In this document: positions 1 through 55,466 of the stretch, in pieces
How positions within the stretch are numbered: position 1 is the stretch's first letter
Layout: each line of letters begins with the position of its first letter
Assembly (NCBI GenBank): GCA_030590165.1
Contig: JAUUZA010000002.1
Span: forward strand, 1-55,466
Direction: 5' to 3'
Source: Candidatus Altarchaeota archaeon
GTDB taxonomy: Archaea > SpSt-1190
DNA length: 55,466 nucleotides
Made by a program: the position numbers and the translations under genes
Notes under the pieces: model-generated
Databases searched by the model: none
Told to the model about the DNA's origin: nothing
The model's input: the letters and a program-made list of their open reading frames with translations, nothing else

Positions 1-27
1 ATAATAATTATTGGAATATTTAGTTTA

Positions 28-288
28 GTGAGAAAAAAATTATTATTCTTTTTATTGTTTTTTTCTGTTTTTGCATCTCAATTAAATCCTTTAGCTGGGG
101 GAACCCCTTCTAAATTAAGTTTTTATGAAGGCAAATATATTGTTTCTGCTGGGGATTTATTATATTTATTTGATGAAAGTGGAACTCTTGAAAAGTATAT
201 TACTCTTGAGGGTGTTTCTGATTTTGAAATTTCTGAAAATGTTTTGCTTTCTGGATTGATTTTATTTAATCGTCGTGATATTTCTTAA
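28..288 (+). CDS. small secreted or anchored hypothetical protein
   Basis: 86 residues from a GTG start. The first ~17 residues (MRKK followed by a Leu/Phe-rich run ending FASQ) form a signal peptide or anchor. Residues ~30-70 read like one beta-propeller-type strand set (YIVSAGDLLYLFD, then EKYITLEGVSDFEIS). The protein stops after about one blade, so it may be the N-terminal stub of a longer propeller protein, or a genuine small exported protein. I see no frame continuing it in the next 80 bases. The upstream part of any operon lies outside the window. Confidence 0.5.
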   Translation: MRKKLLFFLLFFSVFASQLNPLAGGTPSKLSFYEGKYIVSAGDLLYLFDESGTLEKYITLEGVSDFEISENVLLSGLILFNRRDIS

Positions 289-372
289 GAATTATTGATG
301 AAACAATAAGAAAGGATTAAAAAACAAAAGGATAAAAACACAAAGCACGGAGAATTAGAATTAGGTGATGAT

Positions 373-699
373 ATGGTTGCAAAAAAAATAAAAACTAAAA
401 CAGCTAGAACAAGGAAGACAACTGTGAAAAAGACGAGAACGGCAAAAAGGATTGTAAAAACAAAAGCAAAAAGAGTAATAAAAACAACAAAGAAATCTCA
501 GACTAAGAGACTTTATCGATCAGGGAATAAGAAACTTCTTGGGGGGGTTTGTGGTGGAGTTGCTGAATATTTTGATGTAGACCCAACGTTAATTCGTTTA
601 CCTTGGGCTTTAGCTTCATTTTTATGGGGTATTGGTATACTTTTGTATGTTGTTGCGTGGATTATTGTTCCAAAAAATCCAGAACATAAATGGGATTAA
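373..699 (+). CDS. PspC-domain membrane protein with Lys/Arg-rich N-terminal tail
   Basis: 108 residues. Residues 1-50 are almost only Lys, Arg, Thr, Ala and Val in TKTAR/TKAKR repeats, like a linker-histone tail. Residues ~51-105 form a PspC domain: LYRSGNKKLLGGVCGGVAEY, then FDVDPTLIRLPWALAS and a hydrophobic segment ending VAWIIVPK. PspC domains are small membrane modules linked to envelope stress. The tail could bind nucleic acid or acidic lipid head groups; this is inference from composition. It stands alone, about 40 bases before an unrelated gene. Confidence 0.85.
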   Translation: MVAKKIKTKTARTRKTTVKKTRTAKRIVKTKAKRVIKTTKKSQTKRLYRSGNKKLLGGVCGGVAEYFDVDPTLIRLPWALASFLWGIGILLYVVAWIIVPKNPEHKWD

Positions 700-741
700 A
701 AATCCCTTTCTTTTTTAAATTTCAGCAACTATTAAGTATTG

Positions 742-1188
742 ATGTCATTGGACTTCAAAAAAGTAAAAGAAGCTATTGAACTTTTTGGTTGGTATCCATT
801 TGGTGAAAAACAATGGGTTTGTCCGGGGCCAAATGATAATTATTTAGATGAGTATTATAAAACTAATAAGTTACCTAGTCCCTGTGATAAATGCTTTAAA
901 TCTATAATTTTTTGGGAGTCAGATTTTTCTGAGGAAAATTTGATAAAGATTTTTAAATTGATTGATTCTTGTGTGAAAGAATGTAGGGGAAAATTAAATG
1001 AAACGGCAACAGTTTTTTACTTTAGAGAAAAACAAGAAATGCTCAAATTTCTGGGCGATTTAAAAGAAAAAATGAATGAATTTGATTTAGATGGTAGAAT
1101 TAGTTGGAGGCGCGCTTGTAAGGCGTATAGAGACAGAAAACCAGAGCTTTGGATAGATGGAAAAACGTTTATTCCAGATACAGTCTAG
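742..1188 (+). CDS. hypothetical protein with CxxC and paired cysteines
   Basis: About 148 residues. TTG at 739 directly precedes ATG at 742; the ATG is preferred. No family recognised. Cysteines occur as WVCPGP, PCDKCF (CxxC), SCVKEC (CxxxC) and RACKAY, enough for a metal or disulphide site. The N-terminus (DFKKVKEAIELFGWYPFGEK) is helical, and there is no signal peptide, so it is probably cytoplasmic. It lies between the PspC gene and a small acidic protein on the same strand. Confidence 0.6.
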   Translation: MSLDFKKVKEAIELFGWYPFGEKQWVCPGPNDNYLDEYYKTNKLPSPCDKCFKSIIFWESDFSEENLIKIFKLIDSCVKECRGKLNETATVFYFREKQEMLKFLGDLKEKMNEFDLDGRISWRRACKAYRDRKPELWIDGKTFIPDTV

Positions 1189-1228
1189 AAAATATTGACT
1201 TTTTAGTTAATGGTAAGTTTTAAAATGG

Positions 1229-1414
1229 ATGTTGAACTGGTTTAAAATGGTCGACGACGAAAATTATGGTGACGAAGACGACGAAGATTGGGAACAAAAA
1301 AGTTTTTTAGAAGGAATGGAAGACGCTGAGGAAGAGTCCGAAAGCAAGGAAAAAGACCCATTTACTAAACATCTTGAGGACTCTGAAGAAGAATTAGAAG
1401 ACTTTTCTAAGTAA
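1229..1414 (+). CDS. small highly acidic hypothetical protein
   Basis: 61 residues from ATG at 1229, or 55 from ATG at 1247 (MVDDENYGDED...). More than half of the residues are Asp, Glu or Ser, so it is probably disordered and strongly negative. It has no enzyme motif. It could act as an acidic partner for basic proteins or simply be a low-complexity protein. TATA-like sequence just upstream is compatible with its own short-leader promoter. Confidence 0.5.
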   Translation: MLNWFKMVDDENYGDEDDEDWEQKSFLEGMEDAEEESESKEKDPFTKHLEDSEEELEDFSK

Positions 1415-1451
1415 TGAGCTATCCATATAAATTCTTATTTTATTTTTATTT

Positions 1452-1513
1452 AAACCGATGATGACAGTGGCTTGACTCTGATTGTGTGATGACAAGGAGG
1501 TGATCACTGAGGT
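1452..1513 (+). ncRNA. box C/D sRNA, D guide complementary to 16S rRNA 3' end
   Basis: All four boxes are seen in order and spacing: box C ATGATGA (1458-1464), D' CTGA (1478-1481), C' GTGATGA (1486-1492) and D CTGA (1507-1510). ACC (1454-1456) can pair with GGT (1511-1513) to close the kink-turn. The D guide (1493-1506) contains AAGGAGGTGATC, complementary to GAUCACCUCCUU at the 3' end of 16S rRNA. The D+5 rule points at the C of GGAUC, about C1533 in E. coli numbering. The D' guide (1465-1477) complements AGUCAAGCCACUG; I do not recognise its target. A TATA-like CATATAAATT at ~1425-1434 lies at a plausible distance. The RNA ends just before the convergent smc stop codon. Confidence 0.88.
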
Positions 1514-1514
1514 C

Positions 1515-4500
1515 TTATTTTTCTTTCTTTGTTCCAATCCAGCTTTCTGCTTCTTTCAGAACTTTTTCTTTTGGAAGGCTGATTAATTTACTTCTACCTT
1601 TATGCATATAAACACCTATAATTTGGTCAGATTCGCGAACTACAACATCATTATGAGTTATTATTATGATTTGTGTCGTTTTACTCATTCTCTTTAACAT
1701 TAAAACAAATTTTTCACTATTGGTTTTATCTAAGGCAGCTTCAACTTCATCAAAGATATAGAAAGGAGAGGGTTTTACTTCTTGAATTGCGAAAATAAAA
1801 GCAATTGCAGCAAGAGTTTTTTGACCCCCTGAAAGAGATTCTGATGGAAGTTTTCTTCCTTGTATGAAGGTAATTATGTGGACTCCAGATTCAAAGGGGT
1901 CGTCTCCATCAATTTCAAGATTGCTTTCACCATCAATTATTTCAGAAAAGATTTTTGAGAAATTTTTATTTATTTTATTGAAAGTTTCCATGAATACTTT
2001 AGTTTTTTGTGAATCAATTTCATTCATTAATTTAAGAATTGCATCTTTTTCTTGTCTCAATTTGTTTAATTTATCGCTTATGTCTTTTACTAAATTATTA
2101 ATGTTTTCAAAATCATTTGATGCCCTGAAATTTAAATCACCTAACTTTTCCAGTTCATGAATAACTTCTTGAAGTATCTCTTTTGGATTTTCTATTATTT
2201 CAAGTTCTTTCTGGTTTGATTGTTTGATTGAATTTAATTCTATTTTAATGTTTTTTATGCGTTCATCTAAGATTGTTCTCTCGGCTTTTGATTGAAATAT
2301 TTGAGAATTTGATGTTTGGATGAAAGTCTCAACTTCAGTTTTTTTTACTAAATCATTTTTTAAAAGACGGTCTAATTCGCCAACTTTTTGCTGATAAGAT
2401 TTTATTTTTATCTTAATTTTATTATCATTTCCTTCATCTGATTTCATTAATTTTCTTTTTGTGTTTATTTCTTCAAGTAAAGTTTTTCTAAGCTTTTCAT
2501 AATTTAAAAGTTCGGGTTCTAAAAGATTTTTCAAAATATCTTCATTAGATTTTATTTCAGAATTGAGTCTAAGAGTTTCGGTTTCAAGAGAAAATACTTT
2601 TGAAGAAATTTCCTCAAGTCGTTTTTCTTCTAGAATTTTAGGTTCTTTAATTTCGCCAAGTTTTAGAATTCTTGTGTTTAGGATTTCTATTTTTTCATTA
2701 AGTTTTTTAAAATCTTCATTCCGTTCAATTATTTCATTTTTTATCTTTTTTAAGGAATCTTGAAGTGAGGCAATTTGATATGAATCAAATTTTTGATTAA
2801 GTCTTGCTTCAATTCGAAACTTTTCATTTTTTTGTTTTTCAATTTGTTGTTCTATTTTTTTAATTGAAGTTTTTAGTATTTGTAATTTTGAATTTCGTTC
2901 ACTCTCGTTAGTAAATTCATAGGAAGTTATTGTTCCAAGTGATTGTCCTATTTTTGAAATTTTTTTCAATTCACTTAGATTGAAATCATCAGGGAGTATA
3001 AAAGCCCAACCCTCATTTAAATCAGTTTTAATAGTCTCGAGTTTGTTTTTTGATGCAATTATGCTGAAAGCAAAAGGCATAATTTCTTTAGGGTTGTCAA
3101 CAAGCTCACCAAGTAATTTAAATCCTTTGTTTTTTAATTTTCTGACCCCTGCTGGTAAACTTGACGAGTAAATAATTTCCTGTTCTTGTTTTCGTAAAGT
3201 TTTAAATTTGATTGAAGTTGTTTTCAAATTTGAGTCAATCTCTTTTAATTTCGTTTCCCTTTCTTTTTGGTCTTTTAGAAATTTCTTTTTTTCAGTTTCA
3301 AGAGAAAGTTTACGTTTTTCTTGTTCTTCTTTTTTCTTTTTTAATTCAAAATTAATTTGTTCGCTTGCGTTTTTTTCTAAAGAAAGTTCTTTTAGTTGAA
3401 GAATTAATTTTTCTTTTCTTGTTTTAAGTTTAAGATATTCTTCTTGTTTTCGTTCATAATCTTGTTTAGCTTTTGAAACTAAGGTAGTTAATTTATCTCT
3501 GTATTTTTTATATTCCTGAATTTTTTTACTAATTGAAATCCGTCTATTTCCCTTGTCAATCAATTCTTGTTTGACTTCTTTTTTTCTTCGTGACATTCCC
3601 TCAATTTGTGATTCAATTGAAGATAGTCGATTTTGAGTAGTTTCAATTTCTTTAAAATTCCTCGTTTTTTCTTCTTCAATTCTTTTTAGATTAAAATTAA
3701 GACTTTCAAGTTTTGTTATTATTTCAACTTTTTGTTTTAGTCCACGTTTTTCCATTAAAGCATTAATTTCTGTTAAATCCTTGGTTTTATTGAGAATTGT
3801 GCCTTCTAACTCTTTAATTTTTTCTCCTTTTTTTTCTTTTTCTTCTTGAAAAGTTTGAGAGGTAATATTCAATTTTTCAATACGTTTAAGAAGTAAACTA
3901 TATCGCGCTCTTTCTTCGAGTGATTTGAGGTGATAAAATTGTTCAACTTTCTTTTTTTCTTCTTTTAATCTCGTAAAAACACGCATTCGTTCTCCATGAA
4001 CTGCTTCAACTTTTTGAATTTTTGTTTCAACATTTTCTAAATCAGTTAACGCACGATGTTTCTTTTTTTCATAAAGTTCAATGCCGGCTATAACTTCGAT
4101 TAGTGAACGACGCTCTCGAGGATTCATATTTATAAAACGAGTAATGTCTCCTTGTCTTACAATATTGTGACTGTCTGGGAAAATATTAATTGATTCAAGG
4201 GTGTCAATAATATTAAGTCTCGTTGAACGTTTTTCATTTAGTCTATATATGCTTGTACCATCTGTAGAAAGTTGTCTCCCTAATTTAAGGTTTCCTGTTT
4301 CAGAAATATTAGTTGGAACTTTTATTTTAAGGGTTATTTCAGCATTAGTTGATTTTTTTGTTTTACCTAGGTGGAGTAAATTTCCTGCACTTTTTGCTCT
4401 TAATGATGAGAAACTTAAACTGCCCATTACAAAACTTATGGAATCGAGAACATTACTTTTTCCTGAACCATTAGGTCCAACGATTGCTGTTATTCCTGGT

Positions 4501-4580
4501 GAAAAGAGTAAGGAAGTAAGTTTTGAAAAAGATTTAAAACCTTTTACAGACAATTTTTCAAGTTTTGAAGGATTAACCAT
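1515..4580 (-). CDS. smc: chromosome segregation ATPase SMC
   Basis: 1021 residues, shorter than the usual ~1150-1200. Walker A GPNGSGKS is at ~35-42. Two long coiled-coil arms flank a hinge at ~470-540 (KLLGELVDNPKEI...). The C-terminal head has the signature LSGGQ at ~916 and Walker B FYIFDEVEAALD at ~935-946, followed by TTQIIIITHN. SMC dimers organise and segregate chromosomes, normally with kleisin ScpA and ScpB; neither is recognisable next door. The gene is last in a minus-strand run starting at ~6475, 10 bases after the preceding small gene. The shorter arms suggest a compact SMC. Confidence 0.97.
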   Translation of the reverse strand: MVNPSKLEKLSVKGFKSFSKLTSLLFSPGITAIVGPNGSGKSNVLDSISFVMGSLSFSSLRAKSAGNLLHLGKTKKSTNAEITLKIKVPTNISETGNLKLGRQLSTDGTSIYRLNEKRSTRLNIIDTLESINIFPDSHNIVRQGDITRFINMNPRERRSLIEVIAGIELYEKKKHRALTDLENVETKIQKVEAVHGERMRVFTRLKEEKKKVEQFYHLKSLEERARYSLLLKRIEKLNITSQTFQEEKEKKGEKIKELEGTILNKTKDLTEINALMEKRGLKQKVEIITKLESLNFNLKRIEEEKTRNFKEIETTQNRLSSIESQIEGMSRRKKEVKQELIDKGNRRISISKKIQEYKKYRDKLTTLVSKAKQDYERKQEEYLKLKTRKEKLILQLKELSLEKNASEQINFELKKKKEEQEKRKLSLETEKKKFLKDQKERETKLKEIDSNLKTTSIKFKTLRKQEQEIIYSSSLPAGVRKLKNKGFKLLGELVDNPKEIMPFAFSIIASKNKLETIKTDLNEGWAFILPDDFNLSELKKISKIGQSLGTITSYEFTNESERNSKLQILKTSIKKIEQQIEKQKNEKFRIEARLNQKFDSYQIASLQDSLKKIKNEIIERNEDFKKLNEKIEILNTRILKLGEIKEPKILEEKRLEEISSKVFSLETETLRLNSEIKSNEDILKNLLEPELLNYEKLRKTLLEEINTKRKLMKSDEGNDNKIKIKIKSYQQKVGELDRLLKNDLVKKTEVETFIQTSNSQIFQSKAERTILDERIKNIKIELNSIKQSNQKELEIIENPKEILQEVIHELEKLGDLNFRASNDFENINNLVKDISDKLNKLRQEKDAILKLMNEIDSQKTKVFMETFNKINKNFSKIFSEIIDGESNLEIDGDDPFESGVHIITFIQGRKLPSESLSGGQKTLAAIAFIFAIQEVKPSPFYIFDEVEAALDKTNSEKFVLMLKRMSKTTQIIIITHNDVVVRESDQIIGVYMHKGRSKLISLPKEKVLKEAESWIGTKKEK

Positions 4581-4590
4581 TTTGTTCCCT

Positions 4591-4830
4591 TTATTTTATT
4601 TCAATTATTTTTTCAAGATTTTTCATCAATTTTTCAACTGCATTTTCAAATTTTTTTTCATTTTTTTCCACTTTTCCTTCGAAAACAGTTCTAGCTTTTT
4701 TTTGAATTATTTCTGCAAACACTTTTTTTTTGTTAAACATTAAACTCAGAGTAAATTCTGGAAATCTGAGAATAAATGATTTGTTTGGGCTAATTTCAAG
4801 TTTTGCAGTTGAGAATACAATTTCCTTCAT
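4591..4830 (-). CDS. small hypothetical protein upstream of smc
   Basis: 79 residues, not recognised. The N-terminal half is beta-like (EIVFSTAKLEISPNKSFILRFPEFTLSLMF) and the C-terminal half is a charged Lys/Glu-rich helix (FENAVEKLMKNLEKIIEIK). It sits between the pilin-like genes and smc with gaps of 3 and 10 bases, so it is surely cotranscribed. Its position would suit an SMC accessory factor, but it shows no kleisin or ScpB similarity that I can see. Confidence 0.6.
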   Translation of the reverse strand: MKEIVFSTAKLEISPNKSFILRFPEFTLSLMFNKKKVFAEIIQKKARTVFEGKVEKNEKKFENAVEKLMKNLEKIIEIK

Positions 4831-4833
4831 AGT

Positions 4834-5133
4834 TTATTGCATATAAGGAAATATTAATTCTTTTACAGTTAAAATATCGTTTTTTTGGCATATTATTAGT
4901 CGTTTTATATTGTAATTCCCTTTCTTGGGGGAAGTTGAAACATTTAGAAGATGGTCCAAAGAACGGTTGAGAAGTAAGAGATTTGACGTTTCTATTGTTT
5001 TACTTGAATGGGAAAAAAGATAGTCTAAAGTATTTATTTCTGAAATTAGTTGTTTAGTTGAAAAGGAGAAAAATGAAAGAAGAAGGAGTGCCAAAAAGGG
5101 ATAAAATAATAATTCAAATATTTGTCCACGCAT
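4834..5133 (-). CDS. pilin-like membrane protein (third of three)
   Basis: About 99 residues if started at the ATG giving MRGQIFELLFYPFLALL. That start lies one base after the stop of the preceding gene, so it is preferred over the ATG 24 bases upstream. The RGQ-x-x-E start and the immediate hydrophobic helix resemble archaeal class III (pilin-type) signal peptides. The rest is a small extracytoplasmic domain with one Cys (LIICQKND). It is a probable minor pilin-like subunit cotranscribed with the next two upstream genes. Confidence 0.6.
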   Translation of the reverse strand: MRGQIFELLFYPFLALLLLSFFSFSTKQLISEINTLDYLFSHSSKTIETSNLLLLNRSLDHLLNVSTSPKKGNYNIKRLIICQKNDILTVKELIFPYMQ

Positions 5134-5134
5134 T

Positions 5135-5413
5135 TTACCACCGAGAATAAGTTTCATAATTATATCGTCCTGAAAAAATCTTTTTATGGAGTCCTGCTAA
5201 TGAAGGGTCAAATTCAATTTCATTGATTTCAAATGGTTCTCCATAAGTTATCATTTGATTGACGAGTGAATTAGCTTTTCTTTTCATTAAAGATTTGTTG
5301 AATTCTTCTAATTTTTCTTGTGCAATAAAATTCATTTCATTAAATGAAGTGTAAAGCCAAGAGAATAATGAAAGTAAGAGTCCAACTGCAATAAGAAATT
5401 CAACAGATTTCAA
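5135..5413 (-). CDS. pilin-like membrane protein (second of three)
   Basis: About 93 residues from a TTG at 5413 (MKSVEFLIAVGLLLSLFSWLY), chosen because GAGGTG lies six bases upstream. The longer reading from 5440 overlaps the previous gene by 41 bases. One N-terminal hydrophobic helix starts right after SVEFL, and a short soluble domain follows (FNEMNFIAQEKLEEF...). No family is recognised beyond the pilin-like N-terminus. It lies in the same operon as its neighbours. Confidence 0.6.
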   Translation of the reverse strand: MKSVEFLIAVGLLLSLFSWLYTSFNEMNFIAQEKLEEFNKSLMKRKANSLVNQMITYGEPFEINEIEFDPSLAGLHKKIFSGRYNYETYSRW

Positions 5414-5774
5414 TTTTAACACCTCTTGAAGTTTTTTCAAATGATAAACATGTTTGTTTACTGATGTTTAGATTAGTACAAGAAGTGAAAACATTAAGTG
5501 TTTTGGCTTCAGACGGGGTTGAAATTTTTGTTAAAGCATCACAGTAAAGTGTAAAAGTTCTACCTGGAAAAGGTTTAATTTCACTTTTTATGGTGCTTCC
5601 TTCGGGACGTTGATTGATAAAAGTAATTAATTGGGAAAGCTGATTTATTGTTTTTTGATCAACAGCATGGGTTAGTGAAGACTTTGCTGACGAAAATAAA
5701 ATGAAAACGGTCGATAAATATGTAATAAGAATAAAGGTTATTACTAAAAATTCTAAATTTAATTGTCCTTTCAA
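5400..5774 (-). CDS. class III signal peptide (type IV pilin-like) protein
   Basis: 124 residues starting MKGQLNLEFLV, then a hydrophobic helix to ~residue 28. KG|Q-L-N-L-E is the form of archaeal class III signal peptides, cut between Gly3 and Gln4 by an EppA/FlaK-type prepilin peptidase. The mature domain has three Cys (TLYCDAL, TSCTNL, QTCLSF) and ends GVKIEIC. The start overlaps the upstream regulator stop by 4 bases. A likely peptidase is encoded at 26322-27071. Confidence 0.75.
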   Translation of the reverse strand: MKGQLNLEFLVITFILITYLSTVFILFSSAKSSLTHAVDQKTINQLSQLITFINQRPEGSTIKSEIKPFPGRTFTLYCDALTKISTPSEAKTLNVFTSCTNLNISKQTCLSFEKTSRGVKIEIC

Positions 5775-6475
5775 TCAAGCCCTCTCAAATTCTCAATTAG
5801 TTTTTCAACAGTTTCTACATGCGAAAGTACTAGGGGAATTCTTTCTCTTTTAGCTAGTTCTATACCCAGTTTATCGGGTTCTTTTATTGGTCCGTGAAGT
5901 ACAACCATTGAAGGTTTTAAACTTGTGAGTTTTATTGCAAGCATTGGACTGCGTCCATGCTTCACACCGGTGAATATTAATGCACGTTGTGTTGTTGCAC
6001 CATATATCATAGAAAGTTCTAAGGGGCTTAGTTCCATGATTGCTTTTATGCTGTCGATTACAGTATATCCATAAACATTATTGTTGAGATTGGTTTCTCC
6101 AACTAAGAATTCACCGTGAACTGCTTTGAAAAGGTTTTTAATTTTTCTTGGTTCGGGAAATTCTTTTATTGCTAAGATTGCTTCAAAAAATTTACTCCCT
6201 CCTATGAGTTTATCGTATTCTTGTAAAATTTTTCCACCTTTTTCTTCATCAATTTTAATTAAAGCTCTAACAATTCTTGAAACTAATTTTACTCCGGGTG
6301 ATTTACGTCTTCCTGATTCATAATCCGAAATGACTGAAGAACTTACCTTAAGTTTTCTTGAAAGTGTTTTTTGAGAAATTTCAAATATTTCACGCCACTT
6401 TCTCATTACAACGCCGGGTGCTTCGGCAAGAACAATTTCACCTGCAAGCTGAAGGGCAACTTTCTCGAAGCTCAC
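5771..6475 (-). CDS. archaeal XRE-type transcriptional regulator (COG1709-like)
   Basis: 234 residues. A helix-turn-helix at ~25-60 (WREIFEISQKTLSRKLKVSS, then VISDYESGRRKSPG) is of the Cro/C1 type. The C-terminal ~130 residues (GYTVIDSIKAIMELSP..., VVLHGPIKEPDKLGIELA) resemble the conserved ligand-like domain of archaeal COG1709 regulators. It heads the pilin-like/smc operon, so it may autoregulate it. The TATA-like region upstream (~6490-6530) is shared with the divergent CBS gene. Confidence 0.85.
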   Translation of the reverse strand: MSFEKVALQLAGEIVLAEAPGVVMRKWREIFEISQKTLSRKLKVSSSVISDYESGRRKSPGVKLVSRIVRALIKIDEEKGGKILQEYDKLIGGSKFFEAILAIKEFPEPRKIKNLFKAVHGEFLVGETNLNNNVYGYTVIDSIKAIMELSPLELSMIYGATTQRALIFTGVKHGRSPMLAIKLTSLKPSMVVLHGPIKEPDKLGIELAKRERIPLVLSHVETVEKLIENLRGLD

Positions 6476-6549
6476 ATCGATTATTGTCGTAAGTGTTTAA
6501 AACAATTTGCCGGGCAAAAGTCTAAATAAGAATTAGGGGTAATGATGAT

Positions 6550-6966
6550 GTGAAAGATGTTCTTGTTAAAGATATAATGTCGTTTCCTCTTATTTCGTTG
6601 GATTTACATGCGAGTATTCAATCAGTGACAGAGTTAATGATATTGAAAGATATTGGAGGGATTTTAATTTCTAGTGAAGAAAAGTATGTTGGGATAATTA
6701 CTAAACAAAACATAGTTCAAATTGTTTCAACAGGAAAAGAGATTAAAACACTTCAAGCTAAAGATATTATGACATCCCCTCTGAAAATGGTTGATGCATC
6801 AAAGACAGTTTTTGAAGCTGCCAAAAAATTGATTTTAGAAGATGTACGACGAATTATTGTTTCGAAAGAAGGTAAACCTGTTGGAATGGTGTCTGAAAGA
6901 GACATAGTTAAGGTTGCACCAGGTATTTTCGAACTTTTAATTGAAGAAATGAGAATTAAAAGGTAA
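6550..6966 (+). CDS. tandem CBS-domain protein
   Basis: 138 residues forming two CBS repeats: residues ~1-65 (VKDIMSFPLISLDLHASIQS...) and ~70-130 (AKDIMTSPLKMVDASKTVFE... then GMVSERDIVK). CBS pairs usually bind adenine nucleotides or S-adenosylmethionine and regulate partners. The start is GTG at 6550; the ATGATGATG just upstream is out of frame and runs into TGA. The downstream gene starts 5 bases after the stop, so the two are cotranscribed. Confidence 0.9.
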   Translation: MKDVLVKDIMSFPLISLDLHASIQSVTELMILKDIGGILISSEEKYVGIITKQNIVQIVSTGKEIKTLQAKDIMTSPLKMVDASKTVFEAAKKLILEDVRRIIVSKEGKPVGMVSERDIVKVAPGIFELLIEEMRIKR

Positions 6967-6971
6967 GGAAA

Positions 6972-7487
6972 ATGAGTAAAAGATATTGGGCGTTTAGGGA
7001 TATGCATTTTAATTTTGAAGGTTTTTATATCCCTGATATCTATAAGGCACTCTGGAATTTTGTTAGTGATAGGGGGCATGGGATTAATGAGTGGAAATAT
7101 GCTCATAATTTGAGTGCAGATGCAAAAGGTCAGGGTTGTGTTGGGGTGTGGTTGGCAACTAATGAAATTGAAAGAAAGTATGCATTAGGCGGTCACATAA
7201 TTCGTTGGAAATTTGTATGGAGTCCAACTCCAAAACCAGGATCTAGTGGTGAAAATCCTCCAATGGTTCCAAAAGGAAGGGCAGATGTTTGGATACATGG
7301 TTTTATTGTTACTGATTATCTTAATGCGTGGGGGAATAGTTTATTACTTCGTCCATTATTTGCACTTAGGGATAGATATTTTTATCGTAAAAAACGCTTA
7401 ATTCTTTTAGATAAAATGCGACAAGAAGCTGAAGAAATTTTTAAAGATCTTCAAGAATTTGTTAGTTTCTTGCCCACAATTAAATAA
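6972..7487 (+). CDS. conserved-looking hypothetical protein
   Basis: 171 residues, not recognised. It is rich in Trp and Tyr, with RYWAFRDMHFNFEGFYIPDIYKAL cut by short basic segments, then IIRWKFVWSPTPKPGS, RADVWIHGFIV and a basic helical C-terminus (RDRYFYRKKRLILLDKM). The alternating aromatic strands suggest a beta-sandwich or START-like fold that may contact membranes. There is no signal peptide. It is cotranscribed with the CBS protein, which may regulate it. Confidence 0.6.
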   Translation: MSKRYWAFRDMHFNFEGFYIPDIYKALWNFVSDRGHGINEWKYAHNLSADAKGQGCVGVWLATNEIERKYALGGHIIRWKFVWSPTPKPGSSGENPPMVPKGRADVWIHGFIVTDYLNAWGNSLLLRPLFALRDRYFYRKKRLILLDKMRQEAEEIFKDLQEFVSFLPTIK

Positions 7488-7585
7488 AAACTCAGGAGAA
7501 GTCTTTTTTTTAATAACGCTTAACGCTAATTACTCTATTTTGGAAACAATTAAAAACCCGTTCATTATGTATTAAGGGGATAAAA

Positions 7586-7786
7586 ATGGAATTACCATTA
7601 GCACCGATGAAAAGATTGGTCAAAGGGGCGGGGGCAGCAAGAGTTTCTGAGGATGCAGCAGATGCATTAAGGGAAGTCTTGGAAGATTTTGCCAATGAGA
7701 TTGCATCAAAGGCTGTTCAGCTTGCAAGACACGCCGGAAGAAAGACCGTAACGAAGGAAGATATTAAACTCGCTTACCGTGGGTAA
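7586..7786 (+). CDS. archaeal histone (HMf-like)
   Basis: 66 residues, the length of a single histone fold. It begins [20 protein letters not shown] and ends [21 protein letters not shown], nearly the HMf consensus, with the DNA-contacting RKT near the end of helix 2. It forms dimers and multimers that wrap DNA. A TATA-like AATTAAAAA sits ~35 bases upstream of the ATG, which is preceded by AAGGGG. A hairpin plus T-run follows. Confidence 0.97.
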
Positions 7787-7803
7787 TTCCTTCATTTTTG
7801 TGT

Positions 7804-7832
7804 TCCAGCTTTGCTGGATATTTTTTTATTTT
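7804..7832 (+). terminator. intrinsic-type terminator after histone gene
   Basis: TCCAGC/GCTGGA stem (7804-7818) with a TTT loop, followed by TATTTTTTTATTTT. It lies 18 bases after the histone stop codon. Confidence 0.7.
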
Positions 7833-7875
7833 AGTAGTATCATACGTTTTTTAATTATGGAGTGCTAAATTTTTC

Positions 7876-8661
7876 GTGGATGTGGCAATACTTGGGATGG
7901 GATTACCTTCTGTTTATGTAGCGTCAAGACTTGCTGAAAAGGGAATTTCAGTTGGACTTTTTGGAAAACTTCCTCCTTTGATTCCCGAACCAGTAAAAAA
8001 TTCAACCATTAAAGATTTTAAGTTGTTTGAGGCTGTTTTGAATAAATTGAAGACTATTGCACATTTCAGTAAAGATTTTGAATTGAAAGAAAGGAGGTTT
8101 AGTGGAGCTACAATTGATACTGAATTAATTTATTCAAATTACCTCAACAAAGCTATTGATAATGGGTGTGAACTTATTGAAGGTAGTTTTTTTGGAGTTA
8201 GTGATAAAATAAAGATATTTTGGAGGGGTAAAACAACTTTAATGAAAGCAGAAATTATTATTGAAGAAGAGCGTACAGGGAGACCAATTCAAGTAGCTTT
8301 GGCAAAGCGCGTTCCAATAAATGAAGACACAGTTGAAGTTTATGATTCGTCAGGAACTTGGGTTGTTCCTGCGAAAAATATGGCAGTAATTGGGGGAAAA
8401 ATGGACTTCACTTGGAATAAATTTGATTCGGCCGCAATTTTACGTTCTTTTGAATTAACTTATGTAAACTCTCCAGGGAGTTTAATTGAAAAAAATATTA
8501 AACTTGGAAGGGCTGGTGGGCAAACCACTTCTGAGGGATTTGTAATTAATTCTTTGTATGATGCTCGCGTTTTGGCAGACATTCTATTGAAAAAAGGAAA
8601 TTTGAAAGCTTATGATAAAATGTCTAAAAGGACGCATTTAAGATCGTTTTTGAGACCATAA
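7876..8661 (+). CDS. FAD/NAD-binding oxidoreductase-like protein
   Basis: 261 residues from GTG. The N-terminus DVAILGMGLPSVYVASRLAEKG is a Rossmann dinucleotide-binding start, but the usual GxGxxG reads GMGLPS, so the third Gly is Ser. A later region (IKLGRAGGQTTSEGFVINSL, then DARVLADILL) resembles the FAD-domain GDAAG segment of geranylgeranyl-reductase-type flavoproteins. It is shorter than those ~400-residue enzymes, so it may be reduced or altered in function. The substrate is unknown. Confidence 0.55.
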   Translation: MDVAILGMGLPSVYVASRLAEKGISVGLFGKLPPLIPEPVKNSTIKDFKLFEAVLNKLKTIAHFSKDFELKERRFSGATIDTELIYSNYLNKAIDNGCELIEGSFFGVSDKIKIFWRGKTTLMKAEIIIEEERTGRPIQVALAKRVPINEDTVEVYDSSGTWVVPAKNMAVIGGKMDFTWNKFDSAAILRSFELTYVNSPGSLIEKNIKLGRAGGQTTSEGFVINSLYDARVLADILLKKGNLKAYDKMSKRTHLRSFLRP

Positions 8662-8693
8662 GATATTTAAACTCAAAAGGAGTAACAGGTAAT

Positions 8694-9122
8694 ATGAAAG
8701 ACAATCAATCTCAAAAAGAAATTTCTCAATATCAAAATTTAAAAGAGTCCGTTGAAAAAAGAAAAAACAAATTAAAGGATTATTTAGGTATAAAAGAACA
8801 AGATTTTGTAAAAAGTGCTTATTTTGAATCTATGAAACCAATTCGAGAAAATGGAAAGTATCAGGAACTAATTAAAGATGTTAATGAAAAGATTAAAACT
8901 GCAAATAAAGAAGGAGTCAACAACATGTATAAAATTTCAAAAGATTTTGGTGACTCTTTTAATAAAATTGGGAAGGTTGCAGATGAAAATTATAGGAGAT
9001 TTGAAGATTTAGCTGATGTAATAACTGAACTTATTGGATATGGTGGATTAGGAAACCCAAATGTTTACGAGGGAGCTAAATCAAATCTTGTAAAGTATTT
9101 GATGGATGGAGCTAAAGCATAA
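8694..9122 (+). CDS. hypothetical helical/coiled-coil protein
   Basis: 142 residues, Lys/Glu/Asn-rich and mostly helical (QNLKESVEKRKNKLKDYLG, DVNEKIKTANKEG). No Cys, signal peptide or membrane segment is visible, and no family is recognised. It is preceded by AAGGAG and its end overlaps the next gene by 17 bases, so the two are translated together. Confidence 0.6.
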   Translation: MKDNQSQKEISQYQNLKESVEKRKNKLKDYLGIKEQDFVKSAYFESMKPIRENGKYQELIKDVNEKIKTANKEGVNNMYKISKDFGDSFNKIGKVADENYRRFEDLADVITELIGYGGLGNPNVYEGAKSNLVKYLMDGAKA

Positions 9123-9999
9123 GCAAAGCTTAAAAGTTTTTGAAGGGATTCGTCTTGTGATTCAAGGCTTTCTTTTTTTACTAATTTTGTTACCGACTTT
9201 AATCTGGTATATGCGAAAGAAAAGATTTGATATTAGTTATTCTTTATTTCTTTCAGGGATGATAGGTGCACTCTTGAAATACATGGTTTCTAATTCTCTT
9301 CGATTTACAAATGCACCACCTGCCCTTGATGTCATGATTTTAGCAACACTTTCAGTTTTTAATGGTAAATTTTGGATTGCGACGCTAATTTTCTTTTTAG
9401 GATACTTAAATGACCCACTTTTAGGGGTTTCAGGTCTCTTACTTGGATTTGGTTTTGGTAGGTGGCATCAAATTCGAAAAAAACGAATTTTTAAACAAAA
9501 AGGAGAACTTAAACGAAAAGTTTGGCATAGTGCAATGGGGTTGTTTGCCGCAGTTGTTATTATGTTGGTTCCAAGAAATGTTGGGTTGGGGCTCTGTCTT
9601 TTCGCAACACTTTCACCCTTGCTTATGTCCTTACCTATTTTTAGAAGTCTCGCACAAGAAACAAAAAGGTCAAATGAATGGATGGGGAAGGGAAATTTTT
9701 ATTATGGTTTAGGGGCTTTTCTTCCAATTTATTTAGGTCAACCTTGGATTTTATTGGTTCTTGCGTTTGGTGATGGTTTATCTACTTTGATTGGTAAATT
9801 ATTTGGTTATACACGACTTTATTCAAAAAAAAGTGTAGAAGGAACTTTTGCCGGTTTCCTTGCAGCTTGGGCAATTTCTCGACATTTTTATTCACCTGCT
9901 ATAGTTCCTGCAGTCATTTATCTCATTGCAGAACTTGTTGCTCCACTTGATGATAATTTTGCAATTCCTGTCGCACTTAGTCTTTTGTATATTTTTTAG
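9106..9999 (+). CDS. CTP-dependent dolichol/phytol kinase-like membrane protein
   Basis: 297 residues with ~7-8 membrane segments. The C-terminal half has the polyprenol kinase / cytidylyltransferase-like signature: ELKRKVWHSAMG, then LAFGDGLSTLIGKLFG, KSVEGTFAGF and a final AELVAPLDDNFAIPV. This family (SEC59/VTE5-like) phosphorylates long isoprenoid alcohols using CTP, which suits lipid-carrier or ether-lipid metabolism. The ATG overlaps the preceding gene. It converges with fen, overlapping it by 4 bases. Confidence 0.8.
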   Translation: MELKHKQSLKVFEGIRLVIQGFLFLLILLPTLIWYMRKKRFDISYSLFLSGMIGALLKYMVSNSLRFTNAPPALDVMILATLSVFNGKFWIATLIFFLGYLNDPLLGVSGLLLGFGFGRWHQIRKKRIFKQKGELKRKVWHSAMGLFAAVVIMLVPRNVGLGLCLFATLSPLLMSLPIFRSLAQETKRSNEWMGKGNFYYGLGAFLPIYLGQPWILLVLAFGDGLSTLIGKLFGYTRLYSKKSVEGTFAGFLAAWAISRHFYSPAIVPAVIYLIAELVAPLDDNFAIPVALSLLYIF

Positions 10000-11015
10000 A
10001 ACCAAGTTGAAAGGCCTTCTTGTTTATCATTTTTTGGACCGCGTTCAAAAATATTAAGAGTTTTTGTAACTCGATTTTCTGAAAAGTCATTTTCTTCAAT
10101 TAAAAATTCATTCACTTTATCGACTTCAGGTTTTTTCAATTTTAGATTAAAGTTTTTAGTATAAGGGGGATTTAAGAAAAAGTTCATTATTGTTTTTACC
10201 TCTGGCCATTCTTCTTTCCACTCAATTTCCTCAAGAGCTTCTATTCCCTTTTTTTTAATTAGGTCTCTAGCCTTAATAGGACCAATTCCATGTATTCCCC
10301 CTGGATTGAAATCAGTACCGACCAGAATACCTAAAGCAATTAATTCTTCTTGAGAGAAATTAAGGGCACTCTTAATTTGATTAAGTTTAATTAATTCTGG
10401 TGAAACTGTTACATACATATTTTTTTTTGGAAGTTTTCGTTTCCCACTTACTGTTAAATTTCGAATAAGGTTAAGTGAACCAAAAAGGAGGGCATCAAAA
10501 TCTTGACTAACTGTCGCCCAAACTTCATTATTTTTTGTCATTACTGCGGCTTGAGCTTCACCTTCACTCGGTGCTTGAATCCAAGGTATTCCAAGGAGGG
10601 TCAATAAACGTTTAGAATCGTCAATCATATATGAATGAAGTCTAGCAGATTGTTTTGAGAAAATTTGAATTTTAAAGGGGTCCCCTCTTTTTTTAGCTTC
10701 TTCAAGTTTCTTTTCAGCTCTTTTTTTCTTTTTTTCTCGCTCTTTTCGAATTAATTTAAATTCGGGCGGTTTCCCGTCAAAAACAAAGCAAGGTCTAATA
10801 CCATTTTCAATTAATTTAGCCGTCCTATAAAATAATCCAGAAACATGTGAAGTAATTTTACCTTCTTGATTCATTAAAGGTGTTCCGTCGCGTTGTCTTA
10901 TTGTTGTAATAAACTGATATAATATATTGAAAGTATCAATTGCCAGTTTTTTTCCTTCTAACATTCTAAATGAAATAGGTTCTGGATTGATGAGTTTTTT
11001 TATTTGAACTCCCAC
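9996..11015 (-). CDS. fen: flap endonuclease FEN-1
   Basis: 339 residues. N-terminal XPG domain with AIDTFNILYQF and CFVFDGKPPEFK; internal XPG domain with APSEGEAQAA and ATVSQDFDALLFG; then a helix-hairpin-helix at NPGGIHGIGPIKA. The acidic catalytic residues in these blocks are present. The C-terminus QEGLSTWF is a complete PIP box for PCNA. It cleaves 5' flaps during Okazaki fragment maturation and repair. The promoter region is shared with the divergent gene at 11081. Confidence 0.97.
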   Translation of the reverse strand: MGVQIKKLINPEPISFRMLEGKKLAIDTFNILYQFITTIRQRDGTPLMNQEGKITSHVSGLFYRTAKLIENGIRPCFVFDGKPPEFKLIRKEREKKKKRAEKKLEEAKKRGDPFKIQIFSKQSARLHSYMIDDSKRLLTLLGIPWIQAPSEGEAQAAVMTKNNEVWATVSQDFDALLFGSLNLIRNLTVSGKRKLPKKNMYVTVSPELIKLNQIKSALNFSQEELIALGILVGTDFNPGGIHGIGPIKARDLIKKKGIEALEEIEWKEEWPEVKTIMNFFLNPPYTKNFNLKLKKPEVDKVNEFLIEENDFSENRVTKTLNIFERGPKNDKQEGLSTWF

Positions 11016-11080
11016 AAGATTTAAGTTCGGCTTTGTTTAAAAATCAACAATGTTTAAAAGTAACAATTTAGATAATTATT

Positions 11081-11266
11081 GTGAAAAAACTGAAGCAAAT
11101 ATATCACGAACTTGGTTTAGTTGTTATTGCTCTAATTTATTTGATTACCTTTATTACAAGACAAGATAAGTTTTGGGCTGGGCGTGCAACTTTCTTTTCT
11201 CTTTTTGTGCTTCTGGCAGTAGCATTATTTGATGTTGTGAATGAAAAAAGAGTTAAAAAATCTTAG
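11081..11266 (+). CDS. small two-helix membrane protein
   Basis: 61 residues from GTG. Two hydrophobic segments (~10-25 LGLVVIALIYLITF and ~34-50 ATFFSLFVLLAVALF) are joined by a short polar loop (RQDKFWAGR), with basic ends, so both termini are probably cytoplasmic. No family recognised. It is divergent from fen. Confidence 0.55.
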   Translation: MKKLKQIYHELGLVVIALIYLITFITRQDKFWAGRATFFSLFVLLAVALFDVVNEKRVKKS

Positions 11267-11274
11267 ATTTTTTA

Positions 11275-11970
11275 TCATACTTTTAATTCTTTAGTAATTA
11301 TTTCTTTCTCAATAAATTTTTCTATTTTCTTCTTCTTTATTTTGAAAAAAGAAACATCAAAATTTTCAGTGTCTATCCAAGCAGCATAACCGTCAGTGAG
11401 TGCTCCGGTGTTCACTATTTTTGTTTTTCCAACAGTATCAATACATCGAGATTCATGAATGTGACCACAAATTACCATGTCGGGTTGATAATCTTCAACT
11501 AAACTTCTTAAGAAAGGAGACCCAACATGACTTCCCGTCCAAAGAATATCCGCTTTTGTATCAAAAGGAGGAACATGAGTAACAAGAATTGTTTTACCCT
11601 TGGTTTTCTTTAGGATTTCATGTACTGGGGCATAATTAATAAAAACTTGATTTCCAGATTCAAGCCATTGAGCGCCTTCAAATCCAATTAAGGTTGTGTC
11701 CTTTATTTTTTTAGATTTATTGTGCATATCTATTTTCAATTTTTTCATTTCTTCTCTAACATCTTTTGGGTCTTCATTTCCAGGTATCATAAAAACATAA
11801 GGAGCAGTTTTATCCAGTGCAGATTTTATTTTAGTTACAAGAGTTTTAGGACCAAAGGGAGTTAAATCACCTGCAACAATTATGGCATCTGGTTTTTCTT
11901 CTAAATTTTCAATTAAAGTATATAATTTTTTTAAATCTCCATGTATATCCGCAACTGCAAGTATTTTCAC
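11275..11970 (-). CDS. metallophosphoesterase (COG2129-like)
   Basis: 231 residues with the calcineurin-type metal motifs in order: VADIHGD at the N-terminus, VAGDLTPFG, PGNEDP, VTHVPPF and CGHIHESR near the C-terminus. It is expected to be a two-metal phosphodiesterase or phosphatase; the substrate cannot be told. It begins right at the divergent promoter for the gene at 12019. Confidence 0.9.
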   Translation of the reverse strand: MKILAVADIHGDLKKLYTLIENLEEKPDAIIVAGDLTPFGPKTLVTKIKSALDKTAPYVFMIPGNEDPKDVREEMKKLKIDMHNKSKKIKDTTLIGFEGAQWLESGNQVFINYAPVHEILKKTKGKTILVTHVPPFDTKADILWTGSHVGSPFLRSLVEDYQPDMVICGHIHESRCIDTVGKTKIVNTGALTDGYAAWIDTENFDVSFFKIKKKKIEKFIEKEIITKELKV

Positions 11971-12018
11971 ATTTAAAATGAATCTAAAAGGTTAAAAAGT
12001 TTAGTAGTAAAAAATTAG

Positions 12019-12381
12019 GTGGATAAAGAATTTATAATACTCCTTGGTGTGCTCGTTTTAACTTTTTTATTCATTTTGCCTTCTTGGTCAAGTATTGAAG
12101 ATAAACTTGAAATTCAATCAGCTTCCCTAGAATTGGGAAAACTTAGTTTTTCCGCTAGTTATGCTGCTCCTTGGCACAAATCTTGTTATATTGTAACTTA
12201 TGGTCCCTTTATTTATGATGGGCAAGGGAATGAAGAAGGGAATAATATTTTTGTTCTTAGTAAACGAACAGGGATACTAACTAATACACTAATTCTTCAA
12301 CCCAATAAAACTTTAAGTTCTTTGAGATTGGAACTGTGGTGTGATAATAATAAATTAGTTGAAACTGAGAAGATTTTATGA
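12019..12381 (+). CDS. hypothetical anchored extracytoplasmic protein
   Basis: 120 residues from GTG. An N-terminal helix (FIILLGVLVLTFLFILPSW) is followed by a predicted beta-rich outer domain with two Cys (HKSCYIV, LWCDNN) that could form a disulphide. Not recognised. It overlaps the DUF4349 gene by 4 bases (ATGA), suggesting a two-gene envelope unit. Confidence 0.6.
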   Translation: MDKEFIILLGVLVLTFLFILPSWSSIEDKLEIQSASLELGKLSFSASYAAPWHKSCYIVTYGPFIYDGQGNEEGNNIFVLSKRTGILTNTLILQPNKTLSSLRLELWCDNNKLVETEKIL

Positions 12382-13199
12382 AAAAACAAATAATGATTTT
12401 TGGTTTAATTTGGGTTGTTACGATTGTAGGAATGTTTATGTTGTTTAATCAAGCAAATACTTATCCTCAAAATAGTTATTTAGGGAGTTATGATGAGGAA
12501 ATAAGTTTTGTTCGTGCAGAAAAAATGGCTTTTAATACGGATGAATATGGTGGTGAAAACACTATGTTGTCTTTTAATGTTTATCAAAAAATAGAAGTTG
12601 AAAATTTAGAAGAAGCGCGTTTGTCCATGAAGGATTTAATGATGTCCTTTCAAGGTTATGTTTCTGGAGTGAATGGTAATTATGAGAAACGAAAGAGTGA
12701 AACAATCACTATGAAAATTCCTACTGAAAATCTAGAATTATTTTTAGATTCAATTAAATCTCTTGGAAACTTAGAGAGTGATTCACTTTCAACTACTGAT
12801 GTGAAAAATCAATATGATGATGTTTCCGCCCGTATTGAAAGTTATACAATTGAACGTTCTAGATTATTAGATTTATTTGAAAGTGCTAATGAAACTTCCG
12901 ATTTAGTGGAAATAAGTAGTAGACTAAGTTTTGTGGAAGCACAATTGAAATATTATGAATTAAGACAGGCCGAACTTGAGAAATCAGTTGAGTTTGCAAC
13001 TGTTCGAATTTTATTTGAAGAAAAAATGACAGCGTTTTCACGTATGATTTTTGTTGAATTATCTGAACTTTTTGAAACATTTTCAAATAGTTTTAATGGT
13101 GCCCTTTCTTTATTATTTGGTGCAATTGGATTTACCTTACCTCTTCTTATTTTGACAGGAATGGGATTTGGAATCTTAAAATTGAAAAGGAAAAAGTGA
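12378..13199 (+). CDS. DUF4349-domain membrane protein
   Basis: 273 residues: N-terminal membrane helix (7-25), then a DUF4349 region with the typical order MKDLMMSFQGYVSGVNGNYE, ITMKIPTENLELFLDSIKSL, a coiled coil (SARIESYTIERSRLLDLFE, SRLSFVEAQLKYYELRQ), VEFATVRILFEEK, and a C-terminal membrane helix (~245-265). It is a membrane protein with a large outer coiled-coil domain and unknown function. Confidence 0.85.
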   Translation: MKKQIMIFGLIWVVTIVGMFMLFNQANTYPQNSYLGSYDEEISFVRAEKMAFNTDEYGGENTMLSFNVYQKIEVENLEEARLSMKDLMMSFQGYVSGVNGNYEKRKSETITMKIPTENLELFLDSIKSLGNLESDSLSTTDVKNQYDDVSARIESYTIERSRLLDLFESANETSDLVEISSRLSFVEAQLKYYELRQAELEKSVEFATVRILFEEKMTAFSRMIFVELSELFETFSNSFNGALSLLFGAIGFTLPLLILTGMGFGILKLKRKK

Positions 13200-13201
13200 A
13201 T

Positions 13202-14920
13202 TCACTTATTCGTTGACCTTTTTTCAGCTTCTTCTTTTTCTTCTTTTAACTTTACTTTTGTTCGTATAATTTTTATGAGTTTAGCTTCAATTTTTTCTTG
13301 GTCTTTGTCAGTTATAACGCCTAGTGCCCATGCAACTTCTGGGGCGTATTTCAAAAAAATACTTCTGCGTTTTATTTTTATTGCCTCGCGTTTCATTCCA
13401 GAAAGATATCGTTTCAATCTTCGAGCAACATCCATTACTGCAAATCTAATTTCTTTCATTACTTCATCATTATCTGCTAAAGCTTGTTTTCCTGCTGATT
13501 TGTAAGGGATGTGTGGTGAAATAATATTAACAAAAATTGTAAGTGGAGCTTTTTCGAGGTCACTAATATTGTAATTTTTCCAATTAACACTTCGTACTGA
13601 TTTACTTATTGCACAACTTCCAGTATCAAATAATAAAGGTGATTTATTTGCAAAACGCATTATTTCCATTTTTTTCCCATTTTCATTACTTTTTCCGGCA
13701 CCGCCACCATATGCAAGAGCTACTTCAACTTGGAAAGGAATTCCACCTCGATAAACACTTGGTTTTCTTGTTAATACACTTATAAATTTAGCATTGAGTA
13801 TTTTTTTCAAACTAGTGGTCAAATGATTTTCCCCAATAGGAATAAGTCCTTCAGTTGAAGGTGAAAGAAGTTTTACAGTTTTAAATGCAGTTGTTAATCT
13901 TTCAGCTTCAGAGTGAATAAGTTTTTGAGGTTCTTTGTCTTCAACTTTAGCTATTTTGATGACTTCTTTAGAACGATTTGAACTTATTCTGGAAAATGAT
14001 GACTGTAAAAATTTACTAACTTTTTTAAGATTAGATCTTTTTGCGAATCGAAGTAAATCATCTGCAGATAAACCTAAAGGATGGGGTTTCATTTCCTTTG
14101 GTAACGGAGGCAGACTTTTTGCTGTTCGTCGCCATATGGTCTTTTTTTTATTTGGTTCTTCTAATATTATTGTTGCGTGAGGATTAGCAATTGCAGTTCT
14201 ACGTAAATATTCAAATGGGCCTTGTTCACCCTTCCTATAAATTATTTTTTTAAATTCAGTGACAAGTTTAGTTCCTTTCCAATCTGATTCGACTTCATTT
14301 TCTTCAATAATTTCGGCAGAATTTTTATCAACATCAACTTTAAGAAAAACAATTGAGGTTTTTCCAGCACCGGTTGAAGACATAATTTTTGTTGGTTTTC
14401 CTGTTGTCATTTGTCCAAAAAGAACAGCTCCAACAGCACCAATTCCTTGTTGACCGCGGCTTTGAACATATCTATGAAATTTAGTTCCCGACAACATACT
14501 TCCAAATACCTTGGGAATATATTCTGAAGGAACTCCAGGTCCATTATCTTCAATACTTATGATATAATGTCCTGATGAACCAGCGATTTCATTTTCAACT
14601 CTTTCCATCTTAACTTTTAATCTATTTATCAAACCGGGTTTTCCTGCCCTTTCAGCTTCATTTAATTTTTCTTGAAGCTTTTCAAGTTTAGTATTCCCTT
14701 TTGATTTTTTTGAACTTCCAATATCTTTAATTTTAATTTTTATTTCAGGAAGAATTCCATATTCTTCACAAGCATCTAATCCATTAGTTGTAGATTCATG
14801 AATAATTGTAGTAAAACTTCTTATGGCACCCGAATAACCCAACATCTGAAGATTCTTCCTAAAAAATTCAGCAACGCCCACTTCTCTAAATTTTTTATTG
14901 AATTCCTGATTAACGTCCAC
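13202..14920 (-). CDS. top6B: DNA topoisomerase VI subunit B
   Basis: 572 residues from GTG. GHKL ATPase motifs: TTNGLDACEEYG, EDNGPGVP and GQQGIGAVGAVLFGQMTTGK. A helix-2-turn-helix and transducer domain follow, with the switch Lys region near HIPYKSAGKQALAD. Top6B binds ATP and gates the Top6A DNA-cleaving subunit. Top6A is not next to it: the next gene downstream is convergent and unrelated. Upstream come KH and RIO genes, an arrangement common in archaea. Confidence 0.96.
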   Translation of the reverse strand: MDVNQEFNKKFREVGVAEFFRKNLQMLGYSGAIRSFTTIIHESTTNGLDACEEYGILPEIKIKIKDIGSSKKSKGNTKLEKLQEKLNEAERAGKPGLINRLKVKMERVENEIAGSSGHYIISIEDNGPGVPSEYIPKVFGSMLSGTKFHRYVQSRGQQGIGAVGAVLFGQMTTGKPTKIMSSTGAGKTSIVFLKVDVDKNSAEIIEENEVESDWKGTKLVTEFKKIIYRKGEQGPFEYLRRTAIANPHATIILEEPNKKKTIWRRTAKSLPPLPKEMKPHPLGLSADDLLRFAKRSNLKKVSKFLQSSFSRISSNRSKEVIKIAKVEDKEPQKLIHSEAERLTTAFKTVKLLSPSTEGLIPIGENHLTTSLKKILNAKFISVLTRKPSVYRGGIPFQVEVALAYGGGAGKSNENGKKMEIMRFANKSPLLFDTGSCAISKSVRSVNWKNYNISDLEKAPLTIFVNIISPHIPYKSAGKQALADNDEVMKEIRFAVMDVARRLKRYLSGMKREAIKIKRRSIFLKYAPEVAWALGVITDKDQEKIEAKLIKIIRTKVKLKEEKEEAEKRSTNK

Positions 14921-14942
14921 GGATAATCAAAACCAAGGGTAT

Positions 14943-15470
14943 TTAAAGGTTTTCCACTGAAGCAAGCCTTCTTTCAAGGTATTTATAAACGTTAGCGTGC
15001 GTTGCGCCTTTTAGTAGTTTTTCTAACACTTCTCTGAGTATTTGAGACCTCATGGGGTCACCTATTGCCCCTACTTTTTCTGAAGTAATTAAAATCCTAA
15101 GTTGAAGTTTATTTTCAAGAAAAGTTTTAACTCTACCCCGTTCTCCGATTATTCGTCCAAAAATTCGTTTTCTTTGTGATTCTGGAACTGCAGCGTCAAT
15201 ATCAAAAATAGTTATTTGTGTATTTTCTTCTAAAAGTTCAAATGCTTGATCTTTTGGAAATCCGAAGCCGATTGCTTTAATAACATCTTTTGTTTTTAAA
15301 ATGTTTAAGCTCTCGCCAAGGATAGTAACAACGCCATCTTTAATAATTAATTTAACATTAGCTTGTTTTTCAATTGCTTTTTTTACACTTCCACCTTTTC
15401 CGACTAAATTTCCTATGCGGTTTTCCGGTATACTAATTATTTCTTCCACTTTTATTTCCTCTTTAATCAT
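14943..15470 (-). CDS. KH-domain RNA-binding protein (Pno1/Dim2-like)
   Basis: 175 residues with two KH modules. The first has ENRIGNLVGKGGSVKKAIE (GxxG loop GKGG). The second has KRIFGRIIGERGRVKTFLE, followed by the Pno1-type ending LLKGATHANVYKYLERR. Dim2/Pno1 acts at the 3' end of pre-16S rRNA during small-subunit assembly. It lies next to the RIO kinase, a ribosome-assembly partner, and its ATG follows the kinase stop by one base or less. Confidence 0.92.
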   Translation of the reverse strand: MIKEEIKVEEIISIPENRIGNLVGKGGSVKKAIEKQANVKLIIKDGVVTILGESLNILKTKDVIKAIGFGFPKDQAFELLEENTQITIFDIDAAVPESQRKRIFGRIIGERGRVKTFLENKLQLRILITSEKVGAIGDPMRSQILREVLEKLLKGATHANVYKYLERRLASVENL

Positions 15471-16172
15471 CTATAATTCTTTCTGAATATATTCTTTAAT
15501 TTCTTTAGGATTGGTTTCAATCAATTTTGAAAAGAAATTACAAATATTTTGGACATCTCTTTCCAAATAAGTATTAGCAAGTGGGTGACGTAAATCTACT
15601 GATTGAGCAACATCAATTATGACATGTTTATTTTTATAAAAAAGAATATTATATTCACTAAGATCAGCGTGAACTAATTTAGCAATTTGATACATTTTTC
15701 GTATGTCTTCAATAATTTCATGGAATGTTGTTTCAGGATTTTTTAATTTAACCTCTTTGAGTTGGGGTGCTGCTATTTTCTCACCAATAAACTCCATTAC
15801 AAGAACATTTTTCCTAAATGCGAAGGGTTTGGGACAGCTAATTCCGGCCCTAAACATTCTATTAAGATTTCCAAATTCTTTTTTTACCCAAACACGAAGG
15901 AGTGCTCTTTGATTCCCACCTATATGCCAAAATCTTGGGTCTCCCTTAATATATTCTTTAAGTGATTCAAATGCTGTTGTTTCAGCTTTATAGATTTTAA
16001 CTGCTAATTTATGGTCATTACTTGCACTAAATACTCTGGCTTCTTTTCCATCGGCTATTGGTCCACCAAATTCCCGAAAGACACCCCTATTAAATAAATC
16101 ATAGATTGATAGAAGGGTTTGTTTGTCAAACACTTTTTCAAGAATTTTTCTATCCACAAAAGTAAGGAACAA
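15471..16172 (-). CDS. RIO-family serine kinase/ATPase (Rio1-like)
   Basis: 233 residues. Nucleotide loop GPIADGKEARVFSA, catalytic loop KLVHADLSEYNILFY and metal-binding IIDVAQSVDLRHP identify a Rio1-type kinase. It contains the Rio insert DPRFWHIGG. Starts are TTG at 16172 or GTG at 16154 (MDRKILEKVF). Rio proteins release assembly factors from the pre-40S/30S subunit. It is first in the rio-KH-top6B operon. Confidence 0.95.
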   Translation of the reverse strand: MFLTFVDRKILEKVFDKQTLLSIYDLFNRGVFREFGGPIADGKEARVFSASNDHKLAVKIYKAETTAFESLKEYIKGDPRFWHIGGNQRALLRVWVKKEFGNLNRMFRAGISCPKPFAFRKNVLVMEFIGEKIAAPQLKEVKLKNPETTFHEIIEDIRKMYQIAKLVHADLSEYNILFYKNKHVIIDVAQSVDLRHPLANTYLERDVQNICNFFSKLIETNPKEIKEYIQKEL

Positions 16173-16186
16173 CCCTAACTTAAAAA

Positions 16187-16813
16187 CTAAGTTGTTATGG
16201 TTGAACCTTGTCGAGAATTTTGATTTGTTTGAGGTGTTTGATTGTCATATCTTTGAATTATGTTTATGTAAGAATTTGCATTTTCCAATAATTTTTCTTG
16301 TTTGTAAGTAAGGAAGGGCTTTTTATTTTCAATACAATCCCCGACTTTATTTACAAAATTTACAAATTTTGTTGCGAGAGGTAAGGTATATGCGAGAACA
16401 AAAGGAGTAAATAAAAGACCAAGCGCCCCAAAAAGTGCACCATAAATTGAACCTAAGAGTACTTGTTGATATGCATAAGTTCCTGCAAGGGCGGTAGCTC
16501 CAAGCCCTAAAAGTGGTTTTTTATAAATATCGTCCATTTCAAAACTTGGTTTGAGTTTAGCTTTTATGGGAAATTTATTGGCAGAGTCGACATAAGTTAA
16601 ATTATTGTTAATGAAATATTTACCTTTAGAGACATCATCAGTAAAAAAAAGATATTTTTTTACTTTATTTCTTCCATTTAATTCATTAAATTCATCAATT
16701 TCAATAAGATTTCCAATGGCGAATTTATTTTTTCCTTCAATTAGTATTCTTTTTTCTTTTGGATTATGTAAGGCATATTTTATTCCTTCCTTATTCATAA
16801 CCAATTTATACAT
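16187..16813 (-). CDS. hypothetical membrane protein
   Basis: 208 residues. The N-terminal ~95 residues are soluble and mixed (KRILIEGKNKFAIGNLIEID). Two Gly/Ala-rich membrane helices follow at ~100-150 (LLGLGATALAGTYAYQQV, LFGALGLLFTPFVLAYTL), and the Gln/Asn/Thr-rich tail is polar. No family recognised. It lies between the ftsY and rio operons on the same strand. Confidence 0.6.
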   Translation of the reverse strand: MYKLVMNKEGIKYALHNPKEKRILIEGKNKFAIGNLIEIDEFNELNGRNKVKKYLFFTDDVSKGKYFINNNLTYVDSANKFPIKAKLKPSFEMDDIYKKPLLGLGATALAGTYAYQQVLLGSIYGALFGALGLLFTPFVLAYTLPLATKFVNFVNKVGDCIENKKPFLTYKQEKLLENANSYINIIQRYDNQTPQTNQNSRQGSTITT

Positions 16814-16834
16814 GTGATTTTGTTACTAACAAGT

Positions 16835-17638
16835 TTAAAGGTCTAATGCTTCAATAATTTTTTCTGGTGAAAATTCTTCTAAATCGCCATATTTTTGACC
16901 TTTTCCAATGAAGTAAATTGGTTTTCCGGTAACTTTTGAAACTGAAATAATTGCCCCACCTCTTTCATCAATGTCTGCTTTTGAAATTATAAAGCCGTCT
17001 ATTAAATGACTGAAAGCTTTTGCTTGTTCAACCGCATCATTTCCTGTTGTAGAATCAATTACCAAGAGAGAAAGGTCTGGTTTTGTAACTTTTTTTATTT
17101 TTTCAAGTTCTCTCATTAATCCTGAATCAACATGTAAACGCCCAGAAGTATCAATCATAACAATATCTATTCCTTTAGCTTTTGCATATTGAATTGTATC
17201 AAATGCAACAGCTGAAGGATCGGCTCCATAATTATGTTTAATCATTTTAATCCCAAGTTTTTTGCAATGTTCACTGAGTTGTTCAATTGCTGCGGCTCTA
17301 AAAGTGTCACTTGCTGCAACAACAACAGTTTTCTTTTTTTTCAAGAATCTATGAGCGAGCTTTGCTAATGAAGTGGTTTTACCAGTTCCATTGATTCCCG
17401 TTATTAATACAATAAATGGTTTGTTTTTGACTTTGATTTTTTTTGCTTCAAGTCCAGACAGAATTGATTGTTTAAGGGCTTTTTTGACATTATCTTTCCC
17501 TTTAATGTCTTTAATGAGGTTATCCACAACTTCAAGTGAAACTCCGGCTTCTAAGAGTAAAATTTCGAGTTCAGGAGTTATGTCCTTTTTTACTTTGGTT
17601 AAAATTTGTTTAATTTTCTTTTTTAAAAAATTAAACAC
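16835..17638 (-). CDS. ftsY: signal recognition particle receptor FtsY
   Basis: 267 residues from GTG: a short helical N domain (~1-70), then the SRP GTPase G domain with GINGTGKTTSLAKLA (G1), DTFRAAAIEQL, DTSGRLHVD (G3), ISKADIDERGG (G4) and FIGKGQKYGDLEEF. The acidic A domain of bacterial FtsY is absent, as is usual in short archaeal forms. It docks SRP-ribosome complexes at the membrane. Its start overlaps the end of the prefoldin alpha gene. Confidence 0.96.
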   Translation of the reverse strand: MFNFLKKKIKQILTKVKKDITPELEILLLEAGVSLEVVDNLIKDIKGKDNVKKALKQSILSGLEAKKIKVKNKPFIVLITGINGTGKTTSLAKLAHRFLKKKKTVVVAASDTFRAAAIEQLSEHCKKLGIKMIKHNYGADPSAVAFDTIQYAKAKGIDIVMIDTSGRLHVDSGLMRELEKIKKVTKPDLSLLVIDSTTGNDAVEQAKAFSHLIDGFIISKADIDERGGAIISVSKVTGKPIYFIGKGQKYGDLEEFSPEKIIEALDL

Positions 17639-18047
17639 CTTGACCAGCCCTCATTGCAGAATTTATTTCAAAACTTAATTTTTCTGATTCTTGACTAAGC
17701 ATAGTAATATTCTGAAATACTGTTTCTTCCTGTTTTTTTAATTCTTCAATTTGTTTTGAGACTATTGGAACGGCTTCATTAATTGGTTTTTCAACAAAGA
17801 CCCCGGCCCCAACACTAACTATAACTTTGCCACTTTCATTTAAATTTGCTTTAACATATGAGGAAGCCCCAAGTGGAATAAGAAGGTCATCTCCTTTTTT
17901 AGAGGTTTTAAGATTTTTTAGTCCAACTTTTAAAATACTTAATTCATCAACAGCCTTTGTAACTTCATTTAAATGCATCTGCATTCCTCTGATTTGTTGA
18001 TTTAGATATTCTAATTGTATTAATTTAGTTTGAAAATTTTTTTCCAT
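17631..18047 (-). CDS. pfdA: prefoldin alpha subunit
   Basis: 138 residues: two coiled-coil helices (~1-50 LIQLEYLNQQIRGMQMHLNE; ~95-130) joined by a beta region (LLIPLGASSYVKANL, VIVSVGAGVFVEK), the alpha-prefoldin layout. It forms a hexameric chaperone with beta subunits that hands nascent proteins to the thermosome. The overlap with ftsY matches a gene pair common in archaea. Confidence 0.93.
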   Translation of the reverse strand: MEKNFQTKLIQLEYLNQQIRGMQMHLNEVTKAVDELSILKVGLKNLKTSKKGDDLLIPLGASSYVKANLNESGKVIVSVGAGVFVEKPINEAVPIVSKQIEELKKQEETVFQNITMLSQESEKLSFEINSAMRAGQGV

Positions 18048-18068
18048 GTTTAAAAGTTACTCCTTCCT

Positions 18069-18566
18069 TTAAAGGTTTTTCAGAAAATCTAAAGTTTTAT
18101 TTGATTCCCATTTTGTCATTAATTTCTGAATTTTTTCTGCTACTTCAATTGGTTTTAAATTACTTGTATCTAAATCAAACACCTTTTGGTGTTGTTCTCT
18201 TGCTTCTTCAGAAATTAGGTTCAAAGCTTCAGATTCTGTGTTTTCCTCAACTTTTGTGGCAAACCACTTTTTTACTCTTAGTCGTTTTAGAAGTTGTTTT
18301 GGCTTACATCGTAAAACAATAATTGCATCAACAGGAAAGAAATGACTTAAGTGACCCTCAAGTATACAATTTTTAGGAAGTTCTATTTCTTTAATTGCGC
18401 GTTCAATATCAACTTCCCAAGTATCACGATTTTCGTCCTTTTGTATTTTAAAATTTTTTAGAAGTAAATAATTTAGATTAATTATGGAATAATTTGTAAC
18501 TTTTGAAAGTAATTTTGCGACACTTGTTTTTCCAATTCCAGGTGTCCCAGTTATTGCCAACTTCAT
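18069..18566 (-). CDS. adenylate kinase-like NTPase (Fap7/CINAP family)
   Basis: 165 residues from ATG at 18566 (MKLAITGTPGIGKTSVAKLL). The longer reading to 18620 would abut the divergent Nop10 start and is not needed. The P-loop GTPGIGKT, the WEVDIERAI region, ILEGHLSHFFP and the Arg-rich lid KQLLKRLRVKKW are those of the Fap7/hCINAP family, which helps final 16S/18S rRNA maturation near uS11. This fits the neighbouring ribosome-assembly genes. Confidence 0.88.
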   Translation of the reverse strand: MKLAITGTPGIGKTSVAKLLSKVTNYSIINLNYLLLKNFKIQKDENRDTWEVDIERAIKEIELPKNCILEGHLSHFFPVDAIIVLRCKPKQLLKRLRVKKWFATKVEENTESEALNLISEEAREQHQKVFDLDTSNLKPIEVAEKIQKLMTKWESNKTLDFLKNL

Positions 18567-18620
18567 ACAACTAAGAAGGGAAAACCATTTTATAGCCTTC
18601 GTTTTACTTCCTCTGTGCAA

Positions 18621-18764
18621 ATGAAAAAATGTAAGAAATGTTTAAAGTATACACTAAAAAATGAATGTTGTGGTGAAAAAACTGGGGCGTCAGCTCCTCC
18701 AAAATTTTCAATTGAAGATAGATTTTGGAAACAACGAATGAAAGCAAGGGGATTATTAAAATGA
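18621..18764 (+). CDS. nop10: H/ACA RNP protein Nop10
   Basis: 47 residues (MKKCKKCLKYTLKNECCGEK..., then PPKFSIEDRFWKQRMKARG). The Nop10 pattern CxxC, KYTL, GEKT, PPKFSxEDRF is clear. Nop10 binds Cbf5 in pseudouridylation guide RNPs. Archaeal Nop10 usually has a second CxxC before GEKT; here it reads CCGEK, so the zinc ribbon looks shortened. The stop overlaps the next start by ATGA, the usual Nop10-PAC2 coupling. Confidence 0.93.
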   Translation: MKKCKKCLKYTLKNECCGEKTGASAPPKFSIEDRFWKQRMKARGLLK

Positions 18765-19525
18765 TATTATGGAAGATTCACGATAGACCAATTTTTTATA
18801 AACCTGTTTTAATTGAAGGTTTGCCAGGAATTGGAAATGTTGGAAAAATGACAGTTGAATATTTAATTGATAAATTAAATGCAAAAAAGTTTGCTGAAGT
18901 TTATAGCGATAATTTTCCTTATCATGTTTTTATTGATAAAAAAAGTGTAGTTCATTTACCGAGAAATGAATTTTATTTTGTAAAAGGTAAAAAGCGCGAT
19001 TTAATTTTTTTAACGGGTGATTTTCAAAGTATGACGCCTCAAGGACATTATGAAATAACCGAAAAAATTTTGGAATTTGTAAAAAATCAAGGAGTAAAAT
19101 CAATAATAACAGTTGGAGGTTTTGGGGTTGAAGGGATTCCCAAGGACCCAAAAGTTCTTGGTGCAGTAACTCATGAAAAACTTATTGAAGAATTTAAAGA
19201 AAAAGGAGTTATTTTTGAAAACGGTGAACGCGTTGGAATGATAGTTGGTGCAAGTGGACTCTTACTTGGTCTTGGAAAATTAAAAGGGATGCGAGGAATT
19301 TGTTTAATGGGTGAAACTTTTTCGCGACCAATGTTTACAGACGCTAGGTCATCTAAAGCTGTTTTAGAAGTATTTTCAAAATATTTAGGAATAACGCTTG
19401 ATATGAGTGATATGAATACTAAGGCCAAAGAATTAGATAAAGCAATTACAAAAGCAAAAGAATTAGAAGAACAAATGATGAAAAAGCTTACAAAGCCTCG
19501 GGATGAGTTGAGTTATATCGGGTGA
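18761..19525 (+). CDS. proteasome assembly chaperone (PAC2) family protein
   Basis: 254 residues from ATG at 18761, chosen for its 4-base overlap with nop10 and the start ILWKIHDRPIFYKPVLIEGL. PAC2-family signs are PGIGNVGKMTVEYLID, FLTGDFQSMTPQGHYEI, TVGGFGVEG and IVGASGLLLGLG. Archaeal PAC2 proteins are linked to proteasome assembly and are often found after nop10. The C-terminal helix (KAKELDKAITKAKELEEQMMKKL) is a coiled coil. Confidence 0.9.
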   Translation: MILWKIHDRPIFYKPVLIEGLPGIGNVGKMTVEYLIDKLNAKKFAEVYSDNFPYHVFIDKKSVVHLPRNEFYFVKGKKRDLIFLTGDFQSMTPQGHYEITEKILEFVKNQGVKSIITVGGFGVEGIPKDPKVLGAVTHEKLIEEFKEKGVIFENGERVGMIVGASGLLLGLGKLKGMRGICLMGETFSRPMFTDARSSKAVLEVFSKYLGITLDMSDMNTKAKELDKAITKAKELEEQMMKKLTKPRDELSYIG

Positions 19526-19526
19526 T

Positions 19527-19865
19527 ATGTTGGTATTTAGAAAAAGAGGAAAGAAAAAGAAAAGAAAAGGCGTAGTTTCTGAAGAAATAAGGGTTAGACG
19601 CCCTAAATCTGGTGAAATGTATGCTATTGTAGAACAACGTTTAGGTTATAATAAAATGTATGTTAGGTGTCAAGATAATAAAGTTAGAATTGGAAGGGTT
19701 CCTGGAAAATATTCGCGTCGTCTTTGGATAAGAGAAGGTGATTTAGTAATTATTAAGATGTGGGAGATTGAAGTTGATAAGAAGTGTGACATAATTTTTA
19801 GATATAGACCTGCTCAAAGAGACTGGCTTGATAATAATAATTTATTACCCGAGGAAATGAAATGA
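19527..19865 (+). CDS. eif1A: translation initiation factor aIF1A
   Basis: 112 residues. A basic N-terminal tail (KRGKKKKRKG) is followed by the S1-like OB fold: GEMYAIVEQRLGYNKMYVRC, GRVPGKYSRRLWIREGDLV, then DIIFRYRPAQRDWL. It binds the A site of the small subunit during initiation. Only one base separates it from the PAC2 gene and it overlaps the next start by 4 bases. Confidence 0.97.
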   Translation: MLVFRKRGKKKKRKGVVSEEIRVRRPKSGEMYAIVEQRLGYNKMYVRCQDNKVRIGRVPGKYSRRLWIREGDLVIIKMWEIEVDKKCDIIFRYRPAQRDWLDNNNLLPEEMK

Positions 19866-20407
19866 TTTTAGTTGTTAGTGGTGGTATTGGGGCAGGCGAA
19901 TCAACTTTTTGTGATTTGTTAATAAAACATAATTTTCAAAAAGAATCTTTAAGTAATATTCTTCGAGAATTAGTGAAGAAGGAAGGAAAAGAAATAGTTC
20001 GTAAAAATTTAAGAGCAAAGGCAGATTCACTTCGCCTAAAATACGGAAAAGCCGCTTTGGCAATTATGGCTTGGGAAAAAATTAAAAACCTTAAAGGAAA
20101 TTGGGTAATTGAAAGTTTTATGGCGAAAGAAGAAACGGATTTCTTTAGGGAAAAGGGTGCAAAAGTTATTGGTGTTGTAGCTCCAGATCGTTTGCGTTAT
20201 GAACGTGTCTTAAAACGTCAAGGTAGGGATACTTTTTCAAGTTTTGAAGAATTTTTAAAGATAGATTTGAAAAAACGGGATATAGGTATAGATTCAATTA
20301 TTGAAGATGCCGATTTTATTATAGTAAATGACGGTTCTTTGGAAGAATTAAATGAAATGGTAACTCTTTTTGTTGAATCTATTTTTTCTTCTCACGAGAA
20401 AAACTAA
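19862..20407 (+). CDS. dephospho-CoA-kinase-like / UPF0200 NTPase with altered P-loop
   Basis: 181 residues. The N-terminal Walker A reads GGIGAGEST, where the invariant Lys of GxxGxGK[ST] is Glu (codon GAA). The family pattern is otherwise intact: NLRAKADSLRLKYGKAALA, WVIESFMAKEETDFF, GVVAPDRLRYERVLKR and DFIIVNDGSLEEL. A one-base change, AAA to GAA, would explain the Glu. Catalysis is probably lost or changed. The end overlaps the convergent aIF2 alpha gene by 29 bases. Confidence 0.8.
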   Translation: MILVVSGGIGAGESTFCDLLIKHNFQKESLSNILRELVKKEGKEIVRKNLRAKADSLRLKYGKAALAIMAWEKIKNLKGNWVIESFMAKEETDFFREKGAKVIGVVAPDRLRYERVLKRQGRDTFSSFEEFLKIDLKKRDIGIDSIIEDADFIIVNDGSLEELNEMVTLFVESIFSSHEKN

Positions 20408-21134
20408 TAGTCTCAGTTTTTTTTGCTCTTTTATTAAGTACTTTGAGTAACTCATTTATTTTTTTTTCAGCTTCTTTGTAATCTTGAGCTTTTACAAGCA
20501 ATCGATAATTCGGCGCACTAAGATAAGAAATATTTTCTTCGGTACCTTTAAGTATGGTTTTAATTCTTTCAATACCGTTGCCTGCAGTACTAATTATATT
20601 TAAAGTTCCGGCTATTTCAACCACAGGTAAGGTTATACTTTTATCAACTAACTCCCAAAGTTCATCGTTTATTCCTTTTAATGAGTTAAAAAAAGATTTA
20701 CCTTCTTTTTTTGCTTCTTCAAAAGCAAAATAAATTTCTCCATATTTTTTTTCAAAAGGAAGTAACATTTTGTGAACTTCATCAAAGGGTTTCTTTGTTT
20801 TTTTTGCAATGATTTCAATAAAATTTTCAACTCGTTTTTGTCTTTTTATCTGATCCCATTTAGCTCGTCGATCATAATCGTTTACTCGACGTACACTTAA
20901 GTGAACAAAACCTCGTTTTTTAATTTCAAGAACTTTACAAACTATTTTTTGTTTTGGTCTAAAATGGGTTTTAAGATTTTTAACCCACGTTTTTGAAGCT
21001 TCACTTATATGAATAAGGCCTTCAACATTTTCATATCCATCAATAGTAACAAAAGCAGCATGAACTGTAGTTCCTGTAACAATAGCCAAAACTATGTCGC
21101 CCTCTTCAGGCATTTTTTTAAGATTAATCGCCAT
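20379..21134 (-). CDS. eif2a: translation initiation factor aIF2 alpha
   Basis: About 251 residues from ATG at 21134 (MAINLKKMPEEGDIVLAIV); a further ATG at 21113 is possible. The N-terminal S1 domain has GLIHISEASKTWVKNL and VLEIKKRGFVHLSVRRV. A helical domain and a C-terminal alpha/beta domain (RIKTILKGTEENISYLSAP) follow. It is a subunit of the aIF2 complex that carries initiator tRNA. It lies after S27e in the archaeal cluster primase-GINS-L44e-S27e-aIF2 alpha. Confidence 0.96.
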   Translation of the reverse strand: MAINLKKMPEEGDIVLAIVTGTTVHAAFVTIDGYENVEGLIHISEASKTWVKNLKTHFRPKQKIVCKVLEIKKRGFVHLSVRRVNDYDRRAKWDQIKRQKRVENFIEIIAKKTKKPFDEVHKMLLPFEKKYGEIYFAFEEAKKEGKSFFNSLKGINDELWELVDKSITLPVVEIAGTLNIISTAGNGIERIKTILKGTEENISYLSAPNYRLLVKAQDYKEAEKKINELLKVLNKRAKKTETISFSREKKK

Positions 21135-21165
21135 TAAAAGAAAGAAGAAAAGGTGGTTTTTAAAC

Positions 21166-21345
21166 TTACTCCAGAACTCCAATGATTTTTGCTAGAATTT
21201 TGGCTTTTCCGCCCTTTGATTCTGCCAAAGGTTTACCGCAAACTAAACAATTAACCTTTGTTGAAGCCCTGTCAAATATAATTTGCTCATTTTTACATTG
21301 AGCACATTTAACCTTAATAAATCTTGAATCTGGTGTTACTAACAT
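21166..21345 (-). CDS. rps27e: ribosomal protein S27e (eS27)
   Basis: 59 residues (MLVTPDSRFIKVKCAQCKNE..., VNCLVCGKPLAES, GGKAKI, ending IIGVLE). Two CxxC pairs form the zinc ribbon of S27e. It starts 5 bases after the end of L44e and belongs to the small ribosomal subunit. Confidence 0.96.
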   Translation of the reverse strand: MLVTPDSRFIKVKCAQCKNEQIIFDRASTKVNCLVCGKPLAESKGGKAKILAKIIGVLE

Positions 21346-21350
21346 TTTTC

Positions 21351-21629
21351 TTACCTCTGTAGTTCAAATTTCTTAGCTCTAAATGTTTTTGTTTTTGTGT
21401 GCATTTTTTTACACTTTTCACATTTTAGCCTAATATCTATTTTTTTTGTTTGTTTTACTGGTGTTACTTTAGGTCTTGGATATCCCCTATAACCTTTCAT
21501 AATTTTCAAAAATCGTCTTTGACCGCCACTAAGTGTTCCCCTTTCATGTTTTTTAACGACAACAACTTTATGTGTGCTGTGCACCTTACAAAGTGGACAA
21601 TGTGTCTTGATATTAGCTGGAAATTTCAT
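21351..21629 (-). CDS. rpl44e: ribosomal protein L44e (eL42)
   Basis: 92 residues: THCPLCKVHSTHKV and RLKCEKCKKMHTKT supply the zinc-binding CxxC pairs, with the basic LSGGQRRFLKIMKGYRGYP loop that reaches the E site of the large subunit. The length is normal. It lies in the primase-GINS-L44e-S27e cluster. Confidence 0.97.
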   Translation of the reverse strand: MKFPANIKTHCPLCKVHSTHKVVVVKKHERGTLSGGQRRFLKIMKGYRGYPRPKVTPVKQTKKIDIRLKCEKCKKMHTKTKTFRAKKFELQR

Positions 21630-21662
21630 AGTTACTACCTACATACGCCCATTTAAATGTTT

Positions 21663-22253
21663 TTAAGTCTTGTGTTCTTTTGCTTTTCCTTTTTCAAGTA
21701 AAAGTTTTGCATACTTTTCAGGCAGTTTTATGACGTCCCCTATGGAATAGGGACCATATAAATTCAAATCAGTTCCCATAAATGCTTTAACTTCTTCTAC
21801 AATTTCAATTTTGAGATTTCCGTCCGTCTCTTTAACTTCATCAACTTTAACCGTTGATTCTTCACCTGCCAAGGCACGATCAAGAATTTCTTTACGAGAA
21901 CCTTTCATGACATTAACCATACGAGTAAAAAATTCTCTTTCTTCAAGAGTTAAACTTCGAACATCAGTTTTTTCGTCAGTAGCAACTTCAGACCAAGCTA
22001 AAAGAATAATTTTTCTTTCACGCAAGGCGTATAATTCCACAATTACTCTTGCGGCATTTCTAAGTTCTCTTTCAAACTTTACTAAAACTTTATCTGTAAA
22101 TCTACTTGTATTCTTACGCAATTCCTCATATTTTTTCATTTTTTTAAAAATATATTCTGCGATTTCTTTCCAAAATGAAGGTGAAATTAATAAAACGCTT
22201 GGTTTTGAACGTTCTTTCCTATGGACTTCCCTAAGTTGTTCAAAACTAATCAC
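21663..22253 (-). CDS. GINS complex subunit (Gins51/Gins15 type)
   Basis: 196 residues from GTG. An all-helical A domain (~1-115; FEQLREVHRKERSKPSV, ALRERKIILLAW, LTLEEREFFTRMV) is followed by a linker and a small C-terminal B domain (FMGTDLNLYGPYSIGDVIKL PEKYAKLL). The A-then-B order is that of archaeal Gins51. GINS links MCM, the GAN/RecJ protein and primase at the fork, which fits its place beside primase. Confidence 0.88.
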   Translation of the reverse strand: MISFEQLREVHRKERSKPSVLLISPSFWKEIAEYIFKKMKKYEELRKNTSRFTDKVLVKFERELRNAARVIVELYALRERKIILLAWSEVATDEKTDVRSLTLEEREFFTRMVNVMKGSRKEILDRALAGEESTVKVDEVKETDGNLKIEIVEEVKAFMGTDLNLYGPYSIGDVIKLPEKYAKLLLEKGKAKEHKT

Positions 22254-22281
22254 AATTAAAGGAAGTTCAGCGATTTAAAAA

Positions 22282-23526
22282 TTAAGTGCCTGTTGTTTCA
22301 GGTGGAGTTTTTGTTTTTTCTTTTTCCTTTAATTTAGATATTTTATTTTTCTTTTTTTTTCTTTTTTCTTCTTTCGCTTTTTTTTCTTCCTCTTCCTTTT
22401 GCTGTTTTAACTGCCATTTATATCGTCTAATAGTATATGAAAGAGGATTTTTGTGGGTTGAACATTCTTCAGTCCAAATTCCCATATCTTTGTAAAATCC
22501 ATCACGATTAAAGTTGGGAGGTAATAATTTATTTTTTTGTCGTTTATTCCATCTTATGTGACCTTTGATATAAGTTTCTTTTAAGGGAGGTCTGTTTTTT
22601 TGATTCCATTCTAAAAGCAAATGTTCAATCTCATCCCAATTCCATCCCAAATTGCTAAGATATGAACGAATAATAAATTCACTTCTTTTTCTACCATCAG
22701 CCATTCCTTGTAACATTTTTTTTATTGAGGGTGCAAAAAAAAGTTCTGGAACCCTTTTCTTAATTTCAATTCTTTGTGGAACAAAATTTGGGATTTGCTT
22801 TTCTTTTTCAACAAAATCTATAGACATTTCAACAAGACTCATGGCTTCCCCTGGCTTGGCATCCAAGAGAAAGGGTTTAACTTTAATATTTTCAATCTTA
22901 GCGTTTTCAATTTCAAACCAAGGGTCCTTTACTGGAATACTAATTAAACCGCTTTTTTCATTGAGTGAATAAGGTGCGCGCATTAAATGTCGTGAGGCAA
23001 TTGCAACACTATCTATTTTTACGTCGTGTCGTTCTTCCTTTGTCAAATTTTCATCCTTTTTTAGATAATCAGTTAAGTATAATCCAATTGCACGAGGGAT
23101 TTCTGGAAAACGATTCAAAAGTGAAGGGTCAAAGGCAACCCAAGGAACGAATATATGAAATCCTGCCCTTCCTGAAAATTTCATATGAACTGAATTTACT
23201 CCGTGAGCTTGTAGTAATTCAACTAAAGCTTCAGCAACTTTTCTACTCTGTTCAAGTTTTGGCGCATCAAGATCAATTAAAAAATCCCACCCTATTCTCT
23301 CATCTAATGAAGCAGGATTTTGCCAAAGTTCTACACTAGTATGAAAACTAATAATATTGTCTCTCGCCATTCGTTTAACATCATTTGGAAAGAATAAAGC
23401 GCCAGGTCGCTTAGCATAACCCCCATTTTCATATCGCCCCCCTACTTCTCTATTTTGAGAAAAACGAACTAATTCAGTAGCAACATCAATTCTAGAATAA
23501 TAATCAATAATGGTTTGTTTATCCAC
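22282..23526 (-). CDS. priS: single-chain archaeal primase: PriS catalytic domain fused to PriL-CTD-like domain
   Basis: 414 residues from GTG. The PriS part has WDFLIDLDAP (metal-binding DxD), HMKFSGRAGFHIFVPW and RHLMRAPYSLNEKSGLI. From ~270 on, FAPSIKKMLQGMADGRKRSE, LGWNWDEIEHLLLEW, IKGHI, KLLPPNF and ECSTHKNPLSYTIRRY follow the order of the PriL Fe-S C-terminal domain. Three of the four expected Cys are missing (S, F and W in their places); only the one in EECS remains. The tail is Lys/Glu-rich. It probably makes primers alone, as compact primases of nanoarchaea do. Confidence 0.85.
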   Translation of the reverse strand: MDKQTIIDYYSRIDVATELVRFSQNREVGGRYENGGYAKRPGALFFPNDVKRMARDNIISFHTSVELWQNPASLDERIGWDFLIDLDAPKLEQSRKVAEALVELLQAHGVNSVHMKFSGRAGFHIFVPWVAFDPSLLNRFPEIPRAIGLYLTDYLKKDENLTKEERHDVKIDSVAIASRHLMRAPYSLNEKSGLISIPVKDPWFEIENAKIENIKVKPFLLDAKPGEAMSLVEMSIDFVEKEKQIPNFVPQRIEIKKRVPELFFAPSIKKMLQGMADGRKRSEFIIRSYLSNLGWNWDEIEHLLLEWNQKNRPPLKETYIKGHIRWNKRQKNKLLPPNFNRDGFYKDMGIWTEECSTHKNPLSYTIRRYKWQLKQQKEEEEKKAKEEKRKKKKNKISKLKEKEKTKTPPETTGT

Positions 23527-23548
23527 AAGAACTTAGTCTTGAGTTCTT
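23527..23548. promoter_or_regulatory. inverted repeat between primase and rubrerythrin genes
   Basis: AAGAACT (23527-23533) and AGTTCTT (23542-23548) form a 7-bp inverted repeat with an 8-base spacer directly at the primase start. It lies in the divergent promoter region, which has a TATA-like AAATATAAAAAG at ~23568-23579 for rubrerythrin. It could be an operator; chance is not excluded. Confidence 0.3.
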
Positions 23549-23608
23549 TAAGATTTTTTGTGAGAAAAAATATAAAAAGAACCTTGTTTTTAAGGATAAG
23601 TGAGCATT

Positions 23609-24193
23609 ATGAAAACCACTATAGAAAATTTAACAAAAGCATTTATTGGAGAAAGTCAAGCGAGGAATCGATATACTTTTTATGCTAAAACAGCTAAAAA
23701 AGAAGGATTTGAACAAGTTTCAGAACTTTTTTTACTTACAGCTGAGAATGAAAGAGAACACGCAAAGTGGTTATTTCAATTAATTAATCAATTAAAAAAA
23801 GAAAATGATTGTATTTGCGCCGAAATTAAAGTTGAAGTTGAAGCTCCAACAATATGGGGAAATACTAAAGAAAATCTCAAAGCAGCAATTTCTGGTGAAA
23901 ATTATGAACATACTATTATGTATCCCAATTTCGCAAAAGTTGCTGAAAGTGATGGATTTCCAAAAATTGCCCGAAGATTAATGGCTATTGCAAATGCAGA
24001 AAAACACCACGAAGAGAGATTTAAAAATTTATTAAAAGAAATTGAAAATAATTCCACTTTTAAGAAAAGTGAAGATGTTTATTGGGTTTGTAGAAAATGT
24101 GGATACCTTCATAAGGGTAAAGCGCCCCCAACAGCTTGTCCTTCTTGTAGTCACCCTACATCATATTTTCAAGTAGCTTGTGAAACTTTTTAG
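23609..24193 (+). CDS. rbr: rubrerythrin
   Basis: 194 residues from ATG at 23609 ([20 protein letters not shown]); the GTG nine bases earlier is less likely. The four-helix diiron domain has [30 protein letters not shown] and [12 protein letters not shown]-terminal rubredoxin-like domain has [20 protein letters not shown]. It reduces hydrogen peroxide with electrons passed via the rubredoxin iron, a typical defence of anaerobes. It has its own promoter. Confidence 0.97.
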
Positions 24194-24235
24194 TTTTTGG
24201 CAGAAGGGTTATATAGCTAGAAGTAAAGAATTGAC

Positions 24236-24388
24236 GTGGCTAAACACAAATTTAGTTTGCCTCCGAGTCAAGGGGGATTAGTCAGGTCAGGAAAAGCTTC
24301 AGGGAAACTTCAACTTGAGCCTGGGCATGTACTCTTCATGATATTGGGATTTGCATTAATTTTAATCCTTCTTAATGTATTAGGTTGA
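24236..24388 (+). CDS. Sec61 beta subunit (preprotein translocase SecG-like)
   Basis: 50 residues from GTG: MAKHKFSLPPSQGGLVRSG, then KLQLEPGHVLFMILGFALIL and a short end. The cytoplasmic PPSQGGLVR segment and single C-terminal membrane helix are characteristic of archaeal Sec61 beta. It is an accessory subunit of the SecYE channel. Its stop overlaps the next gene's TTG start. Confidence 0.93.
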   Translation: MAKHKFSLPPSQGGLVRSGKASGKLQLEPGHVLFMILGFALILILLNVLG

Positions 24389-25449
24389 TTTCACTCATTT
24401 TGGGTTTAATTTTAGGCAGCTTTCCTGGTTTTCATCCAAATATTATTTTGAACCTTTTTTCAGAGAAAACGCAATTATTTGGACTTGTTTTTGGTTCTTT
24501 ATTTACTTCAATAATTCCTGGAATTTTGATGGTTCCAACAAGTGAAATGACACCACTTTTGCTTCCAAGTCAATGTGCGGTGCAGAAAGGAAAGATGCAA
24601 GAAGCCATAATGTCTTTTGTTGGGGGGGCTTTACTCGGGTGTTTTTTATTTTTATTAACTTTTCCTTTATATTCTTTTTTTATTCACTTTAATTCTTTTC
24701 TTAAAAGAGCTACATTACCCTTCCTCATTTTTACAATTTCCTTAACAATTTCAAAATCAAAAAATTCTTTAAAGGCTCTTTTGTTCTTTCTTATTTCTGG
24801 CGTTTATGGAATTTTTATGTTTAGTTCAGGAATTGATAGTAATTCACTTCTTGGTGCTCATTTTACTGCGATGTTTGGTTTAGTTGGACTCTTAGTCTCA
24901 GAAAAAATTCCAATTCAAAAAGTAACTGAAGCAAAAATAAATTTGAATTTTCCTCAAGCTTTTACTGGTTTTATTGGGGGGCTTTTAATTTCATTATTTC
25001 CGGCAATTACTCCTGCACAAGTTTATGTTATTTTAATTTTATTCTTTGGAGCTTCGTCAAAAGGATTAGCTGCTGCAGGTGCTCTTACCTTATCTTCTTT
25101 TCTTTTTTCATTTCAATCTCTTATTTTCTTTGGTAAGGGAAGAATGGCAACTGTTGAAAAAATTGGGGCTTTTAATCCGGATTTAATTGCAATTTATGCT
25201 TTATTTTCTTTCTTTATGATTTTTCTTTTCAGTCGCTATTTCGTAAAATTTGTAAATCAAATTTCAAAATTTAGAGAAGTTTCACTCATTTTTATTTTAA
25301 GTTGTTTAATCTTTTTTTATCCTAAAGCCCTTCATTTTGCTGTTTTTTCTTTAATTTTAGGTCTTATTGCTAATAAATATGAAGTTGAGCGTGTACATTT
25401 AATGGGTTCCTTACTACTCCCTACAATTTTATGGTACCTTAAACTCTAA
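24385..25449 (+). CDS. TctA-like (DUF112) membrane protein
   Basis: 354 residues from TTG overlapping the Sec61 beta stop. About 9-10 membrane segments. It has the two-fold TctA-type repeats: LILGSFPGFHPNIIL with FTSIIPGILMVPTS, and later GLLISLFPAITPAQVYVIL with ASSKGLAAAGALTLSSFLF. Archaeal COG1784 proteins are related to the large subunit of tripartite tricarboxylate transporters but lack the TctB/TctC partners, which are also not seen here. Confidence 0.85.
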   Translation: MISLILGLILGSFPGFHPNIILNLFSEKTQLFGLVFGSLFTSIIPGILMVPTSEMTPLLLPSQCAVQKGKMQEAIMSFVGGALLGCFLFLLTFPLYSFFIHFNSFLKRATLPFLIFTISLTISKSKNSLKALLFFLISGVYGIFMFSSGIDSNSLLGAHFTAMFGLVGLLVSEKIPIQKVTEAKINLNFPQAFTGFIGGLLISLFPAITPAQVYVILILFFGASSKGLAAAGALTLSSFLFSFQSLIFFGKGRMATVEKIGAFNPDLIAIYALFSFFMIFLFSRYFVKFVNQISKFREVSLIFILSCLIFFYPKALHFAVFSLILGLIANKYEVERVHLMGSLLLPTILWYLKL

Positions 25450-25473
25450 ATAATACCCTTGATACTTTTTAAT

Positions 25474-26118
25474 ATGCAAATTCAATATTTAGGTCATTCC
25501 GGTTTTCTTATTCTCCACGAGGGAATTGAAATAGTAATAGACCCTTTTTTGTCTGAAAACCCTAAAAGAATTATTCCACAAAATTTTGATTCACGAAACC
25601 TTAATCCAAATTTTATTCTTTTAACTCACGAACATTTTGACCATTGTGATATAAAAACCATTCAATTATTAACTAGAAAAAGAAACCCAAAAATTATTGG
25701 TCCTGCTCCTGTTGAACGCAAACTTGGTTTAAAAATAGTTAAAGTTAAACCAGGAAATCAATTAAAATATGATAAATTTATTTTAAGAGCCATGCCAGCG
25801 GTTCACCCTCAATCAGAATTACCAATTGGTTTCTTACTCGATTTTAATGGTTTAAGAGTTTATCATGCTGGTGACACCTTGTATCATAAAGACCTCGCAA
25901 AGATTAATACAGATGTAGCAATTCTTCCAATAGGAGGAACATATACAATGAATGGCGAAGAAGCACTTAAACTTGCTGAGGAAATGCAACCACGAATTTT
26001 AATTCCAATGCACTATAATACATTCACTGAAATTCAAGCCGATCCATATGAACTTGCAAAACGTTCGGATCAAGTTGTAGTCATGAAACCAGGTGAATCA
26101 ATGGAGGTAAACCAATGA
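25474..26118 (+). CDS. metallo-beta-lactamase-fold hydrolase (UPF0173)
   Basis: 214 residues from ATG at 25474 (MQIQYLGHSGFLI). Metal motif LLTHEHFDHCD (HxHxDH), then AVHPQSELPIGFLLDF, VYHAGDTLYHKD, ILPIGGTYTMN and IPMHYNTF, all features of the UPF0173 metal-dependent hydrolases. The substrate is unknown. It overlaps the following gene by 4 bases. Confidence 0.93.
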   Translation: MQIQYLGHSGFLILHEGIEIVIDPFLSENPKRIIPQNFDSRNLNPNFILLTHEHFDHCDIKTIQLLTRKRNPKIIGPAPVERKLGLKIVKVKPGNQLKYDKFILRAMPAVHPQSELPIGFLLDFNGLRVYHAGDTLYHKDLAKINTDVAILPIGGTYTMNGEEALKLAEEMQPRILIPMHYNTFTEIQADPYELAKRSDQVVVMKPGESMEVNQ

Positions 26119-26333
26119 GTGATGAAGATAATGGTGAATTTATTAAGTGGGGAACTTTGCTTACAGGGTCGAATAAAAACAAAGGAGCAATAATTTTAGG
26201 AATAGTAATTGTTTTTGTAATTTATGCTAAAATTACTGGGGATGTACGTATTCTTTCCTTCTTCGTTCTCTTAATGTTAATTTTGTTTGCCATTAGTATA
26301 ATAAATTTAGTTTTAGGAAAACTAAACGAATAA
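26115..26333 (+). CDS. small two-helix membrane protein
   Basis: 72 residues. A polar N-terminus (DEDNGEFIKWGTLLTGSNKN) is followed by two hydrophobic helices (GAIILGIVIVFVIYA; ILSFFVLLMLILFAISIINL). No family recognised. It is translationally coupled to the UPF0173 gene and converges with the prepilin peptidase gene, overlapping it by 12 bases. Confidence 0.6.
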   Translation: MSDEDNGEFIKWGTLLTGSNKNKGAIILGIVIVFVIYAKITGDVRILSFFVLLMLILFAISIINLVLGKLNE

Positions 26334-27071
26334 AAGCGAGAGTAAGGCTAGTGAAAATGCGGGTGTCATAGGGACGCCTGATTTAATTTTTATTTCACCC
26401 CTTCCATATTTTCTTGCGAGTTTTACTTCTTTAATTCCTATTGGTGATGATGCTTTTATTAAAAATTTTCCCAATTTTAAATCATCAATTAACCAATCAT
26501 CTTCTTCAAGGTCTTTTGTTTTTTTCTCAATTATGAAAAGATTATCAATATCTTTTCGTGAAACTAAAACAAGTAAAAGAAAAGTTAAAGCAAGAAAAAT
26601 TAATCCCGTATTAATATTAAAAAAAGTATATATTCCTGACAATAAAACAATTAGAATAAATTTAAGATATTTTTTATAAATTCCTGAAGTTATGAAAAAA
26701 TAAATAAAGTAAGCAATTCCCAATATTCCCGACCAAATAAGTGAATATAAAAAGAAATTAGGCCAAAAATTAGTGAATGCGGGTGAAAGTAGTGAAGATG
26801 CTACTGCCATCAACCACATATCTCCACTTGCCCAATGTTTCGAATAATAAAGTATCCCACCAATTAAAAAAGAGAGAAAGGTAAATTTTAATGAAGTTAG
26901 GAAGGGACTGAAACTTTTAGTAATTAAACTTTCAATTGCCCACCCAATGAAACCAATAGGTATTGAAATCTTCACAAGATTTTCTGGGAGATATGTAGTC
27001 ATAAAATCAACTCCAGAACTAAAAAATACTACAAAGAAACCAAAAAAAACCAAGAGAAGTGCGATTACCAT
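26322..27071 (-). CDS. archaeal A24-type prepilin peptidase
   Basis: 249 residues, about 6-7 membrane helices. The two aspartates expected of A24 peptidases are present: Asp22 in VDFMTTYLPE (DxxxxxIPN-like) and Asp84 in WASGDMWLMA (the GxGD motif, here SGD). The C-terminus GEIKIKSGVPMTPAFSLALL resembles the GIPFxPAF end of EppA/FlaK-like enzymes. It would cut class III signal peptides such as that of the protein at 5400-5774. It is read after the second histone, overlapping by 7 bases. Confidence 0.75.
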   Translation of the reverse strand: MVIALLLVFFGFFVVFFSSGVDFMTTYLPENLVKISIPIGFIGWAIESLITKSFSPFLTSLKFTFLSFLIGGILYYSKHWASGDMWLMAVASSLLSPAFTNFWPNFFLYSLIWSGILGIAYFIYFFITSGIYKKYLKFILIVLLSGIYTFFNINTGLIFLALTFLLLVLVSRKDIDNLFIIEKKTKDLEEDDWLIDDLKLGKFLIKASSPIGIKEVKLARKYGRGEIKIKSGVPMTPAFSLALLSLLFV

Positions 27072-27274
27072 AATTTTCGCTTTGCTTCAATTATGTCTTC
27101 CTTACGAATTGTTTTTCTTTTGTGTTCAGCTGCAATTTTTGAGGCTTCTTCAACTAAAATGAATCCAATTTCTTCCGTTACCTCAGCTAATCCTTCAGCA
27201 GCGTCGTTACCAACTCGTCTCCCCGTTCCCTTCAAAAGACGTTTAAAAGGAGCATTTGCAAATATCTCAGCCAT
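27065..27274 (-). CDS. second, divergent archaeal histone
   Basis: 69 residues, one histone fold (FANAPFKRLLKGTGRRVGND, AAEGLAEVTEEIGFILVEEA, AEHKRKTIRKEDIIEAKRKLW). The RKT contact near the second loop is kept, but the helices differ strongly from the histone at 7586. It may form heterodimers with it. It is cotranscribed with the prepilin peptidase. Confidence 0.92.
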   Translation of the reverse strand: MAEIFANAPFKRLLKGTGRRVGNDAAEGLAEVTEEIGFILVEEASKIAAEHKRKTIRKEDIIEAKRKLW

Positions 27275-27313
27275 AAATGGCTGTAAATCTGATTTTATTT
27301 AAGCTTTGACTGA

Positions 27314-27607
27314 CTAAGGATGATATTGTTCATAAGCTTGAACTAATCCTTTTTCAAACGAATTATTTTCAGCATCAATAACAGATATTGCTACCATAAT
27401 CTCAAAATTACCTAAACGTCTATCATTCCACTTCTTTTGAGGGGTAATCTCACTTTTTAATAAATTTCTCGCTTTATCATATGGGCCCCTTTGTTTTTTA
27501 GTAAGCTGACTCCCATATTTTTTTAAAAGTTTATTCACTTTTAGATAATGTATTCCTACACGATAAATTGAAATTCTATTTTCAGGAGTTTTTGAAAATA
27601 GATTCAT
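27314..27607 (-). CDS. hypothetical protein, N-terminus possibly lost or using an unusual start
   Basis: 97 residues from the first ATG, helical and basic (YLKVNKLLKKYGSQLTKKQR, GNFEIMVAISVIDAEN). The same frame stays open for another ~49 codons upstream to 27754 (FCGIDAINDNNIEVAYSLHL..., KIHELLVQKELSEIDEYM) without any ATG, GTG or TTG. It is bounded by TAA, two codons after the TAA of the upstream gene. It may be the rest of a broken longer gene. Not recognised. Confidence 0.5.
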   Translation of the reverse strand: MNLFSKTPENRISIYRVGIHYLKVNKLLKKYGSQLTKKQRGPYDKARNLLKSEITPQKKWNDRRLGNFEIMVAISVIDAENNSFEKGLVQAYEQYHP

Positions 27608-27763
27608 ATATTCATCTATTTCACTTAATTCCTTTTGAACTAAAAGCTCGTGTATTTTAATTTTTCCATTAATCCTAGGTTTATTATTTTTTAAATGGAG
27701 ACTATAAGCAACTTCAATATTATTATCATTAATTGCGTCTATTCCGCAAAAAAGTTAGTAAAC

Positions 27764-28090
27764 TTAAAAAATGTAAATATAGTCTTTTAATTGTTCATTA
27801 TGTTCTTGATTTATTTTTTTGAAAAATTTTTGTGCTTTAATACTTAGGGGATTTTCAGATAAGGCACACCTCACATAAATTAAAGAATCTCCAAGTTCCC
27901 CCCTATATCTTGAATTACGTGCCTTTTTAAGAAAAAACTTTTCCGCTTTTTTTGTATTATTTTCAAAAAGTTTGAGAACGTCTGAAGTTACTGCATTTGA
28001 ATACAAGATTGGTGTTAAAAGTTGTTTAACCTTACAGTATTGTTTTTGTTTATATTTTTCCTTTGCATCTTGAAATTCTTTCTCAAACAC
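27764..28090 (-). CDS. hypothetical helical (TPR-like) protein
   Basis: 108 residues. Helical pairs such as KEKYKQKQYCKVKQLLTPIL and ALSENPLSIKAQKFFKKINQ look like TPR or similar repeats. No signal peptide, and not recognised. The gene at 27314 lies in the same frame after TAA GTT TAC TAA, so both could come from one ancestral gene. The start lies in a short divergent promoter region with the NFACT-R gene. Confidence 0.5.
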   Translation of the reverse strand: MFEKEFQDAKEKYKQKQYCKVKQLLTPILYSNAVTSDVLKLFENNTKKAEKFFLKKARNSRYRGELGDSLIYVRCALSENPLSIKAQKFFKKINQEHNEQLKDYIYIF

Positions 28091-28138
28091 ACCATAATCT
28101 TTCCGGCGAATTTTTAAGCCTTGGGACTTCTTTTTTTT

Positions 28139-28906
28139 GTGGAAATTGAGCTTGATACAACAAAATCGGCAGCAAAAAATGCCAGCGAATTATTTCAAAA
28201 AGCGAAAAAATTAGAGGCTAAATCACTAAGAGCTAAAGAAATTTTAAAAAAATTGGCTAAAAAAATGGAGAACGCCAAGGTCAATACAATTAATAAAAAG
28301 GATGTTATGAAAGAAAGAAAAAAACGTGAGTGGTTTGAAAAATTTAGATGGTTTACTTCAAGCACCGGAAAACTTGTTATTGGGGGACGTGACGCAACAA
28401 GTAATGAGGTTGTTATGAAAAAAAATACTGAAGAAAACGAACTTTGTTTTCACGCAGATATTGTTGGTGCTCCTTTTTTTGTAATTAAAGGTGAAGCAGA
28501 TAAACAAACTATTGAAGAAACTATTCACGCAGCTGGAATATTTTCAAAAGCTTGGACTGGGGGATATGGTTCAGTTAATGTATTTTATGCCCCTCGGACT
28601 CAATTTAGTAAACAAGCACCAAGTGGCGAATATATTTCAAAGGGAGGATTTATGGTTCGCGGAAAACGTGAGTGGGGAAAAGCCATTCTAAAAACATATA
28701 TTGGAATAAAAGACGGAATAGTAATATGTGGACCAAAAAGTGCTATTGAACCTTGGGCTGACAAAATGATGGGGCTTGAACCTGGTGACTTAAAACCCGG
28801 TGAAATTATTAAAAAAGCTTCAAGATGGTTAAAAATAGATGCAGATGAAATTCAAAGAGTCATTCCTTCAGGAAAAAGTAAAATCCTAGTTGAAAAGAAA
28901 AAATAG
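28139..28906 (+). CDS. stand-alone NFACT-R (DUF814) protein, RqcH C-terminal half
   Basis: 255 residues from GTG at 28139 (MEIELDTTKSAAKNASELFQ), preferred over TTG at 28121 because this matches the family start of the coiled-coil part. NFACT-R follows: FRWFTSSTGKLVIGGRDATS, ELCFHADIVGAPFFVI, AAGIFSKAWTGGYGSVNVFY and SGEYISKGGFMVRGKREW. Full archaeal RqcH/NEMF proteins have an N-terminal NFACT-N domain that recruits tRNA for C-terminal tailing on stalled 50S; it is absent here. It could still bind obstructed large subunits. Confidence 0.85.
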   Translation: MEIELDTTKSAAKNASELFQKAKKLEAKSLRAKEILKKLAKKMENAKVNTINKKDVMKERKKREWFEKFRWFTSSTGKLVIGGRDATSNEVVMKKNTEENELCFHADIVGAPFFVIKGEADKQTIEETIHAAGIFSKAWTGGYGSVNVFYAPRTQFSKQAPSGEYISKGGFMVRGKREWGKAILKTYIGIKDGIVICGPKSAIEPWADKMMGLEPGDLKPGEIIKKASRWLKIDADEIQRVIPSGKSKILVEKKK

Positions 28907-28954
28907 AAAAATAATTGAGATTAAAGTTACAACTATCATCAAAAATAAAAAAAA

Positions 28955-28992
28955 TTCCCCAAGGGGGAAAAATAAATAAACCACTTTAGTGG
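28955..28992 (-). terminator. tandem hairpin terminators after the ssb gene
   Basis: Read on the minus strand, CCACT-AAA-GTGG (28981-28992) right after the ssb stop is followed by TTTATTTATTTTT. Then TTCCCC-CTT-GGGGAA (28955-28969) is followed by a run of eight T (28947-28954). The plus-strand NFACT-R gene ends toward the same region. Confidence 0.65.
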
Positions 28993-28993
28993 C

Positions 28994-29359
28994 TTAGAAT
29001 CGTCTTTGTGGGTTTTCAACAAACTTTTCAGATATATTAAGTTCTGTGTTTGCTTCAACACTTTCTTCACTCTTTTCCATTGTTCCGTATTTTCCAACGT
29101 TCAATTTCATTGAGTTTTTGAAGACATTAATATAAGCGTTCTTTAGTTCGTAGGTTGCGCCAACTTCAATTGTGTCAATGGCATCATCCCAAAGACTCAT
29201 GAGTACGCACCCAGTGTCATCTCCAACGAGGAATTCAGCTACTCTGTGCTGTCTTCCTGTTGAACGAGCTGTTACTTCTCGTTCTTCCTTCTTTTCCACA
29301 ACTTTTACTTTCAAGTCGATACCCCGTGAACGGGGTCCTAATTCCGAAATTCCTGTCAT
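28994..29359 (-). CDS. ssb: single-stranded DNA-binding protein (OB fold, RPA-like)
   Basis: 121 residues. One OB fold: LKVKVVEKKEEREVTARSTG, VAEFLVGDDTGCVLMSLWDD, TYELKNAYINVFKNSMKLNV, then a short disordered tail ending NPQRRF. It resembles crenarchaeal-type single-OB SSBs. It protects single-stranded DNA in replication and repair. GGTGA lies upstream of the ATG, and tandem terminators follow. Confidence 0.88.
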   Translation of the reverse strand: MTGISELGPRSRGIDLKVKVVEKKEEREVTARSTGRQHRVAEFLVGDDTGCVLMSLWDDAIDTIEVGATYELKNAYINVFKNSMKLNVGKYGTMEKSEESVEANTELNISEKFVENPQRRF

Positions 29360-29423
29360 TTTATTTCACCTATTTGTGTATTTGAAAGCAACTCAAGAGG
29401 TTAAAAGCTTTGCCTTGAAGCTG

Positions 29424-29441
29424 CCTTTTTTTAAAAAAAGG
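29424..29441. repeat. perfect 18-bp palindrome CCT7A7GG
   Basis: CC, seven T, seven A, GG in the divergent region between ssb and the dUTPase-like gene. The A/T core could be an operator or promoter part. It lies ~45 bases upstream of the dUTPase start. Confidence 0.35.
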
Positions 29442-29485
29442 TGATTTTTCCTATATTTTTATAAAATTCTAGAAAGAAAATTGAA

Positions 29486-29959
29486 ATGTTCGTATCTGGA
29501 GAAAAAATGGCTAATTTTTTGGATCCCATAAAAAATAAACAAATTCAACCTGCAGGGGTTGATTTAACAGTTATTGAAGTTTTTGAAATTGATTCTGTAG
29601 GAGAAATTGATTTTTCAAATGAAAATCGCAAGGTTCCTGAAGGAAAAAAACTTGAATTTTCTGAAAATAAAATTCATTTGAAACCGGGTTCATACAAAAT
29701 TATGTATGGAGAGGCCGTAAAAATGCCAAAAGACGCCCTTGGAATAGTTTTACCTCGTTCAACTCTTATGAGAATGGGAGCAACTGTAATTAGTGCACTT
29801 TGGGACCCTGGATACCAAGGACGGGGTTATGGACTTCTTGTTGTATTCAATCCTCATGGAATAATTATACATCGCAATGCCAGAGTTGCTCAAATTTTTA
29901 TGATAAAAGGAAAAACCAATAAAGAATATGAAGGGACTTACAAAGGAGAAAACCTTTAA
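29486..29959 (+). CDS. dut: dUTPase / dCTP deaminase family protein (probable dUTPase)
   Basis: 157 residues. Family blocks are IQPAGVDLTV, MPKDALGIVLPRSTLMRMGA, ALWDPGYQGRGYGLLVVFN and NARVAQIFMI. dCTP deaminases carry a catalytic Glu in the GxxTLEL segment; here the matching place reads GYGLLVV without it. This favours dUTP hydrolysis over deamination (inference). It keeps uracil out of DNA. An alternative start is the internal ATG eight codons in (MANFLDP). It is followed by ndk. Confidence 0.85.
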   Translation: MFVSGEKMANFLDPIKNKQIQPAGVDLTVIEVFEIDSVGEIDFSNENRKVPEGKKLEFSENKIHLKPGSYKIMYGEAVKMPKDALGIVLPRSTLMRMGATVISALWDPGYQGRGYGLLVVFNPHGIIIHRNARVAQIFMIKGKTNKEYEGTYKGENL

Positions 29960-29980
29960 ACTTCTTTAATTTCTTCTTGT

Positions 29981-30571
29981 ATGACTGAACGAACTTTTAT
30001 CATGGTTAAACCTGACGGAGTTATGAGGGGACTTGTTGGAAAAATAATAAAAAAATTTGAAAATACGGGACTCAAACTTGTAGCAATTAAAATGGCAAGA
30101 CCTAATGAAAAAAAGGTTGCAGGATTTTATCCAAGTAGTAATGAATGGTTCTCTTCTGTTGGAGAAAAAACCCTTAAAGGTTATCAAAAATTAGGGGTTG
30201 ACGTTAAAAAAGACTTGAATACGGATGACCCAATTGAAATTGGAAAAACAATCAAAAGTTGGTTAATCAAATATATTTCAAAGGGACCAGTAGTTGCAAT
30301 GATTTGGGAAGGAAATAAAGCAGTAAAAATGGGACGAAAACTTGTGGGAAATACAGAACCATTTTCAGCAGAACCGGGAACTCTTCGTGGAACTTTTTCT
30401 CCGGACAGTTATCAATGTGCAAATTTAGACTTCAGAAGTATGTTTAATACAATTCATGCAAGTGGAAGCACAAATGAAGCAAAAGAAGAAATTGTTTATT
30501 GGTTTAGTGAATCTGAAATATTTGATTATCAAAATTCAGCTGAGATGGTTTGGGATTTTATTAAATCCTAA
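29981..30571 (+). CDS. ndk: nucleoside diphosphate kinase, long form
   Basis: 196 residues versus the usual ~150. TERTFIMVKPDGVMRGLVGK starts the fold; GPVVAMIWEGNKAVKMGRKL, GTLRGTFSPDSYQ and NTIHASGSTNEAKEEI (phosphorylated His) follow. An insertion of ~40 residues at ~50-90 (EWFSSVGEKTLKGYQKLG..., DDPIEIGKTIKSWL) enlarges the region before the Kpn loop. It balances NTP and dNTP pools, fitting the dUTPase next door. Confidence 0.96.
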   Translation: MTERTFIMVKPDGVMRGLVGKIIKKFENTGLKLVAIKMARPNEKKVAGFYPSSNEWFSSVGEKTLKGYQKLGVDVKKDLNTDDPIEIGKTIKSWLIKYISKGPVVAMIWEGNKAVKMGRKLVGNTEPFSAEPGTLRGTFSPDSYQCANLDFRSMFNTIHASGSTNEAKEEIVYWFSESEIFDYQNSAEMVWDFIKS

Positions 30572-30591
30572 TCGCTTTTCTTTTATTATTT

Positions 30592-31578
30592 TTATTTTAT
30601 TATTGTTTTTATTCTTTCTAAATCAGAAAAATCAGTATGGAAATTATATGCACCTGCATTTAGGAATGTAATTTTATCACCTTCTTTTTTTTCTTTATTG
30701 AAAAAAACTTTATATCTAAAGATATCAAGTGAATCGGGTGATTTTCCTTTAATCAAATATTGAAAACCTGATTTTGTTTCACCTTCAACTGGCAATCGCA
30801 TATTGAAAAGAAAACTGTCCATATACGCATTGAAAATTGAAGCATCTACAACTAAATTCTTGTTATAAGCCAGTAAAACATTGGTTTCAAGCTTAACTGA
30901 AGGTGCAGCAATAAATCTCCCAGGTTCAAGAATTAATTTCATATTTCTTTCACTCAAGAAATCTTTTAATTTTTTAATCTTTTCAAAAATTGGTTTAATG
31001 TTTGGGCTTGAATTTTGATAAGTTGAAGGAAGTCCACCACCAATATTAATACAATCAACTAAGCCTTCCAATTCTTTAACAATGGGTTTAAGGTCATCAA
31101 CTAAAGACCATTCACCAACATTCTGAGTTTTTCGATGAAAGTGAATTCCTACATTTCCTTTAATTATTTTCACAAGCTCAACTGCACGCCTCCAATCAAA
31201 ACCATAAACAAAATATTTCCCAGTATAAACAGAATGCTCTTTAAATTTAATCCTTAAAAAAATATTAGCAGTGTCTGTTAATTTTTGAAGCTTATTCAAA
31301 TCTTGCTCATTATCAATAATAAACGAATTAACACCTAATTGGAGCATGTCTTTAATTTGTTCCTTTGTTTCTCCTTGAAGTAAAACAACTGAACGTTTTT
31401 TGTCGGAAATTCGTTTTAAATTATTAAAACCGGTCGCAACTAATTTTGTTTTAGTTTGGTTCTCTAAAATTTTCCCCACCTCGGTATTTGTTTTGAGATT
31501 ATACCAAACCTCTCCTAAAGATTTCAGTGAATTCACTTGTTCAATAACTTTTTTAGAATCAAGAATAAATTTTGCCAT
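30592..31578 (-). CDS. fold-III PLP decarboxylase-like protein (ornithine/diaminopimelate type)
   Basis: 328 residues. The alanine-racemase-like barrel starts EVWYNLKTNTEVGKIL with the PLP Lys. GIHFHRKTQN, CINIGGGLPSTY and LILEPGRFIAAPSVKLET follow. The C-terminal beta domain has DASIFNAYMDSF and GKSPDSLDIF. The latter aligns with the G-x-x-C-[DE]-x-x-D motif, where the catalytic Cys is Pro. It is coupled to the upstream deoxyhypusine synthase, so polyamine-related chemistry is likely, but the missing Cys makes the reaction uncertain. Confidence 0.75.
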   Translation of the reverse strand: MAKFILDSKKVIEQVNSLKSLGEVWYNLKTNTEVGKILENQTKTKLVATGFNNLKRISDKKRSVVLLQGETKEQIKDMLQLGVNSFIIDNEQDLNKLQKLTDTANIFLRIKFKEHSVYTGKYFVYGFDWRRAVELVKIIKGNVGIHFHRKTQNVGEWSLVDDLKPIVKELEGLVDCINIGGGLPSTYQNSSPNIKPIFEKIKKLKDFLSERNMKLILEPGRFIAAPSVKLETNVLLAYNKNLVVDASIFNAYMDSFLFNMRLPVEGETKSGFQYLIKGKSPDSLDIFRYKVFFNKEKKEGDKITFLNAGAYNFHTDFSDLERIKTIIK

Positions 31579-32534
31579 TAAATTCTCGCCTCAATATGAA
31601 GTTTTTCTAAAGTTCTAAAGGCAGCCAAAGGAAAATTAATTGTAACATCTCCAATTACTGTTGCAGAATCTGAATCATCTTTAACTTTTCCCCAACTTTT
31701 TGCTTCCTTAGTTGAAGCACCACTTAAACGTCCACTCCATCCGGTTGAAGTTGTTAAATAAACAACATAATCAGCCCCACCATTAATTAAAGTTGAAAGA
31801 AGTGCAAAATGCTTTGAAACGCCCCCCCCTAAGGCGATTATGCCTTTTTTATCATCAGGACTAAATGTAAAGATAAGTTTTTTGAAATCTCCAATTAAGT
31901 CAAGTTTAAAATTTGGATATCTATCTCTTGCCATATACAAATGAAATCCTATTGCACCATCTGAAATTGCAGGACAAAAAACAGGTATTCCTTTTTTATG
32001 TGCTTGATATAATATTGAATTAGTGTCTTCAAGTTGTGAACCGAGTTTATCTAAAAATTCAACTATTGTTAATTCACTTTTTTCTTCAACAATTTTATCA
32101 ATCATTTTTTTCATAACGCCCTCAAATTTCATATAACTATCATTAGTTACAATAATGTTTCCAACTCGATTATGTCCTTTTTCGTGGAGTTCAATATCAT
32201 CGGCACCAAATCTTGTTAATGGAAATTTTTCTCCCATTGCACGCATTATATCTTCTTCAATAGAACCAGCAGTAGTCACAACTGCGTCAACTAAACCAAG
32301 TTCAATCAATTGAGCAAAAAGACCCCTCAAACCAGAAGTAACCATATTTGACGTAAATGACAAAATTACTTTCGATTTTTCAGTCCACATTTTATACATT
32401 ACTTCGGATACTTTGAAAAGTTCAGTACTTTGAAAACCCTGAGATTCAAATTGTTCAACAAGGTCAGAAGTGTAAGAATGCGAATTCCACCTTAAATCTT
32501 TAACAAATTCCATAAAGAATAACAAAACCTTCAA
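31578..32534 (-). CDS. dys: deoxyhypusine synthase
   Basis: 318 residues, or 311 from the internal ATG (MEFVKDLRWNS). Features: ILSFTSNMVTSGLRGLFAQL, VVTTAGSIEEDIMRAMG, FCPAISDGAIGFHLY, ALGGGVSKHFALLSTLINGG and KEAKSWGKVKDDSDSATVIG, which holds the active-site Lys (SWGK). The enzyme moves an aminobutyl group from spermidine to aIF5A. The partner decarboxylase-like gene follows with a one-base overlap. Confidence 0.93.
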   Translation of the reverse strand: MKVLLFFMEFVKDLRWNSHSYTSDLVEQFESQGFQSTELFKVSEVMYKMWTEKSKVILSFTSNMVTSGLRGLFAQLIELGLVDAVVTTAGSIEEDIMRAMGEKFPLTRFGADDIELHEKGHNRVGNIIVTNDSYMKFEGVMKKMIDKIVEEKSELTIVEFLDKLGSQLEDTNSILYQAHKKGIPVFCPAISDGAIGFHLYMARDRYPNFKLDLIGDFKKLIFTFSPDDKKGIIALGGGVSKHFALLSTLINGGADYVVYLTTSTGWSGRLSGASTKEAKSWGKVKDDSDSATVIGDVTINFPLAAFRTLEKLHIEARI

Positions 32535-32580
32535 TTAAAAAAAGATTGAAAATCTAAAAAGAACAAGATAAAAAATAAAC

Positions 32581-32597
32581 TCCCAAAAAATTTGGGA
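32581..32597 (-). terminator. terminator of the L7Ae-S28e-L24e operon
   Basis: TCCCAAA/TTTGGGA hairpin with a 3-base loop. On the minus strand it is followed by GTTTATTTTTTA. It lies 15 bases after the L24e stop. Confidence 0.65.
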
Positions 32598-32611
32598 AAA
32601 TAAAGAAACCC

Positions 32612-32776
32612 CTATTTTTTCTGTTTAGTAACCCATTTCTGCTTACGATAATCGCGTTTTAAAAGAGAACTTTTTTCGCACTTTGCATTGCAAAAATATT
32701 TGACGTCCCCATTACTTCTAACGTACTTCATAACACCAATTACTGGTAACTCTTTCCGACAAAAAGTACATTTCAT
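32612..32776 (-). CDS. rpl24e: ribosomal protein L24e
   Basis: 54 residues: MKCTFCRKELPVIGVMKYVR, VKYFCNAKCEKSSLLKRDYR, ending KWVTKQKK. Two Cys pairs (CxxC and CxxxC) form the L24e zinc site. It overlaps S28e by ATGA, completing the archaeal L7Ae-S28e-L24e order. Confidence 0.96.
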   Translation of the reverse strand: MKCTFCRKELPVIGVMKYVRSNGDVKYFCNAKCEKSSLLKRDYRKQKWVTKQKK

Positions 32777-32991
32777 TTCTTTCTAGCCTCCAAACGTCTA
32801 GCTTGCATGACGGTATCAAGCAACATTAAAACATCGTCAACTCTAATAGGGCCTTTAACATTCCTAACAAGTACTTTACCAGAGTCTTTTCCTTCTAAGA
32901 CTTCACATCTCACTTGGATTACTTCCCCTCTAGTTCCCGTCCTACCAATAATCTCAATTACTCTAGCAGGAAATCCTAATTCAGTACCCAT
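32773..32991 (-). CDS. rps28e: ribosomal protein S28e
   Basis: 72 residues. ARVIEIIGRTGTRGEVIQVR, GKVLVRNVKGPIRVDDVLML and MQARRLEARK match S28e along its whole length. It is a small-subunit protein near the mRNA exit. It is coupled to L24e by a 4-base overlap and starts just after the L7Ae stop. Confidence 0.97.
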   Translation of the reverse strand: MGTELGFPARVIEIIGRTGTRGEVIQVRCEVLEGKDSGKVLVRNVKGPIRVDDVLMLLDTVMQARRLEARKK

Positions 32992-32992
32992 T

Positions 32993-33361
32993 TTAATCCG
33001 CCTTCTTTAAAGCAGCTAATTTCTTAGTTAAATCATTAAGAGCGGCTTTTCCGTCTCCAACATCCATTACAGCTACGCTAGAACATCCGACACCAAGTCC
33101 GGCTGCAGCTCCAAGCTCTTTTTTTGTTGGAACAAAAGCATAAACAATACTTTTTTCATCAGCTAAAATTGGTAGATGCATAACCACTTCTTTAGGATCT
33201 ACATCATTTGCAATTGCAACTAACTTGGCTTTTCCGCGTTCAATAGCCTTAGTAGTCTCATTTGTTCCTTTCTTAATTTTTCCAGTCGTCCTTGCTTTCT
33301 CTATGATTTGAAGGACCTTCTCCACAAGTTCTGCGGGAACCTCGAATTTTCCGTTACTCAT
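32993..33361 (-). CDS. rpl7ae: ribosomal protein L7Ae, kink-turn binder
   Basis: 122 residues from ATG at 33361 (MSNGKFEVPAELVEKVL). It has KKGTNETTKAIERGKAKLV, ANDVDPKEVVMHLPILADEK and GAAAGLGVGCSSVAVMD. L7Ae is both a 50S protein and the kink-turn-binding core of box C/D and H/ACA RNPs, relevant to the guide RNAs at 1452 and 37084. Confidence 0.97.
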   Translation of the reverse strand: MSNGKFEVPAELVEKVLQIIEKARTTGKIKKGTNETTKAIERGKAKLVAIANDVDPKEVVMHLPILADEKSIVYAFVPTKKELGAAAGLGVGCSSVAVMDVGDGKAALNDLTKKLAALKKAD

Positions 33362-33412
33362 TGGTTTCACCTAAACCATGTGTCAATCCAAGTTTTATAA
33401 GCTTTTTCAAGT

Positions 33413-33661
33413 TTATTTGTCTTTAACTATATTTAGAACCACGAAAGTAGTTGTTCTTTCAACATATTTCCATTGGAGAACTTCTTTAACGAAGCGTTCA
33501 AGACCAATAGTTCCTTTAAAATTACACAAGGAAATGACATCAAATTCACCTGTTACCTCAAAGATGCTTTCAACTTCTTTTCTCTTCTTAAGTTCGTTTC
33601 CAATCTCACCCAACCGGCCTTCACGGGTTTTTATTCCTATGACTGCTTTCATTTCCTCCAT
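33413..33661 (-). CDS. stand-alone Lrp/AsnC ligand-binding (RAM) domain protein
   Basis: 82 residues: MKAVIGIKTREGRLGEIGNE, KRKEVESIFEVTGEFDVISL, then IGLERFVKEVLQW and VERTTTFVVLNIVK. This is a complete RAM domain without a DNA-binding helix-turn-helix. Such proteins may bind amino acids and pair with full Lrp regulators or act alone. Confidence 0.85.
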   Translation of the reverse strand: MEEMKAVIGIKTREGRLGEIGNELKKRKEVESIFEVTGEFDVISLCNFKGTIGLERFVKEVLQWKYVERTTTFVVLNIVKDK

Positions 33662-33703
33662 TCTTCCCCATACTTTAGAAAATTATAAACTTTTGTTAAA
33701 CCT

Positions 33704-34366
33704 TTAAGAATGACTAATCAAAAAGTTTGAAAGATAATGAAGTCGAATTACACCAGGTAATCCTTGTTTAAATTTTCCTTCATTTTCATTACTGATTGTA
33801 ACAATAAAACGTGGAAGATCCTCACTAAATGTTTTAGTAAACTCGGCATGAACTACCTTTCCTTGTTTTTCAGCACATTCATCAGTATCACCAGATGCAG
33901 AAATCAATAAGAAAGGAATTCCACTGGGATTTCTCACAATAAATGCAATTCGGGTCATTTCTCCAACTTTAATTGGTTTAGCATTCTCAACCGTCCAACG
34001 ATTTCTACCAAAAATCCAGACCATTAAGAATTCAAGAGGAAGTTGATTCCAAGGCAATTGTCCTAACATTGCTCTTTCAATGGAGGTACTAAAATTAATA
34101 ATTCCTGGGCTAAGAAAGGCTTCAAGTTCTCCTTTAAGTCGTTTTGGTGCCTTTAAAAGACTAAAAAAATCATTTCCATCTTCAGGTTCTTCTCTCGTTG
34201 CCAATTCAAATGCCTTACCAATTGGGTGATTTGATTTAACAAGTTGATTTGACAACCAAGTAATTATTTCAACTAAAGTTCGAGGTCTGCCATATTTACC
34301 AGTCATAAATTCGTCTATTGAAGACGTCAATGCAGCCGAAAATGTTGGACTCATTGGCACATTCAT
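33704..34366 (-). CDS. hypothetical protein
   Basis: 220 residues, not recognised. A helical N-terminus (LVEIITWLSNQLVKSNHPIG) is followed by a beta-rich part (RIAFIVRNPSGIPFLLISAS, VVHAEFTKTFSEDLPRFIVT, GVIRLHYLSNFL). The single Trp/Arg-rich stretch FGRNRWTVEN is notable. No signal peptide. The promoter region is divergent with the DUF362 gene. Confidence 0.6.
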   Translation of the reverse strand: MNVPMSPTFSAALTSSIDEFMTGKYGRPRTLVEIITWLSNQLVKSNHPIGKAFELATREEPEDGNDFFSLLKAPKRLKGELEAFLSPGIINFSTSIERAMLGQLPWNQLPLEFLMVWIFGRNRWTVENAKPIKVGEMTRIAFIVRNPSGIPFLLISASGDTDECAEKQGKVVHAEFTKTFSEDLPRFIVTISNENEGKFKQGLPGVIRLHYLSNFLISHS

Positions 34367-34428
34367 TTTGTAAATGGTTATTTAAATTATATTGGAAATA
34401 TATAATAAGCTTTAAAGTTGGATTAAAT

Positions 34429-35496
34429 ATGAATAAAATTTTGACTATTGAAAGTTCTTATGAAGAAGCTGAAAAAAATTCAAAAAAGTTAGTTAAAAAC
34501 TCTGGTTTTAAAAATCAGAAAATTCTCGTAAAACCCAATTTGCTTTGTCCAACACCCCCCGAAGCTGTTGCTACAACTCACCCTTCAATTGTAAAAGGTG
34601 TTGTTGAATACCTAATTGATAAGGGGTGTGATGTTTATTTAGGAGATAGTTCAGCAGGACAAGATTCATTAAACGTCTTATTGAAAAAAACAAAAATTAA
34701 AAACGCATTAAAAAAATTAGATGTTACTTTTGTTGAAGTGGACAAATATCCTGCAATTGAACTCCAACTTCAAGGTTTCATAAAAGATCAAACAATGCCA
34801 ATAAGTAAAATAGTGAATGAAGTTGATGGAATAATTAGTCTTCCAAAATATAAAGTTCATATGTTAACTGGATTCACTGGAGCAACTAAGAATTTTTATG
34901 GACTTGCTCCTCGTTTAGTAAAAAAAGAATTTCATGCAAAATATATCAATCCTGCGAAATTTTCAACAATGATAGTTGATTTAGCTCTTTCAATTATGAA
35001 GAAAGTTCCAACTTTTTATGTAATGGATTCAATTTGGGGGATGGAAGGAGAAGGCCCTAAAGGCGGAACTAAAAAAGAAATAAATATGTTAATCGCAGGA
35101 AAAAATCCATTTCAAGTAGATAATTTTGCCATAGGAATGGTAAATCCAAAATTCAAAGTTTTCACAAATGAAATAGCTCAAAAATTGGGTTTAATTCAAA
35201 AATATGAAGTAATTGGACCAAAGAAAAAAATTAAACTTAAAATGTCAAAAGGATATAAAGCCGTTAGACTTGCCAGTATTTTTCCAAATTTTGGTATTCT
35301 TGCTTCATTGGTTGGAATCCCCAAAGTTGGTTCCTTGTGTACTGGATGTCAAACCTGTATTAAAAATTGTCCAGTGAATGCCATTCATATGGAAAACGGT
35401 AAAGCCGTTATAGATAGAAAAAAATGTATTAAATGTTTTACCTGCGTAGAAGTTTGTCCAGTGAATGCAATTAAAGTTAGGAAACGCCTTATTTAA
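34429..35496 (+). CDS. DUF362 protein with C-terminal 2x[4Fe-4S] ferredoxin domain
   Basis: 355 residues from ATG at 34429; the upstream extension in this frame is noncoding. The DUF362 part has ILVKPNLLCPTPPEAVATTH, VYLGDSSAGQDS, GIISLPKYKVHMLTGFTGAT, KNFYGLAP and FYVMDSIWGMEGEGPKGG. The C-terminal domain has CTGCQTCIKNCPVNAI and CIKCFTCVEVCPVNAI, two full CxxCxxCxxxCP clusters. It is probably an electron-transfer protein of unknown substrate. Confidence 0.93.
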   Translation: MNKILTIESSYEEAEKNSKKLVKNSGFKNQKILVKPNLLCPTPPEAVATTHPSIVKGVVEYLIDKGCDVYLGDSSAGQDSLNVLLKKTKIKNALKKLDVTFVEVDKYPAIELQLQGFIKDQTMPISKIVNEVDGIISLPKYKVHMLTGFTGATKNFYGLAPRLVKKEFHAKYINPAKFSTMIVDLALSIMKKVPTFYVMDSIWGMEGEGPKGGTKKEINMLIAGKNPFQVDNFAIGMVNPKFKVFTNEIAQKLGLIQKYEVIGPKKKIKLKMSKGYKAVRLASIFPNFGILASLVGIPKVGSLCTGCQTCIKNCPVNAIHMENGKAVIDRKKCIKCFTCVEVCPVNAIKVRKRLI

Positions 35497-35500
35497 ATTT

Positions 35501-36910
35501 TTAATTAGAAGAAGGTTCACAAGAAACATTAAACACACCCAAACTACCTAAAACTAACTTCTGTTTTTTCAATAAAGTAACATTACAATTTGTCAAATAT
35601 TTATCAATTGAATTATCCAAACTTTCTTTAGGATTACGTATTAGAATATATTTTTCAGAAATATTTGAAATCAGTGGTGCATCTAAAATTAATTTATTAG
35701 GGTAAAAGAATTTTAGACCTGTGGAGGGTGAAAAAATAATTTTATCCGTTTCATCTATTATTGATAATTTAAATGTTTCTTCCAAAATCTCCTCTGTTAT
35801 CGAAAGACAATATAATTCTGGAGAAAATAACATAAATATTGAAATAAAAATTAAAGAGTAATCTAAAAATTCTGATTTTAAAAAACTTGAAGAAAATATA
35901 ATCAAAAAGGTTGCAGGAATTAATGAATAACGAATACCGTGGTCGTGTGTTGTAAAAAATGAGCCAAACTCAAAACTTGTAAAAATTAAAAATGAAATGA
36001 AAAATGAAAAAAGAAAAACTTTAGTAACTAAATCTGTTTTTTCCTTTTTTGTCAAAATCCTAAACAGCACTACAAAAAACAAAAAAATATTGAAGAAGGG
36101 AAAGGTTGTGAAAAACTTTAAATTCCCTTCAAGATTATTCATAAACTGACTCAATCTTGCATTTGGTGAAAGTTCCCAGGTTATTTGATTAGTGGCTCTT
36201 GAAAACATATGTACTGACGAAAAAAGAAAATTGAAAATTAAGAAGGCTAAAAGAAATTTCTTATTTTTATCTTTTATTAATTTAATTTTCATAATAATAA
36301 TCAAAATAAAGGGTGAAGCTATTATGAAATTTTCAGGTCTTATGTGAAAGAAAAAGGAAAAAGAACCAATTAATAATTCTAAATTTTTTTTATCTTTAAT
36401 AAAATCAATAAAAAATTTAATAGAAACTAAAAGAAAAAATAGAGAAGATATTTCAGAAACAAAGGTCTTTTGAAGTCTCAATCTTGAAAAACATAAAGAA
36501 AACAAAATAGTTGTTATAAATGCAACTTTCTCAGATTTCCAATTTCTCAATGCTAAAAACAACACCAGTGGCGTAATTAAATTCAAAACTGTATTTAAAA
36601 TTTTGGCAGAAAGAAGTGCACTAAATCCAAATCTCATAAAAACACTATAAATAAAACTCAACCCCAAAGGACGAGAAACCTGAGAAGCTGAAAAAGGATC
36701 TGAAACAATTTTTTCAGCTTCACTTAAATAAAAAAATTCTCCAAATACAAGAATCTTCGGCGTTTTAAGCATTAATAAACACAAAGAAACAAATAAAATA
36801 CTAATAAGATACTTCAAATTCTTCTTACAAAACTTAAGTTTTCTTAATGAAAATAAAAAGAAACTAAATGAGAATAAAATAACAAAGGGATAAATTTGTG
36901 AAGTATTCAT
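35501..36910 (-). CDS. large multi-pass membrane protein, GT-C-like
   Basis: 469 residues with ~11-12 membrane helices. The N-terminus is hydrophobic and is followed by an outer loop (FYLSEAEKIVSDPFSASQVS) holding acidic residues, then RPLGLSFIYSVFMRFG. This layout resembles GT39/ArnT-like lipid-linked glycosyltransferases, but no certain catalytic pair is seen. It ends in an outer domain with Cys (CNVTLL, NVSC). The protein at 43626-45005 has the same size and layout, so the two are probable paralogues. Confidence 0.6.
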   Translation of the reverse strand: MNTSQIYPFVILFSFSFFLFSLRKLKFCKKNLKYLISILFVSLCLLMLKTPKILVFGEFFYLSEAEKIVSDPFSASQVSRPLGLSFIYSVFMRFGFSALLSAKILNTVLNLITPLVLFLALRNWKSEKVAFITTILFSLCFSRLRLQKTFVSEISSLFFLLVSIKFFIDFIKDKKNLELLIGSFSFFFHIRPENFIIASPFILIIIMKIKLIKDKNKKFLLAFLIFNFLFSSVHMFSRATNQITWELSPNARLSQFMNNLEGNLKFFTTFPFFNIFLFFVVLFRILTKKEKTDLVTKVFLFSFFISFLIFTSFEFGSFFTTHDHGIRYSLIPATFLIIFSSSFLKSEFLDYSLIFISIFMLFSPELYCLSITEEILEETFKLSIIDETDKIIFSPSTGLKFFYPNKLILDAPLISNISEKYILIRNPKESLDNSIDKYLTNCNVTLLKKQKLVLGSLGVFNVSCEPSSN

Positions 36911-37047
36911 CAGTAGCTTAGGTTTTGTTTCATTTTAAAAGTTGTCAATACAATAAAAATAAATTACCTTTTTTCTCTTTTTTAACAAAATTTAATTAAA
37001 TTTCAACCCACAAACCTTAAAACTTACTTCCTCAACACACAATAGTA

Positions 37048-37195
37048 GGGGTCATGAGGTAACGGTAGCCTGGCAGGCTCCAGTTATGGAGCGCTGACCT
37101 TGTTTCTGTCTTATACCGTTGACAGAACTTGGAATGATCTAGAGCGGGTACATAGGAGAGACCTGCTCGCGGGGGTTCAAATCCCCCTGACCCCA
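37048..37195 (+). tRNA. tRNA-Trp (CCA) with 77-nt intron
   Basis: Acceptor GGGGTCA (37048-37054) pairs with TGACCCC (37188-37194); discriminator A37195. D stem AGGT/GCCT. Anticodon stem GCAGG (37073-37077) pairs with CCTGC (37162-37166); anticodon CCA at 37080-37082. T arm GGGGG-TTCAAAT-CCCCC. The intron is 37084-37160. It lies at the canonical site after position 37 and is defined by a bulge-helix-bulge: CTCC (37078-37081) with GGAG (37155-37158), TATG (37085-37088) with CATA (37151-37154), and 3-base bulges AGT and AGA. No CCA is encoded. Confidence 0.95.
37084..37160 (+). ncRNA. tRNA-Trp intron with box C/D-like guide for C34
   Basis: The intron has CTGA (37094-37097) as box D. TGGAGC (37087-37092), ending one base upstream of it, is complementary to GCTCCA of the tRNA's own anticodon loop. 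The fifth base upstream of the box (G37089) pairs with C34. AATGATCT (37133-37140) can serve as box C (core TGAT). Flanking CC (37098-37099) and GG (37131-37132) begin a hairpin including CTGTC/GACAG. So C and D face each other if the excised intron is circular. tRNA-Trp introns of some euryarchaea are known to guide this methylation. Confidence 0.7.
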
Positions 37196-37385
37196 TTTTA
37201 AACCAATTTTTAATAAATTTAACAAGAATAATCCGAACCCTTAAAAACCCTCAAAAAAGATATATTTGCTAAAGAAGAAAATAATGTGAAAGCGCCTATA
37301 GCATAAATATTGCGGGCAATTTTTTTGTTTAAAGTCTTAAGGAGATTGAACAGATCGAATCACACATAAATCAAAGTTCACGCAA

Positions 37386-37817
37386 GTGAATAATTTAATT
37401 GATTTTTCTAGGCAAATGGAGAAAATAAAAATGAGTGAATATATATCACAACAAGAAACAATTTTAGAAAGAATGAATGAAAACCAAGAAACCTTTTTAG
37501 AAAAAACGGATGAAAAACAAAAAACCTTTTTAGAGGGAATGAATGAAAAAAAACAATATAACAGAAACCAACGTTATGAAGACTTTATGAAAAAAATCGA
37601 CATCTCACTTCAAAATGGAGAAGGCGGTATTAAATTTTTTTATTTGTCTTCAATGAACAATCTTGCATGTAATGAATTAAATATCCTAGAAACTGTTGCA
37701 AAAAATCTAGGAATACATTTCAAGTACCAAAAAGGAAATGTTTCTGCATCTTACTCGAAAAGATTAATACCAGGTGCAAACAAAGTTCTTATTAGTTTTG
37801 GTCAAACACAAGAATAA
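37386..37817 (+). CDS. hypothetical protein with three heptad-like repeats
   Basis: 143 residues, possibly starting at an internal ATG (MEKIKMSEY). Residues ~22-60 hold three copies of an 11-residue unit (ETILERMNENQ, ETFLEKTDEKQ, KTFLEGMNEKK), a coiled-coil stalk. The C-terminal half (FFYLSSMNNLACNELNILET, ASYSKRLIPGANKVLISFG) is globular and unrecognised. It lies ~190 bases after tRNA-Trp; that gap holds nothing else I can identify. Confidence 0.55.
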   Translation: MNNLIDFSRQMEKIKMSEYISQQETILERMNENQETFLEKTDEKQKTFLEGMNEKKQYNRNQRYEDFMKKIDISLQNGEGGIKFFYLSSMNNLACNELNILETVAKNLGIHFKYQKGNVSASYSKRLIPGANKVLISFGQTQE

Positions 37818-37871
37818 TCATTTTAGGGAAACGCATCCCTTTTTTTAATTTTTTTATATTCCAACATAAAA

Positions 37872-38786
37872 TTAAGATTGATATGTATACTCAGTCGAAG
37901 GAAACATTTCCTCGGCAAATTTTTTGAACTGTTCCATTAAAACAATTTTTGCAGATTTATTCTTAGGTTTAATCCAAATTTCGTTGTTACGTCCCGGAGC
38001 AATCTTAAAAAAATAATGCGGGTCAATTTTATTACCTCCATATGAAAAATAAACTGGAGATTCTTTTTTGAAATCAATTTTTTCATACGCCTTAGTTTGT
38101 TTATTATAATGTCGAATATCCTTATTAATACAAACAGGCCCTGAAATAGTATGTTTTACACTTGAATTTTCAATTGGCATCAAAACTTCTTGTGCTGCAC
38201 GATTGAGAATTTCTTTAACTTTATTTAATGCAGTTGCTTTGATTACCCCATCGCCGAAATATTCCTCTGAGAGATTTCCTATAGTACTTGTTGAAGGTAA
38301 ATATTTATGATCTATTCGATGCATTAGTGAATTTTTCCTAAATTCTAAATCAGAAAAAGCAATTTCAAATTTACTAAAATCTTCTTTAGTTCCAAACTTA
38401 GGTAAGTTACTTCCACCCATTTTAGTTTCAACCCAAGAAAAGGGCTCTGCTCTTGAAAATGTTCCTTCATTATATGCCTTAAACTTATAACAATAAGGTT
38501 CAGTTATTGGAATTTCTAAAACTTCTTCAATTTTATAAAAAAAGTCATTTCTATATTCATAACCTGAAATTATAAGAGATTCATTTTTATTGGTCAAGGG
38601 ATTTAGAGCTGGGGAAACTTCAAAAAATCCACACCCACCTTCTTTATAAACTTCTTCAATTTCAATTGGAAAAATAATAAATGTTTTATGATAATAACCA
38701 AAACCAACTGTTGAAATTTCCTCTGTTTCTAAAAAACAAAACAAATCAGAATCTTTATCAACCTTATTTACTAATGACAAACCCAT
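37872..38786 (-). CDS. hypothetical protein
   Basis: 304 residues, not recognised. It is beta-rich with Gly/Tyr segments (ISTVGFGYYHKTFIIFPIEI, GGCGFFEVSPALNP, PYCYKFKAYNEGTFSRAEPF), then a helical middle (KATALNKVKEILNRAAQEVL), and ends KNKSAKIVLMEQFKKFAEEM. No signal peptide and no catalytic motif seen. It is divergent from the gene at 38875. Confidence 0.55.
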   Translation of the reverse strand: MGLSLVNKVDKDSDLFCFLETEEISTVGFGYYHKTFIIFPIEIEEVYKEGGCGFFEVSPALNPLTNKNESLIISGYEYRNDFFYKIEEVLEIPITEPYCYKFKAYNEGTFSRAEPFSWVETKMGGSNLPKFGTKEDFSKFEIAFSDLEFRKNSLMHRIDHKYLPSTSTIGNLSEEYFGDGVIKATALNKVKEILNRAAQEVLMPIENSSVKHTISGPVCINKDIRHYNKQTKAYEKIDFKKESPVYFSYGGNKIDPHYFFKIAPGRNNEIWIKPKNKSAKIVLMEQFKKFAEEMFPSTEYTYQS

Positions 38787-38874
38787 GGAAAGTCATCCAC
38801 AGCAGGTTTAAATTACTGACACCCGTTACTTTATCCAACCATCAATTTTTTATTTGTCTTAAACAAACTAAACT

Positions 38875-39300
38875 ATGTTGCGTTACAGTATAGGTGACAT
38901 AAAAGTTTCTGAGGAAATTATGGGAACATATATGCAAGTCAAAGACCTTCTTGAAGAAAAAAAATTCTTTGAAGCTCATACATTAAATCAAACTCTTGAC
39001 CCTTCAATACAAATAAAATTTTTTTCAAAAATAGATTTAGAAGTCATAACCCTTTTATCTAGTTATTACAACCTAAACGAAATATATGACAATTTAATTA
39101 AAACCGTTTCTAATAAAAAAACAACAGATAAATATCTCCTATCAAGACAACAATTTAATAACACCTTCAAAAAAACATATACTTCCCTCATTTCACAAAT
39201 TGAAACTCTTTATGAAACTTTAGACTCTTTATTACAAAAAGAAACCAAAGATGTAAAAAAATATGTTACGCTTCTTAAAGGACGCAGAGACCATAAATGA
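38875..39300 (+). CDS. hypothetical helical protein
   Basis: 141 residues from ATG (MLRYSIGDIKVSEEIMGTYM); a later ATG gives MGTYMQVKDLLEEKKFFEAH. It is mostly amphipathic helix, ending in a coiled coil (TYTSLISQIETLYETLDSLL) and the basic GRRDHK. Not recognised. Confidence 0.5.
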   Translation: MLRYSIGDIKVSEEIMGTYMQVKDLLEEKKFFEAHTLNQTLDPSIQIKFFSKIDLEVITLLSSYYNLNEIYDNLIKTVSNKKTTDKYLLSRQQFNNTFKKTYTSLISQIETLYETLDSLLQKETKDVKKYVTLLKGRRDHK

Positions 39301-39379
39301 ACTTTTTTAGACTATCCTCACCTAAATTAAAAAAAATAAAAATAAAATTAGAAAAAGCAAATCCCAATTAAGGGAAAAC

Positions 39380-39544
39380 TTACCTACGTCTCTTAGCAAA
39401 ACATTCTTTGCAATAAACTGGTCTACCTTGTGTTGGTTCAAATGGAACTGTGCATTCTTGTTTACATTCTGCACAAATTGCTTTAAACACCTTAGGAGGC
39501 CCACGGTCACGATCTCGTGACGGTCCTCTTCTGAATTCTCCCAT
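39380..39544 (-). CDS. small zinc-binding protein, CxxC-x17-CxxC type
   Basis: 54 residues: a basic N-terminus (GEFRRGPSRDRDRGPPKVFK), then ICAECKQECTVPFEPTQG and RPVYCKECFAKRRR. CxxC...VPFxP...RPVYCxxCF is the short zinc-ribbon-like module common in small archaeal and CPR genomes. It is probably nucleic-acid binding. A TCCC/GGGA hairpin with T-rich sequence lies just downstream (39361-39374). Confidence 0.85.
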   Translation of the reverse strand: MGEFRRGPSRDRDRGPPKVFKAICAECKQECTVPFEPTQGRPVYCKECFAKRRR

Positions 39545-39659
39545 GTAACGACATCTACATTTGTTATTTAAAAGCGTTTATTAAATAATTTTAAAATTGA
39601 GGTATTTTTTTACTCTTTTTTTTACTTTTCTTTATAAAAACTAAGGAATAAGAAATATA

Positions 39660-40670
39660 ATGACATTTAATGGAATAGTAGAAAGTGCAAGGCATTATGC
39701 CCTTTCAGTCTTTAAAAAAGATAAAAAGTTATTGAAACACACAGAAGATGTTGTTAACTTATGTAAAAAATTTGGAAGGGGACTTGATTTTGAAGTCTTA
39801 ATGGTTTCAGCATATCTTCACGATATTGGACAAACTCGAGACAAAAATAATCATCATAAAGCAGGAGCTGAAATGGTTGAAATTTGGTTAAAAAAACACG
39901 GAGCAGATAAAGATTTTACCCAAGAAGTTATTCATTGTATTTCTGAACATGGAAAAAAGGGCAAGCCAAAGAGTGAAGAAGCTTTATTTCTAAAACAAGT
40001 GGACGGTGTTTCATTTTTTAAGTGGAGTACAACTGTCTCACTCTTTACAAATATTGTTTTCAGAAAAAGACAATCTAGAAAAGAAGTTTCAAGACAATTA
40101 TCTTTGGTTTTAAAAAAAATAACTGATAAGAAACTTTTAGATGAAGCCGAACGTAGATATAAAAAAGTGAAGTTTTTTGCACCAGGAATTTGTTTCAAAG
40201 ACGTTAGGATGAAAAGTACAGTTCTTAAAATTGCTAAAACTCTAAAAGAATCAAAAATAAAATATGTATTAATTGGTGGTGCAGGCCTTAGAATCAGAGG
40301 AGTAAATGTTAATTCAAGAAGTATAGATATTTTGACTAATAAAAAAGGGGCACTTAAATTTCAAGAACTTTTTGAATCTGAAGTTAACACACCTGTTCGT
40401 TTTGTAAAAACAAATAATTATCGAACTTGGTTTGGGAAATTTGATATTAATAAATTTAGTGTTGAAGTCATGGGAAACTTAGAAAAAAAAGTGAAGGGTG
40501 AATGGACAACACCAAAACTTCCAAAAACCTCTCCAATAAAATTAGAAGGCGTTCATCTTAATGTGATGAACTTAAGTGAAGAAATTGAAATTTATGAAAA
40601 ATTGGGTCTTGATATCGACCCAAAAAAAATTAAGAAAATAAGAGAATTTATTCAACCTGTGAAACTTTAG
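39660..40670 (+). CDS. HD-domain phosphohydrolase fused to nucleotidyltransferase-like domain
   Basis: 336 residues. N-terminal HD domain (~20-120): KHTEDVVNLCKKFG, VSAYLHDIGQTRDKNNHHKA, VIHCISEHGKKGKP. The C-terminal part from ~200 (KIAKTLKESKIKYVLIGGAG, NVNSRSIDILTNKK, INKFSVEVMGNLE) resembles a minimal nucleotidyltransferase fold with a GG and a D-x-L strand, although the usual DxD is degenerate. The combination suggests nucleotide signalling or tRNA-related chemistry; the function is unknown. Confidence 0.7.
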   Translation: MTFNGIVESARHYALSVFKKDKKLLKHTEDVVNLCKKFGRGLDFEVLMVSAYLHDIGQTRDKNNHHKAGAEMVEIWLKKHGADKDFTQEVIHCISEHGKKGKPKSEEALFLKQVDGVSFFKWSTTVSLFTNIVFRKRQSRKEVSRQLSLVLKKITDKKLLDEAERRYKKVKFFAPGICFKDVRMKSTVLKIAKTLKESKIKYVLIGGAGLRIRGVNVNSRSIDILTNKKGALKFQELFESEVNTPVRFVKTNNYRTWFGKFDINKFSVEVMGNLEKKVKGEWTTPKLPKTSPIKLEGVHLNVMNLSEEIEIYEKLGLDIDPKKIKKIREFIQPVKL

Positions 40671-41107
40671 AATACTCCAAATTCGCATATGCCATCATAA
40701 AAGCATCACTAAGTAATCTAGCTCCAGATTCAGGAAGATCATTCTTTTGATATATATTCAAAAATAAAATTTTATCTCCTTCATTTATTTTCAAAATACT
40801 TTTATCTTCAAATACAAAACAATCATTTCCACGATATTCATTGCCAGAACTTATGCATTTTGAATAAGCATCGTCCATTTTTCTTATAAGTTCATTAATA
40901 TTTTTACCCTTTGAAAGCGCTAAATATTTAACAATCTAACTTTTCATTCGAATAACTCTTAATTTCATTCAAAATTGTTTGAGTAATCTGATCAATATTG
41001 TCTGAAAGATAAAAATTATTTTTTATTTCGTTCTTCATACTTTTACTACGACATAATGACTTTATAATACTTAGCAAAGACAAGTTTTTAAGAGAGAAGT
41101 GTTCCAT
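40648..41107 (-). pseudogene. hypothetical gene split by a probable 1-base frameshift
   Basis: Two adjacent frames. The upstream one starts at ATG 41107 (MEHFSLKNLSLLSIIKSLCR) and ends SYSNEKLDC at 40928. The downstream one has its first ATG at 40878 (MDDAYSKCISSGNEYRGND) but stays open upstream to 40935 (VKYLALSKGKNINELIRK) with no start codon. Removing one base at ~40931-40935 joins them as NEKLDVKYLALSKG, a protein of ~150 residues. Product not recognised. The 3' end overlaps the convergent HD gene by 23 bases. A sequencing error is also possible. Confidence 0.5.
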
Positions 41108-41122
41108 ATGATAGTTTAAGAA

Positions 41123-41207
41123 GCGGGGGTGGCGGAGTCTGGCCAAACGCGCAGGACTTAGGATCCTGTCCCAAGTGGGTTCGTGTGTTCAAATCACATC
41201 CCCCGCA
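41123..41207 (+). tRNA. tRNA-Leu (UAG)
   Basis: Acceptor GCGGGGG (41123-41129) with CCCCCGC (41200-41206), discriminator A. Anticodon stem CAGGA/TCCTG with loop CTTAGGA, anticodon TAG at 41159-41161. It has a long variable arm (CCCAAGTGGG) as in leucine tRNAs, and T loop TTCAAAT. No intron, and CCA is not encoded. Confidence 0.96.
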
Positions 41208-41228
41208 AATTCCAATTAAATAAAAACC

Positions 41229-41804
41229 TTAACTTTTATTTTTAATTAATTTTAAAATTAAATTAATTGGTTCCTTCTCCTTTTCATTAATTATGACGTC
41301 TGCCCTTTTTTTATCGGGGAGAATATAACGTTTTTCACTTGGCAAAACATCTGCAACCCAATTTTTAATAATTTTATTTCTGCGTCTATCAAAACTCCAA
41401 GTATCTCTACTCAATCTACGTTCAAGTCTAACATTGGATTTTACATCAAGAAAAATTTTTAAATTCGTATTCAGCTTTGTTCGTTTATTTAGGGCCCAAA
41501 TTCCTTCCACAATAATAACTTCATTTGCAGTCACTTCCTTAAATTTTCTTGTTCCATTCTTTTTATTGTATATTGGCATGTTTACTTTTTTGTCTATTAA
41601 AATTTTTTCAATTGTTGAATGAAACAATTCCCAATTAAACACTTTTGGGTCATCATAATTTTTTCCTAAATCCAAATCAGTCCTTTCCACTTTAGTATAA
41701 AAAAAATTATCCATTTCAATAACAGTCGCATTAATCTTCTTAGCGAGTTTCTTTGCCAAAGTACTCTTTCCACTTGCAGAAGGCCCACCAATCAAAATCA
41801 ACAC
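41229..41804 (-). CDS. uridine-kinase-like P-loop nucleoside kinase
   Basis: About 191 residues from GTG at 41804 (VLILIGGPSASGKSTLAKKL), chosen because the P-loop should be near the start; the open frame to 41879 adds a hydrophobic piece unlike the family. Features: IEMDNFFYTKVERTDLDLGK, YDDPKVFNWELF, VIIVEGIWALNKR and RLERRLSRDTWSFDRR. These match uridine kinase/phosphoribulokinase-type enzymes. The exact substrate is not certain. Confidence 0.85.
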   Translation of the reverse strand: MLILIGGPSASGKSTLAKKLAKKINATVIEMDNFFYTKVERTDLDLGKNYDDPKVFNWELFHSTIEKILIDKKVNMPIYNKKNGTRKFKEVTANEVIIVEGIWALNKRTKLNTNLKIFLDVKSNVRLERRLSRDTWSFDRRRNKIIKNWVADVLPSEKRYILPDKKRADVIINEKEKEPINLILKLIKNKS

Positions 41805-41917
41805 CTTAAATCTTTTCAAGATTACTAATAAACATTTTGATATAACTTGAACAAAGAAGACCAAACTTCCTAAATTCATTTAAACTTCTAAATTTTTATT
41901 AAAATGAGACATAAAAC

Positions 41918-42682
41918 ATGGAATTCTTAAACTTTGGAAAGGGAAGACTAGCATATACGGTTTTAGGGAAGGGAAAACCATTACTTTTTATCCATGGAAT
42001 GTTTACAGATAGCAGCACAACGGAAAAATTTACTGATGAACTTTCTAAAAAATATAAAGTAATTTCAATTGATTTACCTGGCCATGGACAATCAACATAC
42101 TGGACCCCAAAACTAAAAAATGTTGTAAAAAGTTTGAAAACATTAATGGCTCATTTAAATTTACCTGAATATTATTGTATAGGTCATTCACTTGGGGCAA
42201 TGATTGCAACTACCCTCGCAATTGAAGATTCAGGTGTAAAAAAAACAGCTTTACTTGTTCCAATTACATCTAAAAAACACACCTCAAAGGTTTTCATGAA
42301 AATACTTTTTGAATGTGTTAAAGAACGAAAAGTTTCTCCTAATTATTTTTTTAGAAAAGCATACATCCAAAATATTCTGCCCTTTTATTCAGAAGAAAAA
42401 ATTGAGAACAGAGTTCAAGAAATTTTAAGACAATCAAAACAAGCCTTAGTTTCAGGCGTTCTTTGGGGTTCTCAAACCAAAGTGTCTGAAAATATTCAAA
42501 AACTTGGTGATTCTTGTTTAGTTATTGCAGGAGATCATGATATCCTAGCTCCAATGAAATTTGCTGAAGGAATTTCCACTAATCTTGAAATAATAAGAAC
42601 AAACCACTCAGATGTTGATAGGGAACATCTGAAAACTGGAAAAAATAATTTATTTGTGAAATTTTTTGAAAAAACGAATTAG
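41918..42682 (+). CDS. alpha/beta hydrolase
   Basis: 254 residues. Oxyanion region LLFIHGMFTDSST, DLPGHGQS, nucleophile elbow YCIGHSLGAMIAT (Ser), VIAGDHDILAP (Asp) and a late His (NHSDVDREHL). A cap inserted at ~140-190 includes KAYIQNILPFYSEEK. It is a cytoplasmic hydrolase or esterase of unknown substrate. It ends 50 bases before tRNA-Thr. Confidence 0.9.
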   Translation: MEFLNFGKGRLAYTVLGKGKPLLFIHGMFTDSSTTEKFTDELSKKYKVISIDLPGHGQSTYWTPKLKNVVKSLKTLMAHLNLPEYYCIGHSLGAMIATTLAIEDSGVKKTALLVPITSKKHTSKVFMKILFECVKERKVSPNYFFRKAYIQNILPFYSEEKIENRVQEILRQSKQALVSGVLWGSQTKVSENIQKLGDSCLVIAGDHDILAPMKFAEGISTNLEIIRTNHSDVDREHLKTGKNNLFVKFFEKTN

Positions 42683-42732
42683 AGAGAAAAGCTTTTTTAA
42701 GTCACAAAAAATGTTTATGAGTAAAGGTTGTT

Positions 42733-42806
42733 GCCCCAATAGCTCAGCCTGGTAGAGCGCTACCTTGGTAAGGTAGAGGTCCTGGGTTCAAGTCCCAGTT
42801 GGGGCT
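42733..42806 (+). tRNA. tRNA-Thr (GGU)
   Basis: Acceptor GCCCCAA (42733-42739) with TTGGGGC (42799-42805), discriminator T. D arm AGCTCAGCCTGGTAGAGC. Anticodon stem CTACC/GGTAG with loop TTGGTAA and anticodon GGT at 42767-42769. T arm CTGGG-TTCAAGT-CCCAG. TATA-like CTTTTTTAAG lies ~40 bases upstream. Its 3' part is repeated at 43513. Confidence 0.97.
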
Positions 42807-42808
42807 TA
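42765..42808 (+). repeat. att-like direct repeat, copy 1 (inside tRNA-Thr)
   Basis: 44 bases from the anticodon loop of tRNA-Thr through two bases past the gene. They are repeated at 43513-43556 with two C/T differences. The position is typical of tyrosine-integrase attachment sites in archaeal tRNA genes. Confidence 0.8.
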
Positions 42809-42843
42809 GAATACTTTTTTAAAATTCTAAAGTAAAGATACTA

Positions 42844-43449
42844 ATGAATATCTCAGAACTTCAAGATAAAATTGATAACATAGATCCAGAAGCAGAAAAA
42901 ATAATGGAAGACTTGGAAAAAGCATATTGCGGAGAATCTGTAAAAAACAAGGGGTATTTAGTAATTTCCAATGCCAATAAAATATTGGAATTAGACATAA
43001 ATTTTACTTATCTTTTCTCGGGAAAAGATTCCAATCTTAAACTACAAAAAATTAATTCAGATAAAGTTGCTGCAAGACCTGAAGAAATGGGTATTTTCGA
43101 CCTAGGTTATTTTATTTCAATACCAACTCAAGAATGGGCGGAAGTAAAATATGATTATGGAGACAATATGTGGAGAATAAAATCAATTGATATGAAAACA
43201 CATTATGAACCTAGAGGTACTTGGGGAAATCCTGAACTTAAACCAAATAATTATTACATAACACACGACCCTCCAAGAAAGAGTGATTCAATTTCTGAAG
43301 AAGGAAACGGTCGTGGATTAGGAAGTGGAACAAGAATTTGGTTGGGAAGTAGTCACGTTATATTGACTTATTTACTTGAAGACGCCCTAAAAGAAGAGTG
43401 GATTCAAGAACTTATTAAAAAAAACTACGACAATGTTTTTGTTAAATAG
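42844..43449 (+). CDS. hypothetical cargo protein between the two tRNA-Thr repeats
   Basis: 201 residues, not recognised. A helical N-terminus (SELQDKIDNIDPEAEKIMED) is followed by a beta-rich body (YLVISNANKILELDINFTYL, FISIPTQEWAEVKYDYGDNM, YYITHDPPRKSDS, RIWLGSSHVILTYLL) and an acidic helical end. No signal peptide. It starts 38 bases after tRNA-Thr and is the only gene between the repeats. Confidence 0.7.
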   Translation: MNISELQDKIDNIDPEAEKIMEDLEKAYCGESVKNKGYLVISNANKILELDINFTYLFSGKDSNLKLQKINSDKVAARPEEMGIFDLGYFISIPTQEWAEVKYDYGDNMWRIKSIDMKTHYEPRGTWGNPELKPNNYYITHDPPRKSDSISEEGNGRGLGSGTRIWLGSSHVILTYLLEDALKEEWIQELIKKNYDNVFVK

Positions 43450-43512
43450 TTGATAGTTTTTCTTCACTTTTTTGACTGAAATATTCCTTTTCATCATTTT
43501 TTGAAAAGTTTG

Positions 43513-43556
43513 TTGGTAAGGTAGAGGTTCTGGGTTCAAGTTCCAGTTGGGGCTTA
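43513..43556 (+). repeat. att-like direct repeat, copy 2 (tRNA-Thr 3' fragment)
   Basis: Starts TTGGTAAGGTAGAGGT and ends CAGTTGGGGCTTA. It is identical to 42765-42808 except for T instead of C at two places. It has no 5' half, so it cannot be a working tRNA. It marks the distal boundary of a 748-bp segment. Confidence 0.85.
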
Positions 43557-43625
43557 TCTATTCTATTGTATTTTTCTTGTTGATTCTTTTCGTTAAGCCT
43601 TTAAGTCTCTTTAAAAACCTTCTTT

Positions 43626-45005
43626 GTGATATCAAACTTATTAGTTTGGTTAGGCTATATAACTCTCTTCTTGCTTCTTAAAAATTTAAAAGATTTAAAA
43701 ATTAATTGGCGTATTCTATTTTTATTTTTTTCAATTGCATTAATTTTTAGACTTAGTTTGCCTAAACGATTTATTGCAATAGATGAAATGCACTATCTTT
43801 CTTCAATCGATACACTTTCCGGAAATTTCTTAAGTGGGAAATATGGTTTGTGTAATGTATATCAAGAAGGAAAGTGTGTAAGTGGTTATTCTCAGAATAC
43901 ACTTTGGTCTCCTGGTTTTTTTATTCTTGGAGCACTTTTAACTTTAATTACTCGCGATCCTTGGATTAGTACAACAATAATTAACTTAATTCTAAGTTCA
44001 CTTAGTGTTTATTTAGCATATTCCATTTCTAAAAAACTTGGAAATGTTTATTCAGGAATTGCTGCGGCAATTATGCTAATTTTATTACCAATTCACATAA
44101 AAATTTCTCAAACAGCCCTTTTTGGAATTTCCAACCTTTTTTTTCTTTTATTATTCTTTGAAATGCATTTACAAAAACAACAAAGTTCACTTCTTTCTCT
44201 CGCATACTTTACTATTATTCGACCCGAAAGTTTCATATTAACTCCCTTAATCCTGATATTAACTTGGAAAAAACTAAATAAAAAATACTTGTGGTTGTTA
44301 GTCCTTTTAATTTTATTCGTCACGATAAGGTCTTTACAACCACTTCAAAACGATATTTATTGGTCTTCCACTCTTTCATCACCTTTCTCAAACTTAATGG
44401 ATAAACTAAAATTTAATTTATCATATTTTGTCGACTCGTCATTTATTAATCCTTTAATATTGGGTCTTGCATTATTCAGTTTTAAAAAACGCAAAAAATT
44501 TACCTTACTTTTTATACTTTCTTTTCTATTATTCTCTACTTATAAAATAGGTTATTTTTATACTTTTGATGAAATATCAAAATATGCATTATTACCCTCA
44601 AGTATGTTAATATTAGTAGCAGCAGAAACCATCAATTCAAAAAATAAATTATTGTTTCTATTACCTTTTATGTTCTTTTTTGTGAATTCAATAGATTACA
44701 TAACTTTTAACACCCCCACATCACAGGTAATGGAAATATTAACTACTGAAGGAAACACAATCATTGAAGGGAAAATAATTACTAAACTGACTAATTTAGT
44801 TCACTTTGCTCTCCCAAAAACTGAGATAAATTATGAAAGATTTAAGGGGGAATCTTGGGTAATTGATTCAAACATAATAAATATACGAAAAATCAATATA
44901 CCAAAAAACTGTGAAATTATAGATTTCAAAAGTTTTAAGTTAAATTTTGAAAAATATTTGAACATTTCACACATAAATTGTAATCTTTCTTCCATAATTG
45001 AATGA
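43626..45005 (+). CDS. large multi-pass membrane protein, GT-C-like
   Basis: 459 residues from GTG with ~10-12 membrane helices. After the first helices, an outer loop has FIAIDEMHYLSSIDTLSGNF with the acidic DE-x-x-Y pattern seen in GT39/ArnT-like enzymes, then SQNTLWSPGFFILGALLTLI. It ends in a small outer domain with Cys (NCEIIDF, HINCNL). It shares size and layout with the protein at 35501-36910. Lipid-linked sugar transfer is a guess from topology. Confidence 0.6.
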   Translation: MISNLLVWLGYITLFLLLKNLKDLKINWRILFLFFSIALIFRLSLPKRFIAIDEMHYLSSIDTLSGNFLSGKYGLCNVYQEGKCVSGYSQNTLWSPGFFILGALLTLITRDPWISTTIINLILSSLSVYLAYSISKKLGNVYSGIAAAIMLILLPIHIKISQTALFGISNLFFLLLFFEMHLQKQQSSLLSLAYFTIIRPESFILTPLILILTWKKLNKKYLWLLVLLILFVTIRSLQPLQNDIYWSSTLSSPFSNLMDKLKFNLSYFVDSSFINPLILGLALFSFKKRKKFTLLFILSFLLFSTYKIGYFYTFDEISKYALLPSSMLILVAAETINSKNKLLFLLPFMFFFVNSIDYITFNTPTSQVMEILTTEGNTIIEGKIITKLTNLVHFALPKTEINYERFKGESWVIDSNIINIRKINIPKNCEIIDFKSFKLNFEKYLNISHINCNLSSIIE

Positions 45006-45032
45006 CATCTCAAATCCAGAGTAAAATTTAAA

Positions 45033-45530
45033 TTACGGCTCTCGTTCTACTTGATTTTTTTCAAACGGAAAATAATATATTGTTTTTTCTCCTTCACCAA
45101 GTTTTTCGAGTAAACCACCTTTCTCCAAGTCTTCAAGAACCCTCTGAGCTACTGAAAGAGGAATATCAAATTCACTAGCAATGGTTTCTGCACCTTGAGG
45201 ATTTCCGCGAATAAATTTCAAAACCTTCAAATGGTCCGCCGGATAATCAACAAATTTATACATAATGAATGTGCGTTTTCCTATATAATTACTCAAAAAT
45301 GCCGCAAGAGTAGCTGAAGAAGCTAAAATTCCAACCCAAATACCAAAATCAGATTTAATACTATAATCCAAACTAAAAAGAGGAAGATAAAAAGAAAGTG
45401 TTCGAAAATCAATGCCATTAAGAGTCAGAGCCCCAGAAAATACACTCCCTAAAAATGAGAGAAGAAAAAATAATATTAACCCAATAAACATTTGACTTCT
45501 AAGTGTATTCAAAATGACTTGTTTTTTCAT
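45033..45530 (-). CDS. membrane-anchored winged-helix protein
   Basis: 165 residues. Two to three N-terminal membrane helices (FIGLILFFLLSFLGSVFSGA; WVGILASSATLAAFLSNYIG) are followed by a C-terminal winged helix: HLKVLKFIRGNPQGAETIAS, IPLSVAQRVLEDLEKGGLLE, EGEKTIYYFPF. It could sense the envelope and regulate transcription from the membrane. Not assignable to a named family. Confidence 0.75.
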   Translation of the reverse strand: MKKQVILNTLRSQMFIGLILFFLLSFLGSVFSGALTLNGIDFRTLSFYLPLFSLDYSIKSDFGIWVGILASSATLAAFLSNYIGKRTFIMYKFVDYPADHLKVLKFIRGNPQGAETIASEFDIPLSVAQRVLEDLEKGGLLEKLGEGEKTIYYFPFEKNQVEREP

Positions 45531-45593
45531 GAAAATACTTTACACCCGAGTTATTATTGCTTTGCTTCTTTATTAAAACCACAAATAGAAAAA

Positions 45594-46589
45594 TTAGTAC
45601 ATCAAAGTTTCAACTTTGTGAAATTTATCTGTTTTTCTTCCTTCCCTAAAAAAATACGAATCAATCTGAGCTGGAGTAACTTTAAATTCCCCATAAAGTG
45701 AATTTAATTTATTTTCAAAATATTTTGTCGCAACAATTGTTGCAGCTCTTATCGAAATTTCAAAAAAACTATTTTGTTTCAAATTAATTCCTGAATCAAT
45801 AAGTTCACTTAACTCTTCATTATATGTTATACCCCCTTTAAGACGTAACCCAGCTGGAATTCTATAATCTGAAGCAACAGTAATTGAATTTATATTAGAC
45901 AAACCCACGCTTTTCTTAAATTTTCTTTCAAGAAGTCCCCCATAAAGTTTCAAAGCCACAAGAGTATTCCGCTTATCAAATCGAACATAAGGGCATTCAA
46001 TATAATCGCTTCCATATGATTCAGGGAATTCATAAGCTAAATTCTCAACTATTTTTTCGGCATCCCATTCACTCTCTTCAAGAAATTTTTCAAAATCTCC
46101 TTCATATTTATTATAAAGTATTTTTCCAAGCTCATTAAAATTTGAAACTCTTTGAGGTTTTAATTTCAAATGTTCTGAATTTTTCCCTCCGTTTTTTAAA
46201 AAAGAATTAAAATCCTCAAGACTCAAGTCACCCATATATTTTGCAAGATTTATTTTTTTACTTTTTTCAGAACTTCCTTTTGAACCAGTATTTATTAAAT
46301 CATTCACTAAACTCATCCAACCTTCTGCTCCTTTTTTATTTTTGTAAATCCAATGCTCATTTTCATCTAACCAAAAACAAGCATTTCCAGAATTCAAATA
46401 AAAAATATATTGCATAAACTCTTCAGATTTTTCTGGAAAGTGACCCCCCACCCATTTAGGGGTTTTTAAAATTTCATTCTCTTCTAAAATGTTCTGAGCA
46501 ATTTCATCAAGTTTTTTAAAATTCACACTTACAGCTTCTTTTCCAAAAAAATTATAATAATCCTTACATGTTTTTTCAACAGGCAACAT
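45594..46589 (-). CDS. queuosine salvage protein (DUF2419/Qng1 family)
   Basis: 331 residues, full family length. N-terminal half with HFPEKSEEFMQYIFYLNSGN and CFWLDENEHWIYK (the hallmark N-F-C/WFW region in variant form). C-terminal core has ITVASDYRIPAGLRLKGGIT, YNEELSELIDSG and FFEISIRAATIVATKYF, corresponding to the DYRVPQ...L...GvL.Y and E.EIRA blocks. Qng1 releases queuine from queuosine 5'-monophosphate or nucleoside. Archaea normally make archaeosine, so its presence is unusual. Confidence 0.82.
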   Translation of the reverse strand: MLPVEKTCKDYYNFFGKEAVSVNFKKLDEIAQNILEENEILKTPKWVGGHFPEKSEEFMQYIFYLNSGNACFWLDENEHWIYKNKKGAEGWMSLVNDLINTGSKGSSEKSKKINLAKYMGDLSLEDFNSFLKNGGKNSEHLKLKPQRVSNFNELGKILYNKYEGDFEKFLEESEWDAEKIVENLAYEFPESYGSDYIECPYVRFDKRNTLVALKLYGGLLERKFKKSVGLSNINSITVASDYRIPAGLRLKGGITYNEELSELIDSGINLKQNSFFEISIRAATIVATKYFENKLNSLYGEFKVTPAQIDSYFFREGRKTDKFHKVETLMY

Positions 46590-46668
46590 ACTTAATCTTA
46601 AACCTATTTTTCAAAACTTTATAAACTTAACTTCCCAGTACTAACCTAAAAATAATTTCACAATAAAA

Positions 46669-47217
46669 TCAATTTCTAATTGTTACCTTTTTCATTACAA
46701 TATCAACTAATGGTTTATCCTGTGCCCCCACTTCAACAGCTCCAATTGCACTCAAAACCTCTTCCCCTTTAATCAAATGACCAAATATAGAGTGATGATT
46801 GTCAAGCCAAGGAGTTGGAACTAAAGTTATAAAAAATTGACTTCCGCCAGTATTAGGACCAGCATTTGCCATTGAAAGCATTCCAGCCTTATCGTGTTTT
46901 AATTCGGGATGAAATTCATCTGAAATGGCATAACCAGGTCCGCCTGTTCCTCGGCCTTCTGGGTCTCCCCCTTGAATCATAAATTCTTTTATAACACGAT
47001 GAAAAATTATTCCGTCATAAAATCCCTTTTCAACTAAATCAATAAAATTTTTTGTCGTAATTGGTGCTCGCTCTTCAAACAATTCTATTTCCATAGTCCC
47101 ATAATTTGTTTCAATAACTGCAATTCTGTTTCCCATATTCTCTTCAAGTTTCTGATTAATTATAAATCCTGTCATTATTGCAAACAAAATACAACTTACC
47201 ACAAAAATTTTATTCAT
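46669..47217 (-). CDS. exported cyclophilin-type peptidyl-prolyl isomerase
   Basis: 182 residues. An N-terminal helix (KIFVVSCILFAIMTGFIIN) acts as anchor or signal. The cyclophilin core has FHRVIKEFMIQGGDPEGRGT, MLSMANAGPNTGGSQFFIT and WLDNHHSIFGHLIKGEEVL. The catalytic Arg of FHRV and the FFIT block are present. It is expected to help fold exported proteins outside the membrane. Confidence 0.95.
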   Translation of the reverse strand: MNKIFVVSCILFAIMTGFIINQKLEENMGNRIAVIETNYGTMEIELFEERAPITTKNFIDLVEKGFYDGIIFHRVIKEFMIQGGDPEGRGTGGPGYAISDEFHPELKHDKAGMLSMANAGPNTGGSQFFITLVPTPWLDNHHSIFGHLIKGEEVLSAIGAVEVGAQDKPLVDIVMKKVTIRN

Positions 47218-47301
47218 AATATTTTTTCAATTCTTGTTTTTTAAAGTGTTGTATTTTTTTAGAAATATAAATCTTCATAAAGAAACATTTATCAGAAGTA
47301 T

Positions 47302-48309
47302 ATGTCGGGGGAAAAAAACACAAAAAAGAAAACAGAAACTGCGGAACAAAAAGCAGCAAAAAAAGAAGCACTAAATAGAACAAGAAATTTAAAACAACTT
47401 AAAAAAAGACTTAAACGAGAGAAATTAACTTATAGTCAGATGAGTTCTTTTTTGGGTGTTAGTCAACCAAGAGTAAAGCAGTATCTTGAAATTTTAAGAG
47501 AAACCGGAGTAGAAGTACCTTTCGACAAACAAGGACGTCAACATTATTTTTGGATACCCTCCGTACCATTAAGAAGAAATAAAAAAAATGAATTTGACAT
47601 ACCTAAAGATTCACAAGGATATACTGTTCTTGGCATCATAAGTGATACACACATAGGTTCAAAATATCATAATTCCGAAGCATTAGAAAAAATGTATGAT
47701 GAGTTTGAAAGAAATAAAGTAAAATTTGTTTTAAACGCTGGAGATTTAACGGAAGGCAATGGACGACTATACCGGGGACAACTTCAAGAGGTTAGTCATT
47801 TCGGATTTGAAGCTTTAGTGAAACACACAGTAAAAACATATCCCAAAAGAAAAGGCGTCAGAACTGGAATTATTTCGGGAAATCACGACATGAGTTTTTG
47901 GAATGACGTAGGAGCTGACATTGTAAAACACATATCAAACCAAAGAGACGATTTTGATTATTTAGGACAACTTTCAGGTTGGGTTGATGTTAATTCAATT
48001 GAAATTTATATGGTACATCCAAGCGGGGGAATGCCTTATAGTAGGTCATATAAAATTCAAAAACAAATAGAACAAATGGTAACTAAACCTGATGTATTAG
48101 TAAGGGGTCACTTACATGTTTCAATGTATTTGCCATATGTAGGAGTTCAGGGAATTGAAGCCGGTTGTTTTCAAAATCAAACACCTTACTTAGAAAGAAA
48201 AGGGTTGCGTCCTGAAGTTGGTGGTTGGATAGTAAAAATAAAACAAAATGAAGTTGGCGATTTAAAGGAAGTAATTCCAATATGGAACGACTACTCCAAT
48301 TGTTTTTAA
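47302..48309 (+). CDS. winged-helix/metallophosphoesterase fusion
   Basis: 335 residues. A Lys-rich N-terminus (~1-30), a helix-turn-helix at ~40-75 (REKLTYSQMSSFLGVSQPRV), then a phosphoesterase with GIISDTHIGS, LNAGDLTEGNG, IISGNHDMSFW, VHPSGGMPYSR and LVRGHLHVSMY. All metal ligands look present. A DNA-binding domain joined to a nuclease/phosphodiesterase-like domain suggests action on nucleic acid. It has its own promoter. Confidence 0.88.
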   Translation: MSGEKNTKKKTETAEQKAAKKEALNRTRNLKQLKKRLKREKLTYSQMSSFLGVSQPRVKQYLEILRETGVEVPFDKQGRQHYFWIPSVPLRRNKKNEFDIPKDSQGYTVLGIISDTHIGSKYHNSEALEKMYDEFERNKVKFVLNAGDLTEGNGRLYRGQLQEVSHFGFEALVKHTVKTYPKRKGVRTGIISGNHDMSFWNDVGADIVKHISNQRDDFDYLGQLSGWVDVNSIEIYMVHPSGGMPYSRSYKIQKQIEQMVTKPDVLVRGHLHVSMYLPYVGVQGIEAGCFQNQTPYLERKGLRPEVGGWIVKIKQNEVGDLKEVIPIWNDYSNCF

Positions 48310-48381
48310 TAAACTGAGAGAAGTGAGGTATTAACTAAAATTAATAAAAAAAGTGTGTGAACTTTAAAAAATTAAAAAAAA

Positions 48382-48798
48382 TTAAGTATACATACTTTCA
48401 GAAAATTCACCGAGTTCTAAATCTAACTCAACTGACTTAAGAGTACAATACACATCACCCTTTACAGAAGCATAAAAACGATTCCACGTATCACACTCTT
48501 CTTCATCTCTAATACACTCTTCTTTAAACTTTAACATATCGTTATGATGAATCAAGAGCTCAGCCGTATTACTATATAATTCAATTATTACTTGCGTAGA
48601 TACTGCTTCTTCTTCCTTAAAATCTTCAGGACGTTCAAGCATCAAGGGAGATAATTTATTATGAACTTTATTTATTGCTGAAACAGCATATTTCACATTT
48701 TTATTCAAAACTTTAAGATATTCCTCTAATTGAATTTCTTTCATTTCTTTTCCCATTAATTTAGACACATATTCCTCTCTTTGTTCGAGGGTACTCAT
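48382..48798 (-). CDS. hypothetical acidic helical protein
   Basis: 138 residues with high Glu content (TLEQREEYVSKLMGKEMKEI, LERPEDFKEEEAVSTQVIIE, ECIRDEEECDTWNRFYASVK). Predicted to be a helical bundle with no membrane segment. Not recognised. Confidence 0.55.
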   Translation of the reverse strand: MSTLEQREEYVSKLMGKEMKEIQLEEYLKVLNKNVKYAVSAINKVHNKLSPLMLERPEDFKEEEAVSTQVIIELYSNTAELLIHHNDMLKFKEECIRDEEECDTWNRFYASVKGDVYCTLKSVELDLELGEFSESMYT

Positions 48799-49176
48799 AA
48801 TTATTGTATAGTTTGTGGAATTTTAAACTTATTGAAACTTTAGTTTTTTGAATAAAGTATATAAGTTAACTTAAAAAATTAACAAACTTTAAATTACTCA
48901 ACTATTTTTGCTATTGAAAAAAATCAAAAAAATGCACTCAAAAAACTCTTAGTGCAGATTTGAAGTACCCATTTGGAGTCGTACTTGCAATCAGTTCACC
49001 TTCAAACAATGAAACTTCAAATTTCATAAAAACAATGAAATCGAAGAAAAAAATATGTCTCAGTAAATTAATTAATCTGGATTTGATAGTGGAGAAACAT
49101 ACCAAATGGAGTGATGAAGTAATACCTAATGTTAAATGATGTACTCGCAAATATGTTAAGCTCAATTAAAAAATTT
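48799..49176. other. 378-base gap without a convincing gene
   Basis: A/T-rich sequence. A minus-strand frame (48938-49165) ends with a plausible peptide (MKFEVSLFEGELIASTTPNG, YFKSALRVF), but the upstream part is low-complexity and unlike its neighbours. It may be a gene remnant. No RNA gene, repeat or terminator is recognised. Confidence 0.3.
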
Positions 49177-50223
49177 TTAAATTTTAATTATTTTAAATGT
49201 CTCTCCAGTTTTTTCAATAACATAACGAATTCGCTCCCTCGTTATTTCAAATATATTATTAAATCCTTTTGTTTCTCCAATAGATTTTGCAGGAAGTTTT
49301 ACAGAACGTTGAATCAATATAAAGTTTCTAGAACCACCGTCCTCCTTATTAAGTTCCAAAACAGCTTGGGCAGTTGTTCCAGATCCTGCAAACACATCTA
49401 AAATTGTATATTTCTTTGAGGGAAAAAATTTCATCATTCGTTTTATCAACCCAACAGGTTCAACCGGTCCAAATACTTGTTCTCCTTTAAAAATATCTTT
49501 TAATTCTTGAACGCCTTTATCATAACGAACTTCTTCGCCTTGCCAAATTGATTCTAAAAAAGGTTCAACAAATGCATTTTTGTCCTTACCTTTAAATCCC
49601 TCAAGCTTTACTGAATTAATATTTTTAGCATAAATCAATAAATATTCAACAGTTTCAATAGGAATTTTTTTTGCCCTAAGTCCAGAGGTTCCACTACGAA
49701 CTGTAATCTGTTGAACAAAATTTTCTTTTCCAAAAATTTCGTCCATCATTACTCTCAAGGTATGATTTTCCTTGAATCCTATAGATGCAAAAATTGCCCC
49801 GTCTTCACTCAATATTTTTCTTGCTAACAAAAGCCTAGAATAAATATAGGTAAACCAATCTTCCCTTGACGGTTTTTCTTTTGATTTAATCCAAGACAAC
49901 CATTCTAATTCAAGGTTACGAAACATAAAAGGAGGATCAAAATAAACAAGTTTCACTTTTCGCTCAGAAGAAAGACACATTAATTTCATAACTTCAAGAT
50001 TATCCCCTTCAACCAAGACATTACCTTTAGGGATTGAAACTTTTGTAATTGGAGCCTTTTCTGCCTCTTTAAACGCAGTCTCTTTATTTGACCAATATAA
50101 AAAAGGGGCAGGCACAACAATTAAACCCTTACTATCTTTATTACATCTCCTACATCTAACGATGGATGAAACAAAGTCTAAGAAAGTGTTTGAGACATAC
50201 TTAATTAAAAAAATTATTTGCAC
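49177..50223 (-). CDS. orphan beta-class DNA methyltransferase (type III Mod-like)
   Basis: 348 residues. Motif IV KLVYFDPPFMF precedes motif I ILDVFAGSGTTAQAVLELN, the order of beta-class N4-cytosine/N6-adenine enzymes. The Mod-like block GNVLVEGDNLEVMKLM precedes motif IV. The N-terminus carries CRRCNK (CxxC). It is much shorter than type III Mod subunits (~600), with a small recognition region (~180-250). No restriction subunit is nearby, so it is probably regulatory or protective. Confidence 0.9.
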   Translation of the reverse strand: MQIIFLIKYVSNTFLDFVSSIVRCRRCNKDSKGLIVVPAPFLYWSNKETAFKEAEKAPITKVSIPKGNVLVEGDNLEVMKLMCLSSERKVKLVYFDPPFMFRNLELEWLSWIKSKEKPSREDWFTYIYSRLLLARKILSEDGAIFASIGFKENHTLRVMMDEIFGKENFVQQITVRSGTSGLRAKKIPIETVEYLLIYAKNINSVKLEGFKGKDKNAFVEPFLESIWQGEEVRYDKGVQELKDIFKGEQVFGPVEPVGLIKRMMKFFPSKKYTILDVFAGSGTTAQAVLELNKEDGGSRNFILIQRSVKLPAKSIGETKGFNNIFEITRERIRYVIEKTGETFKIIKI

Positions 50224-50227
50224 AAAC

Positions 50228-50467
50228 TTACAGGAACAGTATCAAATAGCTGAGGTACAAAATTACGAATATTAGTATAATATTAAAAATTTTTATACGT
50301 CTTTCTTTTATGACACACCTGTCACATTTTTCCAATTTAATAGTTGAAGTTTTAAATTTCCCTGAATCTCCGGTGGGAGGATATGTATAAAAATTTTCAA
50401 ACCTGTCACAAACACATAATGGAATTGCAAATCCAAGAGAAGTTCCAATGCCTTTCTTATTTTTCAA
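50228..50467 (-). CDS. small Cys-rich tail-anchored protein
   Basis: 79 residues. CVCDRF and KCDRCVIK give Cys pairs that could bind a metal. The C-terminus is one hydrophobic helix (IFNIILIFVILYLSYLILFL). Not recognised. It ends 4 bases upstream of the methyltransferase start, so the two are probably cotranscribed. Confidence 0.55.
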   Translation of the reverse strand: MKNKKGIGTSLGFAIPLCVCDRFENFYTYPPTGDSGKFKTSTIKLEKCDRCVIKERRIKIFNIILIFVILYLSYLILFL

Positions 50468-50624
50468 ACAATAATTAATCGTCTCCTTCCTTTCTTTTGA
50501 AACTTCTTTATACCTCTAAACATATTTTTCAACTTCTGAAACAACTTCTTTAAGTATATTAAAAAATTTTAATTAATTTTATAATCATTAACAAACTTTA
50601 AATTTCCCTTCATCAAACAAATAC

Positions 50625-51176
50625 ATGGGAATAGGTTTAACTTTATTGATTGTTACAGCTGTTTTTGTGTTCATTGGGGTAATCTCAGTCTACAACAGAC
50701 TTATCAGTCTGAAAAACGGCATTGAAAACAGTTTCAATCAAATAAAAGTAGCAATGAAAAAAAGGTTTGATGTAATAGGACAATTAGTTGAAACAACAAA
50801 AAGTTATCTAAAATTTGAAAAAAATTTATTTACGGATGTTTCAAAGATGCGGAATTTAAATCTTAATTCTGCAGCTTCTTTGGAAAAAGGAGATAAATTA
50901 GCTAGGGGAGTAATGGGGAGTTTTCTTGCAGTGGCTGAAAATTATCCTAAAACAAAGGGTGCAGAAACAGTAAAGGAACTTCAAGGAAGTATTAAAAATG
51001 TTGAAGATGAGATTAGTAGAATTAGATATCTCTACAACGACCAAGTTCAATCTTTTAATGTAAAATGTGAATTATTTCCGACAAATCTAATTGCAGGAAT
51101 GTTAGGATTTTCAAAAAAAGATTATCTTAAATTTGGAGAAAAAATTGAAAAAAGACCAGACACTAAGGTATTCTAG
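50625..51176 (+). CDS. lemA: LemA family protein
   Basis: 183 residues. An N-terminal membrane helix (IGLTLLIVTAVFVFIGVISV) is followed by YNRLISLKNGIENSFNQIKV, KRFDVIGQLVETTKSYLKFE, AVAENYPKTKGAETVKELQG and RIRYLYNDQVQSFNVKCELF PTNLIAG, the LemA pattern. It is a helical-bundle membrane protein of unclear role, typically paired with a DUF2207 protein as here; the next ATG follows the stop directly. Confidence 0.95.
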   Translation: MGIGLTLLIVTAVFVFIGVISVYNRLISLKNGIENSFNQIKVAMKKRFDVIGQLVETTKSYLKFEKNLFTDVSKMRNLNLNSAASLEKGDKLARGVMGSFLAVAENYPKTKGAETVKELQGSIKNVEDEISRIRYLYNDQVQSFNVKCELFPTNLIAGMLGFSKKDYLKFGEKIEKRPDTKVF

Positions 51177-52853
51177 ATGAAGGAACAAACTCGTCTTTTT
51201 TTGATTCTTGCTTTCCCTTTTTTTTTATTTGGGGCTTATTCTTTATTACAAAGTATTGAATCTGACTCTTTTGTTTCAAATTATGATTTAACAATTAATG
51301 TCTTAAGTGACAAAATCGAAGTAACAGAAAATTTAACATATACACTTGCTTCAAACAGATTTAGAGAATTATATCGAACTTATGATAAAATTGGTCCACA
51401 AAAAAATTTGTATGTTACTTCTTTTTATTGTCCCATCGGCTCTATTTTTAGTGCTCCCGCTTATAATACTTATTTTGAACTAATCTGTAAAAAAGAAAAT
51501 TATTATGATGTTGGCGAGCATGAAATTTCTTTTTCATACGAAATTCCTTCACCTTATGTTTGTTACGACGATTATTGTGAATTATTCTGGACAATTATGA
51601 ATAACTTTGGTTCTAAAATTGAAGATGTAACAATAAACGTGAATGGCAATATTTTTGACCTGAGTTCTTTCCCAAATGGACAAATTCAAAACAACAACAT
51701 TTTAATTAAAACAATTCCAAAAGAATCAATATTCGAAATTAGAATTTTAATCCCGAGAGAAAACATAGAAAGTTCTTATCAAACAAAACCAGGGGAAATA
51801 TTACCTGAATTTAAAAAATATTCAAATTATTCACGATTCTACACTTTTTTATATAATTATAGATTAACAATAATTTTCTCAATGATTAGTTTAACTGCTT
51901 TTTTATTATATAACTTATTCACTAGAAGCGGACGAGAAAAAGAAGTTAGGGGTATTCCTGATGTACTTCACTATGCTCCCTCAAAACTCAAACCATATGA
52001 GGTCGACTTTTTATTCAGCGGGAATATTGGGGCATTTGAAGGAGATGTAATTGATGCCACACTTCTTGATTTAATAAAGAGAGGGTATTTAAAAATTAAA
52101 GGAAACACAATTGAAATTCTAAAAGTAAGTGATTCAACATTAAACACATTTGAAAAACGTATCATTAATTTTTATGCCAAATATGCAGAAAACAACATAT
52201 TTGACGCAAAAGCATTCAAAAAACAAGTTTCAAAAATGTCACAATTTAAAGCAAAAATGATTCTAAATGAATTGAATGAATTAAGAAACCCAACTAAAGA
52301 TTTATTCCAAAAATTAAAAGATATCTTTAATACAAAACCGAAAAAAACAGCCGTAACAATTCTTGGATTTTTTGGAGTTCTTTCACTCTTTATTTTATTA
52401 ATTTCAATAGGTTTGAACTTGATGTATTTACCACAACTCTCTTTAACTCTTTTAATAATCTATTCACTCTGGACTTTTGTCTTAATTAAATTAGATGACT
52501 ATGTTTTTGGGAAATATAAAGAAGACGTAATTGAAGAAAAATTGAAATGGGATGCTTTTAAAAATTTATTTAAAAATTATTCAATGATTGAAAAATATAA
52601 ACCACAAGATATTTCAATGTGGGGTGATTGGTTAAGTTATGCCACTGTTTTTGGTCTTGCTAAAAATGTTATTAAAATAATGAAAAAACATAAAATCGCC
52701 TTACCAAATATAGATGACCCAATACGAGTTTCAAGAATTAATCGATTAATATGGAGTACAACAAGAATTGCAGCAACACCAAAAAGTTCATCAAGTGGAT
52801 TCTCAGGTGGAATTGGTGGTGGGTTTGGTGGAGGAGGGGGAGGCGCGAGATAA
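51177..52853 (+). CDS. DUF2207 membrane protein with Gly-rich tail
   Basis: 558 residues. N-terminal signal/anchor (LFLILAFPFFLFGAYSLLQS), outer beta domain (DLTINVLSDKIEVTENLTYT, FSYEIPSPYVCYDDYCELFW), a membrane helix at ~225-245, cytoplasmic winged-helix-like part (VDFLFSGNIGAFEGDVIDAT LLDLIKRGYL), two further helices at ~395-440, and the tail GGIGGGFGGGGGGAR. The layout and tail are typical of DUF2207 partners of LemA. Confidence 0.92.
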   Translation: MKEQTRLFLILAFPFFLFGAYSLLQSIESDSFVSNYDLTINVLSDKIEVTENLTYTLASNRFRELYRTYDKIGPQKNLYVTSFYCPIGSIFSAPAYNTYFELICKKENYYDVGEHEISFSYEIPSPYVCYDDYCELFWTIMNNFGSKIEDVTINVNGNIFDLSSFPNGQIQNNNILIKTIPKESIFEIRILIPRENIESSYQTKPGEILPEFKKYSNYSRFYTFLYNYRLTIIFSMISLTAFLLYNLFTRSGREKEVRGIPDVLHYAPSKLKPYEVDFLFSGNIGAFEGDVIDATLLDLIKRGYLKIKGNTIEILKVSDSTLNTFEKRIINFYAKYAENNIFDAKAFKKQVSKMSQFKAKMILNELNELRNPTKDLFQKLKDIFNTKPKKTAVTILGFFGVLSLFILLISIGLNLMYLPQLSLTLLIIYSLWTFVLIKLDDYVFGKYKEDVIEEKLKWDAFKNLFKNYSMIEKYKPQDISMWGDWLSYATVFGLAKNVIKIMKKHKIALPNIDDPIRVSRINRLIWSTTRIAATPKSSSSGFSGGIGGGFGGGGGGAR

Positions 52854-55013
52854 TTAATTCATTAAAATTGTTTTAATTCTTTCATAAACTTCTGGATATT
52901 TAATTGGATTTAAAAGGTCATTATGTAAACTTATTTTTAATGCGTCATTACATGAACCCATAACATAAGTTAAATTAGCATACTCCAATTCAGCAGAACT
53001 AATTTGAACAACACCATCTCCATCAAATCCACCAGTATCACAACCTTTACCAATAATAACATTGAAAGGAATTTCTGGTTTAAATCTTTCAAGTCGTTTT
53101 AAGAAAACACTATCCAATTTCATATCCCTACATGCTTTCTTATCACCTAAATAACCACAAAAACTTTCAATTTTACCAGCAACACCCTTATTTGGGGTAG
53201 CAATAAGAATAACACTCTCAACTTTATCTTCTCCAAAAAGCATAAGATAATTCTGAACAACAAGACCACCCATTGAATGTGCCACTATTCTTACTTTATT
53301 AACGCCAGTTTGCAAACGAACAGTATCAATTACTTCCTTAAGTCTTATTGAATAACTTTCAATTCCCTCTTCCTTCATTATGTTTTCAACTAAACTATTT
53401 GCATCATAATAAAGAGCATAATAAAATGTTGCACTAACCCCAACAGGAATTGACATTTCAGACCAATACCATTCACCAGTTGAAGTATAATCAATATCCC
53501 CAACATTAATGATTACCCCCTCTTCACTCAACTTTTTTTGTATCTCAAAGAAAGCATCAATTGAGCTCTCAGGTAAATCATTTTTATTCATTGAATGTCC
53601 ATGGATAAACACGACAGGATAATTATCTTGTTTAATTGAACATTCACTACATTCACCAAATATACAACACTTTCTAATTGGTTCACTAATCTCAATTGAA
53701 TTATATTTGAACTTAGTGAGGTTTAGTAAAATCTTAGTATAATTTGTCAACGAATTAAATTCAAACCCCTTTGTTTTATTACAAAAATTGGGGGAAAGAT
53801 TGGGTAACAATATATATCTAAAATATTCAGATAAATTTAATCCAACCACATTCAAAAGACTGGAGTTACCTATAATGAGGTGAGTCTTATTTTGAGTAAC
53901 AATAAATAAGGAATTATTAATAAACTCAATTATTTTTGAAAAATTTTCAGAGTTGTTAATTTTCAAATTAGAATTATGAAACTCAGTTTTATTCTGTAAA
54001 ATTATCGCATTTTGACAAAGGTCTCCAGTTAAATTAAAAGAGTTTAAACCAGAAAGTAAATTATATTGAGCCCTTAAATCCTCATTAAACTCAAACTCCG
54101 TTACATTCAAATCAAAAGAATAATTAACAAAAAAAGAATTTAAAATCAACGAAGGTTCTAAAGAAACAATACTTTCAAAAGTGCTCAAATTTAAAATTTT
54201 TAATGTTTGATAAAGACTCTTTATCTCACCACTCTTTTCAGGTTCTTCTTTCAAATAAAAATTATACACATCAGAAAATGATTCACTTGAAAAAATCTGA
54301 AGATACTCTATATTTTGATTGTATTTGCTTAATGTTAAATTCAATTCAATAAAATTAAGTTCATAATTTGAAAGATTTTCAATTTGCTTTAATAAATTTA
54401 CGGAGTCAGAAAATTCCTGATTATAAAAAACTTTCAAACTTTCATTAAACAACTCAAAAGCATACTCAAGATTTTTTCTCAGATCAAAATTAAGTGGAAT
54501 TTTATTATTAATTAAATTAACGGTGTACTTACTCAAGTTTCTAAAATATTCAGCTTTATTTAAATAATAATGAACCTTCTCAAGATTCTCACGTGCAAAT
54601 TTCAAATTTGAAGTTTCAATTAAATTATAATTCTTATTAATTGTCACTAAAGCATATCGAGATTTAATTTGTTCATCTGTCCTACATAAAAAACTACGAA
54701 TATTTTTACACTTAGTTTCAAAATAAATTAAATTTTGTCCGTTACCTTTAATACTCAAATCAATAGAGTAATTTTTCATAAAATTTTTATTTTTTAACAA
54801 AATAAAAGATTCATTTGAAATCACCTTTCCATTAAAAGTATCACTTAAAGTAAAACTACACTCAGTTTCACAAAACTTAAAATTATTCAATCTAATTTCA
54901 AACATTAAAGGAAGTTTTGTCCCAACAGTCTCAATCATTGATTGACGCGGCTCAATTTCAATTTGTAAATCATCATAGATTAAAAATTTAAGTTGAACCC
55001 CTGTATTAAACAA
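52854..55013 (-). CDS. large cell-surface protein with C-terminal lipase-like alpha/beta hydrolase domain
   Basis: 719 residues from TTG. About 430 Asn/Leu/Phe-rich residues with many N-x-S/T sites (SNLKINNSENFSK...) precede a hydrolase domain at ~470-719: YPVVFIHGHSMNKND, VRIVAHSMGGLVVQNYLMLF (Ser nucleophile), VILIATPNKGV, a probable Asp in GGFDGDGVVQ and His in ISLHNDLL. It resembles triacylglycerol-lipase/PGAP1-like esterases. The frame stays open upstream to 55121 and encodes a membrane helix, so the true N-terminus is probably longer. Confidence 0.78.
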   Translation of the reverse strand: MFNTGVQLKFLIYDDLQIEIEPRQSMIETVGTKLPLMFEIRLNNFKFCETECSFTLSDTFNGKVISNESFILLKNKNFMKNYSIDLSIKGNGQNLIYFETKCKNIRSFLCRTDEQIKSRYALVTINKNYNLIETSNLKFARENLEKVHYYLNKAEYFRNLSKYTVNLINNKIPLNFDLRKNLEYAFELFNESLKVFYNQEFSDSVNLLKQIENLSNYELNFIELNLTLSKYNQNIEYLQIFSSESFSDVYNFYLKEEPEKSGEIKSLYQTLKILNLSTFESIVSLEPSLILNSFFVNYSFDLNVTEFEFNEDLRAQYNLLSGLNSFNLTGDLCQNAIILQNKTEFHNSNLKINNSENFSKIIEFINNSLFIVTQNKTHLIIGNSSLLNVVGLNLSEYFRYILLPNLSPNFCNKTKGFEFNSLTNYTKILLNLTKFKYNSIEISEPIRKCCIFGECSECSIKQDNYPVVFIHGHSMNKNDLPESSIDAFFEIQKKLSEEGVIINVGDIDYTSTGEWYWSEMSIPVGVSATFYYALYYDANSLVENIMKEEGIESYSIRLKEVIDTVRLQTGVNKVRIVAHSMGGLVVQNYLMLFGEDKVESVILIATPNKGVAGKIESFCGYLGDKKACRDMKLDSVFLKRLERFKPEIPFNVIIGKGCDTGGFDGDGVVQISSAELEYANLTYVMGSCNDALKISLHNDLLNPIKYPEVYERIKTILMN

Positions 55014-55240
55014 AATAAACCCAAAAAGAGCTAATCCTAAAACAAACCAAAATAATTTTCTTGACTTTTGGTGTTTCTTTAACTTCTTACTTGATTCTGA
55101 CTTAATTTTAATGATATAACTCTAAGAAAAGGAGAGTTATTAAGATTAATTGAAGTATTCAAAAAAATGAAATAACTGACTTTCACAGCCACAAAATGAA
55201 GATATAAATACTCAAGACGTGAGCAAATTTTAGTGATAAT
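55014..55240. other. start-less coding extension and intergenic region
   Basis: Minus-strand bases 55014-55121 continue the hydrolase frame: SYIIKIKSESSKKLKKHQKS, then RKLFWFVLGLALFGFILFNT. This is a basic head plus membrane helix, but with no ATG, GTG or TTG. The rest (55122-55240) is A/T-rich promoter sequence for the plus-strand gene at 55241. No RNA gene seen. Confidence 0.5.
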
Positions 55241-55441
55241 ATGTTTGACAACTACACAAAATGGGCAAATAAAAGCATGAAGAAATTGGACGTAATGGAC
55301 ATAAAATGTATAAAATGGAGTACAGCAGTTTTTACATTAATGTTAGCAAAACTCTTCCCAGTTTTACTTGGCCTTGAATGGTATTGGTATGGTCTTATGG
55401 GAATAATATTCATGTGGAAACCTTTAAAGAAAATATTTTAA
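55241..55441 (+). CDS. small membrane protein
   Basis: 66 residues: a polar, Lys-rich N-terminus (FDNYTKWANKSMKKLDVMDI), one helix (WSTAVFTLMLAKLFPVLLGL) and a second short aromatic helix (WYWYGLMGIIFMW), ending KPLKKIF. Not recognised. The 25 bases after it to the window end hold nothing. Confidence 0.55.
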   Translation: MFDNYTKWANKSMKKLDVMDIKCIKWSTAVFTLMLAKLFPVLLGLEWYWYGLMGIIFMWKPLKKIF

Positions 55442-55466
55442 TCTTTTTCTTTCTTTTTTCATAATG

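Follow-up and report, generated by a model that had tools for sequence, protein, structure and literature searches.

The ribosome reads mRNA start signals with the anti-Shine-Dalgarno (anti-SD) tail of its 16S rRNA, and a small RNA gene carrying a guide against this tail raises the question of what such an RNA does there, and at which stage in the life of the ribosome. The locus considered here lies in a stretch of 55,466 nucleotides from Candidatus Altarchaeota archaeon SpSt-1190, hereafter the window, in which an initial annotation had described a box C/D sRNA and matched its D guide to the anti-SD tail. Our reading, to which we assign a probability of roughly 0.85, is that the locus is a gene dedicated to a double-guide box C/D sRNA of the archaeal kind, which directs 2′-O-methylation and links helix 44 (h44) and the 3′ tail in 16S maturation.

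An intergenic sRNA gene with two guides

Direct reading of the locus bore out the annotated canonical box C/D sRNA, with its four boxes, two guides and closing stem:

1426 to 1432, forward strand: TATA-like element TATAAAT, a candidate promoter, starting 29 nt 5′ of the closing stem
1452 to 1513 (ends approximate), forward strand: box C/D sRNA gene of 62 bases, with four boxes, two guides, a closing stem and orthologs in 32 other genomes
1458 to 1464, forward strand: box C, ATGATGA, by direct sequence reading
1465 to 1477, forward strand: D′ guide CAGTGGCTTGACT, 13 nt, pairing with GTCAAGCCAC in 16S helix 44; D′+5 is A1408
1478 to 1481, forward strand: box D′, CTGA, by direct sequence reading
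1486 to 1492, forward strand: box C′, GTGATGA, by direct sequence reading
1493 to 1506, forward strand: D guide CAAGGAGGTGATCA, 14 nt, with a 12-nt complement of the 16S tail GATCACCTCCTT; D+5 is C1533
1507 to 1510, forward strand: box D, CTGA, by direct sequence reading
1515 to 1529, forward strand: T-rich stretch TTATTTTTCTTTCTT, a candidate terminator, overlapping the 3′ end of smc on the opposite strand

The order of boxes C and C′ (RUGAUGA) and D and D′ (CUGA), guides of approximately 9–14 nt and a short D′-C′ spacer (here the 4-nt TTGT) are those of an archaeal box C/D sRNA. The closing stem is short (CC at 1455-1456 with GG at 1511-1512); beside boxes C and D this terminal stem reads CC/GG in the window and GCC/GGC in relatives, and its 2–3 bp would permit a k-turn. 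The gene is flanked by a small acidic ORF (1229-1414, forward strand) and the end of smc (1515-4580, reverse strand, PF02463), so that it is intergenic, 3′ of smc and not within a host gene, with no tRNA or rRNA at the locus. An Rfam scan of the window returned two tRNAs and no snoRNA family. The four-box motif occurs only once in the 55 kb of the window, in this sRNA; in 200 dinucleotide shuffles its strict form never appeared, its relaxed form appeared 0.01 times per shuffle, and the 12-mer AAGGAGGTGATC of the D guide appeared 0.005 times per shuffle. The initial annotation had overlooked both the second guide, with its target at A1408, and the wide distribution of the sRNA described below.

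Pairing of both guides with 16S rRNA

The source MAG (87.6% complete) was searched twice for its own 16S and none was detectable, so pairing was tested on the full-length 16S of the relative G001, with the 3′ tail CTGGATCACCTCCTTTGTC and the h44 start CCGCCCGTCAAGCCACTTAAG; E. coli numbers were assigned manually, with conserved motifs as the guide. On this molecule, the 12-mer of the D guide is the exact complement of the tail (duplex of -21.7 kcal/mol), as the initial annotation had claimed, the D′ guide finds its target in the GUCAAGCCAC / GTCAAGCCAC region of helix 44 (duplex of -20.2 kcal/mol), and the N+5 base is Watson-Crick paired for both. Of the guide at 1493-1506, 12 nt pair; as a correction to the annotation, position 1 of the guide (A1506) stands unpaired opposite G1529.

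Methylation by archaeal C/D RNPs falls on the target base paired with the guide nucleotide five positions upstream of box D or D′ (PMC4644070). Applied to the two duplexes, this N+5 rule points to C1533 for the D guide, two bases 5′ of the anti-SD core CCUCC (the first base of which is C1535), and to A1408 for the D′ guide, a position for which a C/D guide has also been predicted in both S. acidocaldarius and N. equitans (PMC4644070).

Standalone orthologs in the same phylum

Orthologs were sought by DNA search, followed by profile searches, and were found in G001, G002, G004, G005 and G006 (with the window, six of the seven family genomes) and in the class relative G007. None was found in the family genome G003 (72% complete) or the class relative G008, and G009 gave a weak partial match only. 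In all five genomes of the neighbourhood count, which covers the window, G001, G002, G005 and G006, the sRNA lies 3′ of smc. All seven standalone orthologs have a TATA-like box starting 25–32 nt 5′ of the stem; a clear T-run 3′ of the sRNA is not kept in every ortholog.

These sequences agree in the spacing at their 3′ end, where in 7/7 cases GGAGGTG is followed by four variable bases (atca, atat, atcc, aaat, atac, ataa or atct) and then by box D, which is CTGA in six and CAGA in one. As the bases of this gap vary and its length is constant, distance is kept and sequence is not, and the constant four-base gap between GGTG and box D fixes the register at C1533 in all seven. The C1533 register given by the initial annotation was confirmed, and the search among relatives found boxes, guide and register alike kept in the family.

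Two observations concern individual genomes. Firstly, the D′-C′ spacer is longer in G005 and G006 (L105 and L104), with a clear short hairpin (CCCCGTTTACGGGG) in G005. Secondly, the 16S of G005, at a contig end (L051), reads CCGCCCATCAAGCC, with A for G at position 1405, which could be an assembly error.

Intron-borne copies in a second archaeal phylum

Profile searches (R1, built from the first five sequences, and R2, built from 18) revealed the same double guide in a second archaeal phylum as well, where 26 genomes have it, giving 33 genomes in total; weak partial profile matches (L112, L113, L115, L118-L122 and L124) were left out of these counts. The copies of the second phylum are housed in other genes: 14 of the 26 lie in the intron of a tRNA with an anticodon loop starting CUUGA, which we read as being of tRNA-Ser(UGA) type, and the remaining 12 lie inside the 16S gene. 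For the tRNA hosts, ten loci were scanned with the Rfam tRNA model, which extends across the insert in seven (L097, L102, L134, L135, L136, L141 and L144); L125, L127 and L128 fell under its threshold and, with the remaining tRNA loci, were assigned by flanking motifs. At L004, ARAGORN reported no tRNA and the Rfam tRNA model matches, with a 68-nt insert. For the 16S hosts, inserts occur at four places, approximately E. coli 1493, 1501, 1513 and 1520, with the h44 target on one side and the tail target on the other in every case. The match of the archaeal SSU model in G464 runs end to end, from 1 to 1478 across 1607 bases, with the sRNA within, and the 16S exons match the uninterrupted 16S of G309 and G472, two genomes of the same family whose copy of the RNA sits in a tRNA and whose 16S has no insert there. 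The intron-borne copies thus sit within tRNA or 16S genes that are intact once the insert is removed, and splicing is predicted.

Across the 33 genomes, the D′ register falls on A1408 in 29 and on A1409 in four, and in G478 a change in the h44 target is matched by one in the D′ guide (CGTCAAACC with GGTTTGAC). At the other end of the RNA, box D in the second phylum is CCGA, TTGA, TCGA or similar and stands two bases past GGTG, which places D+5 at C1535. Boxes C and D are often degenerate in the intron-borne orthologs (ATGTGGA, CCGA, TTGA), so that methylation of the tail is less certain there than pairing; in f95 the D guide pairs over 8 nt only (-15.4 kcal/mol). Single-base errors in MAGs are possible, yet would not yield a pattern that spans 33 genomes.

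One of the 16S hosts, G417, has a second 16S intron with an ORF bearing a LAGLIDADG domain (L142:861-1454; PF14528, E 9.8e-12), located at the ~1501 site, 5′ of the sRNA-carrying intron.

Anti-SD guides with different partners

A pattern of TGATGA, 0–5 nt, GGAGGTGA, 1–3 nt and CTGA was scanned across 394 archaeal genomes and matched eight places in seven genomes, all of them C/D RNAs when read by eye; the reversed control matched none. Three places belong to the window's family (G000, G001 and G004), one each to G130, G145 and G298, and two to G183. Their registers are C1535 in three cases and C1533 in five, and A1534 in none. In the four further lineages (G130, G145, G298 and G183), the anti-SD guide is accompanied by a partner other than the A1408 guide. 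That of G145 (L149, with its own 16S in L156) combines a D guide that fits C1535 with a D′ guide that fits C1402 (CACACTGCCCGTCAAG), a position that carries m4Cm1402 in bacteria. That anti-SD guides recur in several lineages, and with differing partner guides, points to a selected function.

Some arrangements depart from the single-gene form. G183 has two anti-SD C/D RNAs (L150 and L152), of which one has the C1533 register and the other that of C1535, and the first of the pair (L150) stands in a tandem array of seemingly three C/D RNAs. Family f101 (L114, L116, L117 and L148) uses the anti-SD guide as its D′ guide, with a second guide that is partly conserved (..CTTAT before CTGA). Separately, three mimics of the D guide were rejected: L008 is CBS-like coding sequence (VMTKEVITA), L067 is coding in a moaB-like frame (VVRKEVIPD), and L081 reads as coding sequence. 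Bacterial matches from a pattern scan of genome contigs (L072-L076, L078 and L079) were set aside as coincidence on translation or reading.

Machinery and assembly-factor genes

The initial annotation had also named assembly factors and a C/D core protein among the products of the window, and all three genes were found:

14943 to 15470, reverse strand: Pno1-like KH protein (PF22891)
15471 to 16172, reverse strand: Rio1 (PF01163)
32993 to 33370, reverse strand: L7Ae/L30e-family protein, a candidate k-turn-binding core protein (PF01248, E 6e-27)

The third product is assigned to the L7Ae/L30e family as a whole and is a candidate core protein only. The genes for fibrillarin and Nop5 adjoin one another elsewhere in the source genome, which therefore encodes fibrillarin, Nop5 and an L7Ae-family protein. 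The Pno1 and Rio1 genes lie ~13 kb from the sRNA gene, and their position does not support the functional link that the annotation had drawn.

Proposed function and alternatives

Box anatomy, two complementarities, a fixed register, conservation and machinery genes are all observed, and suggest the following route. The sRNA would be transcribed and would form an RNP with L7Ae, Nop5 and fibrillarin; this RNP would pair with two segments of pre-16S rRNA, namely the 5′ strand of helix 44 and the 3′ tail, the D′ guide directing 2′-O-methylation of A1408 and the D guide that of C1533. As the h44 strand would be unavailable in mature 30S, pre-16S is where the step should fall. While bound, the sRNA may also join the h44 strand to the 3′ tail and cover the anti-SD, by analogy with rRNA-chaperone proposals for double-guide sRNAs; the initial annotation had suggested that such a cover may signal that 16S maturation is finished or postpone mRNA binding. 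Several points weigh against this reading: the source assembly lacks its own 16S, boxes C and D of the intron-borne orthologs are often degenerate, the D guide of f95 pairs over 8 nt only, the D+5 base differs between the phyla (C1533 against C1535), and the D′ register is shifted by one in four genomes.

A more ambitious version, which we consider possible but doubtful, is that the C/D RNP ties the maturation of the decoding site (A1408) to the methylation and covering of the anti-SD tail, serving as a maturation checkpoint. In relatives where an intron of the 16S target itself encodes the RNA, it could work in cis on the exons at either side, with the anti-SD freed only around splicing.

It is improbable that the tail escapes methylation altogether, the D guide serving mainly to mask the anti-SD or to chaperone the 3′ domain, with A1408 alone, or neither site, methylated. 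The invariant part of the RNA is indeed the anti-SD complement, whereas the D+5 base varies by phylum; the terminal boxes are weak in intron-borne forms; and chaperone roles have been proposed for double-guide sRNAs (PMC4644070). Against this, box D of the standalone forms is nearly uniform (a single CAGA among the CTGAs) and stands at an invariant distance, and registers that, among the pattern matches, fall on C1533 or C1535 and never on A1534 fit methylation better than mere pairing. It is very improbable indeed that the RNP shows a Shine-Dalgarno-like sequence to mature 30S, binding it and regulating translation in trans; the D guide does form a perfect extended SD sequence, but its partner guide is equally conserved and addresses a strand of h44 that mature 30S keeps base-paired, and 12 genomes encode the RNA inside the very precursor of 16S. 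That a C/D-like string has arisen here by chance around an SD-like sequence, or that the locus is a coincidence of coding sequence such as those seen at L008, L067 and L081, is refuted by conservation in 33 genomes, alongside an intergenic position, the lack of a start codon at SD distance and a count of 0/200 in shuffles.

Relation to known systems and wider relatives

The double-guide methylation sRNA proposed here shares with archaeal rRNA-methylating C/D sRNAs (PMC4644070, PMC7994747) the box consensus, spacing, two guides and N+5 rule, and these likewise include RNAs with two 16S targets roughly 100 nt apart; a D guide against the anti-SD tail, a feature of the window sRNA, is not mentioned in the texts consulted. 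The chaperone-type sRNAs sR15 and sR17 of N. equitans also have two guides bridging sequence-distant 16S segments, but target both strands of one helix, whereas the window sRNA would join an h44 strand with the 3′ tail (PMC4644070). Fourteen of the relatives carry the RNA in a tRNA intron, an arrangement known from the haloarchaeal tRNA-Trp intron C/D RNA and the N. equitans tRNA-Met intron RNA (PMC7994747, PMC3491384). The tRNA-Trp intron RNA guides modification of its own tRNA, whereas the tRNA-intron form of the second phylum has 16S guides; that phylum also has a 16S-intron form, and the window copy, unlike the tRNA-Trp and tRNA-Met intron RNAs, lies outside introns. A search of openly accessible papers, excluding the site tables of the pan-archaeal survey, yielded no guide to the 16S 3′ tail and no C/D RNA in a 16S intron, so that novelty of the site is provisional: the kind of molecule is already known, and the anti-SD-tail site is provisionally new.

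Should the guide methylate C1533 or C1535 and cover the tail in assembly, it would constitute a new layer of control on archaeal translation initiation. Relatives in which introns of the target itself carry the guide would offer a natural system for studying both cis-acting rRNA modification and the movement of C/D RNAs among host genes.

In other families of the second phylum (L109, L123, L145, L146 and L147), the A1408 D′ guide occurs, mostly in tRNA-like introns, with a different second guide. These RNAs have a conserved TTCGGCGG-like stretch between D′ and C′, the GGCGG of which could provide extra pairing with CCGCC just upstream in 16S.
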